From Exophiala sp. HKRS030 (lineage: Eukaryota; Ascomycota; Eurotiomycetes; Chaetothyriales; Herpotrichiellaceae): a DNA stretch of 64,000 nucleotides. Numbering within the stretch: the stretch's first letter is position 1; each line of letters opens with the position of its first letter. The stretch covers positions 4,154,001 to 4,218,000 of the forward strand of contig JAHWDD010000005.1 of the NCBI GenBank assembly GCA_023897205.1, written 5' to 3'. This document shows, one piece after another, positions 1 through 64,000 of this stretch. Under the pieces are notes generated by a model. The model ran no database searches. It was not told the DNA's origin and saw nothing but the letters and a program-made list of their open reading frames with translations. The position numbers and the translations under genes are program-made.

Positions 1-151
1 TGGTGTAAACAACACGACAGGCATTTCATGGGCTAAGCACTGCTGATCACCTGTGCATTGCGTGAGGTGGCTTTGTACTCCGTCCCTGAAGGCGCCAAGA
101 ATCGCTTCCCACCCAAAAAACGACAAAAATATAATGTGATACAGGCTGCAC

Positions 152-158
152 AAAAAAA
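152..158 (-). terminator. Pol III terminator of tRNA-Ser
   Basis: Seven A on the plus strand, i.e. a T7 run on the transcribed strand, lies 7 nt past the last tRNA base. This is a standard RNA polymerase III stop and argues that the disrupted tRNA gene is still a Pol III unit. Confidence 0.7.
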
Positions 159-193
159 GTTGATACGACACCTGCAGGATTCGAACCTGCGCT

Positions 194-245
194 CTGAAGG
201 GAAAGTTAGCTTTGTCTCTATCAGGAGTATCTGGAATCTGCTTAC
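194..245 (-). other. spliceosomal-type intron inside tRNA-Ser
   Basis: This 52-nt insertion in the variable arm begins GTAAGC and ends CTTCAG. It has a GCTAAC branch-point match at 205-210, followed by a pyrimidine-rich TTTCCCTTC tract. It lies between the A and B boxes. Excision at GT/AG joins TTCGGG to AGCGCAGG, the standard variable arm of fungal tRNA-Ser. Length and signals equal those of the mRNA introns elsewhere in this window. Confidence 0.85.
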
Positions 246-261
246 CCCGAAGGAACTACCT

Positions 262-279
262 GGCATACAGGGAACTGCA
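262..279 (-). other. canonical tRNA intron of tRNA-Ser
   Basis: 18 nt between A37 and A38, the position cut by the tRNA splicing endonuclease. Removal closes the CTACC/GGTAG anticodon stem. Confidence 0.88.
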
Positions 280-316
280 TAGCAGGGTAGCGCGATAACC
301 ACTCCGCCAAAGTGCC

Positions 317-3300
317 CATCGAAGTCTCCTAGGACGCCCGTGAAGACACCGAGTTATTTGAGGAAATTTTGACTAATAAAAAATATAAATATCCATTTTT
401 GTATTTTGGATCTTGGCTGGATGAGCTCCAGTTATTCGGTGGGTGAAGCCAGGCAATGTGCAACTTTTGAACGTGAAGCCATTCTATTCCATTGCAGTAA
501 CATAACATTTCATTCTGGACAATGGTGTTAGGGACGCTGGCCTGGTAGAATTACCTCCTTGCGTAAGGACTGGCATATAGTTTGTGACGACCATGATTCT
601 ACTTGTGACAAAAGATCTTGTCGCTATATCGTCTTTAAGCACAGAAGGGTCATCCCAGTAATACTTGTATCGATGATCGATGGTGTCGTCTTTACGGACA
701 GTAAAGTCATCTACCAGCTCGCCACCGGTGAATAACAACGGTAAATGATATCTCAAAGGGCAACCTCAGAATCATGCTCAAGCATTCAATGCAGGCAACT
801 CGGGTGCGTTCCGCAGAAGTCTCGCGGGCGGCTCGAACATGGGCTTTGCCGCTTGGATGTAATACGAGAAATCATTCCCCCAAACTTGGGCGGCGCGCCA
901 GTCGATTGCGAACATTCTGGATATCACCTGTCTTTCAACATCATCTTTCTGAGCATCATGTCTTCAGAGCACGTTTTTCTGTCTCACTATGAAACTCTAT
1001 AGGAAAGCCAGCGATCACTCATATACATCACTAAGAAAAGATGATCGTGGCTTGGCAGACAACGGCGATGTCTTGCACTCCTTCCTGAGCCGTGGACCAG
1101 GCGAGGCGCACCTTCCTATCCTGGAATATGGGCGAAGGCTGAAGCGGGAAATCTGGGGAGGCCTGGGCAGGCCTGGGCAGGCGCCGACAAATAAAGGTAG
1201 GCAGGAAAGAAACGTCTTCCGAGGGATGGATGACTGCCAAAATGGGAACTTCCCAGTGCCAGCGGGCGTGACCTCCTGTTTCTAGACTGTTGTGGCCACC
1301 GCTGCCTTCAAGGAGGGATTACATCCGGCTAAAAACTGGGTGGATCTCCAGCTGACCTATGCTGAGAGTATGACCGGCATCATGCTGGACGAGGTGAGCA
1401 AGAAATAGCATCTAGTGCACTGGCGAGGTATCAACAGGTATAGACTTCCCACGAGGCTGCGGATGCAAGCCGCTCCCTAGTATGAGAGGTTTCGGTACTG
1501 ATGTTGGTACCATGCGGTCATACCGATCACTTGGATCTTTGGGAGGACGCACTTTACAAAGCCAAGGCATCCAGTCATCGACGCAAACGCCAGCGGATAT
1601 CAAACCTAAGGTCGACAGCCGGCGCGGTGCTCAGACTAAGGCAAGGGTATGGTTTTACAGTCACATCTTTCTATTCAAACTCATACCGTTGATCTAGAAC
1701 TCCCGCCCACCCTTTCAGATTTGTCGCGAATACCGTTCGTTTTTCTTTCTTTGCGACTAGGGAGATTGCTCTCTTTCCCAGGCCATAATACGGCGTGAAT
1801 GGAGGCAATTAAGAATTATAAGAGTAGAGAACATCGGGGCAGAACGAGGCAGTATAACTACGCCTCATGGGCGGGGATGGTGCTCTTGTACCCATGGGCG
1901 TATTCGCTGAGGCGCAAGCCAATTCTGGTCTTCGCAAAAGGTTAGCGCACGGGCTTGCAAGGAGATTGACTGATACAGCTTCGGATCTTAGGTTCCTAAA
2001 ACTGTACCCTCGCGGATAGTCGTGTAAACTTTCCACATCCTCAAAGAGAGGTACCTAAGAAGTATGGCGTGAGTATCTAATACCAGAGGGGCCCAGAAAC
2101 GGGACTGAGCACAGCTGGTGAGAAGGATGAGTAGGCTGAGCGGCCCAGGCTGAGGCTAAGCCGAAGTTGAGCCAGGTCACATGATGCCTGAGTAAAGCGG
2201 CACGCTACGCTTCTAGATCGGTGCCAAGACTAGACCACCATTCTCCTCATAACGAGGGTACATCAAAATCATTAAAGATCTGATTATCTTCCCCCAAAGC
2301 TGGATAAGATGCACAGGCAGGGATCTTGGGATCTTGCATTGTAGTTCAAATACGTCACCTCGGCGATTATTTCGTTCGAAGCCTAAGACAGAAGAATGTC
2401 GTTATTTCACTTCAGCACCGTGATTTAGGATGATTGTTAAACCTACATATCGGCAAACATGTTCGATTATCCTAGGCAGCATCTTTTAGTTGATCTTTTT
2501 CGTCCGGCATTGCATGACGTTGTGGCATCTTCTCTGTAAGGAGAGGCCGAGGCTTGGTGTTACTGCAGCTGGGTCAATCGGGGAGATCGCTGGATAAGCC
2601 GGCAAATCTGCTCCTGGCAAAGCTCCAGTCTGATTCCAATCGAGCCACTACTCAGCATTGTTGAAGACCTGAAGTGCATGCACATTGCGTGTTGTCAACT
2701 TGAGACTTGAATGGGGGTTCTTGTCAAGCTTCCGGTCATGCGGGCACGGACATGAATCTTCATTCTTACAGTGGTATAGGATCCTGCAGTAAAGAGTCAT
2801 TGAAGATGGATATTATCACGGCAGCGACGCTCCAACTCTCAAGACGTGAGGGATCACTCTCATGCTTCCCTCTTGATGTGAAAGGTTGTGTTGGTTGATT
2901 AATTGATACTCAGAGATATAGATATCCCACAGGCAACGAGCCAGGACTCAAGACAAATGCTGTTTGATTCTCGGATCAAATCGAATAATAGGATATCCAC
3001 AGTTGTAGTTCTGGACTCTACACTAAGTTCCAACGTAACGAGATTGACAAAACAGACGAGGCTCTTTTCCAGGGGTGGAGAATGGTGGAGCATGGTGGAG
3101 TCAGGGGTCAGAGAGGCAGCCATCCACGTGGGGAAATCCAAAACAAGCTAAACCACTTTTGAGCATTAAAATCTCCATAACAGTAAATAGTTTTCCATCC
3201 GTCGAAATCTAGTCCTTTCCCATCTCCACTTCTCGCCTCTTCCGGCGCTGTCACTCTGCCCTTCTTTGCTTAGACTCGCATGGCTCTTTTGATGGACAGA

Positions 3301-3570
3301 TTTTGCATACAACTTGCCACGTCTTGGCTCCAGATGGCTTGGTGGCGTCGAATTCATGTACGTTGCTGCGACGCTAATGTCGAACGAAAGCACAACATAT
3401 TCGCAAGCTGTGGCACCGGCGATGGCTTCAGATCAGCTCGTATATCGCGGCAGGCCCCGTGGCGAGCTTCGTAAAAGGGAACGCCGTGGCTGATATTTTC
3501 CCTCGAAACTTTGTGATTCTTCCTCGTCTTCTCTGCACGTTCACTCTTCCACGGCAAGGATCCCGCCAAG
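317..3570. other. gene-poor region, nothing recognised
   Basis: About 3.2 kb with only short overlapping open frames of biased composition and no domain, splice pattern or RNA gene I can defend. A 10-bp direct repeat (gcctgggcag twice, 1161-1180) is the only small-scale structure. The last few hundred bases must hold the promoter and 5' leader of the DUF3176 gene. Confidence 0.5.
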
Positions 3571-5520
3571 ATGGAATATGAGAAGAACGTGCTCGCCAAC
3601 ACTTCTCCGGTACAGTCAGTCGACTCGGTTGAAGCCCGTGAGGCGGCCCAAGCAGCTGAAGATCAGAAAAACCGTGACTATGGCCAGAATCAACCAAGTG
3701 TCGAAAGATGGTGGGTATGGGAACTATTCGCCTGGTTCATCTGTGTCGCCGCGTTGCTGGGTATGGTTGGCTTCTTAGCACCAACAAACCAGAAACCAGT
3801 TCCAAAGTGGGTTCTTTCACAGGAGTTCAACGGTCGTACCTACGGCTTCAGCGTCTCAATAAATTCTATCTTGTCAATCTTCTCCACGATTGTCAAATCG
3901 GCCTTGTTGATTCCTGTCGCTGCTAGTATCAGCCAACTGAAGTGGCTGTGGTTCTCCGATGGCCATAAATTGTCCGACTTTCAGCTTTTCGACGCGGCCA
4001 AGGGAGGCCCCTTGGGATCGATGATGATTCTCTGGAGCATGAAGGGCCGGTGAGTAGTCTTGGTCCACTTACCCAGCTCGCCTATCTGACACAAATTGCA
4101 GAAACCTTGTGTGCCTCGGAGCCATAATCACTATAGGCTCACTGGCTCTTGACTTCTCCTTCCAACAACTGGTCACTTATCCTCCAACTCCAGTACGAGT
4201 CGACCCTGCATATATGCCAGCTACTGCCACGTATAGCAACTATCTCGCTATCCCTCCAAGTAATTGTATGTATGCGTGCTCCTATAGAGATATCCCATCA
4301 GACTGACCTTCCTAGCCGCGATGAGTGCGGATTTAGGGCCGGACTCGAAAATGACTTCTGCCTTGAAAATCGCAGTAAACGCCGTCGATACAACTGTCGA
4401 TATCGTTCCGGACTGCCGCACTGGCAACTGCACCTGGCCAGCGGCCTATGCTTCGATCGCAGTGTGCAGCGAGTGTCTCGATGCCAGTCCAAAGATTGTC
4501 GAAAGCTGTGGTACCTATGGGGAGGGTGATACAGCCACGCCGTATTGCAATTACTCATATCCTGGAGAGAACTCACTCGGAGCAGGTCTCAAAATTTCCG
4601 GAATGTTTGATAGTACTACCACCCTACGAACAATCTTTGCTGCTTCTTCGGACATTTACTCCGAGAACTCGTTGTTCTTCAAAGATATGAAATCGCCTCT
4701 CGCCATTCTGCAGACGTTAGGCACGACACAGGGCAATTCCAATGCAGTCACCCCTCATGGCGTGGAATGTGCCTTGTTCTACTGTGTCAAAAAATATTCT
4801 GGGTCCGTGAATCAGACCGTATTTCAGGAAACTTTGCTTGACACATATCGCAATGACAATGCGACATATACCCCTGCCACGACTACGGACGATGGGCAGA
4901 CGACGCCAAGGGGCGACTATCAGATCACGGCGCCAGAGGAATTCATGAAAGGCACGTCTCACAATGGCAGTCTTCAGTTTGCTGTCACTGCCAATGCCTC
5001 GGTCGCCATGGAATACTATTTCTTTACGCTTCAGAGTATCGCAGGAAAGATCACGCAGAATCCAACCTTCAATGCTTTTGTGCCCACCAACTGGATGGCT
5101 TATATCTGGCCACTTGATACAGATGGCTACAGTCAAGCAATGAGTTACATTGCCGGAAATGCGACCAATGCTATACGCATGGCGAGTTTGGCGTCCCCAC
5201 CCAACCTAAAGGAAGCGGGTACAGTTTGGCAGGATCAACCAAAAGTCAAGGTTATCTGGTACTGGATAATCGTACCAGGAGTCCTCATCGTGCTCAGTTT
5301 TCTCTTCCTGATCCTGACAATGGTGGAGAGTGCCAGGAGGGGTGCGATCCTCTGGAAGAGCTCACCTTTGGCCGCATTTTATCATCCTTTGACCAAAGAA
5401 GGCAGAGAGAAATTGACCAAAGCATCGGGCCCTAGGCAACTGGAGGAGATTGCTGCAGATATTACTGTTAAGGCCGAAAGAACTGAGAAAGGGCCACGTC
5501 TTGTTCAACCTAGCCAGTAG
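3571..5520 (+). CDS. DUF3176 family membrane protein
   Basis: Three exons (3571-4049, 4102-4265, 4316-5520) give 615 aa. The introns are 52 and 50 nt with GTGAGT/GCAG and GTATGT/CTAG borders. Phases match across both junctions. Near the N-terminus are membrane segments (WFICVAALLGMVGFLA) and the family block ALLIPVAASISQLKWLWF followed by LSDFQLFDAAKGGP, typical of DUF3176. A long Cys- and Asn-rich, probably extracytoplasmic, region follows. A strong final helix (VPGVLIVLSFLFLILTM) lies before a basic cytoplasmic tail. Function is unknown in this large, often expanded fungal family. The family call is from recognised motifs; the orientation is inference. Confidence 0.85.
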
Positions 5521-5942
5521 CGGAAGCAGTTGTTCCTCTGCAAAAGAGGTGTTTTTCGGATCCAAAGATCACGCATTGACAAACTAATTTACGAAATTCA
5601 CCCAGAGACTGTCGCTATCCCACTTATTCACTGGTCGAATGTGATGTCTACATGTGACTGAGCCGATCTTCTGACTCTATACGGAATCCCACAATAACTT
5701 CCCGCTTGCGTGAAGTTCCATCACTTGTTTCAGGCCTTGAAAGCATACACTGTAAAAACTGCCGATCTCAATTCCCTCGATCTTTGATCGCCACTGCCTG
5801 ATTTCAATTCACTGTCGCCGGCTGCCTTGGGAGAAGATGACCTCGTGCGATCTCGTCTGTTCCGCCTCTCGTGTTCCTCTACCAACCTCCAACTCTCCTC
5901 ATTATCTGGACTTGATTCGTCAGAAGAGAAAATCACCGCAAG
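5521..5942. other. intergenic, promoter of GTPase gene
   Basis: About 420 bp between two plus-strand genes. No gene or clear regulatory element seen. Confidence 0.5.
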
Positions 5943-8390
5943 ATGACGACTCTTCCTTTGCCGGGAGCTCTGGCTCTCAATACGGCGCGGCAGCTTCGGT
6001 ACCCTCCATACAGAGAGCCTCATTTTCAATCGGCGGTCTTGAAGGCCAAGGCAGCGTGCCTTGATGCCCGTGATCTGCTTCTGCAATTCGAAGAACAAGA
6101 TCCACTCGCACATATAAGAGAAGCACATCGATTAGCTAATTATGAGGCCCCAACCACTTATCGACTCGGTCTCGTCGGAGCCTCCGGTGATGGAAAAAGC
6201 AGCACACTAAACTCAATTCTTGGACAGCAAGGACTTGCTAAAGCAGAAGCATGTGGAAAAGCTGTAACTCACTATCCCATTGAATTCGGACATACATCCT
6301 CAACCCAAAAGGCGCCATTCTATATCAGTGCCAAACTCCAGAGAGGTGAAGTCCTTCGCGATTACCTCTGTCGGCTTTTGCACAACTTTCATCGGCCCAC
6401 TCTCGAGGAAGAAGAGCCTTTGAGTGGTGAGGAATTCGAAGACATGATGGCCAACAGGAAAGAGGCCCAGGAGATTTTCAATGCCTTGTTCGGCGATATG
6501 TGTGACTACCAAGACTTAACTTTTGACCTGGACGAGCAATTCAACATGGAGCCCGCGCTAGCACGAATCGCCGAACTTGTGACCAAATTGAGGTATCCGC
6601 CCAGCACTACTTCAGAAGGTGTCTGGGAACAAGAAGCACAAACACCAGAAGAATTGGATGACAAATTATCCTTCATTCAAGAAACAGGACTGTGGCCGGT
6701 TGTGGAGCACGTCAAGATTTCTTCAAGCGAAGTAAAACTTGGCCGCCACCTGGTCATGGTCGATCTTCCAGGAACTCAAGATGTGAACACTGCCAGAGTA
6801 AACATTGCAATGAGGTATAGAGCCAAATGCGACTTTCTACTACTCGTCGTGAATATTGGCCGTGTAGTGACCAATGCTCTTCTTGAGCAAACAGTTTCAT
6901 CCATGAGAAAGGAAAAGAATGAAGACGGAACATTCAAGTTCAGAATTGCCGTTGTTTGTACCCATGCTGGCGACATTCCAAGTGGGAAAGAAAGGCTGAG
7001 CCTGGAAAAACTGGTCAAAGACAAGACACAGCTTCTCAAAGCGAAGAAAGATCTTGAACAGCTGGAGAACAATGACACAATCTTCCGGCCGGAATATGTA
7101 AAACAGAAGTCGGCACTCGAAAAGCTCATCGACGGCATCCTCATTCAGGCAAGAAATTCAAGGGTTCAAGCACAGCTTCACGCTAAATATGGTCGGGATC
7201 TGCAGGTTTTCTGTGTGGATAACACTCTCCACTGGGACGGTAATGTCAACGAAGACATCTCAGGAATTTCGCAGCTCCAGGAATTCGTTGCAGATCTTCC
7301 TCATGAACAACTCTTCAAGCACAACAGCGGATTTCTAGCGACGGATCTTCCAGCATTTGCTCAGTCTGTCGAGACGTTATTGTCTTCCTGTCGAGTCGAC
7401 AAAAACCTTGATCAGCGTCCACGTTTGCCAGATCCCGATATTCTTCGTGAGACCATATCGGAATTGCGCGCGTTGAACGCTGATCTGCGTCGTTGCTTCG
7501 CTCATCGTATTGACCAACCTTTGATGCAGGAGGCCTACAATATTGTGAATAGGTGCATCACTGCGTTGGATGCGTCAAGTAAATGGAGGTGGAACTCGGT
7601 TCTGGCTTGGATAAGTCATCGCGGTACTCACAAAACCACGAAACTAGGAGAACACTGCTGGAACAGTAAATTCGTGGAGTGTTTCAGATCTGTGCTTTCT
7701 GCGCTATGGCACCATCTCGAAGCTGACAGTAAAGATTCGATCAAGCGATTGCGTGGCAATATTGAATCACGGTGGAAGACGTACCGCACACGATGCTTCG
7801 AGGCTGATCCAGGATCTCAAATCCCAGTATCCGTTATATCCAGGCTGGATATCATCAAACGTATCTTCGATTCTGTGATCAAGGACTGCCATAACGAGGT
7901 GAGCAGAATCAGACGTGATGCGATGTCGATGCACCCTGCATGTTACGTTAAACAGATCATGGAAAGAGGGTATGCAGATGCTCAGATTCCTACCGGTATG
8001 ACTCTTCTTTACCTAAATCATACGGGCAATCGCTAAATAATCGCAGGAAAAGGGTCTATGCAAAAGCGGTTCGAAATACTGTCCAACCATATTTGCAGCA
8101 ATGAATTCGTTCCAAAATACCGCGACTACTTAGTCACGGATCACAGCAAGGCAGTAGCAAAGGCGGTCGGAAGAATTGAGACCTGCATTGAACAGCAGAT
8201 CAGCATCATCGAAGCAGATTTGGCACTTGTTCAAACTCCTAAAGGGCAGGAAAAGCTATTCCAGAAGTACCCAGAGCTCGGCGCGAAGGCGGAGCTTATG
8301 CTACTTCGTCTGCAAAAGCATGTATTGGAGTGCAATGAGGAGGCTACAACAGCACGCGAGATGGCGAAGGAGCAATACGGTCTATTATGA
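5943..8390 (+). CDS. large dynamin/SLIP-GC-like GTPase
   Basis: Two exons (5943-7995, 8047-8390), 798 aa, with a 51-nt GTATGA/GCAG intron that keeps frame. The P-loop GASGDGKSS is near residues 79-87 and a G3 motif DLPGTQD near 273. The roughly 190-residue spacing between them is that of dynamin-superfamily or nuclear GTPase SLIP-GC-like proteins rather than small GTPases. Downstream is a long helical region with charged, coiled-coil-like segments. Fungi carry many such stand-alone GTPases in variable regions, and their roles are mostly unknown. VVCTHAGD may be the G4 element but lacks the classical NKxD. No membrane segment or obvious C-terminal effector domain is present. The start is the first ATG with continuous frame. 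Confidence 0.8.
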
Positions 8391-9554
8391 TTGTCGCTCC
8401 TTGACAGACACGGACTTCAATAAGTGGTTGAAAAGATATTTCTTGAATAGGCCTCTCACGGTTCCAAAAGGAGGCGAACAGGGCTACGAGGGCTAGACAC
8501 CTTCGATCTATATCGGTTGATATGTCGGGTAGTCAACTTCGAAGAGTATCGAGTGGTGTGCTGAATGCTCGGTGGCTAGCACTGCTGTCATGATTAGAAG
8601 TTGTAGCATGGATCATGTAAAAGAATCATCATCAGGAGAGTTTGTCATCAGGCCCTTGTTTACGCACTCTTACCCACATCTTTCGATGAAAGGATAGGCT
8701 CAGATAGGTTATGAGACAAACACAATACTACCTTCCAAAGATCGCCACAAACATGTCCCTTTCTTCGTTATATAATCCTTTTGAAAAGTGCTGTCCATGA
8801 GCGTGAGGCCTTTGGGCTCTTACCTCCAGTGTAGCACTTGTGTTTCACAAAGCAAGGTGCACTTTGCACTCCGCCGTGCTTTCAAAGATAAGCAACCTAT
8901 CGTTCAGCCAACCTATCCCGAGAAGGGGAATCCAAAAGTTGCTCAAATCATTCTTTCACCCGAATGCCGCCAACAAACAATGGCACAACTCTTGTGGTAG
9001 AAAACCGTGCAACAGATGCAATTGTTATGCATATCATGCTGATACTAATTTAGAAGTGCTCTTCCGAAGCACAGATGCCAAAAATGCATGATCCCTGATC
9101 AGGAGGGTAAGGGTCATCACAGGTTTCGTAAAGAATTTATCTCTGAACTAAGGTTCTCGTGTCTTTGATCTCACCGTCTGCCGATGCGGTGGACATTCCT
9201 GCCGTCGGCTTCTTCGAACCAACGCTGAACCGCACAGCTATCTGCGAAGCTGGCTAGATTCCCGGCGCTCGTGTTCAGTCATCTCGCTGTCGAACTCAGA
9301 GTATGTACCCGAGTTGCTGAAATATCGCCAACTTGCTGTGGCAGTATGCGCCAAGCAAATCTTGGCCTCCTTAACTCCGTCTCCGGCTTCCGCCCCAAAA
9401 ATTGAGCATCTCTGCTCCCGATCCACCCCAGGCTCCCCTGGGAATCTGGGGTAGTCTTTCCAGATCCGATAGACCCCAGATCGGGGGTCAGCATCGGCCA
9501 TACAACCTCCCCAAGCTGAACATATAATCTCAAAAATGTACGCCACTGCGAGGG
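8391..9554. other. intergenic, nothing recognised
   Basis: 1.2 kb between the GTPase and the MFS gene. Short frames on the minus strand around 9238-9857 overlap the MFS coding sequence and have no family signature. Confidence 0.5.
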
Positions 9555-9561
9555 TATATAT
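9555..9561 (+). promoter_or_regulatory. TATA-like box of MFS gene
   Basis: TATATAT 63 bp upstream of the MFS start codon, in an otherwise GC-balanced leader. Plausible TATA element, not tested. Confidence 0.4.
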
Positions 9562-9623
9562 GGTCTGGTGGCCTCTGCCCATCTCAGTATTTTTGAATCT
9601 TTCATTAAGGATCTGCTTCTCAT

Positions 9624-11323
9624 ATGGCTGAGTACTTCAAGCGCAAAAGCATGGTTGAGAAGATGGACGTATCGGAGATCGAGCGTAAAGGCTTGGAGAT
9701 CGACATCGTGGAGAACCAGGATCCCCACGATCCCTTGAACTGGAGTCCTCTTCGAAAGCTCAGTATACTTTTCATCACTGGAATCTGGATTCTGCTCGGT
9801 ACCACCAACATGATCATCATTGGACCGGCACTTCAGATCATCCCTCAAGAGTTTCACTCTTCTTTCGCTTCGTCAACTTACCTCATCGGTGGCCCTCTGT
9901 TAGCTTACGGCGTATCTTCTTTCATCTGGGTGCCTCTGGGCAACAGGTACGGAGCACGGCTGATTTCAGTGTCTTGCGCAGTGGCGGCTGCGTGCATGAA
10001 CTGCTGGGCAGCCAGAGCAACGTCGTTCGGAAGCCTTGTGGCGGCAAGGACGCTCGCATCTGCATTCTATGCGCCTCCCGAGACACTTGCCCCCCAATTG
10101 ATTGGTGATGTTTTCTATCTGAAAGACCGAGCCAAGGCTATGACATGGATTGGGATCCTGCAAGCTACTGGGTTTGCTGGCGGGCCATTAGTGGGCTCTT
10201 TCATAATCCAAAACGGGTATGTACTTCTGATGAGAATGGCTTGATTGCGTTCCTTACCGGTGCTGACAAAGGATAGATCTCTGGGCTGGAGATGGGTTGA
10301 ATGGATACTGGCCATCATCACTTTCGCCACGGCATTCGGAATGTTTTTACTCCAGCCAGAAACTCAATACACGAAGAGATCTGGGAGCAACTTTCCCCCA
10401 AGAACATGGAAAGACGAGCTGCGGTTCTGGCCAGTAAGCGGCGGCGGGAAACCAAAGTCGCAGAGGTATGGCTGCACTTTGACTATTTCCAACGATTTTC
10501 TAACCTCTTTTTAGCCTTACCAGTGGATTCAAGATCGTCTTCCAATATTTTGGCCACCCAATCATCCTTCTACACATGACTTTCTTTTCTCTATGCTTGG
10601 TTACTAACAGCTATCTGCTGGTAAGTGATCAGTTCTCCACGACGTGGATTGTTCTGACCCGTTCTAGACATCGCAATCCCTCACATACTTAATTGTGTAT
10701 CCTTTCACGATTGGACAATCCGGTCTTACCTTCATTGCTCCTCTGATTGGGACATGGTTGGCGATGCTGTTCTGCGGCATTTTGGCGGATCGACTGTTTA
10801 TCCGCTGGACGACCAGAGAAGGGCCAAAGCCAAAGCCTGAACACCGCTTACCACTTTTGTTGTTCACTGGAGTCGTTGGTATTGCAGGACTTCTGTTGTT
10901 CGGAATCTGCACCCAAGAACACTGCCATTGGGTTGCTCCACTGATTGGTAGCGGTCTGAGTATGCCTCTCCTCAAAATCCCAACCGAACGGAAACTGACA
11001 CATCAATTTCAGTGAGCTTCTGCTTTGTCTCATCCCTCAGCATCTCTTTCGCATACCTTTTGGACGTATACGAGGCTCGAATGGACATGGTGATGGTGAT
11101 TTACAATGGGATGAAGAATCTGGCTGCATTCGGGATCAGTTATGCAATCGTACCGTGGAATACAAGTGCTGGATATTCAGTGCCTTTTGGGGTCATGGCG
11201 GTCATACTGTTCATGGCTCATCTGCTCATGGTTTTGAACTACTTCAAAGGGGAAGCGTTGAGATCATGGACAGCAGGGAGGTTCAAGACTGCTAAAGTCA
11301 CCCATCACGGTGATGCCTTTTGA
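9624..11323 (+). CDS. MFS transporter (DHA1-like)
   Basis: Five exons (9624-10216, 10277-10465, 10515-10620, 10668-10959, 11013-11323) encode 496 aa. All four introns are 47-60 nt with GT-AG ends and phases that join cleanly. The N-terminus carries the DPxNW-type motif (DPLNWSPLRK) typical of fungal DHA1/polyamine-type MFS proteins just before TM1. It is followed by TM helices, GNRYGARL in the TM2-3 loop, and FAYLLDVYEARMD in the C-half. About 12 helices can be counted. It probably exports or imports a small organic molecule across the plasma membrane. It lies upstream of an amidohydrolase and a metallo-beta-lactamase and could serve the same pathway; that link is only positional. Confidence 0.85.
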
Positions 11324-12742
11324 GCAAAGGGGTTTCGGATCTGCATGGATGCCGCAAACCAGCCTACACGCGGCTGGGACATGCCTGACGAATTCATCCA
11401 GAGCGCAGCAAGACTTGGCCAGATTGTCCCGAACTGCAAAAGTAGACAAAGCCAGACATTTGTGGTTCCACGGTTTTCTGGAGGCCATCTGGTAAATCCC
11501 TGAAAGATACCTCGAGGGGCCCAAAGTATGCATGCCATTATCCGATCAAGATTCTACAGGCACTGCTGATTTCTCAGCTACCTGTCTGGTGCAAGTTTTT
11601 CCACACAAGACAATAGTGAAACAGCGGGGTGGATTTCAGCTACGAAGAGTTTACTAGACTTTGAGTAAATGCAGCCTGGCTACAACTTTTAGGACCAGAA
11701 GTCCACCTCTCCTCAGGGATCTGTCATTGAGCGAAGTTAGAACTTTTGTTCGCTCAAACAACTATTCTTGGGAAGGTCCCACAGGTTCAGGACAGGAATA
11801 CGAAGAAGATTTGAGAGGTCAGGACAATCCGTGAAGTCAACATGATTGAAGTTCTCTCGTTCTTCCATTCAGTCGCTAGAGACCCTGCATATCGCCTTTG
11901 AAAATATCAGAAAGTGATATCAGCAGCTAACACTGCTTCAGAAGGTATGTAAGGCTTCGTGCCCCATGTGGCCATATTTACTCAGACACTGTCAGTAACC
12001 ACTTGCCATGAATTACGCTAGCGCGGTAGGTATGACAAGACTATATGTTATGGGTCCGAGTTTATCTGTGTATTCTCGCAGGATAGCTAGTCTTTTTGGC
12101 CATTACCCAAGGGTATCGCGAACCTACTCCTGACACCACCCCTCTAGCAGCATCGGGATCAAGCAAGTTCGAAAGATCGCGTCAAACGTAGATATGAGAA
12201 GAAGCTTGATGCCGTCTATGTGCAGGGAGAGCCCGTTCCAAGACCTTCTGGTCTAGAGAAGATGAAAGAATGAGGACGACTTACTCCGTACTGTGGAGTT
12301 CCCAGAAGTGAGCAAGCAAAATGCCAAGCGCGAGGCTAAAGAGACATACTGTAGTTCACCTTGATACAAGTGTACCGCTTCGACTGCTCAAAGGATTGCA
12401 GGAAACTTTTGTGAGCTATCAAGACGAAAATGCCGAATTCAGCTTGATCGACGTTGTGGGAGGCATTCATTGGATGAAGATTGCAATGCAGCCAATTTCT
12501 CAGTGGATCAGGCTCTGCCACGATTGGTACATTTGGCTCCTGTAGCTCTAAGCGAACCAAGGAACATACTAAGATCTTGTTCTCTGAGCTCTCTGGGACA
12601 TGCACAGCGCAAGCAGTCGAACACCATGACTATGAGTTGAGCATTTGGAAATCCTCTAAAGAGATACACTCAAGAAACTTTCCCAAAATAGGCCAGAGAT
12701 CTCGAATGAGCGCTATGGCTTTTTGCTCTAACACCTAAATCA
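11324..12742. other. intergenic, nothing recognised
   Basis: 1.4 kb between the MFS gene and the minus-strand amidohydrolase, i.e. a convergent region. Only short unsupported frames. Confidence 0.5.
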
Positions 12743-13768
12743 TCACAGATTCAACAATTCTTTCGCATTGCCCGAGTAGATTGCCCGGACAGTATCTCCG
12801 TCAAACGTCTTCTCTAGATGCTCGTCCATAGTCTTGCCCATCCGGGGAAGTGCGGTGGCAGGAGTATAAGGGAAATCGCTGCCATACAGTAACCTCGAAG
12901 GGTCAGTCACACGCAGCAATGCGTGTATCTGGTCTGGAAACGGGAACCCAGCGAGGTCAAAATAGAACCAAGACTTCAGCAACTCCTTCACTTGGCTTGG
13001 ACTGATAGCATTATCACCACCAAGAACGGCCGTTGAAAAGGATGAAAACCGTTCGATAAGCGGTGGCAGTGCGCCTCCACAATGCGAGATTAGATATGTG
13101 ATATTTGGGTACCGGGAAACTGTTCCTGAGAGAATCAGATTGATTACGGCACGGGCTGAATCGAAGAAAAACTCCATCATTGGTGCCGGATATTGTGACA
13201 GTGGTCTCGGTGCATTTGGTGCTTCGTGTGCATGGCAGGTTGTAGGGTGTAAGAAAACCACTGCCTTCCGCTCGTTGAGCTTCGCAAAGACCTTTTCTAA
13301 ATAAGCATCACCCAGGTAATAGCCATGTGCATTGGTCATCAGGGCGAAGCCTATTGCCGACAAGTTATCCAATGCATAGTCGATCTCCTCAATGGAGCCA
13401 TCCACGTCTGGTAAGGGAGGGATGCAAAATATGCGAACTTGTCGGGATTAGCTTTACAGATCTCAGCGACCTCCTCGTTTGTCTCTCGAGTGATACGACG
13501 GGCAAGGGCGTCGTCGCCAGCCTTTAGATGTGTGCCGGGAGAAGTGATGCTCAATACTGATTTCGAGATGCGTAGTTGATCCATCAGTTCGATGTGTGTT
13601 TCCGGGCTCCATGCCTGAAATGCGGTTAGTCGGGGCGTATTGTTCTTGCGAGCAAGAACTACTTACTGGAATCGCTGGCATGCCGTCTGGCCGCTTGAAT
13701 CCATGCTCTATACAATACTTCCTCCAGGCCTCTGGGACAACATGTGTATGGGTATCTATTCTTTCCAT
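12743..13768 (-). CDS. ACMSD-like amidohydrolase, frameshifted
   Basis: Exon 1 is 13667-13768. A 52-nt intron (GTAAGT, GACTAAC, TTTCAG) follows, then exon 2 at 12743-13614. Visible metal ligands of the amidohydrolase-2 family are DTHTH at residues 5-9, FLHP, SHCGG and the late Asp in GSDFPYTP. Relatives include ACMSD and fungal 6-methylsalicylate or salicylate decarboxylases, so non-oxidative decarboxylation of an aromatic acid is the likeliest reaction. The frame breaks at 13415-13417, where a CCC run (minus strand) must be CCCC to read ASLPLPDVDG. With that base the protein would be 324 aa and complete. I judge this a sequencing error or a very recent lesion. Its start faces the metallo-beta-lactamase gene across 406 bp. 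Confidence 0.8.
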
Positions 13769-14174
13769 GATGTTTGGTGAGGCTATTGAATTATTATGTC
13801 AAGACTGCAAAAATTCCTTCCATGAATACCTCTGCGCCGCAATTGATAGAGTTCAAAGCCACGCTAAGTCTATATACAACCTTTGCCTTAGAGGAGCTTA
13901 ATTCCCTAGAAGACAGGCTTCTCCGGAGTTGTGAGTGTCCCTGGGGAAATGTCCGGAGTATTCTGGGGTAATATCGGGAACGGCTGAGTACTCGACAAGG
14001 TTCGCGCTTACAAGGCTACTCACAGGTCTTAACACCGACTTGGCACTTTGGGAGGCATTTCCCAGGGTATCCCGGGGTATCAAATTGGTGTTCACATCAT
14101 ATATCGGGAAGAGTAGTCAGAGTCACCGAGAATGACCGGATCCAGTTTGCATCAACCACAGCCTAGGCGACGCG
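13769..14174. promoter_or_regulatory. divergent promoter, two TCCGGA palindromes
   Basis: This 406-bp region lies between the divergent amidohydrolase and metallo-beta-lactamase genes. It contains TCCGGA at 13922-13927 and again at 13952-13957, 30 bp apart. CGG-containing palindromes are the usual targets of fungal Zn2Cys6 regulators, so co-regulation is possible. No regulator gene is nearby. Confidence 0.35.
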
Positions 14175-15181
14175 ATGGCGTCCACGGTAGAGGTGTCCCT
14201 TCTGACAACAGGATACTTGTTCCTCCCTGACAGGTGGATATTTGCTGATGGCGACACGAAACTCCGACATCTGTCTCCAGACTATAGCTTTCTGATCCAT
14301 CATCCTTCTGGTAATAACGTCTTGTTTGACCTAGGAATGCGGAAGGTGAGTCTTTCTTGCTCTTATGAGGAAATGTTCTTTTTGCACGTCGACTGACCAG
14401 TCGAGTCCAGGATTTAGAGAAAAACCCGCGCGTGATCAGAGAAGACTACTCATCTATCGACCCATATGTGCCCGCAGATGCTTACGATCTCCTTCAAAGA
14501 GGCCCAGTAAGCCCTGAAGACGTGAACACAATCGTCTTGAGTCACATGCATTTCGACCACTCGGGCGATGCCTCCAGGTTTCCAAATGCAAAGCTTGTGC
14601 TAGGGCCTGGAACAAGTGCTTGCATTTCTCCCGGCTACCCGAAGATAGACAATTCTCCCTTTGACGGAACAGTCCTCAACCATGCTGGTTTCTCAGAACT
14701 GGAGCCTAAGCATTTTCAGAGTTTCAGACCTGGCTCGGTTCCAGCTAGCTTCCCGTTTGAGAAAGGGGTAGATCTGTTTGGGGACGGTTCTTTCTTCATC
14801 CTGGACGCACCTGGACACATGCCAGGGCATCAAATGGCCATTGCACGGACAGGCGAGGATGAATGGATAGCCATGGGCGGGGATTGTTGCCATCATCGAA
14901 AACTTCTGGAGGATCGCTCCAAGGACATCAGTGTGGACGTGGGACCGAACGGGCAGCCCGGATTCCATAAGAATCCAATCGATGCAAGAAAGACGATCAG
15001 TAAAACGCAACTGCTTCATGAGAAACCCGAAGTGCTTGTGGTTTTGGCCCACGACGCTCAGCTTGACGGTGTACTACCGACGTATCCAAAGACACTGAAT
15101 GGCTGGCGAGAACTCGGCTGGAAGAGCCTTGTGAGAGAGCAGGAGTTGACATTGGAAGAAGTCAAGACCAGATATTTTTGA
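14175..15181 (+). CDS. metallo-beta-lactamase fold hydrolase, lactonase-like
   Basis: Two exons (14175-14345, 14411-15181), 313 aa; the 65-nt intron has GTGAGT and CCAG ends and phase 0. The zinc motif SHMHFDHSGD is at about residues 101-110, followed by DAPGHMPGH near 190. A later Asp/His pair (GGDCCHH) completes the binuclear site. The layout with a long N-terminal strand region before HxHxDH is that of AHL-lactonase (AttM/AiiA) and fungal lactamases such as those opening benzoxazolinone-type rings. Likely reaction: hydrolysis of a lactone or lactam. No signal peptide, so cytosolic. Together with the neighbouring decarboxylase-like enzyme and MFS pump it suggests aromatic or lactone catabolism; substrate unknown. 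Confidence 0.85.
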
Positions 15182-16015
15182 CTCTGAATATACTAAGCAA
15201 TATTTCCAACTTGCCGTCTTTGACCAATTCTTTGTGTATTGAAGAGTGATTGCGTGCTGCATCGATAGTGATGCAATTTTCACAAAGAAGGCCCTCAGAG
15301 TACTAGAAGATATATCGAATGACAATACAATAAGGTGGCTAGATCGTGGAGGACTCGGATTCAGTATTCTAGCTTCCTCAACGACCTGGCCGAATTGAAC
15401 AAGGATTGTCGCTGCTGGGTCAGCGTGGATAGGGACCAATACGGCGTTAAGTCTTGAACCATTGTTGACATATCAGGCGGAATAGTCGTGTGTCAGTGTC
15501 AGTGTTACCAGTTTGGATCTCCGATCACCCACAGAGCGACTGGCAGCCTTGCATCCAAGAAAGCTATGGAATGACCAAATACCGATATGTAGCAGGAATG
15601 TTATCTTTCTCCTCGACAGTAGTTGGCGCAATATTGAAACTTTGTCCGGGGTTCAATACCAAACTGTTAATTCTGGCGAAGTGGTTTGTAAAGGATAAGG
15701 AGTAACGCGTTGTGGTCTGCGAATTCGTCTAAAACAGCATGGGAGGAGAGACTGCCAGGAAGAGGCAGGAAAGGTGGACAGATTTCAGGGATTGAATATC
15801 TCAATCGAAGTTGGCAATGAATACGTTGATGCAGAGCTTGAAGGATTTATATTTTGTCATAAGACTCTTTTCGCCATGTGGTACAACCTTTTTGCATCCG
15901 TGCATCTCTCAAGAAGCGCGTAAATTATGTGGTTATCATTGCAGCGTGCACGAAATTCTTGCATTCCGAACTTGGACAACAGTTCGAGCGTCAAGTGCCT
16001 TTTATTTCACGGGCG
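15182..16015. other. convergent intergenic region
   Basis: 0.8 kb between the MBL gene and the 3' end of NOP7. No gene supported. Confidence 0.5.
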
Positions 16016-18073
16016 CTAGGCCCTCTTCCCGCCAGACCTTTCCAACTTTCTCCTCTTGGCCCTCAACTTCTCAGCCTCGACATCACGCTTTTGGTTTCCG
16101 TGCTGCATTTTTTCGTACAGCTTTCTCTTCTTGTTGCTCATCATCATCTTTTGTCGTTCGATCTCTTCTTCCTGCTTGGTCTGCTTGCTTTGCCTCTGTT
16201 TCCTAGCTTTGTCCTTCTTGGCACGTTCGGGGTCATTTGTGGCTGAAGACAAGGACACGGATTTGCCAAGAGCCTCAGCTTCTAGTTCCTTTTGATGCTG
16301 GGCTTCTTCATCGAGATCTGAATCTACATCGGAGGCTTGCTGGTCGGCGAAACCGTCAAAGCCGTTGGATATTGAGGCAGAAGATCCGGACGAGGCGTCG
16401 GAGTTAGCGTCAGATTCGTCACTCGCCACATCCATGTCACCAGCGTCAACAGAGGCGTCATCAGAGTCGTCTTGTTCGATGTCACTCTCAGCAGAGGAAT
16501 CAGAATCATCGTCTTCTGCATCTTCTTCACCACCATTTTCGAGTTCGTCGGCAGCGTCATCAGCTTCGCCTTCCATTTCCTGCTCTTCTAGGGTCGCTCG
16601 AGGGTCGTATTGCCCAGCGGTCGGCTTGATCCAGGGGCTCAGATGAGGAGGAAGGGTTGCACCAGGAGCATATAGGTCTGTGCGTTGGAGTTTGCCTTCA
16701 TTGACGCAATCCCATACCCATTGTGGCTGGACATATATTCGGCCAGGTACGAAGTATCCAGGTTTCACTGTCTGCATTTTATTGCCGTTTGATTTTTCAT
16801 CGCCTTGAGTGATAGTTTGAGCCTGTGATGGAATGGGCCTATCGACGATTTGATGTGTGATACGAGGATCGGTCTCATCATGTGTGAATGCACCCTCTCC
16901 CAAAACCGTGTCCCATGCAATCCGTTTACAGCCGAAAGATCGTAGAAGAAATTCAATTGAATGCCGAGGTGCTTCTCTCGAAATGTAGACTGTGAAATCG
17001 GAAAATAGGTTTGCTGCCTGTTCACCTGAGATATCTGGCTGTGGAAGAATATCTCCTTCGGGTGCCGTCACCTTGAATTCGTCTATAGCTGCTTCTTCAG
17101 CTGTATCGTCCACCTCGGTCTCTTCTTGAACCTCATCCTGGTCATCGACCGTTTCTGTTGCTATTTTATCGATTTGTGCTTGGAGTGCTTCGGAATTTCC
17201 AACTTCAGCATGGCCATTGGTCAGCTCCTTTCGACCGGATTCTTGGTCTTGTGGAGCGCTCAGGCCTTTGCCTTCCAGGGTGAAGGCGGCCAGATCAGCT
17301 CCACGATCATCACTTGCAGCATCATACTTTGGCGGGTATACAAGGCCAATAGAAGTATACAGCCTGTAGTTGACGAATCCTAATAAGGTACAGTAAAACT
17401 CGACGAAAGTCCCCATTATCCTGTAATCAACATCCTGTGTAACTTTCTGAACGAACTTGTATGGCACGACCCACATGATATCTTGACCTTGGATGGTTGC
17501 TTGGTAGTAGATCCCTTTAATGGAAAGGAAAGACTTTCGTAACGAGTTTGTGGCGATCAGGTAATGTTCAAATTCTAGGCATAACCGCTGACACCTAGCG
17601 ATGATCTTTGGAGGAACTGTCGAGGTGGAGGGGAGATTGGCAAAGAGAAACAGGAGTGACAGAGCATCATCGAGGTCTCTTAGAGCGTCGACGAAGGTTG
17701 GATACCTTTCTCGGACGATGTGATCGAGTTTGATCTTGGGCGTGGCCTGCTTCTCGAGACGAACAGCATCCTGGATCTCATTGCGCCCCAACGACCTCGC
17801 GATCTTCTTGGAGAGGGCCTTTTGTTCCCTGAATTTGTTCAAAAGGGGCTCATGGAGGAGATATTGGATGTCTTTGGTATAGTAAAAGGTGGTCGAATGA
17901 GTAGCCGATTTATTGGCCTTCTTGATATTTCGAGGCTCCCGCGGATAGATGCCTTTGAAAATGCATAATCTTCGAAAATCTGGCAAGGAGATCTGGAGTT
18001 TTCGAACAGCTTGAGTTCTTGTGATGTAGTTCTTAGCCTGGCCAGACTGACCCTTCTTCTTTATTTTCGCCAT
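16016..18073 (-). CDS. NOP7: Pescadillo homolog NOP7
   Basis: Uninterrupted 685-aa frame. The N-terminal Pescadillo domain (about 1-290) starts with [16 protein letters not shown] and contains [17 protein letters not shown] domain follows (about 353-470; [14 protein letters not shown] to [12 protein letters not shown]). Then come a long Asp/Glu/Ser tract (about 500-590) and a Lys/Arg-rich coiled C-terminus (about 600-685). This is the order in yeast Nop7, which joins Erb1 and Ytm1 in the PeBoW complex for 27S pre-rRNA processing and 60S assembly in the nucleolus. It is divergent from the PIG-U gene across 283 bp. Single-copy essential gene in ascomycetes; nothing unusual in it. Confidence 0.97.
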
Positions 18074-18356
18074 AGTGGTTTATGGTGGCTCGTGAAATGT
18101 CAATCAAAATGCGAACCGATATGGCGGCGAAGCGGGCGCAGGAAAAAGTCCTGGAAAGTTTTTTGGAGAAATTCCAGCCGGAGTTTTACCGGAGGAAACC
18201 TTGCCGAAACGAAAAGCCACATACGCCACACTCACAAGCCACTAGAGGCCAAGCCACCTTGTGGCTTTTGTACAAGAGTACACATTTCACGACATCCCTA
18301 TTTCCCATCATCCAAATCTCAATGGTTAACGACACCCACGGGTTATAGCATTCAGC

Positions 18357-19625
18357 ATGGCAATATCGCTTGATCGAAGGACGATCTCGATATATGCCGG
18401 GGCGATTGTCCTCCGACTTTTGGTGTTTCTGGTGTTCCCTAATTTCACAGACTTCCTCACTTCACAAGTGGAAATCTCTACTCCCATCTCCAGTTTTAAG
18501 CGACTTCAGGAAGGTCTTTTTCTATACACACATGGGTTGTCACCATATGATGGCGGTGTCTTCCATCAGGCGCCTTTACTTTTGGTCATCTTCGACATTG
18601 TACCCGCCCCTTTGATATTCGTCACTCTCGACCTTCTCAACGCGTTCTCGTTGCATCTCATTGCCAATAGGTTGCACGTCACTTCTTCAAGATTTCAGAA
18701 GTTGGATGGTACTTTAATTACGGCAGCATATCTTTTCAATCCGTTCACTGTCTTGTCTTGTCTGGGGAGATCGACCAACATTTTCACCAATGCTGCCATT
18801 ATTCAGGCTGTCCTGAATTCGCAATCAGGAAATGAAATCAGAGCCATGTTCGGCCTCGCGATTGGCACGTACTTATCGATGTATCCAGCCCTGCTAGTGC
18901 CACCTGTACTACTCCTGGCCTACAAGAGCAATCCTTCGATCGCATCTGGCTCTTTCATTGTCAAATCGATTGCATCTTATCTGGCCATTCTGGCCGCATT
19001 ACTGGGAACTACACCTATCTTAACGACAGGATTTTGGGATTTCTTGTCATCTTGCTACGGAGCACAGATCACTGTCACCGACTTGACGCCCAACGTTGGT
19101 CTTTGGTGGTACTTCTTCATCGAAATTTTCGATTCCTTTCGAGACTTTTTCATCGGAGTCTTCTGGTTGCATCTTGTGGGTTACGTCGGCGCCCTGACAT
19201 TTCGGCTTCATACCCAACCAATATTCGTCATCACTAGCCTCCTGGGATTGTTTGCCATCTTCAAACCATATCCGAGCATTGCAGATGTGTCCTTGTACCT
19301 TGGCTTTCTCCCGCTGTACAAACACATTCTTCCTCGTAAGCTTCTGAACTGCCTATGGTAATGCATCTTACTGACTTCCCCCCCAGTCACTCGTTACACC
19401 TTTATTGCAGCTTCAATCTTGCTGTATTCGACCCTCCTTGGCCCTGCATTTTATCATTTATGGATTTATGCTGGTTCTGGGAATGCCAATTTCTTCTATG
19501 CCATCACCCTTGTATGGAGTTTGGGATTGACAATTCTAGTTGGTGATACGTTGTTCGCGGTGATGCGTGATGAATGGGAGATGGAAAGACCTGAGATGAA
19601 AGGCAAGAGTGTCCGTCAGATATGA
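18357..19625 (+). CDS. GAB1: GPI transamidase subunit PIG-U/GAB1
   Basis: Exons 18357-19335 and 19387-19625 (51-nt intron, GTAAGC with a C7AG acceptor) give 405 aa. It is a multi-spanning ER membrane protein with many hydrophobic helices. The conserved luminal block LFLYTHGLSPYDGGVFHQAP near residue 60 and LNAFSLHLIANR identify PIG-U (Gab1/Cdc91). PIG-U belongs to the GPI transamidase complex that attaches GPI anchors to proteins. The short second exon supplies the last helices and a charged tail. It converges on the acetyltransferase gene with only 47 bp between stop codons. Confidence 0.93.
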
Positions 19626-19672
19626 GAGCACTCTTAAATATTGAGAACAATCCAGGGGAATTGTAGCCTCTT

Positions 19673-20287
19673 TCAACTTCGCAACACCTTTGACATGATA
19701 ATATATGTTGGCTCCTTGATGGTCCCATTCCTCAGCTTGCGAGGGCCAGGCGAGAATTCATCCTCGACATATCCCAGGTTCTGGTACCAATTGACAGCTC
19801 GAGTATTTGTTCTAAAGACGGTCAACATGACTTTCTCAAGACCAACATTGTTCCCGATCTGTTCGATCACGTGAACCAGCTTCTTCCCTATCCCTTTACC
19901 TTGCCACTGCGGGATGAAGTGTATCTCATAAATGTAGAGCACCTCATATCCATCCTCATAGGTGACCATGAACGAGATGAAGCCTATGAGATTTCCGGAT
20001 TGTTCTTCAATAAGAGTAATGTACTTCATATCGGGCAGCTTCATCTCCTTGCGTTTCTTGGTCGTTGACCATTTCATCTCGGAGTGTTGATAATCATGTG
20101 CACTGGTTTCTTCAATGAGTGCCAAGCAAGACTCGAGCGTGTCCTTGCTGATAGTTGCAGCATCATTGGCTGACAATGCTATTCCAAGATCGACCGCACT
20201 GACTGTGCCAAGTATATCTCGAGAGGCGTACTGTTCAAAGAACTCTGAAGCGGCAAGAGAATTGACGGTCTCAACCAATTTCCCCAT
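19673..20287 (-). CDS. NAA40/NatD-like histone N-acetyltransferase
   Basis: The GNAT-fold protein reads from ATG at 20287 (204 aa). The frame runs open further upstream to about 20320, so a small upstream exon is possible. Acetyl-CoA loop QGKGIG follows the beta-4 strand EVLYIYEIHFIPQW. MLTVFRTNTRAVNWYQNLGY is the typical C-terminal half of NAA40. NatD acetylates the N-terminal serine of histones H4 and H2A. The N-terminal block NSLAASEFFEQYAS resembles the NAA40 N-terminal extension. Alternative: another GNAT enzyme, but the combination of motifs fits NAA40 best. The first codons remain uncertain. Confidence 0.78.
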   Translation of the reverse strand: MGKLVETVNSLAASEFFEQYASRDILGTVSAVDLGIALSANDAATISKDTLESCLALIEETSAHDYQHSEMKWSTTKKRKEMKLPDMKYITLIEEQSGNLIGFISFMVTYEDGYEVLYIYEIHFIPQWQGKGIGKKLVHVIEQIGNNVGLEKVMLTVFRTNTRAVNWYQNLGYVEDEFSPGPRKLRNGTIKEPTYIIMSKVLRS

Positions 20288-20311
20288 CTCAATGCTCCGG
20301 GTCTCTCTCAC

Positions 20312-21152
20312 AGATCTGCTTCAGACCGTATGTTTCAGCAGTCAATTGTCAGCAGCCTCGACAAATCAAGCCCTATTGATGCGGGGGTGCTCAATGGTTG
20401 TCAGGGTCCTTGGATCTCTGCTTGAGGTTCGGGTCAACCTCAAAAGCGGTAAGGCGGTGGTGGTACTCAAGATGGCCGTCCACCGGATGTTGGATTTGGG
20501 AGGTCTTTTGCGGGATCCGATTGGACGAAAGAACCATACGAAAGCTACGCAGACTGGCGACCGTGCCGGTTACACTACCATTCTCAAAGTTGGGGATTCT
20601 ATCCAGAAACCTAACACTCTCCCGGTCAGAGAATCCGGCGAACAATGCCGGTTCTTCCCAATCCTTGACGGCAGAGGACTCTATCGCATCTGTCTTGCTG
20701 ACTATCCCTGCTATATGGTGAGTTGTGTGGGTGTGTGGACAGTCTCTTCATCACGGGAACTTCAATTGACGTCATTCCGAGGCAGGGACTTCTCCTCATT
20801 TCTCCTTCTCAGTCTCGAGGTCGAGGTCGAGGTCGAGTTCGTACCCATCGTGTCCACGCGCAAAGCCCGCCCTACGCCTCCATAATTCTACTACAGCAAA
20901 ACTCCTTTCCGTCTCGGACTAGACACCGTACAACCGGAACAAGATACGTGACCCGTACTGTCTTGGTTCGTTATCCCCAGATCAAGAGTGCGCCTAACTA
21001 GTGTTACGGATATCCAATCTAATCAACACGACAAGACTGGAAAAATCCTAGCTTCTGGCTCTTCCCGACCTCCATCCGAAATGTCATATTCGTAGTCCGG
21101 GTTGCCACAAAGTCCAGAAGCTTGACTCGAGTTCCTTAGAAATCATCTCATC
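20312..21152. other. intergenic with small GAGGTC repeat
   Basis: Contains the upstream regions of the acetyltransferase and SSADH genes. A tandem TCGAGG repeat (about 3.8 copies) lies at 20815-20837. An open plus-strand frame at 20115-20885 overlaps the acetyltransferase on the other strand and has no domain, so it is not called. Confidence 0.5.
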
Positions 21153-22769
21153 ATGCCTCTCACACCTCGTACCTCTTTATATTTCCGGTCGCTCTACACG
21201 TCTTCTCGACCACGACTCCTCAAATTCCTTCCTGACTTTGTCCATCCATCCTATCGAATCACATCCGCAGCCATGGTCCACACAGTTCCCAAACTCAACG
21301 ACCCTTCCCTTTTGATTGGCAAGTCCTTTGTTAATGGCGAGTTCGTCGACGCTAGTTCAGGAGAGACCTTTGACGTCCACGACCCCTCCACAGGCAAACT
21401 GATCGGATCAGTTGCCGAGTTTAATAAAGATGATACGCTCAAGGCCATTGATGCCGCCACCACTGCTTTTGCCAGCTTCCGCAAGACCCTCCCTCGTGAG
21501 CGTGCCAATTGGCTGCGAAAATGGTATGACTTGGTTCAAGAGAATGCAGAGGATCTAGCGACCCTTATCACATGGGAGAATGGTAAACCGTTTGCGGATG
21601 CCAAAGGTGAAGTCGCATATGCCAATAACTTCTTTCTCTGGTTCAGTGAAGAAGCCCCTCGCACATATGGCGACACCATTGGCGCCTCAGTGCCTGGAAA
21701 CCGCATCATGACATTCAAACAGCCCGTGGGTGTTACGGGTCTGATCACACCGTGGAATTTCCCTGCAGCGATGATAACCCGCAAAATAGGCCCTGCTCTC
21801 GCTGCAGGATGTACCGTTGTGGCCAAGTCACCCGGAGAGACACCATTTACTGCGGCCGCCCTCGCAGAACTCTCCAGAAGAGCAGGTATTCCCAAAGGTG
21901 TGGTCAATATCGTTACTGCACTCAAGAACACAGTTGAAGTTGGCGAACTTCTTACCACAGACCCTCGCATCAAGAAAGTGTCGTTCACCGGCTCTACGAA
22001 TGTGGGCAAGATTCTCATGAAACAGGCCTCCAGCACTATCAAGAAACTTTCATTCGAGCTCGGTGGTAACGCTCCTTTCATCGTGTTTGACGATGCGCCC
22101 GATTTAGATGCCGCGGTCGCAGGCGCTATCACTTCCAAATTCCGATCGTCAGGCCAGACTTGCGTGTGCGCCAACAGAATCTACGTTCAAAAGGGTATCT
22201 ACGATGATTTCGTATCCAAATTTGCGGAAAAGGTCCAGGGCTTCAAAGTGGGCTATGGTTTTGACTCGGGTGTCACTCATGGCCCCGTGATCCACAGCCG
22301 TGCTGTAGAAAAGGTTGAATCACACGTCAAAGATGCAACCAGCAAAGGCGCCAAACTCCTTGTTGGAGGACAACGGTTGCCCGATCTGGGTGATAACTTC
22401 TTCGCCCCTACCGTCCTTTCGAATGTTACCAAAGACATGGCCATTGCCAGTGAAGAAACATTCGGTCCTGTCGCAGGGATCTTTCCCTTCGAGACTGAGA
22501 AACAGGTGGTCGAGTGGGCGAATGCAGCCGAGGTAGGACTTGCGGGATACTTTTTCTCCAGAGACGTAGGACGCATATACAGAGTGGCTGAGGCACTCGA
22601 GGTGGGTATGGTCGGTGTCAATACGGGATTGATCTCAGATCCTGCCAGTCCGTTTGGCGGTGTCAAACAATCGGGATTTGGCCGTGAGGGATCTAAATAT
22701 GGAATCGACGAGTATACGGTCATCAAGACTGTCACGATTGGTGGTATTAGCAACGAGTTACAGGGGTAA
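21153..22769 (+). CDS. succinate-semialdehyde dehydrogenase
   Basis: Intronless 538-aa aldehyde dehydrogenase. NAD(P)-binding and catalytic landmarks are TPWNFPAAMITRK, FTGSTNVGK, general base Glu302 in FELGGNAP and nucleophile Cys337 in GQTCVCANR. The second Cys two residues later is the partner used as a redox switch in SSADH enzymes. It catalyses oxidation of succinate semialdehyde to succinate, the last step of the GABA shunt. The first about 40 residues are Arg/Ser-rich without acidic residues up to the first Asp, like a mitochondrial presequence. A second in-frame ATG at 21273 (Met41, context gccATGg) starts just before the mature domain. Both mitochondrial and cytosolic forms are possible. 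Confidence 0.9.
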   Translation: MPLTPRTSLYFRSLYTSSRPRLLKFLPDFVHPSYRITSAAMVHTVPKLNDPSLLIGKSFVNGEFVDASSGETFDVHDPSTGKLIGSVAEFNKDDTLKAIDAATTAFASFRKTLPRERANWLRKWYDLVQENAEDLATLITWENGKPFADAKGEVAYANNFFLWFSEEAPRTYGDTIGASVPGNRIMTFKQPVGVTGLITPWNFPAAMITRKIGPALAAGCTVVAKSPGETPFTAAALAELSRRAGIPKGVVNIVTALKNTVEVGELLTTDPRIKKVSFTGSTNVGKILMKQASSTIKKLSFELGGNAPFIVFDDAPDLDAAVAGAITSKFRSSGQTCVCANRIYVQKGIYDDFVSKFAEKVQGFKVGYGFDSGVTHGPVIHSRAVEKVESHVKDATSKGAKLLVGGQRLPDLGDNFFAPTVLSNVTKDMAIASEETFGPVAGIFPFETEKQVVEWANAAEVGLAGYFFSRDVGRIYRVAEALEVGMVGVNTGLISDPASPFGGVKQSGFGREGSKYGIDEYTVIKTVTIGGISNELQG

Positions 22770-23998
22770 AAAGCTCGAGTATTGACCTTTGGTATTTTTC
22801 GTCCGAGTCTTGTATAGCAGAACGATATTGAAAATATAATGTACTGTGGGATGCATTTGTCGGTGTTATACTGAACGCAGAGGAGCATCTATCCGCTCAA
22901 TCTGACTGCTTAGGTAATTGCCCGCTTGCCCACTGCTTTGCATATTTACCGAGTCGATGCCATAGTGTATGGGGCTGGGTTTCAGTCGATCTCGTCGAAA
23001 CGGGTGTTGCTTCATTAACCCTGACATCCACTGTGCTCTAAGGTAGCTAGTCAGGGCGGCAAGTGCGAACCACAAGTACCCAAATTCGAACAAGACACGG
23101 CAGGTGCACAGTTGCCGTTTCTTGCAGGTTTGGAGGACGCGTCGGCCGTGGCTTGGCGTCATAATGCATGCGCACACATTTTGGAGAAAGTAAACCACCA
23201 ACAAAGAAAATCATTCATTGCGTCCGTTTCCATCTAGGCTATATTGGCATTAGCCAGACAGAAATCAGTAATCTGCTCTCCAGGTTGCTGCTTGGTTTGG
23301 GAGTAGGTATCCTGCAGAAAACCACTCTTCTCTTGATCTCTAGCTTGAGAAACTTGGCTATTAACCTTGCATGAGTAGGTAGATACGAGGCCCACGAGGC
23401 GCTATGTTGCCAGCCTGCCACGCCGCCCTGCCATGGCAAAGATGCAATTGTTATCAACCATCAGATGCTAGCGTCAAGCCACCGTTGGCCAAACTTGCCT
23501 TGAATAAGGCTGGCCCGGATATGGCGGTTGGTCTTCTGCCCTCTCCGAGTCAGGCATACACTGGGATTGGACATTGGCGCTGGGGCCGCCATTGAGTTCC
23601 TGCAGACATGCGGATCCCCGGGCTTATCCACAAAGTGTTTCCCCAAGTCCTGCTCACACCCCAAGACTCTTGGATGATCTCATCGTTCAAAGAATTATGC
23701 ATGAAACTCCATCCCTCCTCGCCTGAAGGCACCTGGCGTGCCTGGAGTCGACCAAATGTGGGAGATTCTTGTTGCTCCGTGCCAATGTGACACTGACACT
23801 TTCTAGATGCCATCTCCCAAGAAGTAAGTCGATGATGTCTATTTGGGTCCTTCGAAATCCTGGGTTTTTCCTGCGCCTCCAACTATGGACTTTTTCTTAA
23901 CTCGCTCTTGCTCTCCTGCGTTTTTGGGAGATTTGTCCCTTTGAAGTGCTCCGTCCCTCCCGCAATAAAAGATCAAAGTGTTACAGTAACGGTGCACA
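22770..23998. other. intergenic, nothing recognised
   Basis: 1.2 kb between two plus-strand genes. No domain-bearing frame on either strand. Confidence 0.5.
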
Positions 23999-25508
23999 AT
24001 GCGGTCGACAATTTCCCAGCTCATTGGCATTGCCGCCACCATCCTCCTCCTACCCAGCCTGACGCTTGCTCAATCTTCTAGTTGCGGGCCCGCACCTTCA
24101 AATGGTGTACGACCTTCAATTGCGTCGGGGTACACGTATCAGGTTGTGGCGACCGGTCTTGCCAGACCCCGTGGAATCTTGATTGATTCTGAGGGCAATC
24201 TGTTGGTCGTTGAACAAGGAAGTGGTGTTATTTCTGCACATACAATTGAGGAACAAAACGGTTGTGTCTCCATCGGGGCTTCCTCGAACGTTACCCAAGA
24301 TCTCGATGTATGTCTTCCTTCTTGCCGGTAGCTACTCTCGCCGACTTCTGCTGACCAAAAGCCTAGCTTAACCATGGCATTGAACTGTCCCCAGACGGGA
24401 ACACTCTTTACGCCTCGAACTCCGCAAATCTGTTCTCCTGGACCTATGATCCTTCTGCACGAACAGTTTCCAATCAAAACACCCTCGTCTCCAACCTGAC
24501 TGGTAACGGGCACTCCACTCGAACCCTCCTCCTATCGCAAATCGCACCCGGCATGATGGTCATCTCCAAAGGTAGCATGGAGAATATTGATATCCTCGCA
24601 CTCGACATCGCAACAGGAAGCTCTCAAGTCAAAGCCTTCAATCTGACAAACGCCACCGAACCATACGACTATAACTCGGAGGGTCTTCTCCTCGGTTGGG
24701 GTCTGCGCAATGAAGTTGGAATTGCCGAACATCCAAATAGCGGTGGCATCTGGGGCGTTGAGAACTCTGCCGATGGCCTCTTCCGTCATGGTGTCGACGT
24801 TCACCGAAACAATCCTGCAGAAAAGTTGAACTTTCTTGGTTACCTCAATGGTACGGAATACGACCGACAGGGTGATAACTTCGGTTATCCATGGTGCTTC
24901 GCTGTGTGGGAAGCTGATGAACTCCCACAAAACAGCAGTCTCGCCGTCGGTGATCAATTTGCCATTGATGCTACCCCAGAATCGAACAACCAAAATCGAA
25001 CAGACGATTTCTGTGCAGAACAAGTTCCTCCCGTCTATCTTTCCAGGCTCATATGGCACCCCTGGACATCAAATTCAACAATTCTGGCCAAGAAGGTTGG
25101 ATTGCGTGGCATGGAAGCTGGAATCGTGACGAACCTGTTGGATATGCGTTGTCCGTCGTCGCATGGAACGAAGATGGAGAGCCTGTCGATGCGCCCGATA
25201 GCATGACTGCGGCAACGGATATCTTTGCAAACGAAGATCTTTCCAGATGTCCCAGCAATTGCCACCGTCCTGTAGCCATGGCATTCGATTCCCAGGGTCG
25301 CATTTATCTGACTTCAGATTCAACGGGTGAGATATATCTCATCACAAGGGTTGAGGACGATGGTACACCAGCAGGTGGATCAGCGACTAGTTCTGGAGCC
25401 AGTCCATCGGCCACAGGCAACGCAGCTGCTACTATTCGATTGGGTCAGTCGAGTTCTGTCAGTATTTTTGCAAGCGTGTTGTCAGTCCTGACCGTGTTGG
25501 TTTGGTAA
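23999..25508 (+). CDS. secreted sorbosone/glucose dehydrogenase-like protein, frameshifted
   Basis: Exon 1 is 23999-24307 and exon 2 is 24367-25508 (59-nt GTATGT/CTAG intron). The protein begins with a clear signal peptide (hydrophobic TILLLPSLTLAQ). The fold is the beta-propeller of soluble quinoprotein glucose/sorbosone dehydrogenases (ARPRGILIDSEGNLLVVE, LNHGIELSPDG, GWGLRNEVGIAEHP, IKFNNSGQEGWIAWHGSWNRD). The Ser/Thr-rich tail and terminal hydrophobic helix (SIFASVLSVLTVLVW) predict a GPI anchor. The frame breaks at 25030-25032. CCC must be CCCC to read PPRLSFQAHMAP, which joins the two halves exactly (483 aa). Substrate is unknown; fungal members often act on sugars at the cell surface. 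Confidence 0.8.
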
Positions 25509-26328
25509 ATCTTTCAATGAGTTACGACTTATAGACATCCTCATTTGACAACCGACGAAGCATACGCATGAATACATTGTCTGAGCAAGCATGAGTTACA
25601 TACAAAGGGTGGTTTCCATATGTGCATACAGAAACAATACTAAGCAATTATTAAAGGCCTTCCCTTTCACTCCCACAGCGTATCGATTCAACAGTGCCAG
25701 ACTTTTGGGTTTCATTGACTTCACCTTTTAGGACGGCCGTCAAGTTACTTTTTCTAGATCGACTGCTTCAATTCTTCTTTCGATTCACACAGCATCTCAT
25801 TCCTTTTCGTTCCAAGTCTTTGGTCTCTCTTGAACCACTACATGTCCTCATCAACATTGTCTGCAATCTGTTGTTCTATCCCAACAACAAACCTGAAAGT
25901 GAGAGCTCTTGCTGATCACACTGCACAACTGGCGAGAAACTCACACGAGCAACACAGCTTAATCAATGCGATTCCTCTTGAAGAACTGGAGCGTTTCACA
26001 GTACCATGTTGATTAAGAAACCTATAACATAGAGGCCACACTATCGCGAGACTCAAACGGCGGATCAGACAGTTCTGCTCCTGATCAGTTTTTTAAGACC
26101 TCTACACCACTATCTTGTTGTCCTACTGTCGGCCTCAGATTGCACTGACCCATCATACATGCTTCAACAGGGCATCTTATCGACCCAACCATTTATTGAA
26201 CAACGCTAGAAGGAAAGTTCTTGTCTATTTCCATCCCAGACACGACCCTGGTTGATATCAAAGTCCGTTATCATTGGAGCCCTCTGTTGCTACCACGACT
26301 ATTCGGGGTGGTCCTCGACTTGGTACAA
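25509..26328. other. intergenic, upstream of F-box gene
   Basis: 0.8 kb presumed 3' and 5' untranslated and promoter sequence. An in-frame TTG-initiated extension of the F-box frame reaches 26221, but the first ATG is at 26329. Confidence 0.5.
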
Positions 26329-29300
26329 ATGGCCAATTTAAGATCTCAAATCTACAGCTCCTCAAGTCATGGAATCGTTGACTTTCATTCCCGTCAGAAC
26401 TCCAACAACCTGTCTTCGTTAGGTCAGAACGAGGTCACCGATCTAATATCTCCATCTTTCTCGTCACTTAACTTCAATTTTGGGTCCGATCACACCGATC
26501 TACCCTCTGAAGCTGAAGAATTTGATCACTGTCTTCCCTCCTCGCTTGAGACCAGCTCTGACTCCGACCTGAGCGATCCACCTTCAGATTTCGATGACGT
26601 TAACCTTGATCTTCCCACCATCTCAACCTCGACAAGTTCAACATCTCATGAGAAGCCTTCCGCCATGAAGATACTATCATCGAAACGATCTGCTTCGCAG
26701 CTTGACCCTGAGGATGACCATCTCAGCAACGATGAAAAGCATGATGATAGTCGTGGATGGCTTCGGGATCTATCAGCTAAACGATTGAAACAATGGAAAA
26801 GCCTTGCGCCATTTAAGCGCCTTCCAAAAGAGGTCAGTAACAGTATCTTCACTTGTAGAGCCTTCACTGCTCCATGATCCCTCCCTTGGTTACATACCCG
26901 TAAATCTGACACTGATGTAGCTGTTTCATGAAATCGCTTCATACACCACCAACGATCGGGACCTAGTTAGCCTGATCATGACAAGTGAAATCTTCGTCAG
27001 TACTCTTCTTCCACAACAAGCTCTGATCTGGAAACACAAGTTCTTGTCTCTCTATGACTATCCACTGGTTGTCGAGCATGAAGATTTTGCCACGGCGTAT
27101 CAACTCCGACGACTGGTGTTGGGAAATTTCGTCGCCTTTCGCAAACATGATGATCCACGCTTAATGCCGCAGTTGGAAGTTTTGCATGACATGATTCTCG
27201 GTAAGTGATGTTCTCCCATCGTGTCATACTACTCAATACTCATATGATATCACCCACATCGAAAACATCTCAGCCCTGGTGAATGAACACAGACCTGTCC
27301 ACTAACCTGCCGATTTCATAGAAACATACAACCAGGCCAATGTCCACCTTTCCACCCCAAGCATGTCTCGAAATCTCGCAGCATTCGAGTCTCCGCAGAA
27401 CTCTCCATGGATGCTAACATTCCTCTCGTCGCCCTTCTTTCCTCATCCTCGCAACTATCGCTATGGCCAGCCTCATCCTCTATTCGACACTATCCAAATC
27501 ATGCTATCGCACCTTCTGCTTTCGCCTATGTCAAAGATGGGCCGCGTAGTCGACTCGGCCCGTGACAATTACGATCTCTCCAGAGTTTACGCCTGGGATC
27601 AACCGTTCTCTACGTTGTACAAGCGAACAACAACGATCGACGAAAGGATTGAAACACCGCTCACGTCGCATGATCGTGCCATCCGATCAGGTTTTCGACA
27701 AAGCATGTTTCCCAACCTCAGACGACGAGACCAGACGGATTCAGAATCAGATCCAGAATCAACCCCTAAAGGGCCTCAGCACAGGTTCGAACTGGATATG
27801 CACACTCTCTTACATATCCGCAATTTCTGGCAACGACACCTCATCAACGAGACTCCCAGCGGCTTCACCGACAATCCCATTAGCTGGGCCAGCGAGACAA
27901 CGTATGCCAATATGGCACAGAAGTTGAGCCAGATGGGCCTGTCACCTAAACAGTGGGATCGGCCTTTAGAAGATGATTTGGCACTGGGGGATGGTCCGGC
28001 GACGCAGTGGTACGGGCATTATAGTTGCCTCCATCCATGGCCGAAGACGAGACGAGATCTAGATGAACGGCAGACGTTGGCGGAAGATTGGTCTTGGGTT
28101 GATCCTTTGGTAAGTCTCAAGTGTTGTTTGCCCTTGGAATGGTTGGATCGCCACCCAATATATACGCATTGAGCTTCTTCGATTTGCTCAATGATCATAC
28201 GCCGTCCGCTAACTATATCTATCTATGTTTTCCATCGGAACAGAAACTCGACTTCACCACAAGCAAATCCAATTCCACAGATGGATTCTGGCCTCCAATC
28301 TTCAGTTGCATTCCCGCATTCGACAAGACGATTCCAGCACTTGATTCTCCTGGTCAGGGGTGCATTGTGCTCCAAGGCCTGGCAACTTTTATCGACACGA
28401 AAGCCTCATCGACATCAGCTTCAAGCTCGATGCTGAAATCATCACCCTCCTCACCATCTTCTCCATCTTCTCCATCTTCTCCGCCTCCCCGTCAGATGAA
28501 AGCCCGTCCTCAATCAAATCTATCACCCGCACTCATCCCCACATCACAAATTCCAGCAAAACTACCCAAATACCATCCCTACCTCTCACTCCGCCTCCGC
28601 GGCGTCATTCACCCGATTCCACCTCAACCGCAAGCTCCAGAGCCCGACAACGCACCATCCCACCGGCGAAACCGCCCCTCTCAACCAATAAGCACACATA
28701 GGGAGATCCCTGGTTGGTCGCGCATCACGATGGTCCTTTATCGCCCAACACGGCGCTATCTTATCCAAGTTCTCGAATACGCGGCGCAGAATTATGGCGA
28801 TGCGTTTGGGCCGGCCGTCACAGCGCAGATGAACAATAATCAGAACACCGCCAGTACCGACACATCCGTCATACCACCACCAACCTCTCTCCCCGAAGAC
28901 AACGACACGCTCCTGCAACAACACCTGCAAACACATCTCGAAACACTCCTGCTCTCAAACCCGGACTACCACGACGCCACCAGCAACACCCCAACAATGA
29001 CACGCGACCAGATCCTACACATGGAGAACTCGTTCCGCGCCGCATGGGCGCTCGATTGGACGGACATCGAGCTCGCCTATGCATACGAAGGTGTAGTTTT
29101 GCCCGGTGGCAAGATCATGATGGGGCGTTGGTGGAGGTGTGCAGGCGAGAGTGTTGGTGGAGACGGAGATGAGGTCGAGTTTGAAGGGAAGCGTTAGGTG
29201 GGGAGGGCCTCGAGGTCGACGAGTTGGGACGTTGGATCTCACGAACTCTTCCTGACCAAGACGCGCAACAGCGGGAGGACGAGAGTGATGCAGAGAAAGA

Positions 29301-29532
29301 CGCGCGAGATGGTGAAAGAGACGGCGATGCCGATGCCGACGACGAGGATGACGAGGATGAGAGTGCTGGCGCTAGCACTAGCACTGGGACTGGCGATCTC
29401 TCTGCCTCGACGACTCGCGGAAGCAATCGTAGACGCGCGGTGAACAGGAACAGAAACAGCAATAAGAATAAGAACAAGAACAAGAACAAGAACGTCAGGC
29501 TGGAGAGGGGTCCGTTTGTGTTCTGGTGTTGA
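26329..29532 (+). CDS. F-box protein with low-complexity tail, frameshifted
   Basis: Exons 26329-26832, 26921-27200, 27322-28109 and 28244-29532, with GT-AG introns of 88, 121 and 134 nt and consistent phases. An acidic Ser-rich N-terminus is followed by an F-box split by intron 1 (FKRLPKE-LFHEIASYTTNDRDLVSLI). A long central region follows (FELDMHTLLHIRNFW, WIDPL-like WSWVDPL), as in fungal F-box proteins, which link substrates to SCF ubiquitin ligases. Exon 4 has a Ser-Pro repeat (about 28440-28490). The frame stops at 29197 because GGG at 29186-29188 seems to lack one G. With GGGG it reads on through LGRWISRTLPD, an acidic tract and a Lys-Asn repeat to the conserved-looking end GPFVFWC at 29532. 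If the short form is real it is 841 aa. Confidence 0.75.
29454..29493 (+). repeat. AAGAAC hexanucleotide repeat in coding tail
   Basis: Imperfect (AATAAG/AAGAAC)n tandem repeat, coding alternating Asn and Lys near the end of the F-box protein in its restored frame. It is a likely length-variable site. Confidence 0.6.
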
Positions 29533-30146
29533 GAACGGGAGGAGAGGGAAGGAAAGAAGGAAGGAAGGAAAATTTGGTTGAATGAACGAAAAGATGTAGA
29601 AACGGGGAAAATGGAAATGATGAAGGGGAAACAAGAGAGCTAGACACAGTTCGACGAGGACCTCCCTGTTAGCCCTCCAGAGCAGATCGAATGGACGACG
29701 AGCACAACGATGATGACGACGACGACGACGACGATGGGATGGGACAGGACTGGAATTTCTCGTGGCATGTCGACAGGGGGATGAGTATGTTGTGCTAGTG
29801 CTGGTGCTGGTGCTAGTGCTTCAGGAGGTATTTTGTGGAAAGGACTAACAAGGTCCATGGCTAAGGGCTGCGTCGGTCGTAGCTAGGTAGTTTACCACAC
29901 CTCGGATCAGCACGTACTCAGGCTGGCAGGAAGGCGACATTTTGCTTTCAGATGTTGATCTTAACAGATCGAGCTGCGAGCAAAAGACACTATGCTTTTC
30001 AGTAGGCAATTCAAATTCAAATTGTCTCTATCCATTTCATCCACCACAGTAACGACATTATATTAGTCCTCGCAGTCATCCTCGTCTCTCATTATCCTTG
30101 ACCCTTCACCGTTTCGGAAAGTCTCTTGACAGATCCTGTATATGAC
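29533..30146. other. convergent intergenic region with microsatellites
   Basis: Holds a GAC/GAT trinucleotide repeat at about 29708-29735 and a GTGCTG/GTGCTA repeat near 29789-29818. No gene. Confidence 0.6.
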
Positions 30147-31609
30147 CTATCGGAATCGTCTTGCTAGATTGGCATTCTCATCGAGATATTCGAAATCACT
30201 GGCAGAGATCCTCTTCTCCAACGGGGCACCAACATCAATGGCCCCACTCATGCTCATTTCCATCTGCGCACGTCTCTGTCTCGGTGACTGGTCTGGATAG
30301 AACGGACCACCGGGATGAAGAGCTTGGGCTTGTGATTGAGGTGAGCTGTTCGGGTATTGATCATCGTCAAACCCATACGATGTGTATGGAGATTGGGTCG
30401 GAGCGGCGGAAGTAGTTGGTTGGTATGGTGAGTTCCAAGATGTTTCTGGCTCAGCTGTTTCCGGTTCAGGAGCGTATACTGTATCCATGTTTGGGAAGGC
30501 AAAATGGGATTCGGATGATTGGTCCTGAGACTGTGCTTCTGCTTGAGATTGGGATTGGATGCTTGCGCCGGCAGTGATGGTTGACGTTGACAGGGGTTGC
30601 CCAGTTGTGACATTTGCCAAATCATTGTCCTGGACTTCGATCTCGCGATCTCGAATTCTTCTCATCAAATCTAGGAAGTTGGAGTTCTGGAATTTGGTAC
30701 TTGTATCATGCTGAACAGAAGTGAGTAATTGACCTGCTGTGCGCGCCAGTTCGTCGGCATCAAGTTTGTCTTGATCGGCGGAGCGTTGGTCCTTTTCTCG
30801 GTATAAGATGGCGTCGGAACCGATTTTGATTTTCTCTGTAGGGGAAGAAAAGTCTTGTTGATCGAGAGGGGCCTTCGTTTGTTCTTGGGTTTGCGAATTC
30901 GCTTGATCCATCTCTTGAGCATGAGCCAAAGCATCGGCAAAAGCAGCTTCGAAGTCAACGTCAGACATTTGAACTTGTTGTCCCATAGATGTCGGATATT
31001 GCTGTTGTTCCTGGTATAGATTCGGTTGATTCTGTTGATACATGGCATACGGGGCAGGTTGTGAAAGGTTCATCATTGATGGCGTATAGCTGTTTACTTG
31101 CGGTTCATACATGGCCTGTTTGCCCTGTGAGACACTCACGGGTGTGCTCGCGGAGGACCGCTGGCGCATGAACTCGGTATGCCATCCTCCAGCTAGATTA
31201 GATCTCACTAGGGGTGCCTCTGTTCGGAATTGCTGGGCTGGTAGAGGTTGATCATTAATTTTGAGATTTTGGAAGTCGTTGGCCCATCCTCCTAGCGCAG
31301 GTGAGTGAGACTGTGGTCGGAATGCAGGGAATGCTGCAGCAAAGTCCGGTTGTTGGAATTGGAAGGGAGAAGGAGTAGAATGCTCAAAGGCGTGGAAGTC
31401 TTGATCGAGAGAGCCGGCGCGGGGGTCTTGAGTGCGAAAGCCCTGCTAGCTTATCAGACGAAGAATGGTTCAGGGTCAAGACGGCGACATACCTGTGCTG
31501 GAGAATGTCTAGAAGCAACGAGACGATCTTGCTGAAGAGTCCGATCTATCTGAGTATGCTTTTGAAGGTTTTGAAGGGGATTGGAGGGGCCACAGAGGGC
31601 GTCGGCCAT
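30147..31609 (-). CDS. PEX20: peroxin 20, PTS2 co-receptor
   Basis: Two exons: 31493-31609 (39 codons) and 30147-31442. They are separated by a 50-nt intron with GTATGT start and GCAG end; total 470 aa. The N-terminus MADALCGPSNPLQNLQKHT has the single conserved Cys (Cys6) that is monoubiquitinated for receptor recycling. Two WxxxF motifs follow (GGWANDF and GGWHTEF), the docking sites for Pex14. Gln-rich linkers and a C-terminal Pex7-binding region complete the family layout. Pex20 works with Pex7 to carry PTS2 cargo such as thiolase into peroxisomes. The exon 1 start is fixed by the conserved Cys motif. Confidence 0.92.
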
Positions 31610-32277
31610 GTTTGTGGATTGTGGAATCTGGGGCGGGGAACAGAGAGGACAGGAGCAAAAGGCTGAAGAATTGGCCAGGAGTAGGAGATGTGATTTATAT
31701 GAAGTATAGGTATAGACTTGGGGTGGCCGTACAGTGTGACGATTCGTAGACGTTTGTCAACCCTAGGACATGTAATCTGAATTCTGGAGAAGGACTCGTC
31801 GCTGGTGCCGAGGCATGCGACCCAAAGAATCAGAATCCGAATCCGAATCCAGGCCGCAATGCAAGGGAAATTTCGCCATCGGTGGCCACGTGATTGATAT
31901 TCGCACTAAACTGTCGTTCCACGGTTCATCATTTATCCGCGCCAGTAAGGAGTATTCAGCCTCACGAGTCACCAGGACTCCAGTCACCTACAGTATTGTT
32001 GTAAATCCACTTCAATCGAAGCCCGCATCCATCAACAATGCTCATATTGGTGAGCAGACAATCCAGATTAGGTAACAGCTTCATGATCAAATCCCAGAGA
32101 CTCCACAGCGTCAACAAAGTCATCCTCATCATCCTTGATGCACCACACCCTCTGTGGTTTTGATGACATTGACATACAAAAGTCTATCATCATAGGACTA
32201 CTGAGGCCCATTTTACTACAAGGACTGAACGAAAAGGTCATAAAGTTGTATAGATTCAACCACTCGTTCTCAAGCAT
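31610..32277. other. intergenic, promoter of PEX20
   Basis: 0.67 kb between the PEX20 start and the 3' end of the oxysterol-binding protein gene. An imperfect repeat of AGAATCCGAATCC type lies near 31827-31850. No gene. Confidence 0.5.
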
Positions 32278-33532
32278 CTAGTATTCATCGTCGTCACCAC
32301 CGACAGATATTAATCCATCATCCCCTTTCCAACGCCATATGCCTTTTGTCTCTTCCTTCTGGATTGCCTGTCCGAACTTGCCCAGCAATTCCTCGACTTC
32401 AGTCCACCTTGCTTGCTTGAATAGCCTGGGCTCTTTGGCAGCTTGATTCGCTGCTACCACTTTATCAACCTCGTTCTTGACACTAGGCATGTCTCCTCTT
32501 TTGATGGCTTCGACTGCTTTCTCCCACAATCGTCCGCTTTCAAATTGGCCTTGTTCCGCAACTGGCTTCGAGGTCACACGCTCCAAGACGAGGGTTCCAT
32601 CAGTATCGACTTCTGATCCGAGGGCTTTGCCCTTTGCATCCGTGACTTTCCAACTTCCCCTTGCCACTGTCCCTCAACCTTGAATATCACTTCCTTCTTC
32701 CCTCCTTTACCTTCCTCAAACACTTTGGCCTTGAATGAGTTCTTCTTCCCCGATAACCATCCCTTGCCCACAAATTCAACTTCGCTGCTGATCCCATTGT
32801 TGCCCACAATATAGACTGTGCCTTCCAACTCGGGGTAAGGTGGCGGGGGAACAAATCCCGTCAATTGCATGGTGGGAATGGTCATGGCATATTCCTCCCC
32901 GTGTCCATCAAGACTCAAGACCAGGTTGCCCGGTCTCTCGATCCGAGGTCCCGTTTTGAATCCCATTTTCTGAGCGTGGTATCCCTCCAATCTGACCCTA
33001 TGAACATCGTTCGCAATCCGATACGCCGTTACTGGTGGTGAATAACTGATCTGCTCAACCACAATATCTGTCCTTCCGATTTCTTTCGGTCCATTCCAGG
33101 CACCGATGAAAGTCTCCCCCTGGATTGATGGAAGAGGCCGTTTCCTACCCGGACCCTTCCTGGGACCCGACTCTGGCACCGAGTCAGGCCTGTTTCCGAA
33201 CTGTCCGCGTAAGGTTGATATGTACCATTTCAAAACCGCCAGCGCTCGTAGCTGTTTCGTCGATTGAGATGCAGGTGCCACGAAGAGTGCGGGTTGCTCA
33301 CACCAATGCGATACTTGCTCAGTCAGACTAATGGTTCCAAGCATGAACGGCGGCGGCGTCGAGCCTGGTGCATTGGAATCTTTCATCGCCTGTGAGGGAA
33401 AGAAAATAAATAAGATGGATCAATATGACAAGTTCACAGAGAACTCACTTTCATGAATGTCATGAAATCTCCCTTCCCAGCTGGTGGTCCTTGCGCATCA
33501 CCGGGAAGTTGTTCATATTTTTCACTGGCCAT
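32278..33532 (-). CDS. oxysterol-binding protein, KES1/OSH4-like, frameshifted
   Basis: Exon 1 is 33449-33532 (28 codons, MASEKYEQLPGD). A 59-nt intron (GTGAGT, CACAG) precedes exon 2 at 32278-33389. The lid and core match short Osh4-type ORPs without PH or ankyrin domains (TPPPFMLGTISLTEQVSHWCEQPALF, RALAVLKWYISTLRGQF). These proteins carry sterol, exchanging it for PI4P between ER and Golgi. The family signature is altered: VEQISYSPPVTAY stands where EQVSHHPP is expected, so both PI4P-binding histidines are missing. The frame breaks at 32657-32660. One more G in the minus-strand run joins KVEGQWQG to SWKVTDAKG and gives 398 aa, the normal length. Confidence 0.85.
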
Positions 33533-34937
33533 GATGTAGAAGCGTCGGACGTAATTCGTTCGTATAGCAATATCTCCAACAGTACAATGCTGTGGGAGAA
33601 GAGAGAAAAAACTGGCGTTTTCAAGGATATCAATCACAATCCTTCTCTCTTGAAGCAATCGAAGGTGTCGTAGCGGCAGTGATAAATATTAAATAAGCGT
33701 GGACAGAAAAGGACCCCAGCTCGGTGGCCGAAGTGGTTTCGTCTGTCTCACGCAAACAGCCGCAGATCCAGGCACTTTATCTTGCAATTCGTCGACAAAC
33801 TTCCGGGAAAAGGAACCAACTTCCAAGTTTCAAGTACGGGTGAAACGCGATTATAGAACCAAAAAAGCTCTCGAGGAAACTATGCTGAGATAGAAAATGG
33901 GAATCAATTCTTATAAACGTGGAGGATATCTGAGAAGCAGAGTGGCACATCAAGATACTCTTAAAGTATCCACGGACAGTAACTAGATAGGTACTTTAGC
34001 CCCCAAACCCAGCGCCTTCTATGCAGTCAGTCACCATCTCAGCTCCAGAAACTCACAAGATGTCAAACGCGCAGAAACATAGCGGTGAGATCGATTGGCG
34101 CTTTGCAGGCAGCACTCAATCACCCAGTCCCAGCTTTGCTTGACAGATGTACGCCGTGCGCCGTGCGCCGTGCAGAGGTGGATGAGGTGGGTCTAGGCCC
34201 AGGGGTAGCAGAAGAAGCTTAAGCTCCGGGGCTGGCCAATGCCCGGTTCGCCGGTGGTGGTCGGGGGATGCTTGGTGCCGACGTTGCGATGCGATAAGAT
34301 AGGACTGGGGAAGAGGCGTGGGTGAGGATAGTTGAGACATGCTGTGTTGACGCACGGAACATCATACATGTCACTATCCACTGAGAAAGTCATATAACGT
34401 GCATATAAATAAATGCCACGTATTATTCTGGGGCGGTGGTATTGCTGAGTGATCAATTGGACAGTACCTATACCCAGGCCTCTCGACAGACGATACAGGA
34501 CCATCTTGTCCCAAGTCCGAATAAGCTTGACATGGTTACTCCATTAGTCGTAGAATAGGATTATATGAAGTTGTATGAATATACCTATGTACACATGTAT
34601 GGATGTTCTAGGTGTGGTAGGTTGGTAGCTGTGTAAAAAAGCCCACCTGGGGATCTATCAAAAAGAATAACAGCGACAATACCTGCTCTGCTGCTCTTCC
34701 ACCTGCTTGGGGACGTCTAGTATCCAGAAGTTGAAGCTGGTCAACGGTCGCCCTTTCTGTGCTTTTGAATTGCTGAATCGAAGATACGCATCCTCAAGAT
34801 GCCGATGTAGTCCAATGTCATGTCACCATATCCAACTCCTTTCAATGAACGCTAGGCTAATATGCTAGGTACTCGAGCCATTGCACAATGCATCAATATC
34901 AAATAAATCTTCATGGCCACAAAGTCAACTCATTTTT
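33533..34937. other. intergenic, nothing recognised
   Basis: 1.4 kb containing the promoter of the oxysterol-binding protein gene and the 3' flank of the PAQR gene. A small direct repeat (cgccgtg three times near 34151-34170) is visible. No gene. Confidence 0.5.
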
Positions 34938-36431
34938 TCAACCAATGCAACATCCATCACTCTCCATGGCACGCCGGAAGGCACCTTGGAAGAATTCCAT
35001 CATGGCGGTATAATGAAATAAAATTCCACCGAGGACGGCAAGATGCCAAATGTTATGGCTACCACCAGCATAGTCGAACAGACCAGGCCACCATTTCTCC
35101 GGGATTTGACTTGCGTAGATGATGGCTCCAGTCAAGTACACCATGACACTCTTGGTGACCGGCGCATAAAAGTAAAAGGTCCAGGCGGCACCACGGGTAA
35201 TGTTTAGTTGAATTACAGGGGCAAAACCAGTAGCCGCCAAGGTCACGAAGAATGCAACTCTTGCCCAGGCCATATCTGCACGATTGAAACTCTCTCGCCA
35301 GGGCAGGATGACACCCGCGACACCCAGGATGACGGTCAAAGTCATGTAGATAGCTCGGGACACCGGTTCACAGTAAAAAGCCGTCCACTCGGTGCTTAGA
35401 ATGCTCGCCGCAACTAGGAAGGAGATCCCTGTATAGTCGACACATGCAAATCGTTCCAGGAGACATTTGTCGGCTATGCTGTTCATGGTATGCCACATGG
35501 TTGAGCAAATCAGACATTTAGCAGCCGCGGCAAAGAAGCAGGCGGCGATCAAAACGTCCCATTTTGAGAAGAGAGGAAAGGTTGAAGATGACGGATAGTA
35601 ATAAAAAGCGACAGTAAGGACAATAACCAGTCCAATGACATGGGACCAGATATTGACTGTTTCGTTAGAGGGTCGGAACATGGAGGTGACACATTCGACC
35701 TTTGTTTTGTTAAAGCGGTATCCACGGAGAATATGTGGGTTGATCCTCCAAGGAACAGGAAGTTCGTGATAATGAATAAGTCTGGTCTCAGCAGCACGGC
35801 TTAGCGCATGAGCAATTGAATCTGCCAGAAGATCCCTAGCTCGTAGTGCCTTGTCATAACCATCCTCGATGATTTCACGAGTGGCCACCAAGGAGTGATC
35901 GACTGTCTTCCAACCGGAATCTATCAGTTGTCTTTTTCTGGAGTGGGCTCGACTTTCCAACTCTGTGAGGTAAGACTCCATCAGTCGCATGCTTGCTTGA
36001 GCCTTTTGCTCCAAGCTTTCTCGAGTCTGGATGACATCATTGTAACGAGTTTCCAGAGTTTCCACCAGAATTGCGGCTCGGTGTCTTGCAGCACCCCAAA
36101 GATGCTCACCAGAATGGTAAGGTGAGCATCGGTCGCGGACATCCTTCAACGCGACGTACGCGCGCTCCAGCTGACCATCGAAATGTATAATACTGTCATG
36201 GCGGTATTTCTCCAACCTGTCCAACCGACGTCGAAGCTCGGTGAGGAAGAGGTCCACCCTCACGAAAACGGCATCTGCATTGCATATGCTAGACTGGCGC
36301 CGTCGACTGGTGTCATAGGAATGACGTCTCCCACGACTCAAGAGAGAGGTTCGTTCATCGTCGCGAGAGGTGCTGGTGGCGCGGCTGCTTGAGGGATTTT
36401 CGACGGTAAGGGTGGCAGCCGTGCAAGACAT
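34938..36431 (-). CDS. IZH3-like PAQR/hemolysin-III membrane protein
   Basis: Uninterrupted 497-aa frame. The first about 235 residues are soluble and helical, rich in Arg/Glu heptad-like stretches. A seven-helix PAQR domain follows: LRGYRFNKTKVECVTSMFR, then NIWSHVIGLVIVL with the conserved NxWxH. SLLxHxxxx-type metal ligands appear in STMWHTM and, near the end, in GGSHNIWHLAVLGGILFHY. PAQR/Izh proteins are linked to zinc homeostasis and sterol or ceramide metabolism. Izh3 is the yeast member with a long N-terminal soluble part, which this resembles. The enzymatic activity of the family (ceramidase-like hydrolase) is inferred from homologs. Confidence 0.88.
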   Translation of the reverse strand: MSCTAATLTVENPSSSRATSTSRDDERTSLLSRGRRHSYDTSRRRQSSICNADAVFVRVDLFLTELRRRLDRLEKYRHDSIIHFDGQLERAYVALKDVRDRCSPYHSGEHLWGAARHRAAILVETLETRYNDVIQTRESLEQKAQASMRLMESYLTELESRAHSRKRQLIDSGWKTVDHSLVATREIIEDGYDKALRARDLLADSIAHALSRAAETRLIHYHELPVPWRINPHILRGYRFNKTKVECVTSMFRPSNETVNIWSHVIGLVIVLTVAFYYYPSSSTFPLFSKWDVLIAACFFAAAAKCLICSTMWHTMNSIADKCLLERFACVDYTGISFLVAASILSTEWTAFYCEPVSRAIYMTLTVILGVAGVILPWRESFNRADMAWARVAFFVTLAATGFAPVIQLNITRGAAWTFYFYAPVTKSVMVYLTGAIIYASQIPEKWWPGLFDYAGGSHNIWHLAVLGGILFHYTAMMEFFQGAFRRAMESDGCCIG

Positions 36432-37700
36432 GGTGAAAGGGATGTCTCATGCGGCAGTTGGATGCGTTGTGTCGTCGGTTGAGATGTGTTTTTGAGTTTG
36501 TACAGCTCGAGCGGAGAAGTGGTGGTTAAAAAGGACCAGGACGAAGACTTCGGAAATTGCTGTGGCGCAGGCCGGCGGCAATTATTTGACGAGGGTAGTG
36601 GCGGCTTCGGAGGAAAAATAAGACAAGTGTAGAAGGAAGGCTGAAAGATATATGAGCTGGATGAATAGTCTTAAAGGAGTGACATTAGGAGGGGTAGGTA
36701 GAAGCTAGGAGCAGAAGTTGTGGAGGATGATGGGGAGGGTGAGGGAAGACGAGGTTGAGTGATGGTTTGAGGGTTTGTTGGACTGTGGATCACACGAGCC
36801 TTGGGAAGAAATATTGAGTTTTGTCTGACTGGGGGAATTATGGCTCGTCATGGTGTCATGCAGTAGTTCTGGGGAAAACTGAAACGAGCGGGCTATGTCA
36901 CCAGTGTCTGACAGACAGTATTTACACCCCGAGGCTACGTGCGAGGGTCTCGTCCCTTGGCGATTTCATCATCCTCCTCACAGATCAAAGCTAGTAGAAA
37001 CGTGCCATCACCGAACCTTCTTTGACGATCCTCTTAGACTTTTGACATTTTCTATCCTTTTCGCCCTCTACATCCCTATCATCATATGCTGCATAACACC
37101 TGCATGTGGTTGTGAAGTACCAACTCTAGCGATCACCAATCACAATACTGAGTGGCCCCTTGTGACTTGGGACTTTCATCCACGTTGGGCTGTCCTGCAT
37201 GTGTACACCAATCACCTATCAACAACAGATAACAAATCTGCCAAGTTGACATGTGCAACCTTTCCACCAAGCACTTCTATGTCTGTGGCTATTATCACGC
37301 TGAGTGCTATTCTCAAAACGATTCGGACTAGAGGCCGACTTGTAGCCGAACAACCGATGCTGCCCTGAACGCGCACAATACTTGTTGACTCGGTGTCCAT
37401 GGATTCCTAGTAGCCATCCGTTGGTTCCAAGTGCCATTACCATCGCGGGTATGTTAGTGGCTTTTCTCGGTCTTACCATCCGAATTCGTGAGCATCCGGT
37501 CGCCGCGGCTGGAGGCGGGCTGCAAGGCTGACTTTGCTTTTCAATGATGAGATTTTGACAGATGCATCCAAGCGGTTTATTCGGTGAAACTTCCTGCAAT
37601 GCTATATCGACCCAATTCATCTTCGTCTCGTGTTGTGTAATTCATATGCGATGGTATTGATTCAACTTGAATCATAAGTTTCGTATCGTGCAAAGCGCGC
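36432..37700. other. intergenic, promoter region
   Basis: 1.27 kb between the PAQR start and the end of the methyltransferase gene. The first 450 bp are purine-rich on the plus strand (long GA-rich stretches near 36600-36770), as in fungal leader regions. No gene supported. Confidence 0.5.
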
Positions 37701-38789
37701 TCAACCTCCACTCTTTCGAAATCTCCCTTGAATCCAGCATCGATACATCTTGATCCTCGTCTGCCGATTAACGATCAATCTTCGGTCAACATCTAGGTTC
37801 AGAACCTCAAACCCATCGCCCCAAATGCCTCTCAGTTCGTCCACTTCGAAGAAATAAACCCTGGTACCATCTCCTCGCACATAGAAATTCTCCTCCATAT
37901 ACCGGCCCGCCTTGAACCTCACCTGTGCCAAATCTCCCCGTCCATAGTCCCGGAACAAGACTTCTCCACCAGGTTTGAGCATGCGCCGAACGTTTTCCAC
38001 GGCTTGAATCCATTGCCTTGGGTTTAATGCTGAAAAGATGAAGATCATGATCACCACATCCACACTTCCCTCCACAATTCCTGGCGGCAGAGTGTCACCT
38101 GCCGCATCCCAAACATCAGCAACCATTGTTCCCTGCGTCGAAACCTCTTCGGAAAAGGTTCTGTAATCCTCCGCCCCCCTCATCGTCTCGACAGCTTTCT
38201 TGCTGAAATCCACCGCATGGACCTTCAATTCTTTGTTCCGATTCAATCGCATGATAGGAAACGCCGTATTACCCGCCCCTGCGCCAACTTCAACAACAAC
38301 TTTTTGACCCGCGGCCTCACTCGTGATCTCACCTAGGATAGGAAACTCCTGAATAAGCCATTTGCGATCTTTAAAAAATGTACTGGTTTTCTGTTTGTAG
38401 AACAAGTCCCACCATTTTTCCGGATCAGTATTGAACCGCGCCCGATCAAAGTCTGATACAGGCGCTAACCGTTGCGCCGCGTACTGAGATTCACAGAATG
38501 CTTCGTGTGACGAGTCAGGAACTACGTGGTCCCAGGCATTGAAGGCGAAGACATCATCGGACTCGGATAGAGTGCGTTGTCCGAATTGGAAAGGATCACT
38601 GCGCTTGCTGTTATTCGATGGGTCGTGGGATAGGTGTGGTGGAATGTTTGAGGAGTCTGGAATAGATGGAGTGGTGACAAGTTGCTCTGTGTTGATATCA
38701 TGACGGGGCTCATCATTGAGGCCGAGGGCTGAAATCTCAGATGCAATTCCAGGAGAACCATTTGGTCCAGCGCCTCTATCGGGTGACAT
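37701..38789 (-). CDS. tRNA m3C32 methyltransferase, TRM140/METTL2-like
   Basis: Single-exon 362-aa protein. After a disordered, Ser/Pro-rich N-terminus comes FNAWDHV, a motif of METTL2/Trm140. A class I SAM-dependent domain follows (about 150-340): KWWDLFYKQKTSTFFKDR, motif I VVVEVGAGAGNTAFP, motif II-like HAVDFSKKAVE and IFSALNP. Then come MLKPGGEVLFRDYGRGDLAQVRF and the C-terminal FFEVDEL. The family makes 3-methylcytidine at position 32 of tRNA-Thr and tRNA-Ser. The tRNA-Ser(GCT) gene of this window has C32 and would be a natural substrate. Subtype (Thr versus Ser specific) cannot be settled from sequence alone. Confidence 0.88.
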   Translation of the reverse strand: MSPDRGAGPNGSPGIASEISALGLNDEPRHDINTEQLVTTPSIPDSSNIPPHLSHDPSNNSKRSDPFQFGQRTLSESDDVFAFNAWDHVVPDSSHEAFCESQYAAQRLAPVSDFDRARFNTDPEKWWDLFYKQKTSTFFKDRKWLIQEFPILGEITSEAAGQKVVVEVGAGAGNTAFPIMRLNRNKELKVHAVDFSKKAVETMRGAEDYRTFSEEVSTQGTMVADVWDAAGDTLPPGIVEGSVDVVIMIFIFSALNPRQWIQAVENVRRMLKPGGEVLFRDYGRGDLAQVRFKAGRYMEENFYVRGDGTRVYFFEVDELRGIWGDGFEVLNLDVDRRLIVNRQTRIKMYRCWIQGRFRKSGG

Positions 38790-40193
38790 CTTGTATGAGC
38801 AGATACGGGGTCAGCTAGAAATAAATCCCATTTGCATCGACGGTCAAAAAAAGTTGCGTATAATGCGGGGATCACGTGGAGTGGGGAAAATCTCCTCCAA
38901 AAATAGGGTAGACTGCAAGAACCCACTCGTCAACTCCGGTCAAGCATTTGGTTGTTACAGCAAATGGACGAGGCTTGCAAAATACGTGACGCAAAAGGGG
39001 TAGACGCAGATCACCACCAACCCAAAAAGAAAAATGTCCTGAGGTATTCGATGGAGTTCCACTAAGAATGTCATTCACTTTCCATCAAGCATACGGAGCA
39101 CACCGACAGTAAGCATGGATTGGCCTGCCGTTGAATAGACTTTACCGCCACCTCACCCCGGCCTCCGAATACACAAGGGCACATGGCCAAGCTTGAAAGT
39201 CTTGCCTTGCCTTCAACTCGAAGGAACACATCCTGCATGGTCTCAAGATTGTCTGCTAACTGAACCGGACAATTACAGGCGAATATGGTGAATAACGCCT
39301 GCACAGTCAGCTCTCCAGACACCCTGACCCTTCATAACGTAGGTGGAGATGCTGCTTGAGTGTCACAGATTGATGTTTCCGTTTAGAAGCTCGTTTGAGC
39401 ACTCAGAAGGTCGCTATGATCAGTGACCATTCAATTGATGAAACTCAGAACAGAGCTCGTCACCAGTTCACCAAGCACTAAGATCTTGATATTTGCCAAA
39501 AAAAAATCGGCGAAGTACCGCAATATACCCTCAGACCATGATCAAGGCCAGTACGACACACAAAGATCAACAGATTAATTTCAAATCCCTATTGGTTCCT
39601 TTGCACTCAAAAGAATCCTCCTTCCCAAGAGCTTATAGGGAATTTGCCGGTTCGCCACATCTTGTGCGTGGACCAACTTGGTCGTAAGCTGCAGTCGTAA
39701 CTTGTCAGCCGAGAAGCTGATTACTGATATCGACTAGACACCATGTCTTCCAATGTGACTGCGTTCAACACAGGTATTGTGATCGATGGCCTCCTCCACA
39801 CTGCCTAGATAGGCAAAGGGAACGAAATGCTGTATAGCGCCTTCATTGCTTGCCCGAGGCCTTATTCACACAAGCGTTGATCATGGGCCATAGCTACTTC
39901 CCAAGGACATTGCCCTTCCTTGAAGCCCCATTCATCGTAAGTATCGGTCTAAGCATCCATCTCCTGTCCTGCTGATGACTTCGCTTTACTTACTACAGAG
40001 TCTACACTCAGTCTCCCACGACCCGCATCGACAGCAAGGCCCTATTAACAATTGACTATCGCGACTGTAGTCGGGCAAAAGTAGGAAGGATCCAATACGT
40101 TCATGGCCATCCGATCATCAACACTCTGCTCTCCTAATCAACTTCGCAGCGGTCAATCATAAGGCTACTGTGTGTTGTTTTCAATCGTAAGAC
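38790..40193. other. intergenic, nothing recognised
   Basis: 1.4 kb between divergent genes. A stretch near 39743-39920 starts with ATG in good context but soon meets stops and has no recognisable domain. It may be a gene remnant; not called. Confidence 0.45.
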
Positions 40194-42187
40194 ATGGACT
40201 CGTCTCCAAACCTACGAGACACATCTACACGTCTGTACGCCTGGGCTGCCGGCGTTATACTTCACCTGGTTGTGTTCAAGCAGGGTGAATGGGATTCTGC
40301 AACAACCCAACTACTCCATACCTTTGTTGGCACTCAGGTGGCTGCTACCGGATATCTAGCATGTACCGCAGCTCCTGGAACGTTCAAGCCTCTTGCCACT
40401 GTCCTCGACATTTCTGCGCTCAGCTCATGCCTCTTCTTTGGCATCCTGACTTCTATGGCTATCTATCGTTGTTTTTTCCACCGGCTCAACAAGTTCCCGG
40501 GTCCTTTTGCTGCTAGACTCTCCTTTATATACCCAACTATGCTCTCAACTCGATCTAAGCTTCACCTGTACAAGGAGGTGCAACGACTTCATGAGAAGTA
40601 TGGAGATATTGTGAGATTGGGTATGCAGCCTCGCTCTTTAGGACCTCTTACCACTGATCTTACATTTAGGATCTCGAGAATTGTCCATCATCGACCCTAA
40701 GGCGGTTGCTGCACTTCATTCGGCTCAATCACCATGCACCAAGGGACCACGGTATAACGGAACGAAGCCACGAGTTTCTTTGCAGAATTCCAGAGACAAG
40801 CGAGAGCATGCTCAACGCCGCAGAGTTTGGGACCGCGGCTTTAGTTCAAAAAGTAAGGGAAACAGGCCAGATTCTAATCTTTCATTGACTGTTCACAGGT
40901 CTTCGAGACTATGAATCACGTGTCGTGAAATACACAAGTGAATTACTCCGTGCCATCGAGTACAGGAAGGGTCAGCCACTTAGTGTGACTACGTGGTTCA
41001 ACTTCTTCAGTTTCGATGTAATGGGTGATCTCTCCTTTGGTAAATCCTTTAGAATGCTGGAAACCGGCGTTCAGCATCATTTCATAACCTCACTACATGC
41101 GTCAATGGTTTTTGCTGGCTATTTGAGGCATCTATCGTGGATGTTCAAAGTGATCACCTCAATTCCTATATTGAATCGTAAACACCGCCAGTTCTGGAGC
41201 TTTGTAAACGCTCAGGTCGAAGAACGGATAAAGGTTTCGTCGCAAGTTCGAGGTAGATTTTTCCACGTTCTAACTTGGCAGTAGATGAAGCCCGATCAGC
41301 CCGACATCTTCTCATGGCTTCTGGCCGATTACGCCCAGAAGTCATCCTCTAAGCAAGCCAAGCTGAATCTTCAAGCCGACGCATACTTGATCGTCATAGC
41401 AGGAAGGTACGCAATTCGCCTGGGGTTTGTCTGACACTATCAGCTAACATTTACAGTGATACAACGGCGGCAGCGCTCACTTCATTGTTTTTCCACCTGG
41501 CTACAGAGCCACACCTAGTGCCTCCATTGAGAAAAGAAATCGATAAAATTTACGAAACTGAAGGATTCGCCTCCTCCTCCCTTTCCAAGTGTACGCTGAT
41601 TGATGCTTATATCAACGAAACGTTGCGTCTTTATCCACCGGTGCCGTCTGGCTTGCAGAGAGTCACCCCTCCTGAGGGCATCATGATTGGTGAAACTCAT
41701 ATACCTGGTGACACGATCGTGTTGATCCCCTCTTACACAATATCTAGAGGTATGTACTTTCCTCAAACGACAACACTCGAGCTTATTTTCAATATAGATG
41801 AACGGAACTTCTCTAGACCTAACGAGTTCATACCCGAGCGATGGACCTCAAAACCAGAACTCATCCAGCATCCGGAGATCCATAACCCTTTCTCGATAGG
41901 TAAGTAGCCATTGGAGGTCACACCCGATCGAAAGACTTGCCAGCAAATTTTTCTTAACTATTCTGCTCGCTGGAATTCTGACAACTTTCTTAGGTACCTA
42001 CAGTTGCATCGGGAAGCAATTAGCTTTGATGGAATTACGATTTGTGATTGCGGAAATTATTCGACGATATGACGTCGCGCCTGTACCGGGATATGATACA
42101 ACATCCTACACGGAGGGGCTGATGGACACTGTTATACTGTCTTGTCCGCAATTAGAGCTCATCTTCTCAGATAGAAAATCGGCTTGA
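40194..42187 (+). CDS. cytochrome P450 monooxygenase
   Basis: Seven exons (40194-40620, 40670-40852, 40899-41233, 41285-41406, 41457-41749, 41798-41899, 41994-42187) encode 551 aa. Introns are 46-94 nt and all phases join. Intron 3 uses a weak donor (GTTTCG) and is the least certain. N-terminal hydrophobic segments anchor the protein in the ER. Diagnostic parts are HRLNKFPGPFAARLSF, WDRGFSS in the C-helix, I-helix AGSDTTAA, ETLRLYPPVPSGLQR (ExxR), PERW, and the heme loop FSIGTYSCIGKQLALME. The heme loop is split by intron 6. It is a fungal class II P450 that would need the NADPH-P450 reductase; substrate unknown. No polyketide, peptide or terpene synthase is adjacent. Confidence 0.9.
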
Positions 42188-43598
42188 AGGATAATGGGCA
42201 GAACAGAGGAGGTGATGCGTTGGCCATAACAAGGCATGGGCCATGAATAGGGTAGTTGTATTGATGAAATAGTTTGGCCACAAAGAGGAGACGGAGGGTC
42301 ATTATTAGATGTTGGAGTGGTCACAGAGTCACAGACAATAGCGTATCTGATGCGCACCAATCCTACATTTGGCGTCCTGTTCACGCTTCGTCGACTTGCT
42401 TCTCACAACGCACGTGTGCATAGCTGCCGATAGTCCAGAAAGAAGATATAACTATCAAGAAAGCTGCCTTCTTGATGGTTCTCAAATCATAGCTCGCATT
42501 GATCCGTAGATGATTGTATCGGCTAAGTGGATACGACACGAGCCCGAACTGTAGGATAGCGGCGGCAAGATTATTCTGGCCATCGGGGCACTTTCGTCGC
42601 TGGTCACAGGTTTAATTGAGCAAGAATGCTTGGCAATTGGTGCGTCAATAAGTAATCCCCTAGGCATTCCCTGCAGGGTGCCATCGATACCAGAAGTATT
42701 TAGCATGATTAAAGGTCGCACTGAGAGACTATTTGACTCCGTATGAAAGCCTCCATGTGGAAGAATCAAAGATCAGTAGATACCACGCGCTCACGGGAGC
42801 TACTGAGTCAGAGCGTTCACGATGTACTGTTTCTTCGTCGCATGTCTCCTATCTCGCAAAGGGACATTGCAATTGCGGTGCCGCTTCTGCCATAGACTGG
42901 AACGTAGTAGTGGTCCGGACGGGTAACTTCGAAGTCGTTGCTAGGAAAGGGCCATTGGGTGGAGGATTGCCAGCAACACGGGATTGGCTAACAAGTCGAG
43001 TGAGAAGAACGCAAATGTTGTTAGTGTACGAACTAGTTGACCGGTGTGCTGAGCTGTGACTTCAAAGCAGAACCCAACCCAAGCCTTGTCGAACTCTACT
43101 GTTATTTCAAAGCCTTGGCCCAACAATGACAATAAGGCTTGGTATGACTGTAAAGACTTTTGGATCTTTGCATCGCGTTACTAGGCCTAGAGATCATAGG
43201 TCTCGTCGTAAAAAACCCTGGTCTGCCGGTTGAAATCTCAGACAATTTTTTGAAATCCCATTCTGGCGGTGCATCTACAAATACGAGGTGCCAGGCTTGA
43301 TTCGTTCAACTTTGCTCGGCACTCGATCCAGATGCGCCACATCCAAAGTTTCCTGATCGGCTACGCGAGAATCTCTCCCGAATAATTGGCCCGCCAGAAC
43401 AGCTGAGTTGCTCAGCCGTCTATCATTTCCTTAGGGCAATGAACGTTGTAGAGCTACCCAAAACATGGCATGGCACGGCACGGCCCAGATCGAGGGCAAA
43501 GCACGTGCCGACATTGAAGATCTCTGTAGTTTCTCGAAACACTCATTTTTCGCAACTACGCACTGGTGCATGGAAGATCTACTGCATTCACGTCGACA
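42188..43598. other. intergenic, nothing recognised
   Basis: 1.4 kb. The last part is the leader of the next gene; its frame extends upstream to an ATG at 43566, but the better start is 43599. No other gene. Confidence 0.5.
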
Positions 43599-45674
43599 AT
43601 GGGCTGTGGTGGCAGCAAAGAATCGGCGCAGGTTGCTGGCCCAGGGATCAGGACGCATCAGCAGAACCCACCGCCTGGCGATCGTCTTCAGCGGAATCCA
43701 CAAAGCGCGCCGGTTCCCCTTACGTCTCTACCACGGGTACAAGGGCTGCCACGTCAGGACCAGAACAGCTATGGTCGAAGCATTCAGCCCTATAATTCTC
43801 AAACACCCGGAACGTACCAAAGCACAGGCTATGATAGGCAGAGAAGGATCTCTTTCGACTCAGACGATTCGAACGCATACAACAGACTATGGCCTAGGAA
43901 AGCTTCGTTACCAGGCCTGCCAATCGATGTCTATGTTTGGCACCATTTGATTCCCAAAACACCAGAAGGCGACGTTCCAGGCTGGACATATGTGACGCAT
44001 GGCTTTCATATGTTTGGTCGTCCCGAAGTCATCTTTACGCTGAAACAGCGGCACAATGAAGATGCTGAAGACTTCCCCTTTTTCCCCATGGAATGGGTGC
44101 GAGTGGTGAACAACTTCGCTAGCATGGACACCTTCATGGAGCAAGGTCAGGTCTGCAGGATCGAATTCAGTGATCCTGTACGTTTCATCATCAACCGAAA
44201 GGAAGTGACTGGCAACATAGACCCTTGGAAAAATAACATGCAGTTCACCATGTTTACCCATAGCTTCGCTAAGCGGCCAGAAATAGTCGTCAACCTCCCA
44301 CCTGGAGTATCCATATCCGAAAACTGTCAGATAGTCATCGCCTTCACACCCGAAGAGACCGCCGTTGCCATGGAATTTGGACCTACCCGCGTGATCGGAC
44401 AACTTGGCAGTTCTGTTGCATGGTTCCCAGAGCCTCGTTGGATTGATCGCGATAGGTCTTCGTGTTGTACCATGGCTGATCAGGCAACGAGCATTCGGAG
44501 AGAAATAAAGATCGCGCGCATTCCAGGCTTGAATACCCTATGGGTCAACGACGACATCACATTGACTTTCCCTGCCGGCGATACCAAAAAGAGAATCATA
44601 CAGGCGGCTTTCAGAGATTTGTCTACTCAGCATCTCTTCGGCTTTGACTGTTTCATGAATGAAAATGCTGATTGCGGCTTAACGTGGAAAGCTGGTCAGA
44701 TGAAGCGTCCCGTGGGCTATGGTGTTTCGGGTATGTCATTCTTCTGCTCTTCTCCTCTTGGGGCTGGAGCTTCCAAAGCCAACCCTCATATGCCTATGCA
44801 ATGCTAATTGTGATCCGTTTGCCGTGTTCAGGGGGTTCGGCAACCACGTCAATTGTGCCTTCATAAGTTTCGCTGATATGCAGGAAGAAGACAAAGCTCT
44901 TGTCATGGAGGACGGATTTACCAGTGAGTCTGATGCGGTTCCTATATTTCGCACACTCCACATTTCCACCTGTCTCCACTACATGCAGACTCGATCTTGT
45001 TCCATGGTTGCAGACGGATTGACCAATCGTTTGTTCATATAGTATTCGTGCGAGACGAGACTCTAGCCAAGATCAAACAAGCCGTCGCCGCAGGTGAAGA
45101 TCTCACTGTTCCTCTCGTCAACAATATGACCTTCCGCATCCGATGGGAGCAAGAATTCTTCCTGAACCCACTTGACGGCCGTCTCTACAAAGGATCGATG
45201 AAAATCACCCAACCCTCCAAGCAGGGCGATCCACGCGCAGCCTTCCGGCCAGGTGGTCTCGGTGGTCCGCAAGGCCGAGCCGACAAACCCAAAACCCACG
45301 TCGAGATCGTCACCATGTTCATGCACAAGGAGCCAGGGAACGATCTGATAGTCTCGCTGATTGTATACTTTGAGGATATTCTCGCCGTCGTGCGCGAGAT
45401 TGTGCCCCCTACGCCACCTCGCGGCGTTGCGCAGCTGTGCCAGCGCATCGTGATTGATCTGCAAGTACCGCCGCCTCGAGGTGATCCCATGCCAATATTT
45501 GTGCACCCCAGTCCGGCAGGGATTGATCTTAGTAGAGTGAAGACTGCCGTGCAGCAGGTTCCGCTGTTGCTCACAACTCCGCCACGTGGAAACGAGGTTT
45601 TGTTTAGAGTTCAGCTCGTGTTGGGACTATGGGGCTATGAAGGGAAGGATATATCCTTTCTTCAAGGTGGCTAG
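43599..45674 (+). CDS. myristoylated protein with SARA C-terminal-like domain, frameshifted
   Basis: Exons 43599-44730, 44832-44923 and 44989-45674. The start at 43599 gives MGCGGSKES, a textbook N-myristoylation and palmitoylation signal; an in-frame ATG 11 codons earlier (43566) would hide it. A disordered Pro/Gln-rich linker (to about residue 100) is followed by a globular domain. Its blocks DVYVWHHLIPKT, GWTYVTHGFHMFGRPEVIFTL, FGFDCFMNENAD and ALVMEDGFT recall in order the DUF3480/C-terminal domain of the endosomal adaptor SARA (ZFYVE9), here without a FYVE finger. Exons 1 and 2 are out of phase by one base. The acceptor is followed by a G run (44831-44835) that needs one more G. Restored length is about 636 aa. 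Function unknown; a peripheral membrane role is inferred. Confidence 0.65.
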
Positions 45675-45897
45675 CAAGTTAAATTTGTGTCGTGGAACCT
45701 TAGTGAAGTTTGTGAATGAGAGGGGGACGACATCTAGAGAAGGAATCCATTATCGTGGTATGTACAAGTTCTAGTTTATGTTAAACGTCTGTGATGGCCA
45801 ATGGGTTTCTTGGGCCGTTCATCTAGATATGACTTATCTAAGTAGTTTATTCGATAAATCATACACAACTATTCATCTGGTCTCATCGGCTGGAGAT

Positions 45898-48800
45898 TCA
45901 TTTTGCACAGCACTTTGAAATCCACTTTACTCTGCTCTGACTATGACCCTTTCGAAAGCGCTGCAAGAACCTGCGTGGAGAAGACGATTTATTTCTGGAC
46001 GGCGAAGACTGCCTTGGCACTTCCAGCCTGTTGATAACTCCGACATTGCGTAATCTGTCCGGCTCGGGACTGAGAGAACTGTCATCAACTGGCCGATCAC
46101 CAGAGTATTGTTGTAGTGCTGGTTGTGTAGACATCAATGCTGGCGGCTGAGGACTGTATGAGCGCGATGATGATGCAGGTGAGGCGTCTTGTGCTTGACT
46201 CGAGCTGGCGAGGAAAGGAAAGTATGCGTTTCCTGCTACTCGCATTTGTCTCTGGCCAGCAGCTTCTTGGCCCTTGACGAGTCCGTATTGGCGCAACACG
46301 TCGTCAGGGGTTGAGACTGGGAACGGGGACCGCTCCTCGGATCTCAGACGAGTTGTGCGTCTCACCTCAATCGTATGCCCAATAACCCGCTCCTGGATCT
46401 TCGGTGGTACCACTATCCGGCGCTTGGTCATCTCAGCAGCGATGAATTCTTCGCCGCCGCGGATTGATCCGCTAGTGCCCGTCTTGCGCGCGTGATCGAG
46501 ACATGTACGACCGTTGTAGTCCTGGATCGTTAAAAGCAAGGCTTGCATATTTTCTGCGTAGTCATCGTTATCGTCGAAGAACACGCTAAGCGCATGTTCC
46601 CAGCCATTTGAGACCGCCAGACACAAAGCGGTCAGTCCCTGCGCATCTTGAATCGCGGGATATTCCATGCGACGCAGGAGCCTGTCAGCGATGTCGTGGG
46701 CCCTCATTACCCGTGAGTCCACTTCTGCAGACGGTGCGGGCGGTGGGTGAAGCTTTAATCTTCGGGTCGGCACTGTGGTTGAGAGCGTATACTCTACGAC
46801 CAAGTCTAAAATGATACCATGCATCTCCGGGAGGAGACTTTGTTCCGGAAAACAATAATGCAATGGTGTTCTTCCCAGCCTGCACTGGAGATTTACATTA
46901 GCTCCATGGTTGAAGAGCAGCCAGAAGATCGCGTTTGACCCTCTATGTTTCGTGGCAAGATGTAAAGCGGTCTGTCCTCGGCGATTAGGGTGGTTAACGA
47001 AAGCAGAAGCCAACTGTTTTGGCAGCTGTTCAAGAATCAACTGAGCAATAGCTCCATATCCGAGTTTGCAGCAAGTGTGAAGGAGGGTGTTACCAGCAGA
47101 GTCGGTGCTGAACCGCAAGATGTCGTCTGGGCTAGGTATAGCATCCTGCGCACCTTCGGAGTCTGGACCATAAAGGTTTTCGCAAGTCAGGCATGTCATT
47201 AATAAGCCTCTATGCCCGTGAACCACACTCGTAGCAAGTAACTTGATCCTCTGATCTTGGAAATCCGAGTTTCGACTTTGCAGGATTGACAAACAGATCG
47301 GAGTTACGTTATCGAGACCCGCCTCTTCGACGTTACCCTCGCTCAGCGCCAGACGTTCAATAGCGAGATTCACGAATGCCCAGTCGCATGTCGTCGGTGA
47401 GATAGCAGTGAGTAGACTAATAATATCTTTATCCCGGAACTTGGACCAATTTTTCATCGATATCGATGTCGCGATTGCATTTGCAAAGGGAATCAATATC
47501 CTCTCGTTGAAAGGGTTGAGTGCCTCGTCGTTGAGGAGCTTGGACGTATGCCTGATCACAGTCCCATTGTACAGAATTCCCTTCACACCTCTCAGTGTTT
47601 CAACTGTACCAGCCTGACAAATAGCCGCTGCCGTCGCTAATTTCAGTAGCATCTCAACACGGAAAATGAATAGATGATTCACGTCCGTCGGCAACCCTAT
47701 AAGAGTGCCGAGATTTTGCAGGGTGGATTGTGGGCAGCGATTCCCATCATCAGACTCGCGTTCTTGTCTTATGTCGAGCAAGAAATGATAGCAAGCAGCA
47801 ACAATCTCAGATGGCCGTTCTGCTTTGTTGGGATTGAAGAATTCGTCAGTGGCTTCCCCATTCAATTCCAATATTCCTGAAGAAACGACTACTCTTGCCT
47901 CCCCACCTAAGTCTGAGGAGACAGTGTAATCTCCATCATAAGCTTGATAGAGTTGATTGATGTGTTGACTGAGTGTGCCTACTGTAGTGGCTAGCTGTAG
48001 TTTCCGAAAAGACCCACCATCGAGAGAATCCGATTCGTAGAGGAGGTAATTCGATATGATATCAGACAGTATGCCTGCCTCAGTCGAGTACGACGAACGT
48101 AAACTTAGATGAAGCAGCTCTGCCAGCGAGGTAATCGCGAGACAGTCTTCTGGAGTGGTTGGGAAATTGTCGTGTAGAAGTGATTGACCAACTTGTGCAC
48201 ATGTAGTGGCATCCTGAGCTCCCTGCAACCATTCTTTCACTTCATGCAAGACGTAGTCTCTATTGACGTATTCCAGGAATGGCATGAGACCAGGTAAATC
48301 AAAACGAGAATATGCACATTTGAGTTCAACATCGTATGGAAGGACATACAGGCCCATGTCCTTATGAAGACGCTGGCCATCTGCAGTGATTCGAAAGCAA
48401 GCTTCCATGCACGCTCGTGACGCCGAAGTCATTTCATAGTCTTGGACATCGAATGTCCCTGTACCGATACTTGTGCAGTTAGAATCGTTGGAGTGCATGG
48501 AACGTAAGGATCTCACCTCACAAGTGTCCCAACACGAACACCCGGCCATAGTTTCCGACCTTCCTCAAGAAGTAGCTGTGTCGGGTTATGGGCTGTATGT
48601 GCACCGGTAGCCAATAATGTCGGGAATATTACGCCGGGTTTCATAACATCAGGGACAGCAACCGTTGCAAGTCCAACCGCGTAGAATGTATAGGATGTTC
48701 TGGCATGTCTGCAGTAATATGCACGATGCAGGATTGGGACATGATACTGGTGAGAGGAGTCTGTTCCTCCGTCGCGACCGTAGCCAGGCGATTCAGAGCT

Positions 48801-49481
48801 CACGGCGAACCTGGTTACCGTAAACTTTCGCCATCAAATTTCGGATGATCTTACGCTCTCACGCGACCCGCTGCAATTTCTGCCGATGGGTACTTATACT
48901 CGAACTGGCCATCTTGGAGAAAGGGGAATCGATCTATGCTGTCTGATATCCACTTTCTGATCGCAGCCTGCCATTTATCTTGGACAATGGCCTGTCTGAG
49001 CGCTTCCAATCGTTCTGAAGGCTCGCAATCTTCATAATCATCAATACAGTCTCTCCAACTCTCGACGTCAGGCGCCTCAGCCTCGATATCGGACAAAAGA
49101 TCCTCCACTGCGTCAAGGTCGGCCATTAGATCACTCGCAAACTCGATAGCTTCATTGATGGTTAGACACTACCATTGGACTATCAGAAATTGTGTAATCT
49201 CGAGGCCGAGTGTCTTAGGCTCCTTACAAATCGAGCGAAAAGGAGGACACAAAGTCCACCGATGCCAGAGCCTCCCATAAGATGAAAGTACTCCGAGGGT
49301 CGGACGTCACCGCCATGACCAGGAAGAACGCGATCGAAGATTTCTCGAAGAATGTACAATGAAGACAAGCCACGCGTTCCACCACCATCTAAGAGGTTAG
49401 AGAAATCCTCAAGATGGAAGATCATATCGCGGAAATACTGAGCTTACCTAAAGACAGAATCCGTAAACCACGTCGAGCCAT
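45898..49481 (-). CDS. pseudo-patatin / ankyrin-repeat protein
   Basis: Five exons (49448-49481, 49228-49388, 48855-49168, 48517-48810, 45898-48469) give 1124 aa. The introns are 44-59 nt; all four junctions keep frame. MARRGLRILSL-DGGGTRGLSS opens a patatin-like domain (1 to about 275) with the oxyanion loop intact. At the nucleophile elbow the sequence is HLMGGSGIGG, so Gly53 stands where GTSTG has its Ser. At the Asp site TGAHTAHNPT has Thr238 where DGGLGxNNPT is expected. Both catalytic residues are therefore lost. SIGTG (268-272) ends the domain. About 450 residues of unknown helical sequence follow, with no P-loop. Ankyrin repeats (about 725-930) and a Ser/Pro/Arg-rich tail end the protein. 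It is divergent from a HET gene across 429 bp, hinting at a paired role in incompatibility or immunity. Confidence 0.83.
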
Positions 49482-49910
49482 CTTTACTGAGCCTGATGAT
49501 GCAGTATTCTCAATCTGTGTTGGACATGTAACAGAATTTCAAGCCACATACGCATCTCGATGATGGTGCGTTTTTGGAACATGTTACTATCTAAGTGTTC
49601 AGATCCTCGATAAGAAAAGAGCGACCCGGCCCTGGCCATCGAAGTTGTGGGTGAACGCCTGGTCCGGCAGAAGCTGATCTTGGGGCAAATCTACTGCCAT
49701 GGGAAGCGTTTAGGACTAGGCAATGACTGGCGATGGGCCAGGCCGTGGCCGAAGTTCAGCTGGCTTGGGTGGCTTCGATGACACTGCAGTAGCTCCACTT
49801 GGCATTGAAGCATAGTGTTCTCAACCCGACCAGCATCGATCGATCCATTTTGTTGTGCTCCTTACATGTCTTGAACATACAGTCCGAATGACTGCTTGTG
49901 GTATCTTGCT
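49482..49910. promoter_or_regulatory. divergent promoter of pseudo-patatin and HET genes
   Basis: This 429-bp region lies between two start codons pointing apart. No TATA box or repeated operator is obvious. Its existence makes co-expression of the two genes plausible. Confidence 0.45.
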
Positions 49911-52359
49911 ATGTCAACCGTTCGATCTCGTCGCGAAGTTGAGGAATCCGGAGATCTGATTTTGAACGACCAAGATGACCCGTTGCCTGTGCTGGTGGAC
50001 ATCCATGGCCATCGAGTCGACCCAATCACAGGCCGGGTTTTGCGCGGTGCTGAGGAGGCGACAGGTTCTGTCTTCCACACAGTCCCAGACTCCGATCACG
50101 ACGAGAGCACGTACTACCGCTTCGCAGATGGTAGTTCCGTCCCAGACATGATGCGCATGTTGCGAGGCGCTGGATTTCAGGGTCAGAAAATCATCCTCGC
50201 TGTTACACCTCGTCCTCAGGATGAGAACCCGCCGGTACTGCCTCCTCCACCAAAAGTAAGTTTCTCAGATGGGCCTTATGAGATCTCTGGGGAAACACGC
50301 ATAGGACTTCGTGCGGTTATTGTCACGCTGTCATCACGCGCAAGGAAAGACCACGGGGATACACTTTGCAGGAACTCTGTGACGCGGCACGACAGGGTTG
50401 CGAAACCTGCGGCGTCCTTCATAAGGCGATTGAGCACTTTGGAAAGCTCATTTTCCAGCAATTCGATCCTAACAAGGTCAGAGTCCAACAGAAAGAACTA
50501 TCGAGATTGTTCAAGACAGGACTACTATCACATTCCGAACTTGTCACTGCGTTTTTTGACGAGTACGGCGCTGAGGCTGTTCAACTTGATTTCAAAGGAC
50601 CACGTTAGTTCAGCTGAAATTTCGCACTCCTTCGTCGTTGGCTCACTTTTGCCTTAGATAACCTCGCAGCGGACAAATCTTCGCATCTTGCAAGAATAAT
50701 GGATACGTCCAAGTTTGAAACGATCACTTTGATCAAGAAATGGCTCAAGAAGTGTGACACTGAGCACAAAGACTGCATTATTCCCACGAATTCCTTGTTG
50801 CCAATGCGAGTCCTAGATATCTCCAATAAACGACTTAAATTAATAGAGACTAATGGTTTGTATGCCCCATACGTCACCCTCAGCCATTGCTGGGGCAAGA
50901 CAGAGATGATCTGTATGACATCGGACAATATCGAAGCACTGAAAAAAGACATCCCATGGACCATGCTATCGAAGACTTTCCAGGACACAGTCGTCGTATG
51001 CTGGAAGTTAGGGTTCCGGTATCTCTGGATCGACTCATTGTGTATCATGCAGGGAGATAAAAGGGACTGGGAATATCATGCGTCTAGAATGGCGCAAATA
51101 TTCTCGGATTCGCAGCTGACAATATCAGCGACACGGGGCGAAGACGGCGGTCGAGGTCTGTTCAGTCTACGATCAGAAGAGCCCGTCAAACTTATCCAGT
51201 CCGGCCTGCGACTTGTGCATAATCCAGTATTATGGCAGCCTTTTACGGCAACAGGTCTGGACAGGGATGGTTGCTCCAAAGACTTTGCTGTATATCTGAA
51301 ACGACCTCACGGTCTATACGAGGGCAAACTGCCCAAAGAACCTCTTCTAAAAAGGTCATGGGTTTTCCAGGAGCAGATTTTGAGTCCACGTACTATTCAT
51401 TTCGCGTCTGGTGAGCTGTATTTCGAATGTAAGTCTCATGTCAGTTGCGAATGTCAAGGTTGGAAATCGAGATTGACGACTTCTGAATGGGAGACTCGTT
51501 GGCGAAGAGCACATTCTGTACTGCTTGCGCGACATGATAGTAATGTTGACCCGAAAACCAAGACCAGACAAGCATTTGAGGCCTATCGGAGCCTCATCGA
51601 GTCCTACACCAAGCTTGAAATAACTCAAGATCTGGATCGGCTCCCAGCTCTATCAGGTGTTACCTTCGGCCGACGAGACAACTATCTTGCAGGCATGTGG
51701 GAGAGTTTACTGCGGGAGTGTCTTCATTGGTATCCATGTCCTACGACCTTGACTAATGTAATGGCACGTCGGCCTCTCGAATGGCGGGCACCGAGTTGGA
51801 GTTGGGCATCTATGGAAGCTCCGATACTGCACCTGGAAGACGACTTTAATAAATACGAACTTGGTCCGAAGTACGTCGCGGAGATTTTGGAAGCATCTTG
51901 TACACCCGAAGGTCTCGATCCCCGGGACGAGTCGTGAGCGGGTATATTCGAGTCCGTGGACCCCTGTGCACAGCTACAGTGAGCGAGGTCGGGCTTTGTG
52001 AGCGTAAGCCCCCAGGCTTCCATCTCGATGCACTGGCTCTCGAACATTTTGCACGACATCTGGAGCCAAGCTCGGACGAGAACGAAAAGTCGGAAAAATA
52101 TTGCACGTATGCGACACTGGAGCAAGAGGCGACACGTGGACGTTGCTATTTGGATACGCCACTTGTTCTATGTCGTATGGAACCTGCTGAGGTAGTTGTT
52201 GGTGACCAGGTTACCCTCCTCTTACTTTCAACCACTACAGCACTCGTCCTTAAGGAGGCGCCTTCAACCTCTGGTGCTTTCGTACGAGTTGGCTATCTTC
52301 AGACAGAGAAGGAGACTTGGAAGTTCGACGTTAGGTGTGAGAGCATCTTAATCGTCTGA
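49911..52359 (+). CDS. HET-domain protein with N-terminal extension, frameshifted
   Basis: Exons 49911-50255, 50345-50603 and 50658-52359 (introns 89 and 54 nt, phases consistent). Exon 1 codes a 115-residue extension of unknown type (VLVDIHGHRVDPITGRVLRG). Exon 2 holds the usual Cys-rich lead-in RGYTLQELCDAARQGCETCGVL. The HET domain follows, with its three signature blocks: YVTLSHCWGK (about 272), FRYLWIDSLCIMQ (about 322) and RSWVFQEQILSPRTI (about 433). HET domains trigger programmed cell death when hyphae of different allelic type fuse, and the fold is TIR-related. The frame breaks at 51920-51926 (CCCCGGG). One extra C or G continues as GRVVSGYIRVRG to the stop at 52359, giving about 768 aa. 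As sequenced the protein ends at 51937. Confidence 0.88.
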
Positions 52360-52995
52360 CAGGTCAACGTGCAGGTTATGGAAAAAAAATAGTGAGCGAT
52401 TTGATACTGGAGTTTTGATAGCACTGCGTTGGCAAACACCATAGACACACTCGAAGAAATCAGCCACGGCTTTGGATGATTTTTTACATGCCTGGCCTTG
52501 CTTCTCTCGAGAAATTATAGAGAGTAATACTTTAGGTTCAAGGGCAGTTGGACTTGAGCATTTTTGTTGCCGATATATAGAGTACCTAGGTACTCAACTG
52601 AACGGGGTTGTCTTGATGTACTTTTCTTAGCAGCGACTAGGGGTAGGGGCACAAAGAAGAGTAAAAACTGCTCCGAGCTCACGTGCGACTCGCCAGGAGG
52701 CCGTTTTGCTTTCAAAAGTCATCACCCTTCCTCTCACCTTCGCATTCAAGGGCCGACAGCGACGACGAGCAGTTCAGTTTGCGTGCTATAGCCAACGGCA
52801 GAACGGCTGGAAGAACGCGCAAGTTTACATAGCATTCCTGCATAGCTTCTCTAAGATGTGTCCTGTCTACCGTGGCCCATGACCAATGTGTTACGGTAGT
52901 GTCGCTCCTATGACTGAAAGTGTCCTAGCGGGGTGCTCCAAGACATTACGGAGTAGGCTGACGCAAGTTCCAGCCAGGCCAAAAACTAAAAAAAC
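52360..52995. other. intergenic, nothing recognised
   Basis: 0.64 kb between the HET gene and the tRNA-Pro terminator. No gene. Confidence 0.5.
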
Positions 52996-53001
52996 AAAAA
53001 A
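52996..53001 (-). terminator. Pol III terminator of tRNA-Pro
   Basis: T6 on the transcribed strand 5 nt past the tRNA end, backed up by a T7 run at 52988-52994. Typical RNA polymerase III termination signals. Confidence 0.7.
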
Positions 53002-53042
53002 GAATGGGCGCAATCCAGGGTTCGAACCTGGGGCCTCTCGCA

Positions 53043-53058
53043 ATTAACTTAGAGTAGT
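53043..53058 (-). other. canonical tRNA intron of tRNA-Pro
   Basis: 16 nt after G37 and before T38, the standard tRNA-endonuclease position. Confidence 0.85.
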
Positions 53059-53063
53059 CCCTA

Positions 53064-53113
53064 CTGTTTATTGTTAGTCGAATGTCAGGGATAGATCCCA
53101 TTGGGTTACTTAC
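53064..53113 (-). other. spliceosomal-type intron inside tRNA-Pro
   Basis: 50 nt between tRNA positions 32 and 33, inside the anticodon loop. It has donor GTAAGT (full fungal consensus), branch site CGACTAAC at 53073-53080, and acceptor AACAG about 10 nt after the branch A. The spacing is within the range of the protein-gene introns in this window. Its presence prevents formation of an anticodon loop until removed. Confidence 0.87.
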
Positions 53114-53144
53114 AGCGAGAATCATACCACTAGACCAATTGCGC

Positions 53145-54531
53145 AGTGTCAAAGGTTGGTGAATTCTTGTGGAAACCCACCGCTTTTGTTGGATGGATTT
53201 TTGAACGTATAATTTATGACCTGTGAGACAAATATAATAGTAGAGTGTGGACGAGCTGTTACGCTAACTATTTAGCGTCGGATATTGCCTTGTATGCGAG
53301 ATTACGAGAACATATTCAGCTGTTTTAACTAGGCTCACAGGCAGACAAACCCCTATTATGGGCTAACTATCCTTCAGCCCTATACATTGAGCATCTTAGC
53401 GTTTGGGTGCGCATATTTAAAGATATTTAGAGCATAGATGCCGTGATTAGATATCTATATAGACAGTGCACCAGCAGGGCTCAACAGCTATCGTCAATTA
53501 CTCTCTTCATCAAACTCTCGTTTATTAGCTTACCATAAAGCCTTGGCCTATGAATAAGACAATGCCCTATTACACCTGAATTAAATGATAGATTATACTA
53601 AGGGAAGAAGCTCGATTATTCCACGAAGTGAAAGAGGAAGTGTACAAGACTACAGCCATCCTCCTAGATCATGCTGAGGAGAACCTAGAGTAAGTCTCGT
53701 ACTTGAGCGTCACAATGGTGATAGTATTCATGTCGTCAAGAAGCCTGGGTGAGAGGTATTTGATGTGAAAAACCCGGCATTTTGTCTCTCTGTGGTCAGT
53801 CCATTTATAAAGCCGCCCCATGTGCAAGTAAGCCATCAACCCATACGTCCGAATCGAATGCATCAGAGAGATTTATTACACTCTCAGATCTTGACGTTAC
53901 GGATCCTGCTCTGGTGGCCTCGAGTGCCGACACGGCTTGAGTCACTTGCAATAGCAGCAGAACCGCGAAATGCAATACGGTAAGCGCACATCCCGAGCGC
54001 CACGAGGTGCGCCACGACGATGAATCGAGAAGGCCAGTCACAGCTACGTTCAGGAGGACGCACGACGTGATCTTTCACCCGACTCACGCGAGCCGGGATG
54101 GAGCACAGGGCGGCATCACCCTCGTCCTAAAGAGGGGTGAGTCGGGAGCAGTTTTTACATATGTACCTTGGCAACGACTGGGATAGGGTCAAGGCTGGGA
54201 TTCTCCTATTTAGGTCATCGAGTCATGTCGGGTCATTTCAGATCGTGTTTCTCGTTTTCTGGTGGAATATTTGACAGAATTACGCATATTATCCTAGGGC
54301 CAACCTGGACCAACATACAGGAAGCTTCTCGAGGGTCGACGTAGAGGGTATCATATGTACAACAATGTCTCACTACTAGACAAATCGACAGCACCATATG
54401 TATCGCAGAAACAACTCCAAGTTCCCAACTCCTATCTTCCTATATCCCAAGCCTGAGTCATGTTATCATCATCGTTCAACCTGCCTACTCTTGAGCAAAT
54501 CTTGTTCTTCAGCAAACGCCCAAATACCACG
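53145..54531. other. AT-rich stop-dense region, possible RIP-damaged element
   Basis: 1.4 kb. The part at about 53180-53700 is clearly more AT-rich than its surroundings. It has many TAA/TAG in all frames and no intact frame, as expected of a transposon remnant degraded by C-to-T repeat-induced mutation. I cannot identify the element. The rest is ordinary intergenic sequence. Confidence 0.4.
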
Positions 54532-56690
54532 CTACAATTCCATTCTATTCTCATGCGCCGTGAAATTTGTTGTCGCAGATTCGAGTATTTCGGTCAAATC
54601 TTCCAGTTCTGAAAACCCGCTAGGTATTGTCATAGTGTGAGAATCAATGTTCCATGCATGGACTTCATCTGGTCGACTTGTGGCTAGGCTTGGGCTGAGA
54701 AGTCCTCGCCGAGGTTCCATCTCTTCTGAGCCCTCATCTAGCCCTCTTTCATCAAGTTCTTCGTCGTTCAAGACTCGACCTCCTAATTTCACATCTCCAA
54801 TCCCGACTCTATACTCTAAAGCCTTGTTTCCGTCCCTTATCAGTTCTTCGGTGCAGGTCAAGCAGCGTTTGATGCTTTGGCTCAATTTTTGGCTATCAAC
54901 CAAAAGCTGTTGGTGTTTAGAGAGATCCAGCATCAACCTTTTCTCATCACGGGCTCTTTGTCGGGATCGAGCAGACACACTCGTCAAGGATCCAGATTCA
55001 TTAGACAGGATCGAGCCGTCTTCATCGTCGATCTCATCAAAGTCACTGTCATCTTCTCCATCAGAAGCTGGGTGATCTTCACCTTCCATTTCAGTGACGG
55101 TGTCAAGGCTGAATGCAGATTGACCTGAAACACTTCGAGTGGTTGGTGCGAGCGAAAGTCGCCCAGAGCGAGACAGCCTTCGAAAGCGGCGGAGTTCAAC
55201 GCTTTGTTTGCGAAGTTCTCGTTCGAGGGTTTTGTTGATTGCCAATAAAGATGAGTTAGATATCTCGAGGTCCAAGACTTTGCGCTCTCTTCGAGCGTTT
55301 GCAGCGCCATCGAGTTGGGGTTGAGGAGACGACATAGATTCCAGCAAATGATCCGGGCCACCGAGTGGCATCCCCTGTGATTTTGGCACATCGGAAGTAT
55401 CGGTTTCACTATTTACAGATGTAGGCACAGTATTCGAGGATGCAAGACTGATGGATCGAGGGCTTAAGGTTTCGGGTGAGAACATGTTAGTCCCTATTAT
55501 TCGAGGAGAAGTCGATGGACGGATCTCATGTCGAGAGGTTGTGGTGGTGGTGCACGAGGACCACTAAGTCGTCTTGCCGCCGCGCTTGTGATAGAGCTTG
55601 CGCTGTTGGACTTTCTATGTCCATTTTGATCGTTCTTGTCGTCCAAAGTAGTTCGACTCGTGATACTCTTTGGACGGTCGGTTTGAGAGCGTGCGAAAGG
55701 TGGCGCTGCGCGATCCGACTTGGGTAACGTCTTTTGTGGGGAGGAAGGTTGTGCCAGAGGGGGTCTATAAGTCTTCACGGGAGATTGTGGTGGAGTGGCG
55801 TGATTGGTTCGGGGGTTCGTGGTTTGCTGTAACTGTACAGATTCTACAGCCGAAGGAAAAAATTCTCTGTCTGTCGCAAGATGCCGCTGGTTTGGTCGCT
55901 TCGGAAGATGGTTCTGAGGTACATCATCGGCCCGGAAGAATTTTGAGTCATCCTGTTCCGCTGGCCTGGGAGTGCTTGTTGGTGGGTTCAGAGCAGTGGC
56001 AGATAGAGGAGGGGAACCGACAAAAAAGCGTCCTTGACTCGCCGGGGGCTGAGCGGTGGATTCGAGTCGTGGTGAACCACTGGGCGATTTCAGTTGGTTG
56101 GCATGGAAAAACTTGGATGCTGGTTCTTTGGCAGCACCTTCTACCATGCTCTTTGCGGCAGAGATTCTCCGATGAACAGTGATTGCTGGAGTAGATGTTG
56201 AGTTGGGAGTCTGCAAAGAGGGAGTGCTCATGTTCATGCGTGGGGAACTGATTCCAATTCCGAGTGGTTGTCTAAGCTGCGGGCGAGAGACATGGTCCGG
56301 AGGAGATGGAGTGGATATCGAGGGATTATTGAGGGATTTCGCAGCAGCCGGAGTCGAAGGTGACTCGGTACCATGTCTCGAGTTCCTTGCTCCTGACCGA
56401 GGAGTGATGTTGGTTGCAAGAGGTGTCGTTTCCCTTTCAGTTCTCTTACCGGGTGATCTAGATCGAACGGGAAATACAGGAGACGCAGGAGCTGACCCGG
56501 CGAGACGGGGTGTGAGACTTGGTTTGCCATTTCGAAAGGTTGAAGATAAGGTAGGAGTAAGGGGTTTGGAGGTGTTTAGTCGTTGTTTATCTGATGAAAG
56601 CGGCATGGTCGACAGCGGGGACCGATGTGGTCGTGAGAGAAGTGAGGTCGTCTGAGATTGCGGTTGTTGCTGATCTCGCGGACGCATCAC
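54532..56690 (-). CDS. Ser/Pro-rich coiled-coil protein, probably frameshifted
   Basis: Two adjoining frames, 55497-56690 (397 aa) and 54532-55485 (317 aa), most likely form one intronless gene of about 719 aa. The second frame is open upstream of its ATG (RPSTSPRIIGTNMFSPETLSP). It joins the first if one C is added near 55521-55522. The N-terminal half is low complexity, rich in Ser, Pro, Thr and Arg with many SP/TP sites (SPGKRTERETTPLATNITPRSG, ASKFFHANQL). The C-terminal half has a coiled coil (NSSLLAINKTLERELRKQSVELRRFRRLSR), an acidic patch and a second helical region (LSKHQQLLVDSQKLSQSIKRCL). This resembles fungal cell-cycle or cytoskeletal scaffold proteins, but I do not recognise a named family. 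If the break is real, these are two separate frames. Confidence 0.65.
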
Positions 56691-57485
56691 AGCGAGAGGG
56701 AGGAGACGACAGCGCGCGGATGATCATCGTCAACGGTTAGGAGGAAGAAGGATGGGTATCATGACCAGGTGTCGAATGTCGAACCGAGGTGATGGCGGTG
56801 GTCGTTGTGTTTTGAGATATACGGAGTAGTGATGAGGCATCTGTGGGCATCTCAAACAAGTTGTTGACAATGATTCAATCGAGTTCTAGCAGACTTCCCC
56901 AAACAGTTTAGCTTACAGTGTGAAGTGGTCCGAGGGCTTCTTTTAAGGGTAGTTAGTGGGAACTAGTGGCTAAAAGCAGTGACTAACTTACTTCGAGCAG
57001 CCCTTTAGAGCCCCTAATTGCCCCTAACGGCCCCTTAGTGAACCTAACACGGACACCTCCAGACGCTTGACAAACTTGACACCTGATCTCGGACTGTCAA
57101 TTACGTGCATTAACCAGGATGCAAGGGTTAAGCAGATACTTACTTTGGTTAATTAGTGAGCCCTGACTTATCAAGGCCTAGGCATCAACTGTACCTAAAC
57201 TCATCCTTTCTCCAGCCCTAACCAGCCCAGTGACTACCTAAAGACTGACATGATTACTGTGTCAGCAAATTCAATCTTGACGCGTGAGACAACCTCGACC
57301 CCCGCAATCTCGTCTACCGCGTCTCTCTCGCGATTGCAGCCTGCCGCCACTATGATTGTTTTCTCGGAATATTCTGGGAATACGCTTTGTATGCACTCAA
57401 AGGTCAGCAACACTTCAACTCTACTGATTAAATGTCCAACACTCCATAATATGCCCGCAATGCCGCATCCCTTCTACGCACAGAA
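56691..57485. other. intergenic, with phased CCTAA motifs
   Basis: 0.8 kb divergent upstream region of the coiled-coil and polymerase kappa genes. At 57004-57047 the motif CCTAA or its variant CCTTAG recurs about every 10 bp (57013, 57023, 57033, 57043), preceded by inverted TTAG-containing copies from 56944. Confidence 0.55.
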
Positions 57486-59864
57486 ATGACCTTGCATGAT
57501 GAAGGTGAAATTCTACCCAACGATACCAACCATGACGATATTCTTTCACCAGTCGATACTGCTATATCAGCCCAATCCACCCTACCACAACCTTCTCAAC
57601 ACCATTCCTTGAAACACCATCTACTTGGTCCTTCTTTAACCAAGGCCGGTCAAGATTCAGTCGATCAAAAGAAAGTCTCTGAAATCATCTATGAAGCCTC
57701 AAAGGGCTCAAAATATTTCAACAATGAACAAGTCAAGGATCAGAATTTGACCTTCAAAATTCAAAGAATCTTGAAACAAAAGGCCGAATTGGAAAAACTA
57801 GATCTGAAGTCAGACCTCAGAAGGGCAGATGACTATATTGCCTCTCTGGAACTGTCCAGAGACTTGTCACAATATCTCGTACACATCGACTGCGATGCTT
57901 TCTATGCAGCCGTCGAAGAGATTGATCGTCCGGATTTGAAAAATGTTCCCATGGCGGTAGGGGTCGGTGTGCTCACCACATGCAATTACGAAGCAAGGAA
58001 GTATGGATGTCGAAGTGCCATGGCAGGCTTTGTTGCCAAAAAGCTATGTCCCAACCTGGTCTGTCTTCCTTTGAACTTTGAGAAATACACTGCCAAAGCC
58101 AAGGAGGTTCGAGCCATTCTCGCCGAATATGACCCTCGTTTCGAGAGTTCCAGTATCGACGAGGCATACATGAACATCACCGAGTATTGTGCGACTCATC
58201 ATCTCGACCCTGAAACCGCTGTTCAACAACTGCGAGATGAAGTGCGAGAAAAATGCAAAATCACAATCTCAGCAGGCATTGCCCCCAATGCAAAGATTGC
58301 TAAGATCTGCTCCAACAAGAACAAACCCAACGGCCAATTCTGTGTTCCCAACGAGCGTGCAGCCGTCATGTCCTTCATCTCCTCTCTACCAGTCCGCAAA
58401 GTGAACGGTGTTGGTCGTGTTCTGGAACGTGAACTTGATGCAATAGGCGTCAAAACCTGTGGGGACATCTACGCACAGCGTGCATATCTCAATAAGCTGT
58501 TTGGCGAGAAAGCTTTCGAGTTTCTTATGCAAACATATCTGGGTCTGGGTAGGACCAACGTTCAACCCGCTGAAGAATATGAACGGAAGAGTGTTGGCAC
58601 AGAAAGCACATTTCGCGATATCAGCAGCAAACAAGAACTACGGGAGAAACTTCGACATACAGCTGAAGAGTTGGAAAAAGACATGGCAAGGGTCCAAGTC
58701 AAAGGTCGAACGCTTGTTCTCAAGCTCAAACTGCATACATATGAAGTCTTTACACGTCAAATCGCTCCACCCAAGGCTATTTCTCTTGCGGACGATATAT
58801 ACAACTACAGTCTTCCAATGTTGACCAAGCTTGAAAAGGACATGCCAAACATGAAGATTAGACTGATGGGTTTACGGTGTACTCATTTAGTGAGCACCAA
58901 GAAAGAAGACCGTTCGGATTTCTTTGGACGAAGAAACCCGAACAGCAATTCCTCCAATACCGATAAAGCTGCAACTGACAGCAATGACGGATGGGAGGTG
59001 TGGCCGGACTCGGAATTCGAAGAAGCCGCCCGTCAGGAACGACAAGAGGAGATGGAAGAAATGCTGCGCCTCAGTCAGGAACAAGAAGACGAGTACCGCC
59101 GGGACCACCAACTGGAGACAGAGACAAACCAAAACCCACCACTACAGGAACAACCCACGACTGGGAGCAAAACCACATCGACAGCCGACTGGCACGAGCC
59201 TTTCGGACGGTACAAGTACGGGAGCGAGCCAAATTCACCAGCCACCGGGCCGATCGCACGAGCAGGCCACCTGCGCAACCCAATACAGCAATCCACACAG
59301 TCAACATCATCCACCAAGCCACGAAGCGAAGAAGAACAATGGGATTGTCCGATCTGCCAACTGCCACAACCAGCAACCGACAAGGCATTCAACGACCATA
59401 TCGACCTGTGTCTGTCACGGCAGACAATCAAGGAAGTCATCGCGCAGTCGCAAGCCGATCTCGAAGCCAAAAAATTTGTCACTCCTGCTACATCTACATT
59501 GTCACAGGCTGTTGAACAACGGAGCAAATCCCCTTTCGCTTTTGCTTCAGCTTCAGGCCCAGGCTCAGGCTCAGGCTCCAGTCTCGTCGATCCGACCCAC
59601 ACGATTTCGCCTGATCATACCAATGCGATATCCTCCACACTCTTCCCTTCCTCCACTCCTGCCGCCGCCGTCGCTACGTCGTTGTCAGCTCCGACAACAT
59701 CAATTCCAGGTCTCAAGATGAAGCCAAGCGTCAGTCTCAAGAGGAAAGCATCGAGCAGCAGTAGTAGCGCGACCTCCACGCCGGGTATGACTAGCAGTGA
59801 CACCAACAACGTTGTGTCATCATCGTCGTCGACGAGGAAACAGAAACGTTTGTTCTTCACATAA
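57486..59864 (+). CDS. DNA polymerase kappa (DinB family)
   Basis: Uninterrupted 792-aa Y-family polymerase. The N-clasp (SKGSKYFNNEQVKDQNLTFKI) precedes the palm motifs VHIDCDAFYAAVE and SSSIDEAYMN, which carry the metal-binding Asp/Glu. ISAGIAPNAKIAKICSNKNKP and the HhH-containing LPVRKVNGVGRVLERELDAIG mark palm and thumb. KSVGTESTFRD starts the little-finger domain. An acidic linker leads to a C2HC UBZ4 zinc finger (CPICQLPQPATDKAFNDHIDLC) near residue 625, which binds ubiquitinated PCNA. A basic Ser-rich tail with RKQKRLFF may be a PIP-like or nuclear localisation segment. Pol kappa bypasses bulky N2-dG lesions. A GS-rich microsatellite tract lies near 59550-59580. Confidence 0.95.
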   Translation: MTLHDEGEILPNDTNHDDILSPVDTAISAQSTLPQPSQHHSLKHHLLGPSLTKAGQDSVDQKKVSEIIYEASKGSKYFNNEQVKDQNLTFKIQRILKQKAELEKLDLKSDLRRADDYIASLELSRDLSQYLVHIDCDAFYAAVEEIDRPDLKNVPMAVGVGVLTTCNYEARKYGCRSAMAGFVAKKLCPNLVCLPLNFEKYTAKAKEVRAILAEYDPRFESSSIDEAYMNITEYCATHHLDPETAVQQLRDEVREKCKITISAGIAPNAKIAKICSNKNKPNGQFCVPNERAAVMSFISSLPVRKVNGVGRVLERELDAIGVKTCGDIYAQRAYLNKLFGEKAFEFLMQTYLGLGRTNVQPAEEYERKSVGTESTFRDISSKQELREKLRHTAEELEKDMARVQVKGRTLVLKLKLHTYEVFTRQIAPPKAISLADDIYNYSLPMLTKLEKDMPNMKIRLMGLRCTHLVSTKKEDRSDFFGRRNPNSNSSNTDKAATDSNDGWEVWPDSEFEEAARQERQEEMEEMLRLSQEQEDEYRRDHQLETETNQNPPLQEQPTTGSKTTSTADWHEPFGRYKYGSEPNSPATGPIARAGHLRNPIQQSTQSTSSTKPRSEEEQWDCPICQLPQPATDKAFNDHIDLCLSRQTIKEVIAQSQADLEAKKFVTPATSTLSQAVEQRSKSPFAFASASGPGSGSGSSLVDPTHTISPDHTNAISSTLFPSSTPAAAVATSLSAPTTSIPGLKMKPSVSLKRKASSSSSSATSTPGMTSSDTNNVVSSSSSTRKQKRLFFT

Positions 59865-60762
59865 CATGACATAGTGGTCAACCAACCAATTGGGTAATCG
59901 ACTAGATTAAGTATATATGAGAGTATGATACATGATTCACGAACCACCACGACACAATACGATACGATGCGTTTTGACCATTCGTTTGATCATTGAGCAT
60001 GTGATCATCCAAGGTGATACAAACACAATTTGCGCTGCCTGCCCCAAGACAGAGGAAAGAGTCGGATCGGTCATCGGTCATCGGTTACCGGTTACCGCTC
60101 ATCGACGAAGATGTCGTCGCTTCCATGCTCATTTCAGTATGACGTGTCGTGTCTACAGGAGTCCAATCGTACTGCAGTCTAACTAATTGGTAGGTTGACG
60201 AGCATATGGGCCAGGGCGAGCGAAGCATGACCAGTCGTGACTGTGGCTGTGACTGTGACTGAGCGTAGGTATCGACAGTGGGCGTGCATATAGATAGAGA
60301 TGTAGGTGTAGATGTAGATGGATGCAGATGTAGGTTATATATTCAATACATGTGGGTATAACTAACTATACACTCCATACGCACGCATGCATACACGCAC
60401 GAACGTTCACCTAAGACCATATTCGAACTGGTCTTTCACTGGATTCTAAGTACCTATGTATGCAAGGATGTTTGCCGCCCAAGAAAGAGGGTTAGCCATC
60501 CGTGGAGATGCGCCAAATACCCCCCAGAGTCATCTTGTGCCCTTTCTCTTTTATGATGCTGTTCTCCATAATCACAGTCGATCTCCCAGACCGTAAACGC
60601 CCACTCTATCGTACCCTTGCATAGCTATGCATTTCTTTTTGAACGCCTCCGAGTCCAACCTATCATGTTTTATCGCTTTGTAATAGGTCTGGGTGTGGCT
60701 CAAAACCCCTCTCGCCCCTTGCGCCAAATCCATGTTGCAGGATATATTTTTAAATCAAACAA
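59865..60762. other. convergent intergenic region with microsatellites
   Basis: 0.9 kb with imperfect TGTGAC repeats (about 60236-60262) and TAGATG/TAGGTG repeats (about 60292-60336). No gene. Confidence 0.55.
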
Positions 60763-62441
60763 TCAGCTCTGCCTTCGAGCCCGTATTGACCTCCCAGGTG
60801 TATCATGTTCATGCCTTCTGGCATCGTTGTCGTCATCGTCATCAATTTCACTCTCTTCAACGTCGAATTTATCCTCGCCTTCTTCACGTTTGATTTGTTC
60901 TTCTTTCATTTCCCGGTAGGTCGCATAACTCAACATACAAAATGCCACCACGATCAAAGCACAACCAGCAAGTGCCGCGAAACTCAAAGGTTTGCCTGTT
61001 ATCAACCAATCCGTGATGCCGACTAGGAAAATAGTGAGTAAAGCAGCTACGGAGCTGAGAACTGGAGAGGTCAAGGACATGAGGACGAGAAAAGAGCCTG
61101 AGAACACAGCGTTGGAAAGAGTAGAGATGGCGAGAAGACCAGCTGCTTGTCTTGAGGGAAGTTCAAAGACTTCAAGACCCGTGATGTGGAGAATCGGAAG
61201 TGGAATCCAAAGGACGGTAAGAGTGAAAAGTCCGACCATGCTACCAAATGTATTGGCGAAAATCATGCCTCGACCTGGAGAGCAACCTTCAGGTGGACAA
61301 GCAAAGCGTTTGTAAAGAACCTCGTAAAATCCATAAGCAACAGAACCAATACCAATGATTATATTTCCAATCAACTTGGTGCCAAATCCTTGTTCGGCGC
61401 CAGGGTTTGATTTTCCTGGGCCAGGAGTAGTGTCATCAGAATCGCCATATGCAACAACTAGCACACCGATGATTGCTAGAGCCACGGAGAGGGCTTTATC
61501 AAATCGGAGTTTATCGTTGAGTAACATGATGGAGAAGACGTACGCGAAAAATGCGGAGCAATTGTAAATGGCAGTGAGATCCGATGGAGAGGTGAGATTG
61601 ACTGCGACATACCATGAGCCGCCGGCCATGGTGAGAAACGTGGTGATGAATGCAGTGGCCCTCATCATATATGGCCATGGTGAACGAGCGGTGGTGGTGG
61701 GTGACAAATAAAGGTCTTGAGATTGAACCATTTGCGCAGTGGAACGAAGGATATATTTGTGCCGTCGCCAAAAAGCCTCCCAAGTGAGTTTACGTTTCTG
61801 TATGCGAAGGAGAGCCAGTTGAAAAGGCCATAGGAAAATCCACGAGCCGTGAGTGAGATACATCATGCAATATGCTTTGTTCCATTTTAACTCGTGCTGA
61901 ATATAGACAGCAGTCTCGGTTTGGACGACGAAAGAGATCAGAGACAGGATCAAGAAGAAGGAGGCATAGATGTATTTCCGCCGAACAAGATCTGGTGGTT
62001 CTGCATATGAAGGCGACCGTGATCTAAAAGTACTTCTTCTGGCAGCGAAACTTGGTCTTCCTGACCCGCCTAGGCTCGGGCTGGATGGTCTTCCTCTAGT
62101 AAAGGATCTTTTGTCTTCGCCTAGCAAGGGTTCATGCGCATGAGATCCTGCCGCAGGACGGTGCATCGAGGGCCTGCCGGCCATTTCGTTGTCTTCGTAT
62201 TCGTCGCCGTCTTGTTGATCGTAAAGGGGGTCTTGGAATTGTCGAATAACTGTCGATCGTACTGTTTATCAGGATGAAAGTCTTTTTTGATTGACGCGGG
62301 TAACGAGGCCAAGCGTAGAGGACTAGCAGGTCGTCGAGAAGGGTTGGAGATCTGTTGAGAAGAGTTGGACGGCGACTCACGGCCGGAGGGGGTGAGGATG
62401 AGGTCGCCTGAGGTCGAGTCACTACTATTTGAAGTAGTCAT
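60763..62441 (-). CDS. DMT/EamA-family transporter, frameshifted
   Basis: The 473-aa frame ending at 60763 continues upstream past its first Met. DPLYDQQDGDEYEDNE is open before it and meets the frame that starts with MTTSNSSDSTSG at 62441. The join needs one more G in the plus-strand run 62226-62230 (minus-strand C5 to C6). Restored length is about 559 aa. A disordered N-terminus (about 150 aa) precedes ten hydrophobic helices arranged as two EamA repeats (IYNCSAFFAYVFSIMLLNDKL; SSVAALLTIFLVGITDWLI), followed by an acidic cytosolic tail. It resembles the fungal SLC35F/YML018c-type group of drug/metabolite transporters, usually on vacuole or Golgi membranes; substrate unknown. Confidence 0.8.
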
Positions 62442-63720
62442 CCATGCGGTTGAAGAGGGGGTTTTGAAGGGTTCTTCAAGGACCAAGGTTGGTTGAATTG
62501 GGGGTTATGGATAAGAATGCCAGATCATGCAGTAGGATCAGGTGGTGTGGGCGTGGTTACAGGCGGCGACGAGAGGGAGGAATTGGATAGGTGTGATAGG
62601 CTAGGGAGGCTGTCATCGGGACATGTGGCACCGTTGGCAGCTGCACCGACTCCACTGTGGTAGTTGAGTCTGGTCGGTCGAGGGAGGCCAATGATCAGGT
62701 GCCAATTGTAGCTTGAAGACAAAGAAAAGCAGGCCGCATTTAGATGATTGATGAGTAGATGAAGAGTGTGTTGATTGTCCAAAGGTCATGTGCAAAACGT
62801 GTCCCTACAATAATGAATTCATGTGAATGGCTTGGCACACGCGATTTTCGACATGATGTCTCAGTGACTTCTTGAGGCTTTTCGATATATGGACAATCGC
62901 GTACCATCTTCAGCTTGTCGAGGTACCAGGTACCAGCTACTTGAACGCAAGCGCAGGGCACCCCACGCCAGTCACGATGTGCCGTGTTCCTCGTAGGATC
63001 CCGGGCTTGGCTTGACTTTCGGCTGTTTAGGCGCTTATTGGGAGGACATCTTGTCCTTTTTAATTAAACTTCTAGGGGTGAGGAGCACCTAAGGAACCTA
63101 ATCTGGAGCCTAAGGGCGCCTAATTGGGACCCTAGGCCCTAGCCTGAACTCACAACCGGCCAAACGTGGAGAAAATAAAGTCGTCGCTTGTCTCGTGCCG
63201 CTTCTACCGAGTCTCTTCCCTGTCAGCCCATTTCACAACTGACCTCCATGCAGGGCAAAGACAATTACGCAATGCGAGAGCCAACGAGACAGGCATACGG
63301 TCCAGAGAGTAGAAGATGGGACCTATGTTCACCGCAATTTGAGTACCAACTTCGTGTTATCTACACAGTGGATCTACAGGTTGACACTGGACAGCTACGC
63401 ACCAGGAGCTCTCCCTTTCGTCTTCGACATGAAGAATATCATCTGTAATGCCTTGGGAAGATATACTTAGTCACCACATCGTTATGATGTCTCCTGCTCG
63501 AGACCATATGTAAACGGGGTAGGTACAGTGGAGAAGTATTAGTCGGCGGGATAGATGTTTTGTTGCATTAACCTGTCATCGTCTTCTCCCTAGATGGCGT
63601 CCATTGATATCGTCTCGATACAACCTCGAGGACTGATTAAATCCATCGTCGAGAACAAGACAGACTCAAACATATATACACAACCTCTCCGAACCATCTG
63701 GCAAATCAACCTCCGCCAAA
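62442..63720. other. intergenic, with second phased CCTAA block
   Basis: 1.3 kb. At 63088-63141 CCTAA recurs at 63088, 63097, 63109 and 63119, then CCTAG at 63131 and 63137, similar in design to the block at 57.0 kb. A GTACCAG pair lies near 62920-62934. No gene supported; the small frame 63594-63803 overlaps the GST fragment and has no domain. Confidence 0.5.
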
Positions 63721-63989
63721 ATGCTGACCCTCATCTCCGACACCTCGTTACCATTCGTACGAATGAACCGTATCGCGCTGCTGGAAAAGAAGATCCCCTT
63801 TGAAATCCAGAACGAAATCCCCTGGCACGACGACACCAAGACGCCAGACTACAACCCCCTTGGAGAAACTACCCATTTTACTCGTCGATGATGGGCGTGA
63901 CCCAGTCGACGACTCGGCTCATATCCAGGAGTACATTGTGCATGCAGAAGGTCGCCGACGAAGGCTCGTCAGATCTTAACTTTGAGTGA
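63721..63989 (+). pseudogene. glutathione S-transferase N-terminal fragment, damaged
   Basis: MLTLISDTSLPFVRMNRIALLEKKIPFEIQ after a good ATG context (gccaaaATG) is a GST N-terminal thioredoxin-fold start. The expected NPLEKLPILLVDDGRDPV appears only after a shift at 63855-63859, where the C run is one base too long (C5 for C4). Then SAHIQEYIV leads to QKVADEGSSD only if a 4-base TGCA duplication near 63942-63949 is ignored. With two lesions and a stop at 63987-63989 this looks like a decaying gene, though the first lesion may be a sequencing error. The window ends too soon to see the C-terminal domain. Confidence 0.55.
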
Positions 63990-64000
63990 TTGCCTCTCGA

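Follow-up and report, generated by a model that had tools for sequence, protein, structure and literature searches.

A 50-nt insert splits the anticodon loop of a nuclear tRNA-Pro(AGG) gene between positions 32 and 33, next to an ordinary tRNA intron at 37/38. This insert is very probably a U2-type spliceosomal intron in a functional tRNA gene, and a member of a set of at least 22, spread over 19 tRNA genes in the same genome. The best reading of these sequences is that U2-type introns have colonised nuclear tRNA genes and would be excised by the spliceosome ahead of the tRNA endonuclease. We searched 59.8 Mb in 50 contigs, of which a stretch of 64 kb, here called the window (C5:4154001-4218000), holds the Pro gene. 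The original prediction, made from the window, was that an mRNA-type intron lies between positions 32 and 33, close to a canonical one at 37/38; this is supported, and is greatly strengthened by a pattern that extends across the genome and includes the tRNA-Ser(GCT) gene of the window, both of which go beyond what was seen at that time.

Two split tRNA genes in the window

The anatomy of both genes is given in Table 1. The Pro insert is as it had been described, with GTAAGT after T32, a predicted branch site CGACTAAC and the acceptor end AACAG, and lies on the minus strand, which had been left unnamed; with its 3' part it reads GTAAGT..CGACTAACAATAAACAG. Taking out both introns was expected to give a 72-nt tRNA-Pro(AGG) with the loop TTAGGGT, and in our parse it does; ARAGORN names the gene Pro(agg) when the 50 nt have been taken out. 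The mature molecule is a cloverleaf with U33, anticodon AGG and the body of a tRNA-Pro, and of the stems reported to be perfect, the acceptor (7/7), anticodon (5/5) and T stems (5/5) are fully paired. The T-run predicted downstream is also present. The 16-nt intron is at the canonical 37/38 position, and the 50-nt insert is not.

Table 1. Features of the two split tRNA genes, in window positions
Feature	Position	Strand	Basis
tRNA-Pro(AGG) gene, two introns	53144-53007	-	cloverleaf parse and C8 paralogue
tRNA-Pro(AGG) 5' exon, positions 1-32, 31 nt	53114..53144	-	identical 24-nt stretch in C8 paralogue
Probable 50-nt mRNA-type (U2-type) intron at 32/33, GTAAGT..CGACTAAC..CAG, predicted branch A 53074	53064..53113	-	absent from C8 paralogue; motif tally
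tRNA-Pro exon TAGGG (U33, anticodon AGG, G37)	53059..53063	-	sequence reading
Canonical 16-nt tRNA intron, 37/38	53043..53058	-	related 21-nt intron in C8 paralogue
tRNA-Pro 3' exon, position 38 to discriminator	53007..53042	-	sequence reading
T6 run, probable Pol III terminator	52996..53001	-	sequence (coordinates on + strand)
tRNA-Ser(GCT) gene, 18-nt 37/38 intron and variable-arm insert	316-166	-	Rfam, cloverleaf parse
tRNA-Ser(GCT) 5' exon	280..316	-	Rfam, parse
Canonical 18-nt tRNA intron of Ser(GCT)	262..279	-	parse
tRNA-Ser(GCT) middle exon	246..261	-	parse
Probable 52-nt mRNA-type intron, Ser variable arm, GTAAGC..GCTAAC..CAG	194..245	-	absent from C8 paralogue L049; intron-signature and B-box pattern match
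tRNA-Ser(GCT) 3' exon	166..193	-	Rfam, parse

Standard tools do not see the Pro gene for what it appears to be. With introns allowed, ARAGORN calls the intact gene tRNA-Tyr(gta) with a 68-nt intron, and in the default setting of the tool used it calls no tRNA anywhere in the 64-kb window. At E<=1, Rfam matches no family in the region of the gene (52900-53250), which is unsurprising because the gene is split by the insert; a search of the window at the gathering threshold recovers the Ser gene and misses the Pro gene. Folding of the mature and precursor Pro sequences gave minimum-energy structures without the cloverleaf and was kept out of the evidence. In a cloverleaf scan, the best parse of the Pro gene scores 29.0 without an extra cut and 30.5 with one, and ten cuts tie at 30.5, including a second GT..AG cut of 66 nt. 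Cloverleaf geometry by itself leaves the boundaries of the insert unfixed, and the decisive evidence is a paralogue on another contig.

This paralogue, a second tRNA-Pro(AGG) at G000:C8:1251857-1251968, was found by BLAST of the genome with a 171-nt query and lacks the 50-nt insert. Query positions 5-47 and 98-163 align to two abutting stretches of C8, and positions 48-97, which are exactly 50 nt and equal window 53113-53064, have no counterpart there. A motif-blind comparison of the two genes that allows a single gap has one best cut, a GT..AG cut, with 70/72 identity. The C8 gene retains a related 21-nt intron at 37/38. Comparison of the tRNA-Pro(AGG) genes had been proposed as a check, with normal copies elsewhere counting against the original prediction, and the insert-free C8 copy is that half of the refutation; given this copy, the window gene may be dispensable and is possibly decaying. 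For tRNA-Asp, by contrast, every full-length copy found has an intron of this type. For Ser(GCT), the C8 paralogue lacks the 52-nt insert (66/81 identity), and the GT-AG cut is one of two co-optimal cuts.

mRNA-type inserts in tRNA genes across the genome

About a quarter of the tRNA genes that we curated (19/71) hold mRNA-type inserts, 22 in all, besides or without a 37/38 intron; most have ordinary 37/38 introns as well. The genes are those for Pro AGG, CGG and TGG; Ala CGC and two Ala AGC; Ser GCT and Ser AGA (two inserts); two Arg TCT; Gly TCC; three Asp GTC; Lys TTT; Ile AAT (three inserts); Leu CAA and TAA; and Asn GTT. The inserts are spread over the molecule, with eight in the D-loop, three in the D-stem, one just before position 26, two in the anticodon stem, one in the anticodon loop, four in the variable arm and three where the T-loop ends; both sites of Ser AGA were assigned by hand. 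In 14/19 split genes, 14-31 exon bases precede the first insert. The 21 further inserts in 18 other tRNA genes put the Pro insert far beyond chance. The tRNA-Ile(AAT) gene (L140, G000:C5:53620-54000) has four introns, three of mRNA type (D-loop, before position 26, T-loop) and one canonical.

Of the 71 genes, an Rfam scan that scored 63 of 1707 candidates supplied 42, another 19 were curated from the window and from hits to patterns, and the B-box regions added ten, which have a 37/38 intron only. Beyond the Rfam scan, genes were collected with a Pro body pattern and B-box patterns, the regions being read one by one, and the figure of 22 inserts in 19 genes is a lower bound. One B-box pattern, with all matches listed, had 95 against 10 for its reversed control; another matched 530 places against 441 for its control, 100 of them listed, and its 30 loci are outside the counts. 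Of 38 B-box regions, 23 gave counted genes and 15 were left out, namely L132, L144, L146 (tRNA-like repeats), L152 and L154, and ten more in which no tRNA could be recognised (L128, L134, L141, L142, L147, L149, L150, L156, L160 and L162). L132 (G000:C2:4407380-4407770, minus strand) is a His-like tRNA gene with an odd acceptor stem and a possible D-loop insert, GTGAGT..GCTAAC..TAG, without which ARAGORN calls His(gtg); it is excluded from the counts. At L146 (G000:C6:3268900-3271000), four to five diverged tRNA-like repeats of ~230 nt have a B box and T-runs, and are possibly a tRNA-derived SINE. By eye, a CAACAAT-like motif lies shortly upstream of many tRNA genes (L129, L139, L148, L151, L158 and others) and is perhaps a start-site or Pol III element.

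Splice signals of the inserts

All 22 inserts run from GT to AG, a tally that is partly selected because GT-AG guided the curation; 19/22 begin with GTRNG, and 20/22 contain CTRAY, with Pro CGG and the second Ile insert as the two that do not. Their lengths are 47-65 nt, and the branch A of the 20 CTRAY inserts is 9-19 nt from the insert end. The donors are GTAAGC (nine), GTAAGT (three), GTATGT (three) and others (seven). Among 64 ordinary 37/38 introns, which served as the control, none is GT-AG, seven have CTRAY anywhere and one has CTRAY with a final AG (Fisher p 6e-21 for GT-AG, 3e-16 for branch and AG). The 37/38 introns are also mostly shorter, at 7-53 nt with one of 96 nt. On this tally, a chance GT..AG was rejected.

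In length and signals, the inserts resemble the protein-gene introns of the window, for which there are only two comparators, both mapped by homology with Exophiala mesophila proteins: one of 51 nt in the gene for GPI transamidase subunit U (GTAAGC..ACTGAC..CAG) and one of 59 nt in a sugar dehydrogenase-like gene (GTATGT..GCTGAC..TAG). A third junction, of 83 nt, was dropped for its unconvincing splice signals. The window's Pescadillo and subunit U proteins are 82% and 80% identical to those of E. mesophila, and we place this black-yeast-like fungus near that species, in the Chaetothyriales.

Tests blind to the motifs

Because many inserts had been recognised by their motifs, we ran two tests that ignore them. 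In a scan using only the cloverleaf, over all cut places and lengths, the GT-AG cut shares the best score in 13/17 genes with a single insert. The ties number up to 329 for loop inserts, and only 1-3 for Pro TGG, Ala CGC, Ala AGC a and two Asp genes; in the four misses (Pro CGG, Asp a, Ala AGC b and Lys), the GT-AG cut falls 0.5-1.5 points short. The second test was the single-gap comparison with sister genes, in which GT-AG is among the co-optimal cuts in 19/21 cases, the misses being the third Ile insert and Gly, which was compared with a dissimilar Gly gene (18/25). For half-gene comparisons, the query pieces were cut at the curated intron lengths, so that position is tested and length is not; both are tested in the whole-gene pairs with 37/38 introns removed, which are Pro AGG, CGG and TGG, Ala CGC, Ser GCT, Leu TAA and the three Asp genes. 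Lys(TTT) is outside these 21 comparisons.

Genome searches for intron signals adjacent to a B box gave no excess over reversed-pattern controls (4 vs 6 and 2 vs 2), but 3/4 and 2/2 of the matches are within tRNA genes; a match on C13 does not look like a tRNA. ARAGORN offers a further view of the curated cuts: it names the correct isotype for 1/19 split genes when they are intact, for 16/19 when the GT-AG inserts alone are removed, and for 19/19 when the canonical introns are removed too.

tRNA-Asp and the possible function of split genes

tRNA-Asp(GTC) is the sole Asp acceptor in eukaryotes. All three full-length Asp(GTC) genes found are interrupted by an mRNA-type intron, which lies in the D-loop in one gene and at 24/25 in the other two, and the mature sequences of the three are identical (72/72), while the two introns at the common site differ greatly. 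We found no insert-free Asp copy, either in a search with the mature sequence, which returned the three genes, or in the Rfam scan, with its 63 of 1707 candidates scored. Four Asp 3' ends appear in the complete list of B-box matches, and they belong to the three full-length genes and a 5'-truncated tandem copy; the mature-sequence search overlooked this truncated copy and so is not exhaustive, and an uninterrupted Asp copy should be easier to find than split ones. The tandem genes are at L129 (G000:C2:904880-905475), where the second, truncated gene, which is outside the counts, keeps two mRNA-type intron remnants.

Identical Asp exons, diverging introns and intact splice signals are what selection on the spliced product would give, although gene conversion could also hold the exons alike. 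Exact patterns of the split Asp gene had no match in viral and other contig sets, neither of which is meant to hold fungi. Every gene found for Arg(TCT) (two), Ala(AGC) (two), Pro(TGG), Lys(TTT), Ala(CGC) and Leu(CAA) is split, in a survey that is incomplete. The acceptor stem pairs weakly (4.0-4.5 of 7) in three genes: Asn on C9, Ala CGC and Ala AGC a.

Pol III context

One of the two U6 genes found has an mRNA-type insert, GTTCGT..ATAACTAAC..CAG, directly after ACAGAGAAG (L165, G000:C5:2143871-2144024, minus strand); the other, L164, lacks it. Among the 5S rRNA genes found, which are 120-124 nt long, 0/20 have an insert, from 47 of 2940 candidates scored, where a split copy would score lower. 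Several tRNA inserts fall on promoter elements. Those at the end of the T-loop in three genes (L016, L015 and L140) interrupt the B box within its final bases, so that it reads GGTTCRAN(T) and then GT.., and the D-loop inserts fall within what we take to be the limits of the A box. Transcription by Pol III of genes with split A or B boxes is not self-evident. The Pro TGG insert contains a T5 run, a possible premature terminator.

Discussion

Our proposal is that Pol III would transcribe the split tRNA gene, and that the nuclear spliceosome would recognise GUAAGN, CUAAC and YAG in the transcript and release the insert in lariat form. Once restored, the anticodon loop could fold with the 37/38 intron still present, and the tRNA endonuclease and ligase would take this intron out, probably after nuclear export as in yeast. 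For Pro, the spliceosome-first order seems forced, because the insert sits within the anticodon loop that the endonuclease must recognise. Judging from the sequences, we think it likely that tRNA maturation is obligately dual in this genome, with the spliceosome needed on pre-tRNAs of essential isotypes (all full-length Asp genes found and one Ile) before the endonuclease, so that the supply of tRNAs for decoding would depend on the spliceosome.

Were the inserts instead non-canonical tRNA introns, cut out by a relaxed endonuclease of the archaeal or red-algal style at bulge-helix-bulge structures, the GT and AG would be incidental. We regard this as very unlikely. Such introns are indeed known in archaea, nucleomorphs and Cyanidioschyzon (portions of PMC4090602), and most split genes also have an ordinary 37/38 intron. 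However, the endonuclease has no need of GT-AG ends or of CTRAY, which the inserts share and which set them apart from 37/38 introns. A strict bulge-helix-bulge is found at 0/22 inserts by a home-made rule, which is weak evidence since the rule also finds 0/23 canonical introns, and a 4-bp helix between intron and 3' exon occurs in six inserts where 4.4 are expected. The GT/CTRAY/AG signature is the best argument against an endonuclease intron; the argument of the original prediction, that the position is one never used by the endonuclease, is too strong, because tRNA introns occur at many non-canonical sites in archaea, and also in nucleomorphs and a red alga. Even less likely is that the split genes are non-functional and that their role is filled by intact tRNA genes at other loci. 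Short insertions in the D or T arms of eukaryotic tRNA genes mostly affect a single gene among many synonymous ones, and the genes concerned are presumed to be pseudogenes (portions of PMC4090602), and the insert-free Pro(AGG), the truncated Asp gene of L129 and the three weak acceptor stems all fit decay, but the full-length Asp genes are identical when mature despite their different inserts, no insert-free Asp copy was found, and the genes found in our incomplete survey for six further anticodons are all split.

It is hardly credible that we have misread the Pro gene, and that it has one long 37/38 intron of 68 nt in a tRNA-Tyr(GTA) and no intron at 32/33. ARAGORN makes this call, and the parse without an extra cut is just 1.5 points lower, but such a gene would be without U33 and would combine a Tyr anticodon with a body that is 70/72 identical to tRNA-Pro, and this reading is at odds with a C8 paralogue that lacks exactly the 50 nt. 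Other kinds of intron were considered and rejected. An intron of 47-65 nt is too short for a group I or group II ribozyme core, and for the Pro insert the absence of any Rfam family in the region searched agrees with this. The 171-nt query matched only its own gene and the C8 paralogue, which argues against mobile copies, with limited sensitivity and for the Pro insert only. When the 22 inserts were compared pairwise, none looked like a recent copy from an introner family; among the 231 pairs, the best (Gly TCC and Ser GCT) scores 14.0 and at least three more exceed 8.5, the maximum of 400 shuffles, which destroy the shared branch motif.

Like the U2-type introns of fungal protein genes, the inserts are GT-AG introns of about 50-60 nt with GTAAGN or GTATGT donors and a CTAAC or CTGAC branch; unlike those, they are hosted by tRNA genes, with no reading frame, a structured product and a presumably uncapped Pol III transcript. 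They share the Pro gene with a canonical 16-nt tRNA intron, and differ from that class, which is never GT-AG in our set, has one fixed position and is mostly shorter. Mass gain of spliceosomal introns is also known from the introner-like elements of fungi, whose near-identical copies are not seen among the inserts here. Koehrer and colleagues are said to have shown, in EMBO J in 1990, that an engineered yeast tRNA precursor with a pre-mRNA intron is spliced by the spliceosome, which would mean that in principle the spliceosome can act on a tRNA precursor; that construct was artificial, whereas the introns proposed here would be natural, present in many genes and apparently unavoidable for tRNA-Asp. 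A natural precedent is in Schizosaccharomyces pombe, whose U6 snRNA genes have mRNA-type introns (Tani and Ohshima 1989, 1991, cited in PMC10484740); according to the portions of that source used here, the U6 intron lies near catalytic bases and is thought to derive from reverse splicing. This too is a spliceosomal intron in a Pol III gene, and one U6 copy of the present genome is likewise split. In contrast to U6, tRNAs are not parts of the spliceosome, and the sites here are spread across many isotypes and positions.

Non-canonical tRNA introns in eukaryotes were supposed to be rare in a 2014 review (PMC4090602, in the portions used here), whose main text has no word beginning with 'spliceosom', and the main text of an introner survey (PMC9860276) has none beginning with 'tRNA'. 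Our search of the open-access literature, which leaves most subscription papers and preprint servers outside its scope, found no description of spliceosomal introns that occur naturally in tRNA genes, and none appears in the portions drawn on here of PMC4090602, PMC11782384, PMC13149111, PMC3978253 and PMC9894930. U2-type introns and the U6 precedent are known; the location of such introns in tRNA genes on this scale appears to be new.

For tRNA biology, spliceosomal processing of pre-tRNAs would be a new pathway. If it operates as the sequences suggest, tRNA supply would be coupled to the spliceosome, and the tRNA sets of fungi may be misjudged, as gene finders would misname or miss split genes in the way that ARAGORN does with all but one of the 19. 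The tolerance of Pol III genes for interrupted A and B boxes, and the way in which TFIIIC copes with them, would become questions in their own right. The many sites with intron-free paralogues would also make the mechanism of spliceosomal intron gain, for example reverse splicing into small RNAs followed by copying into DNA, directly testable.
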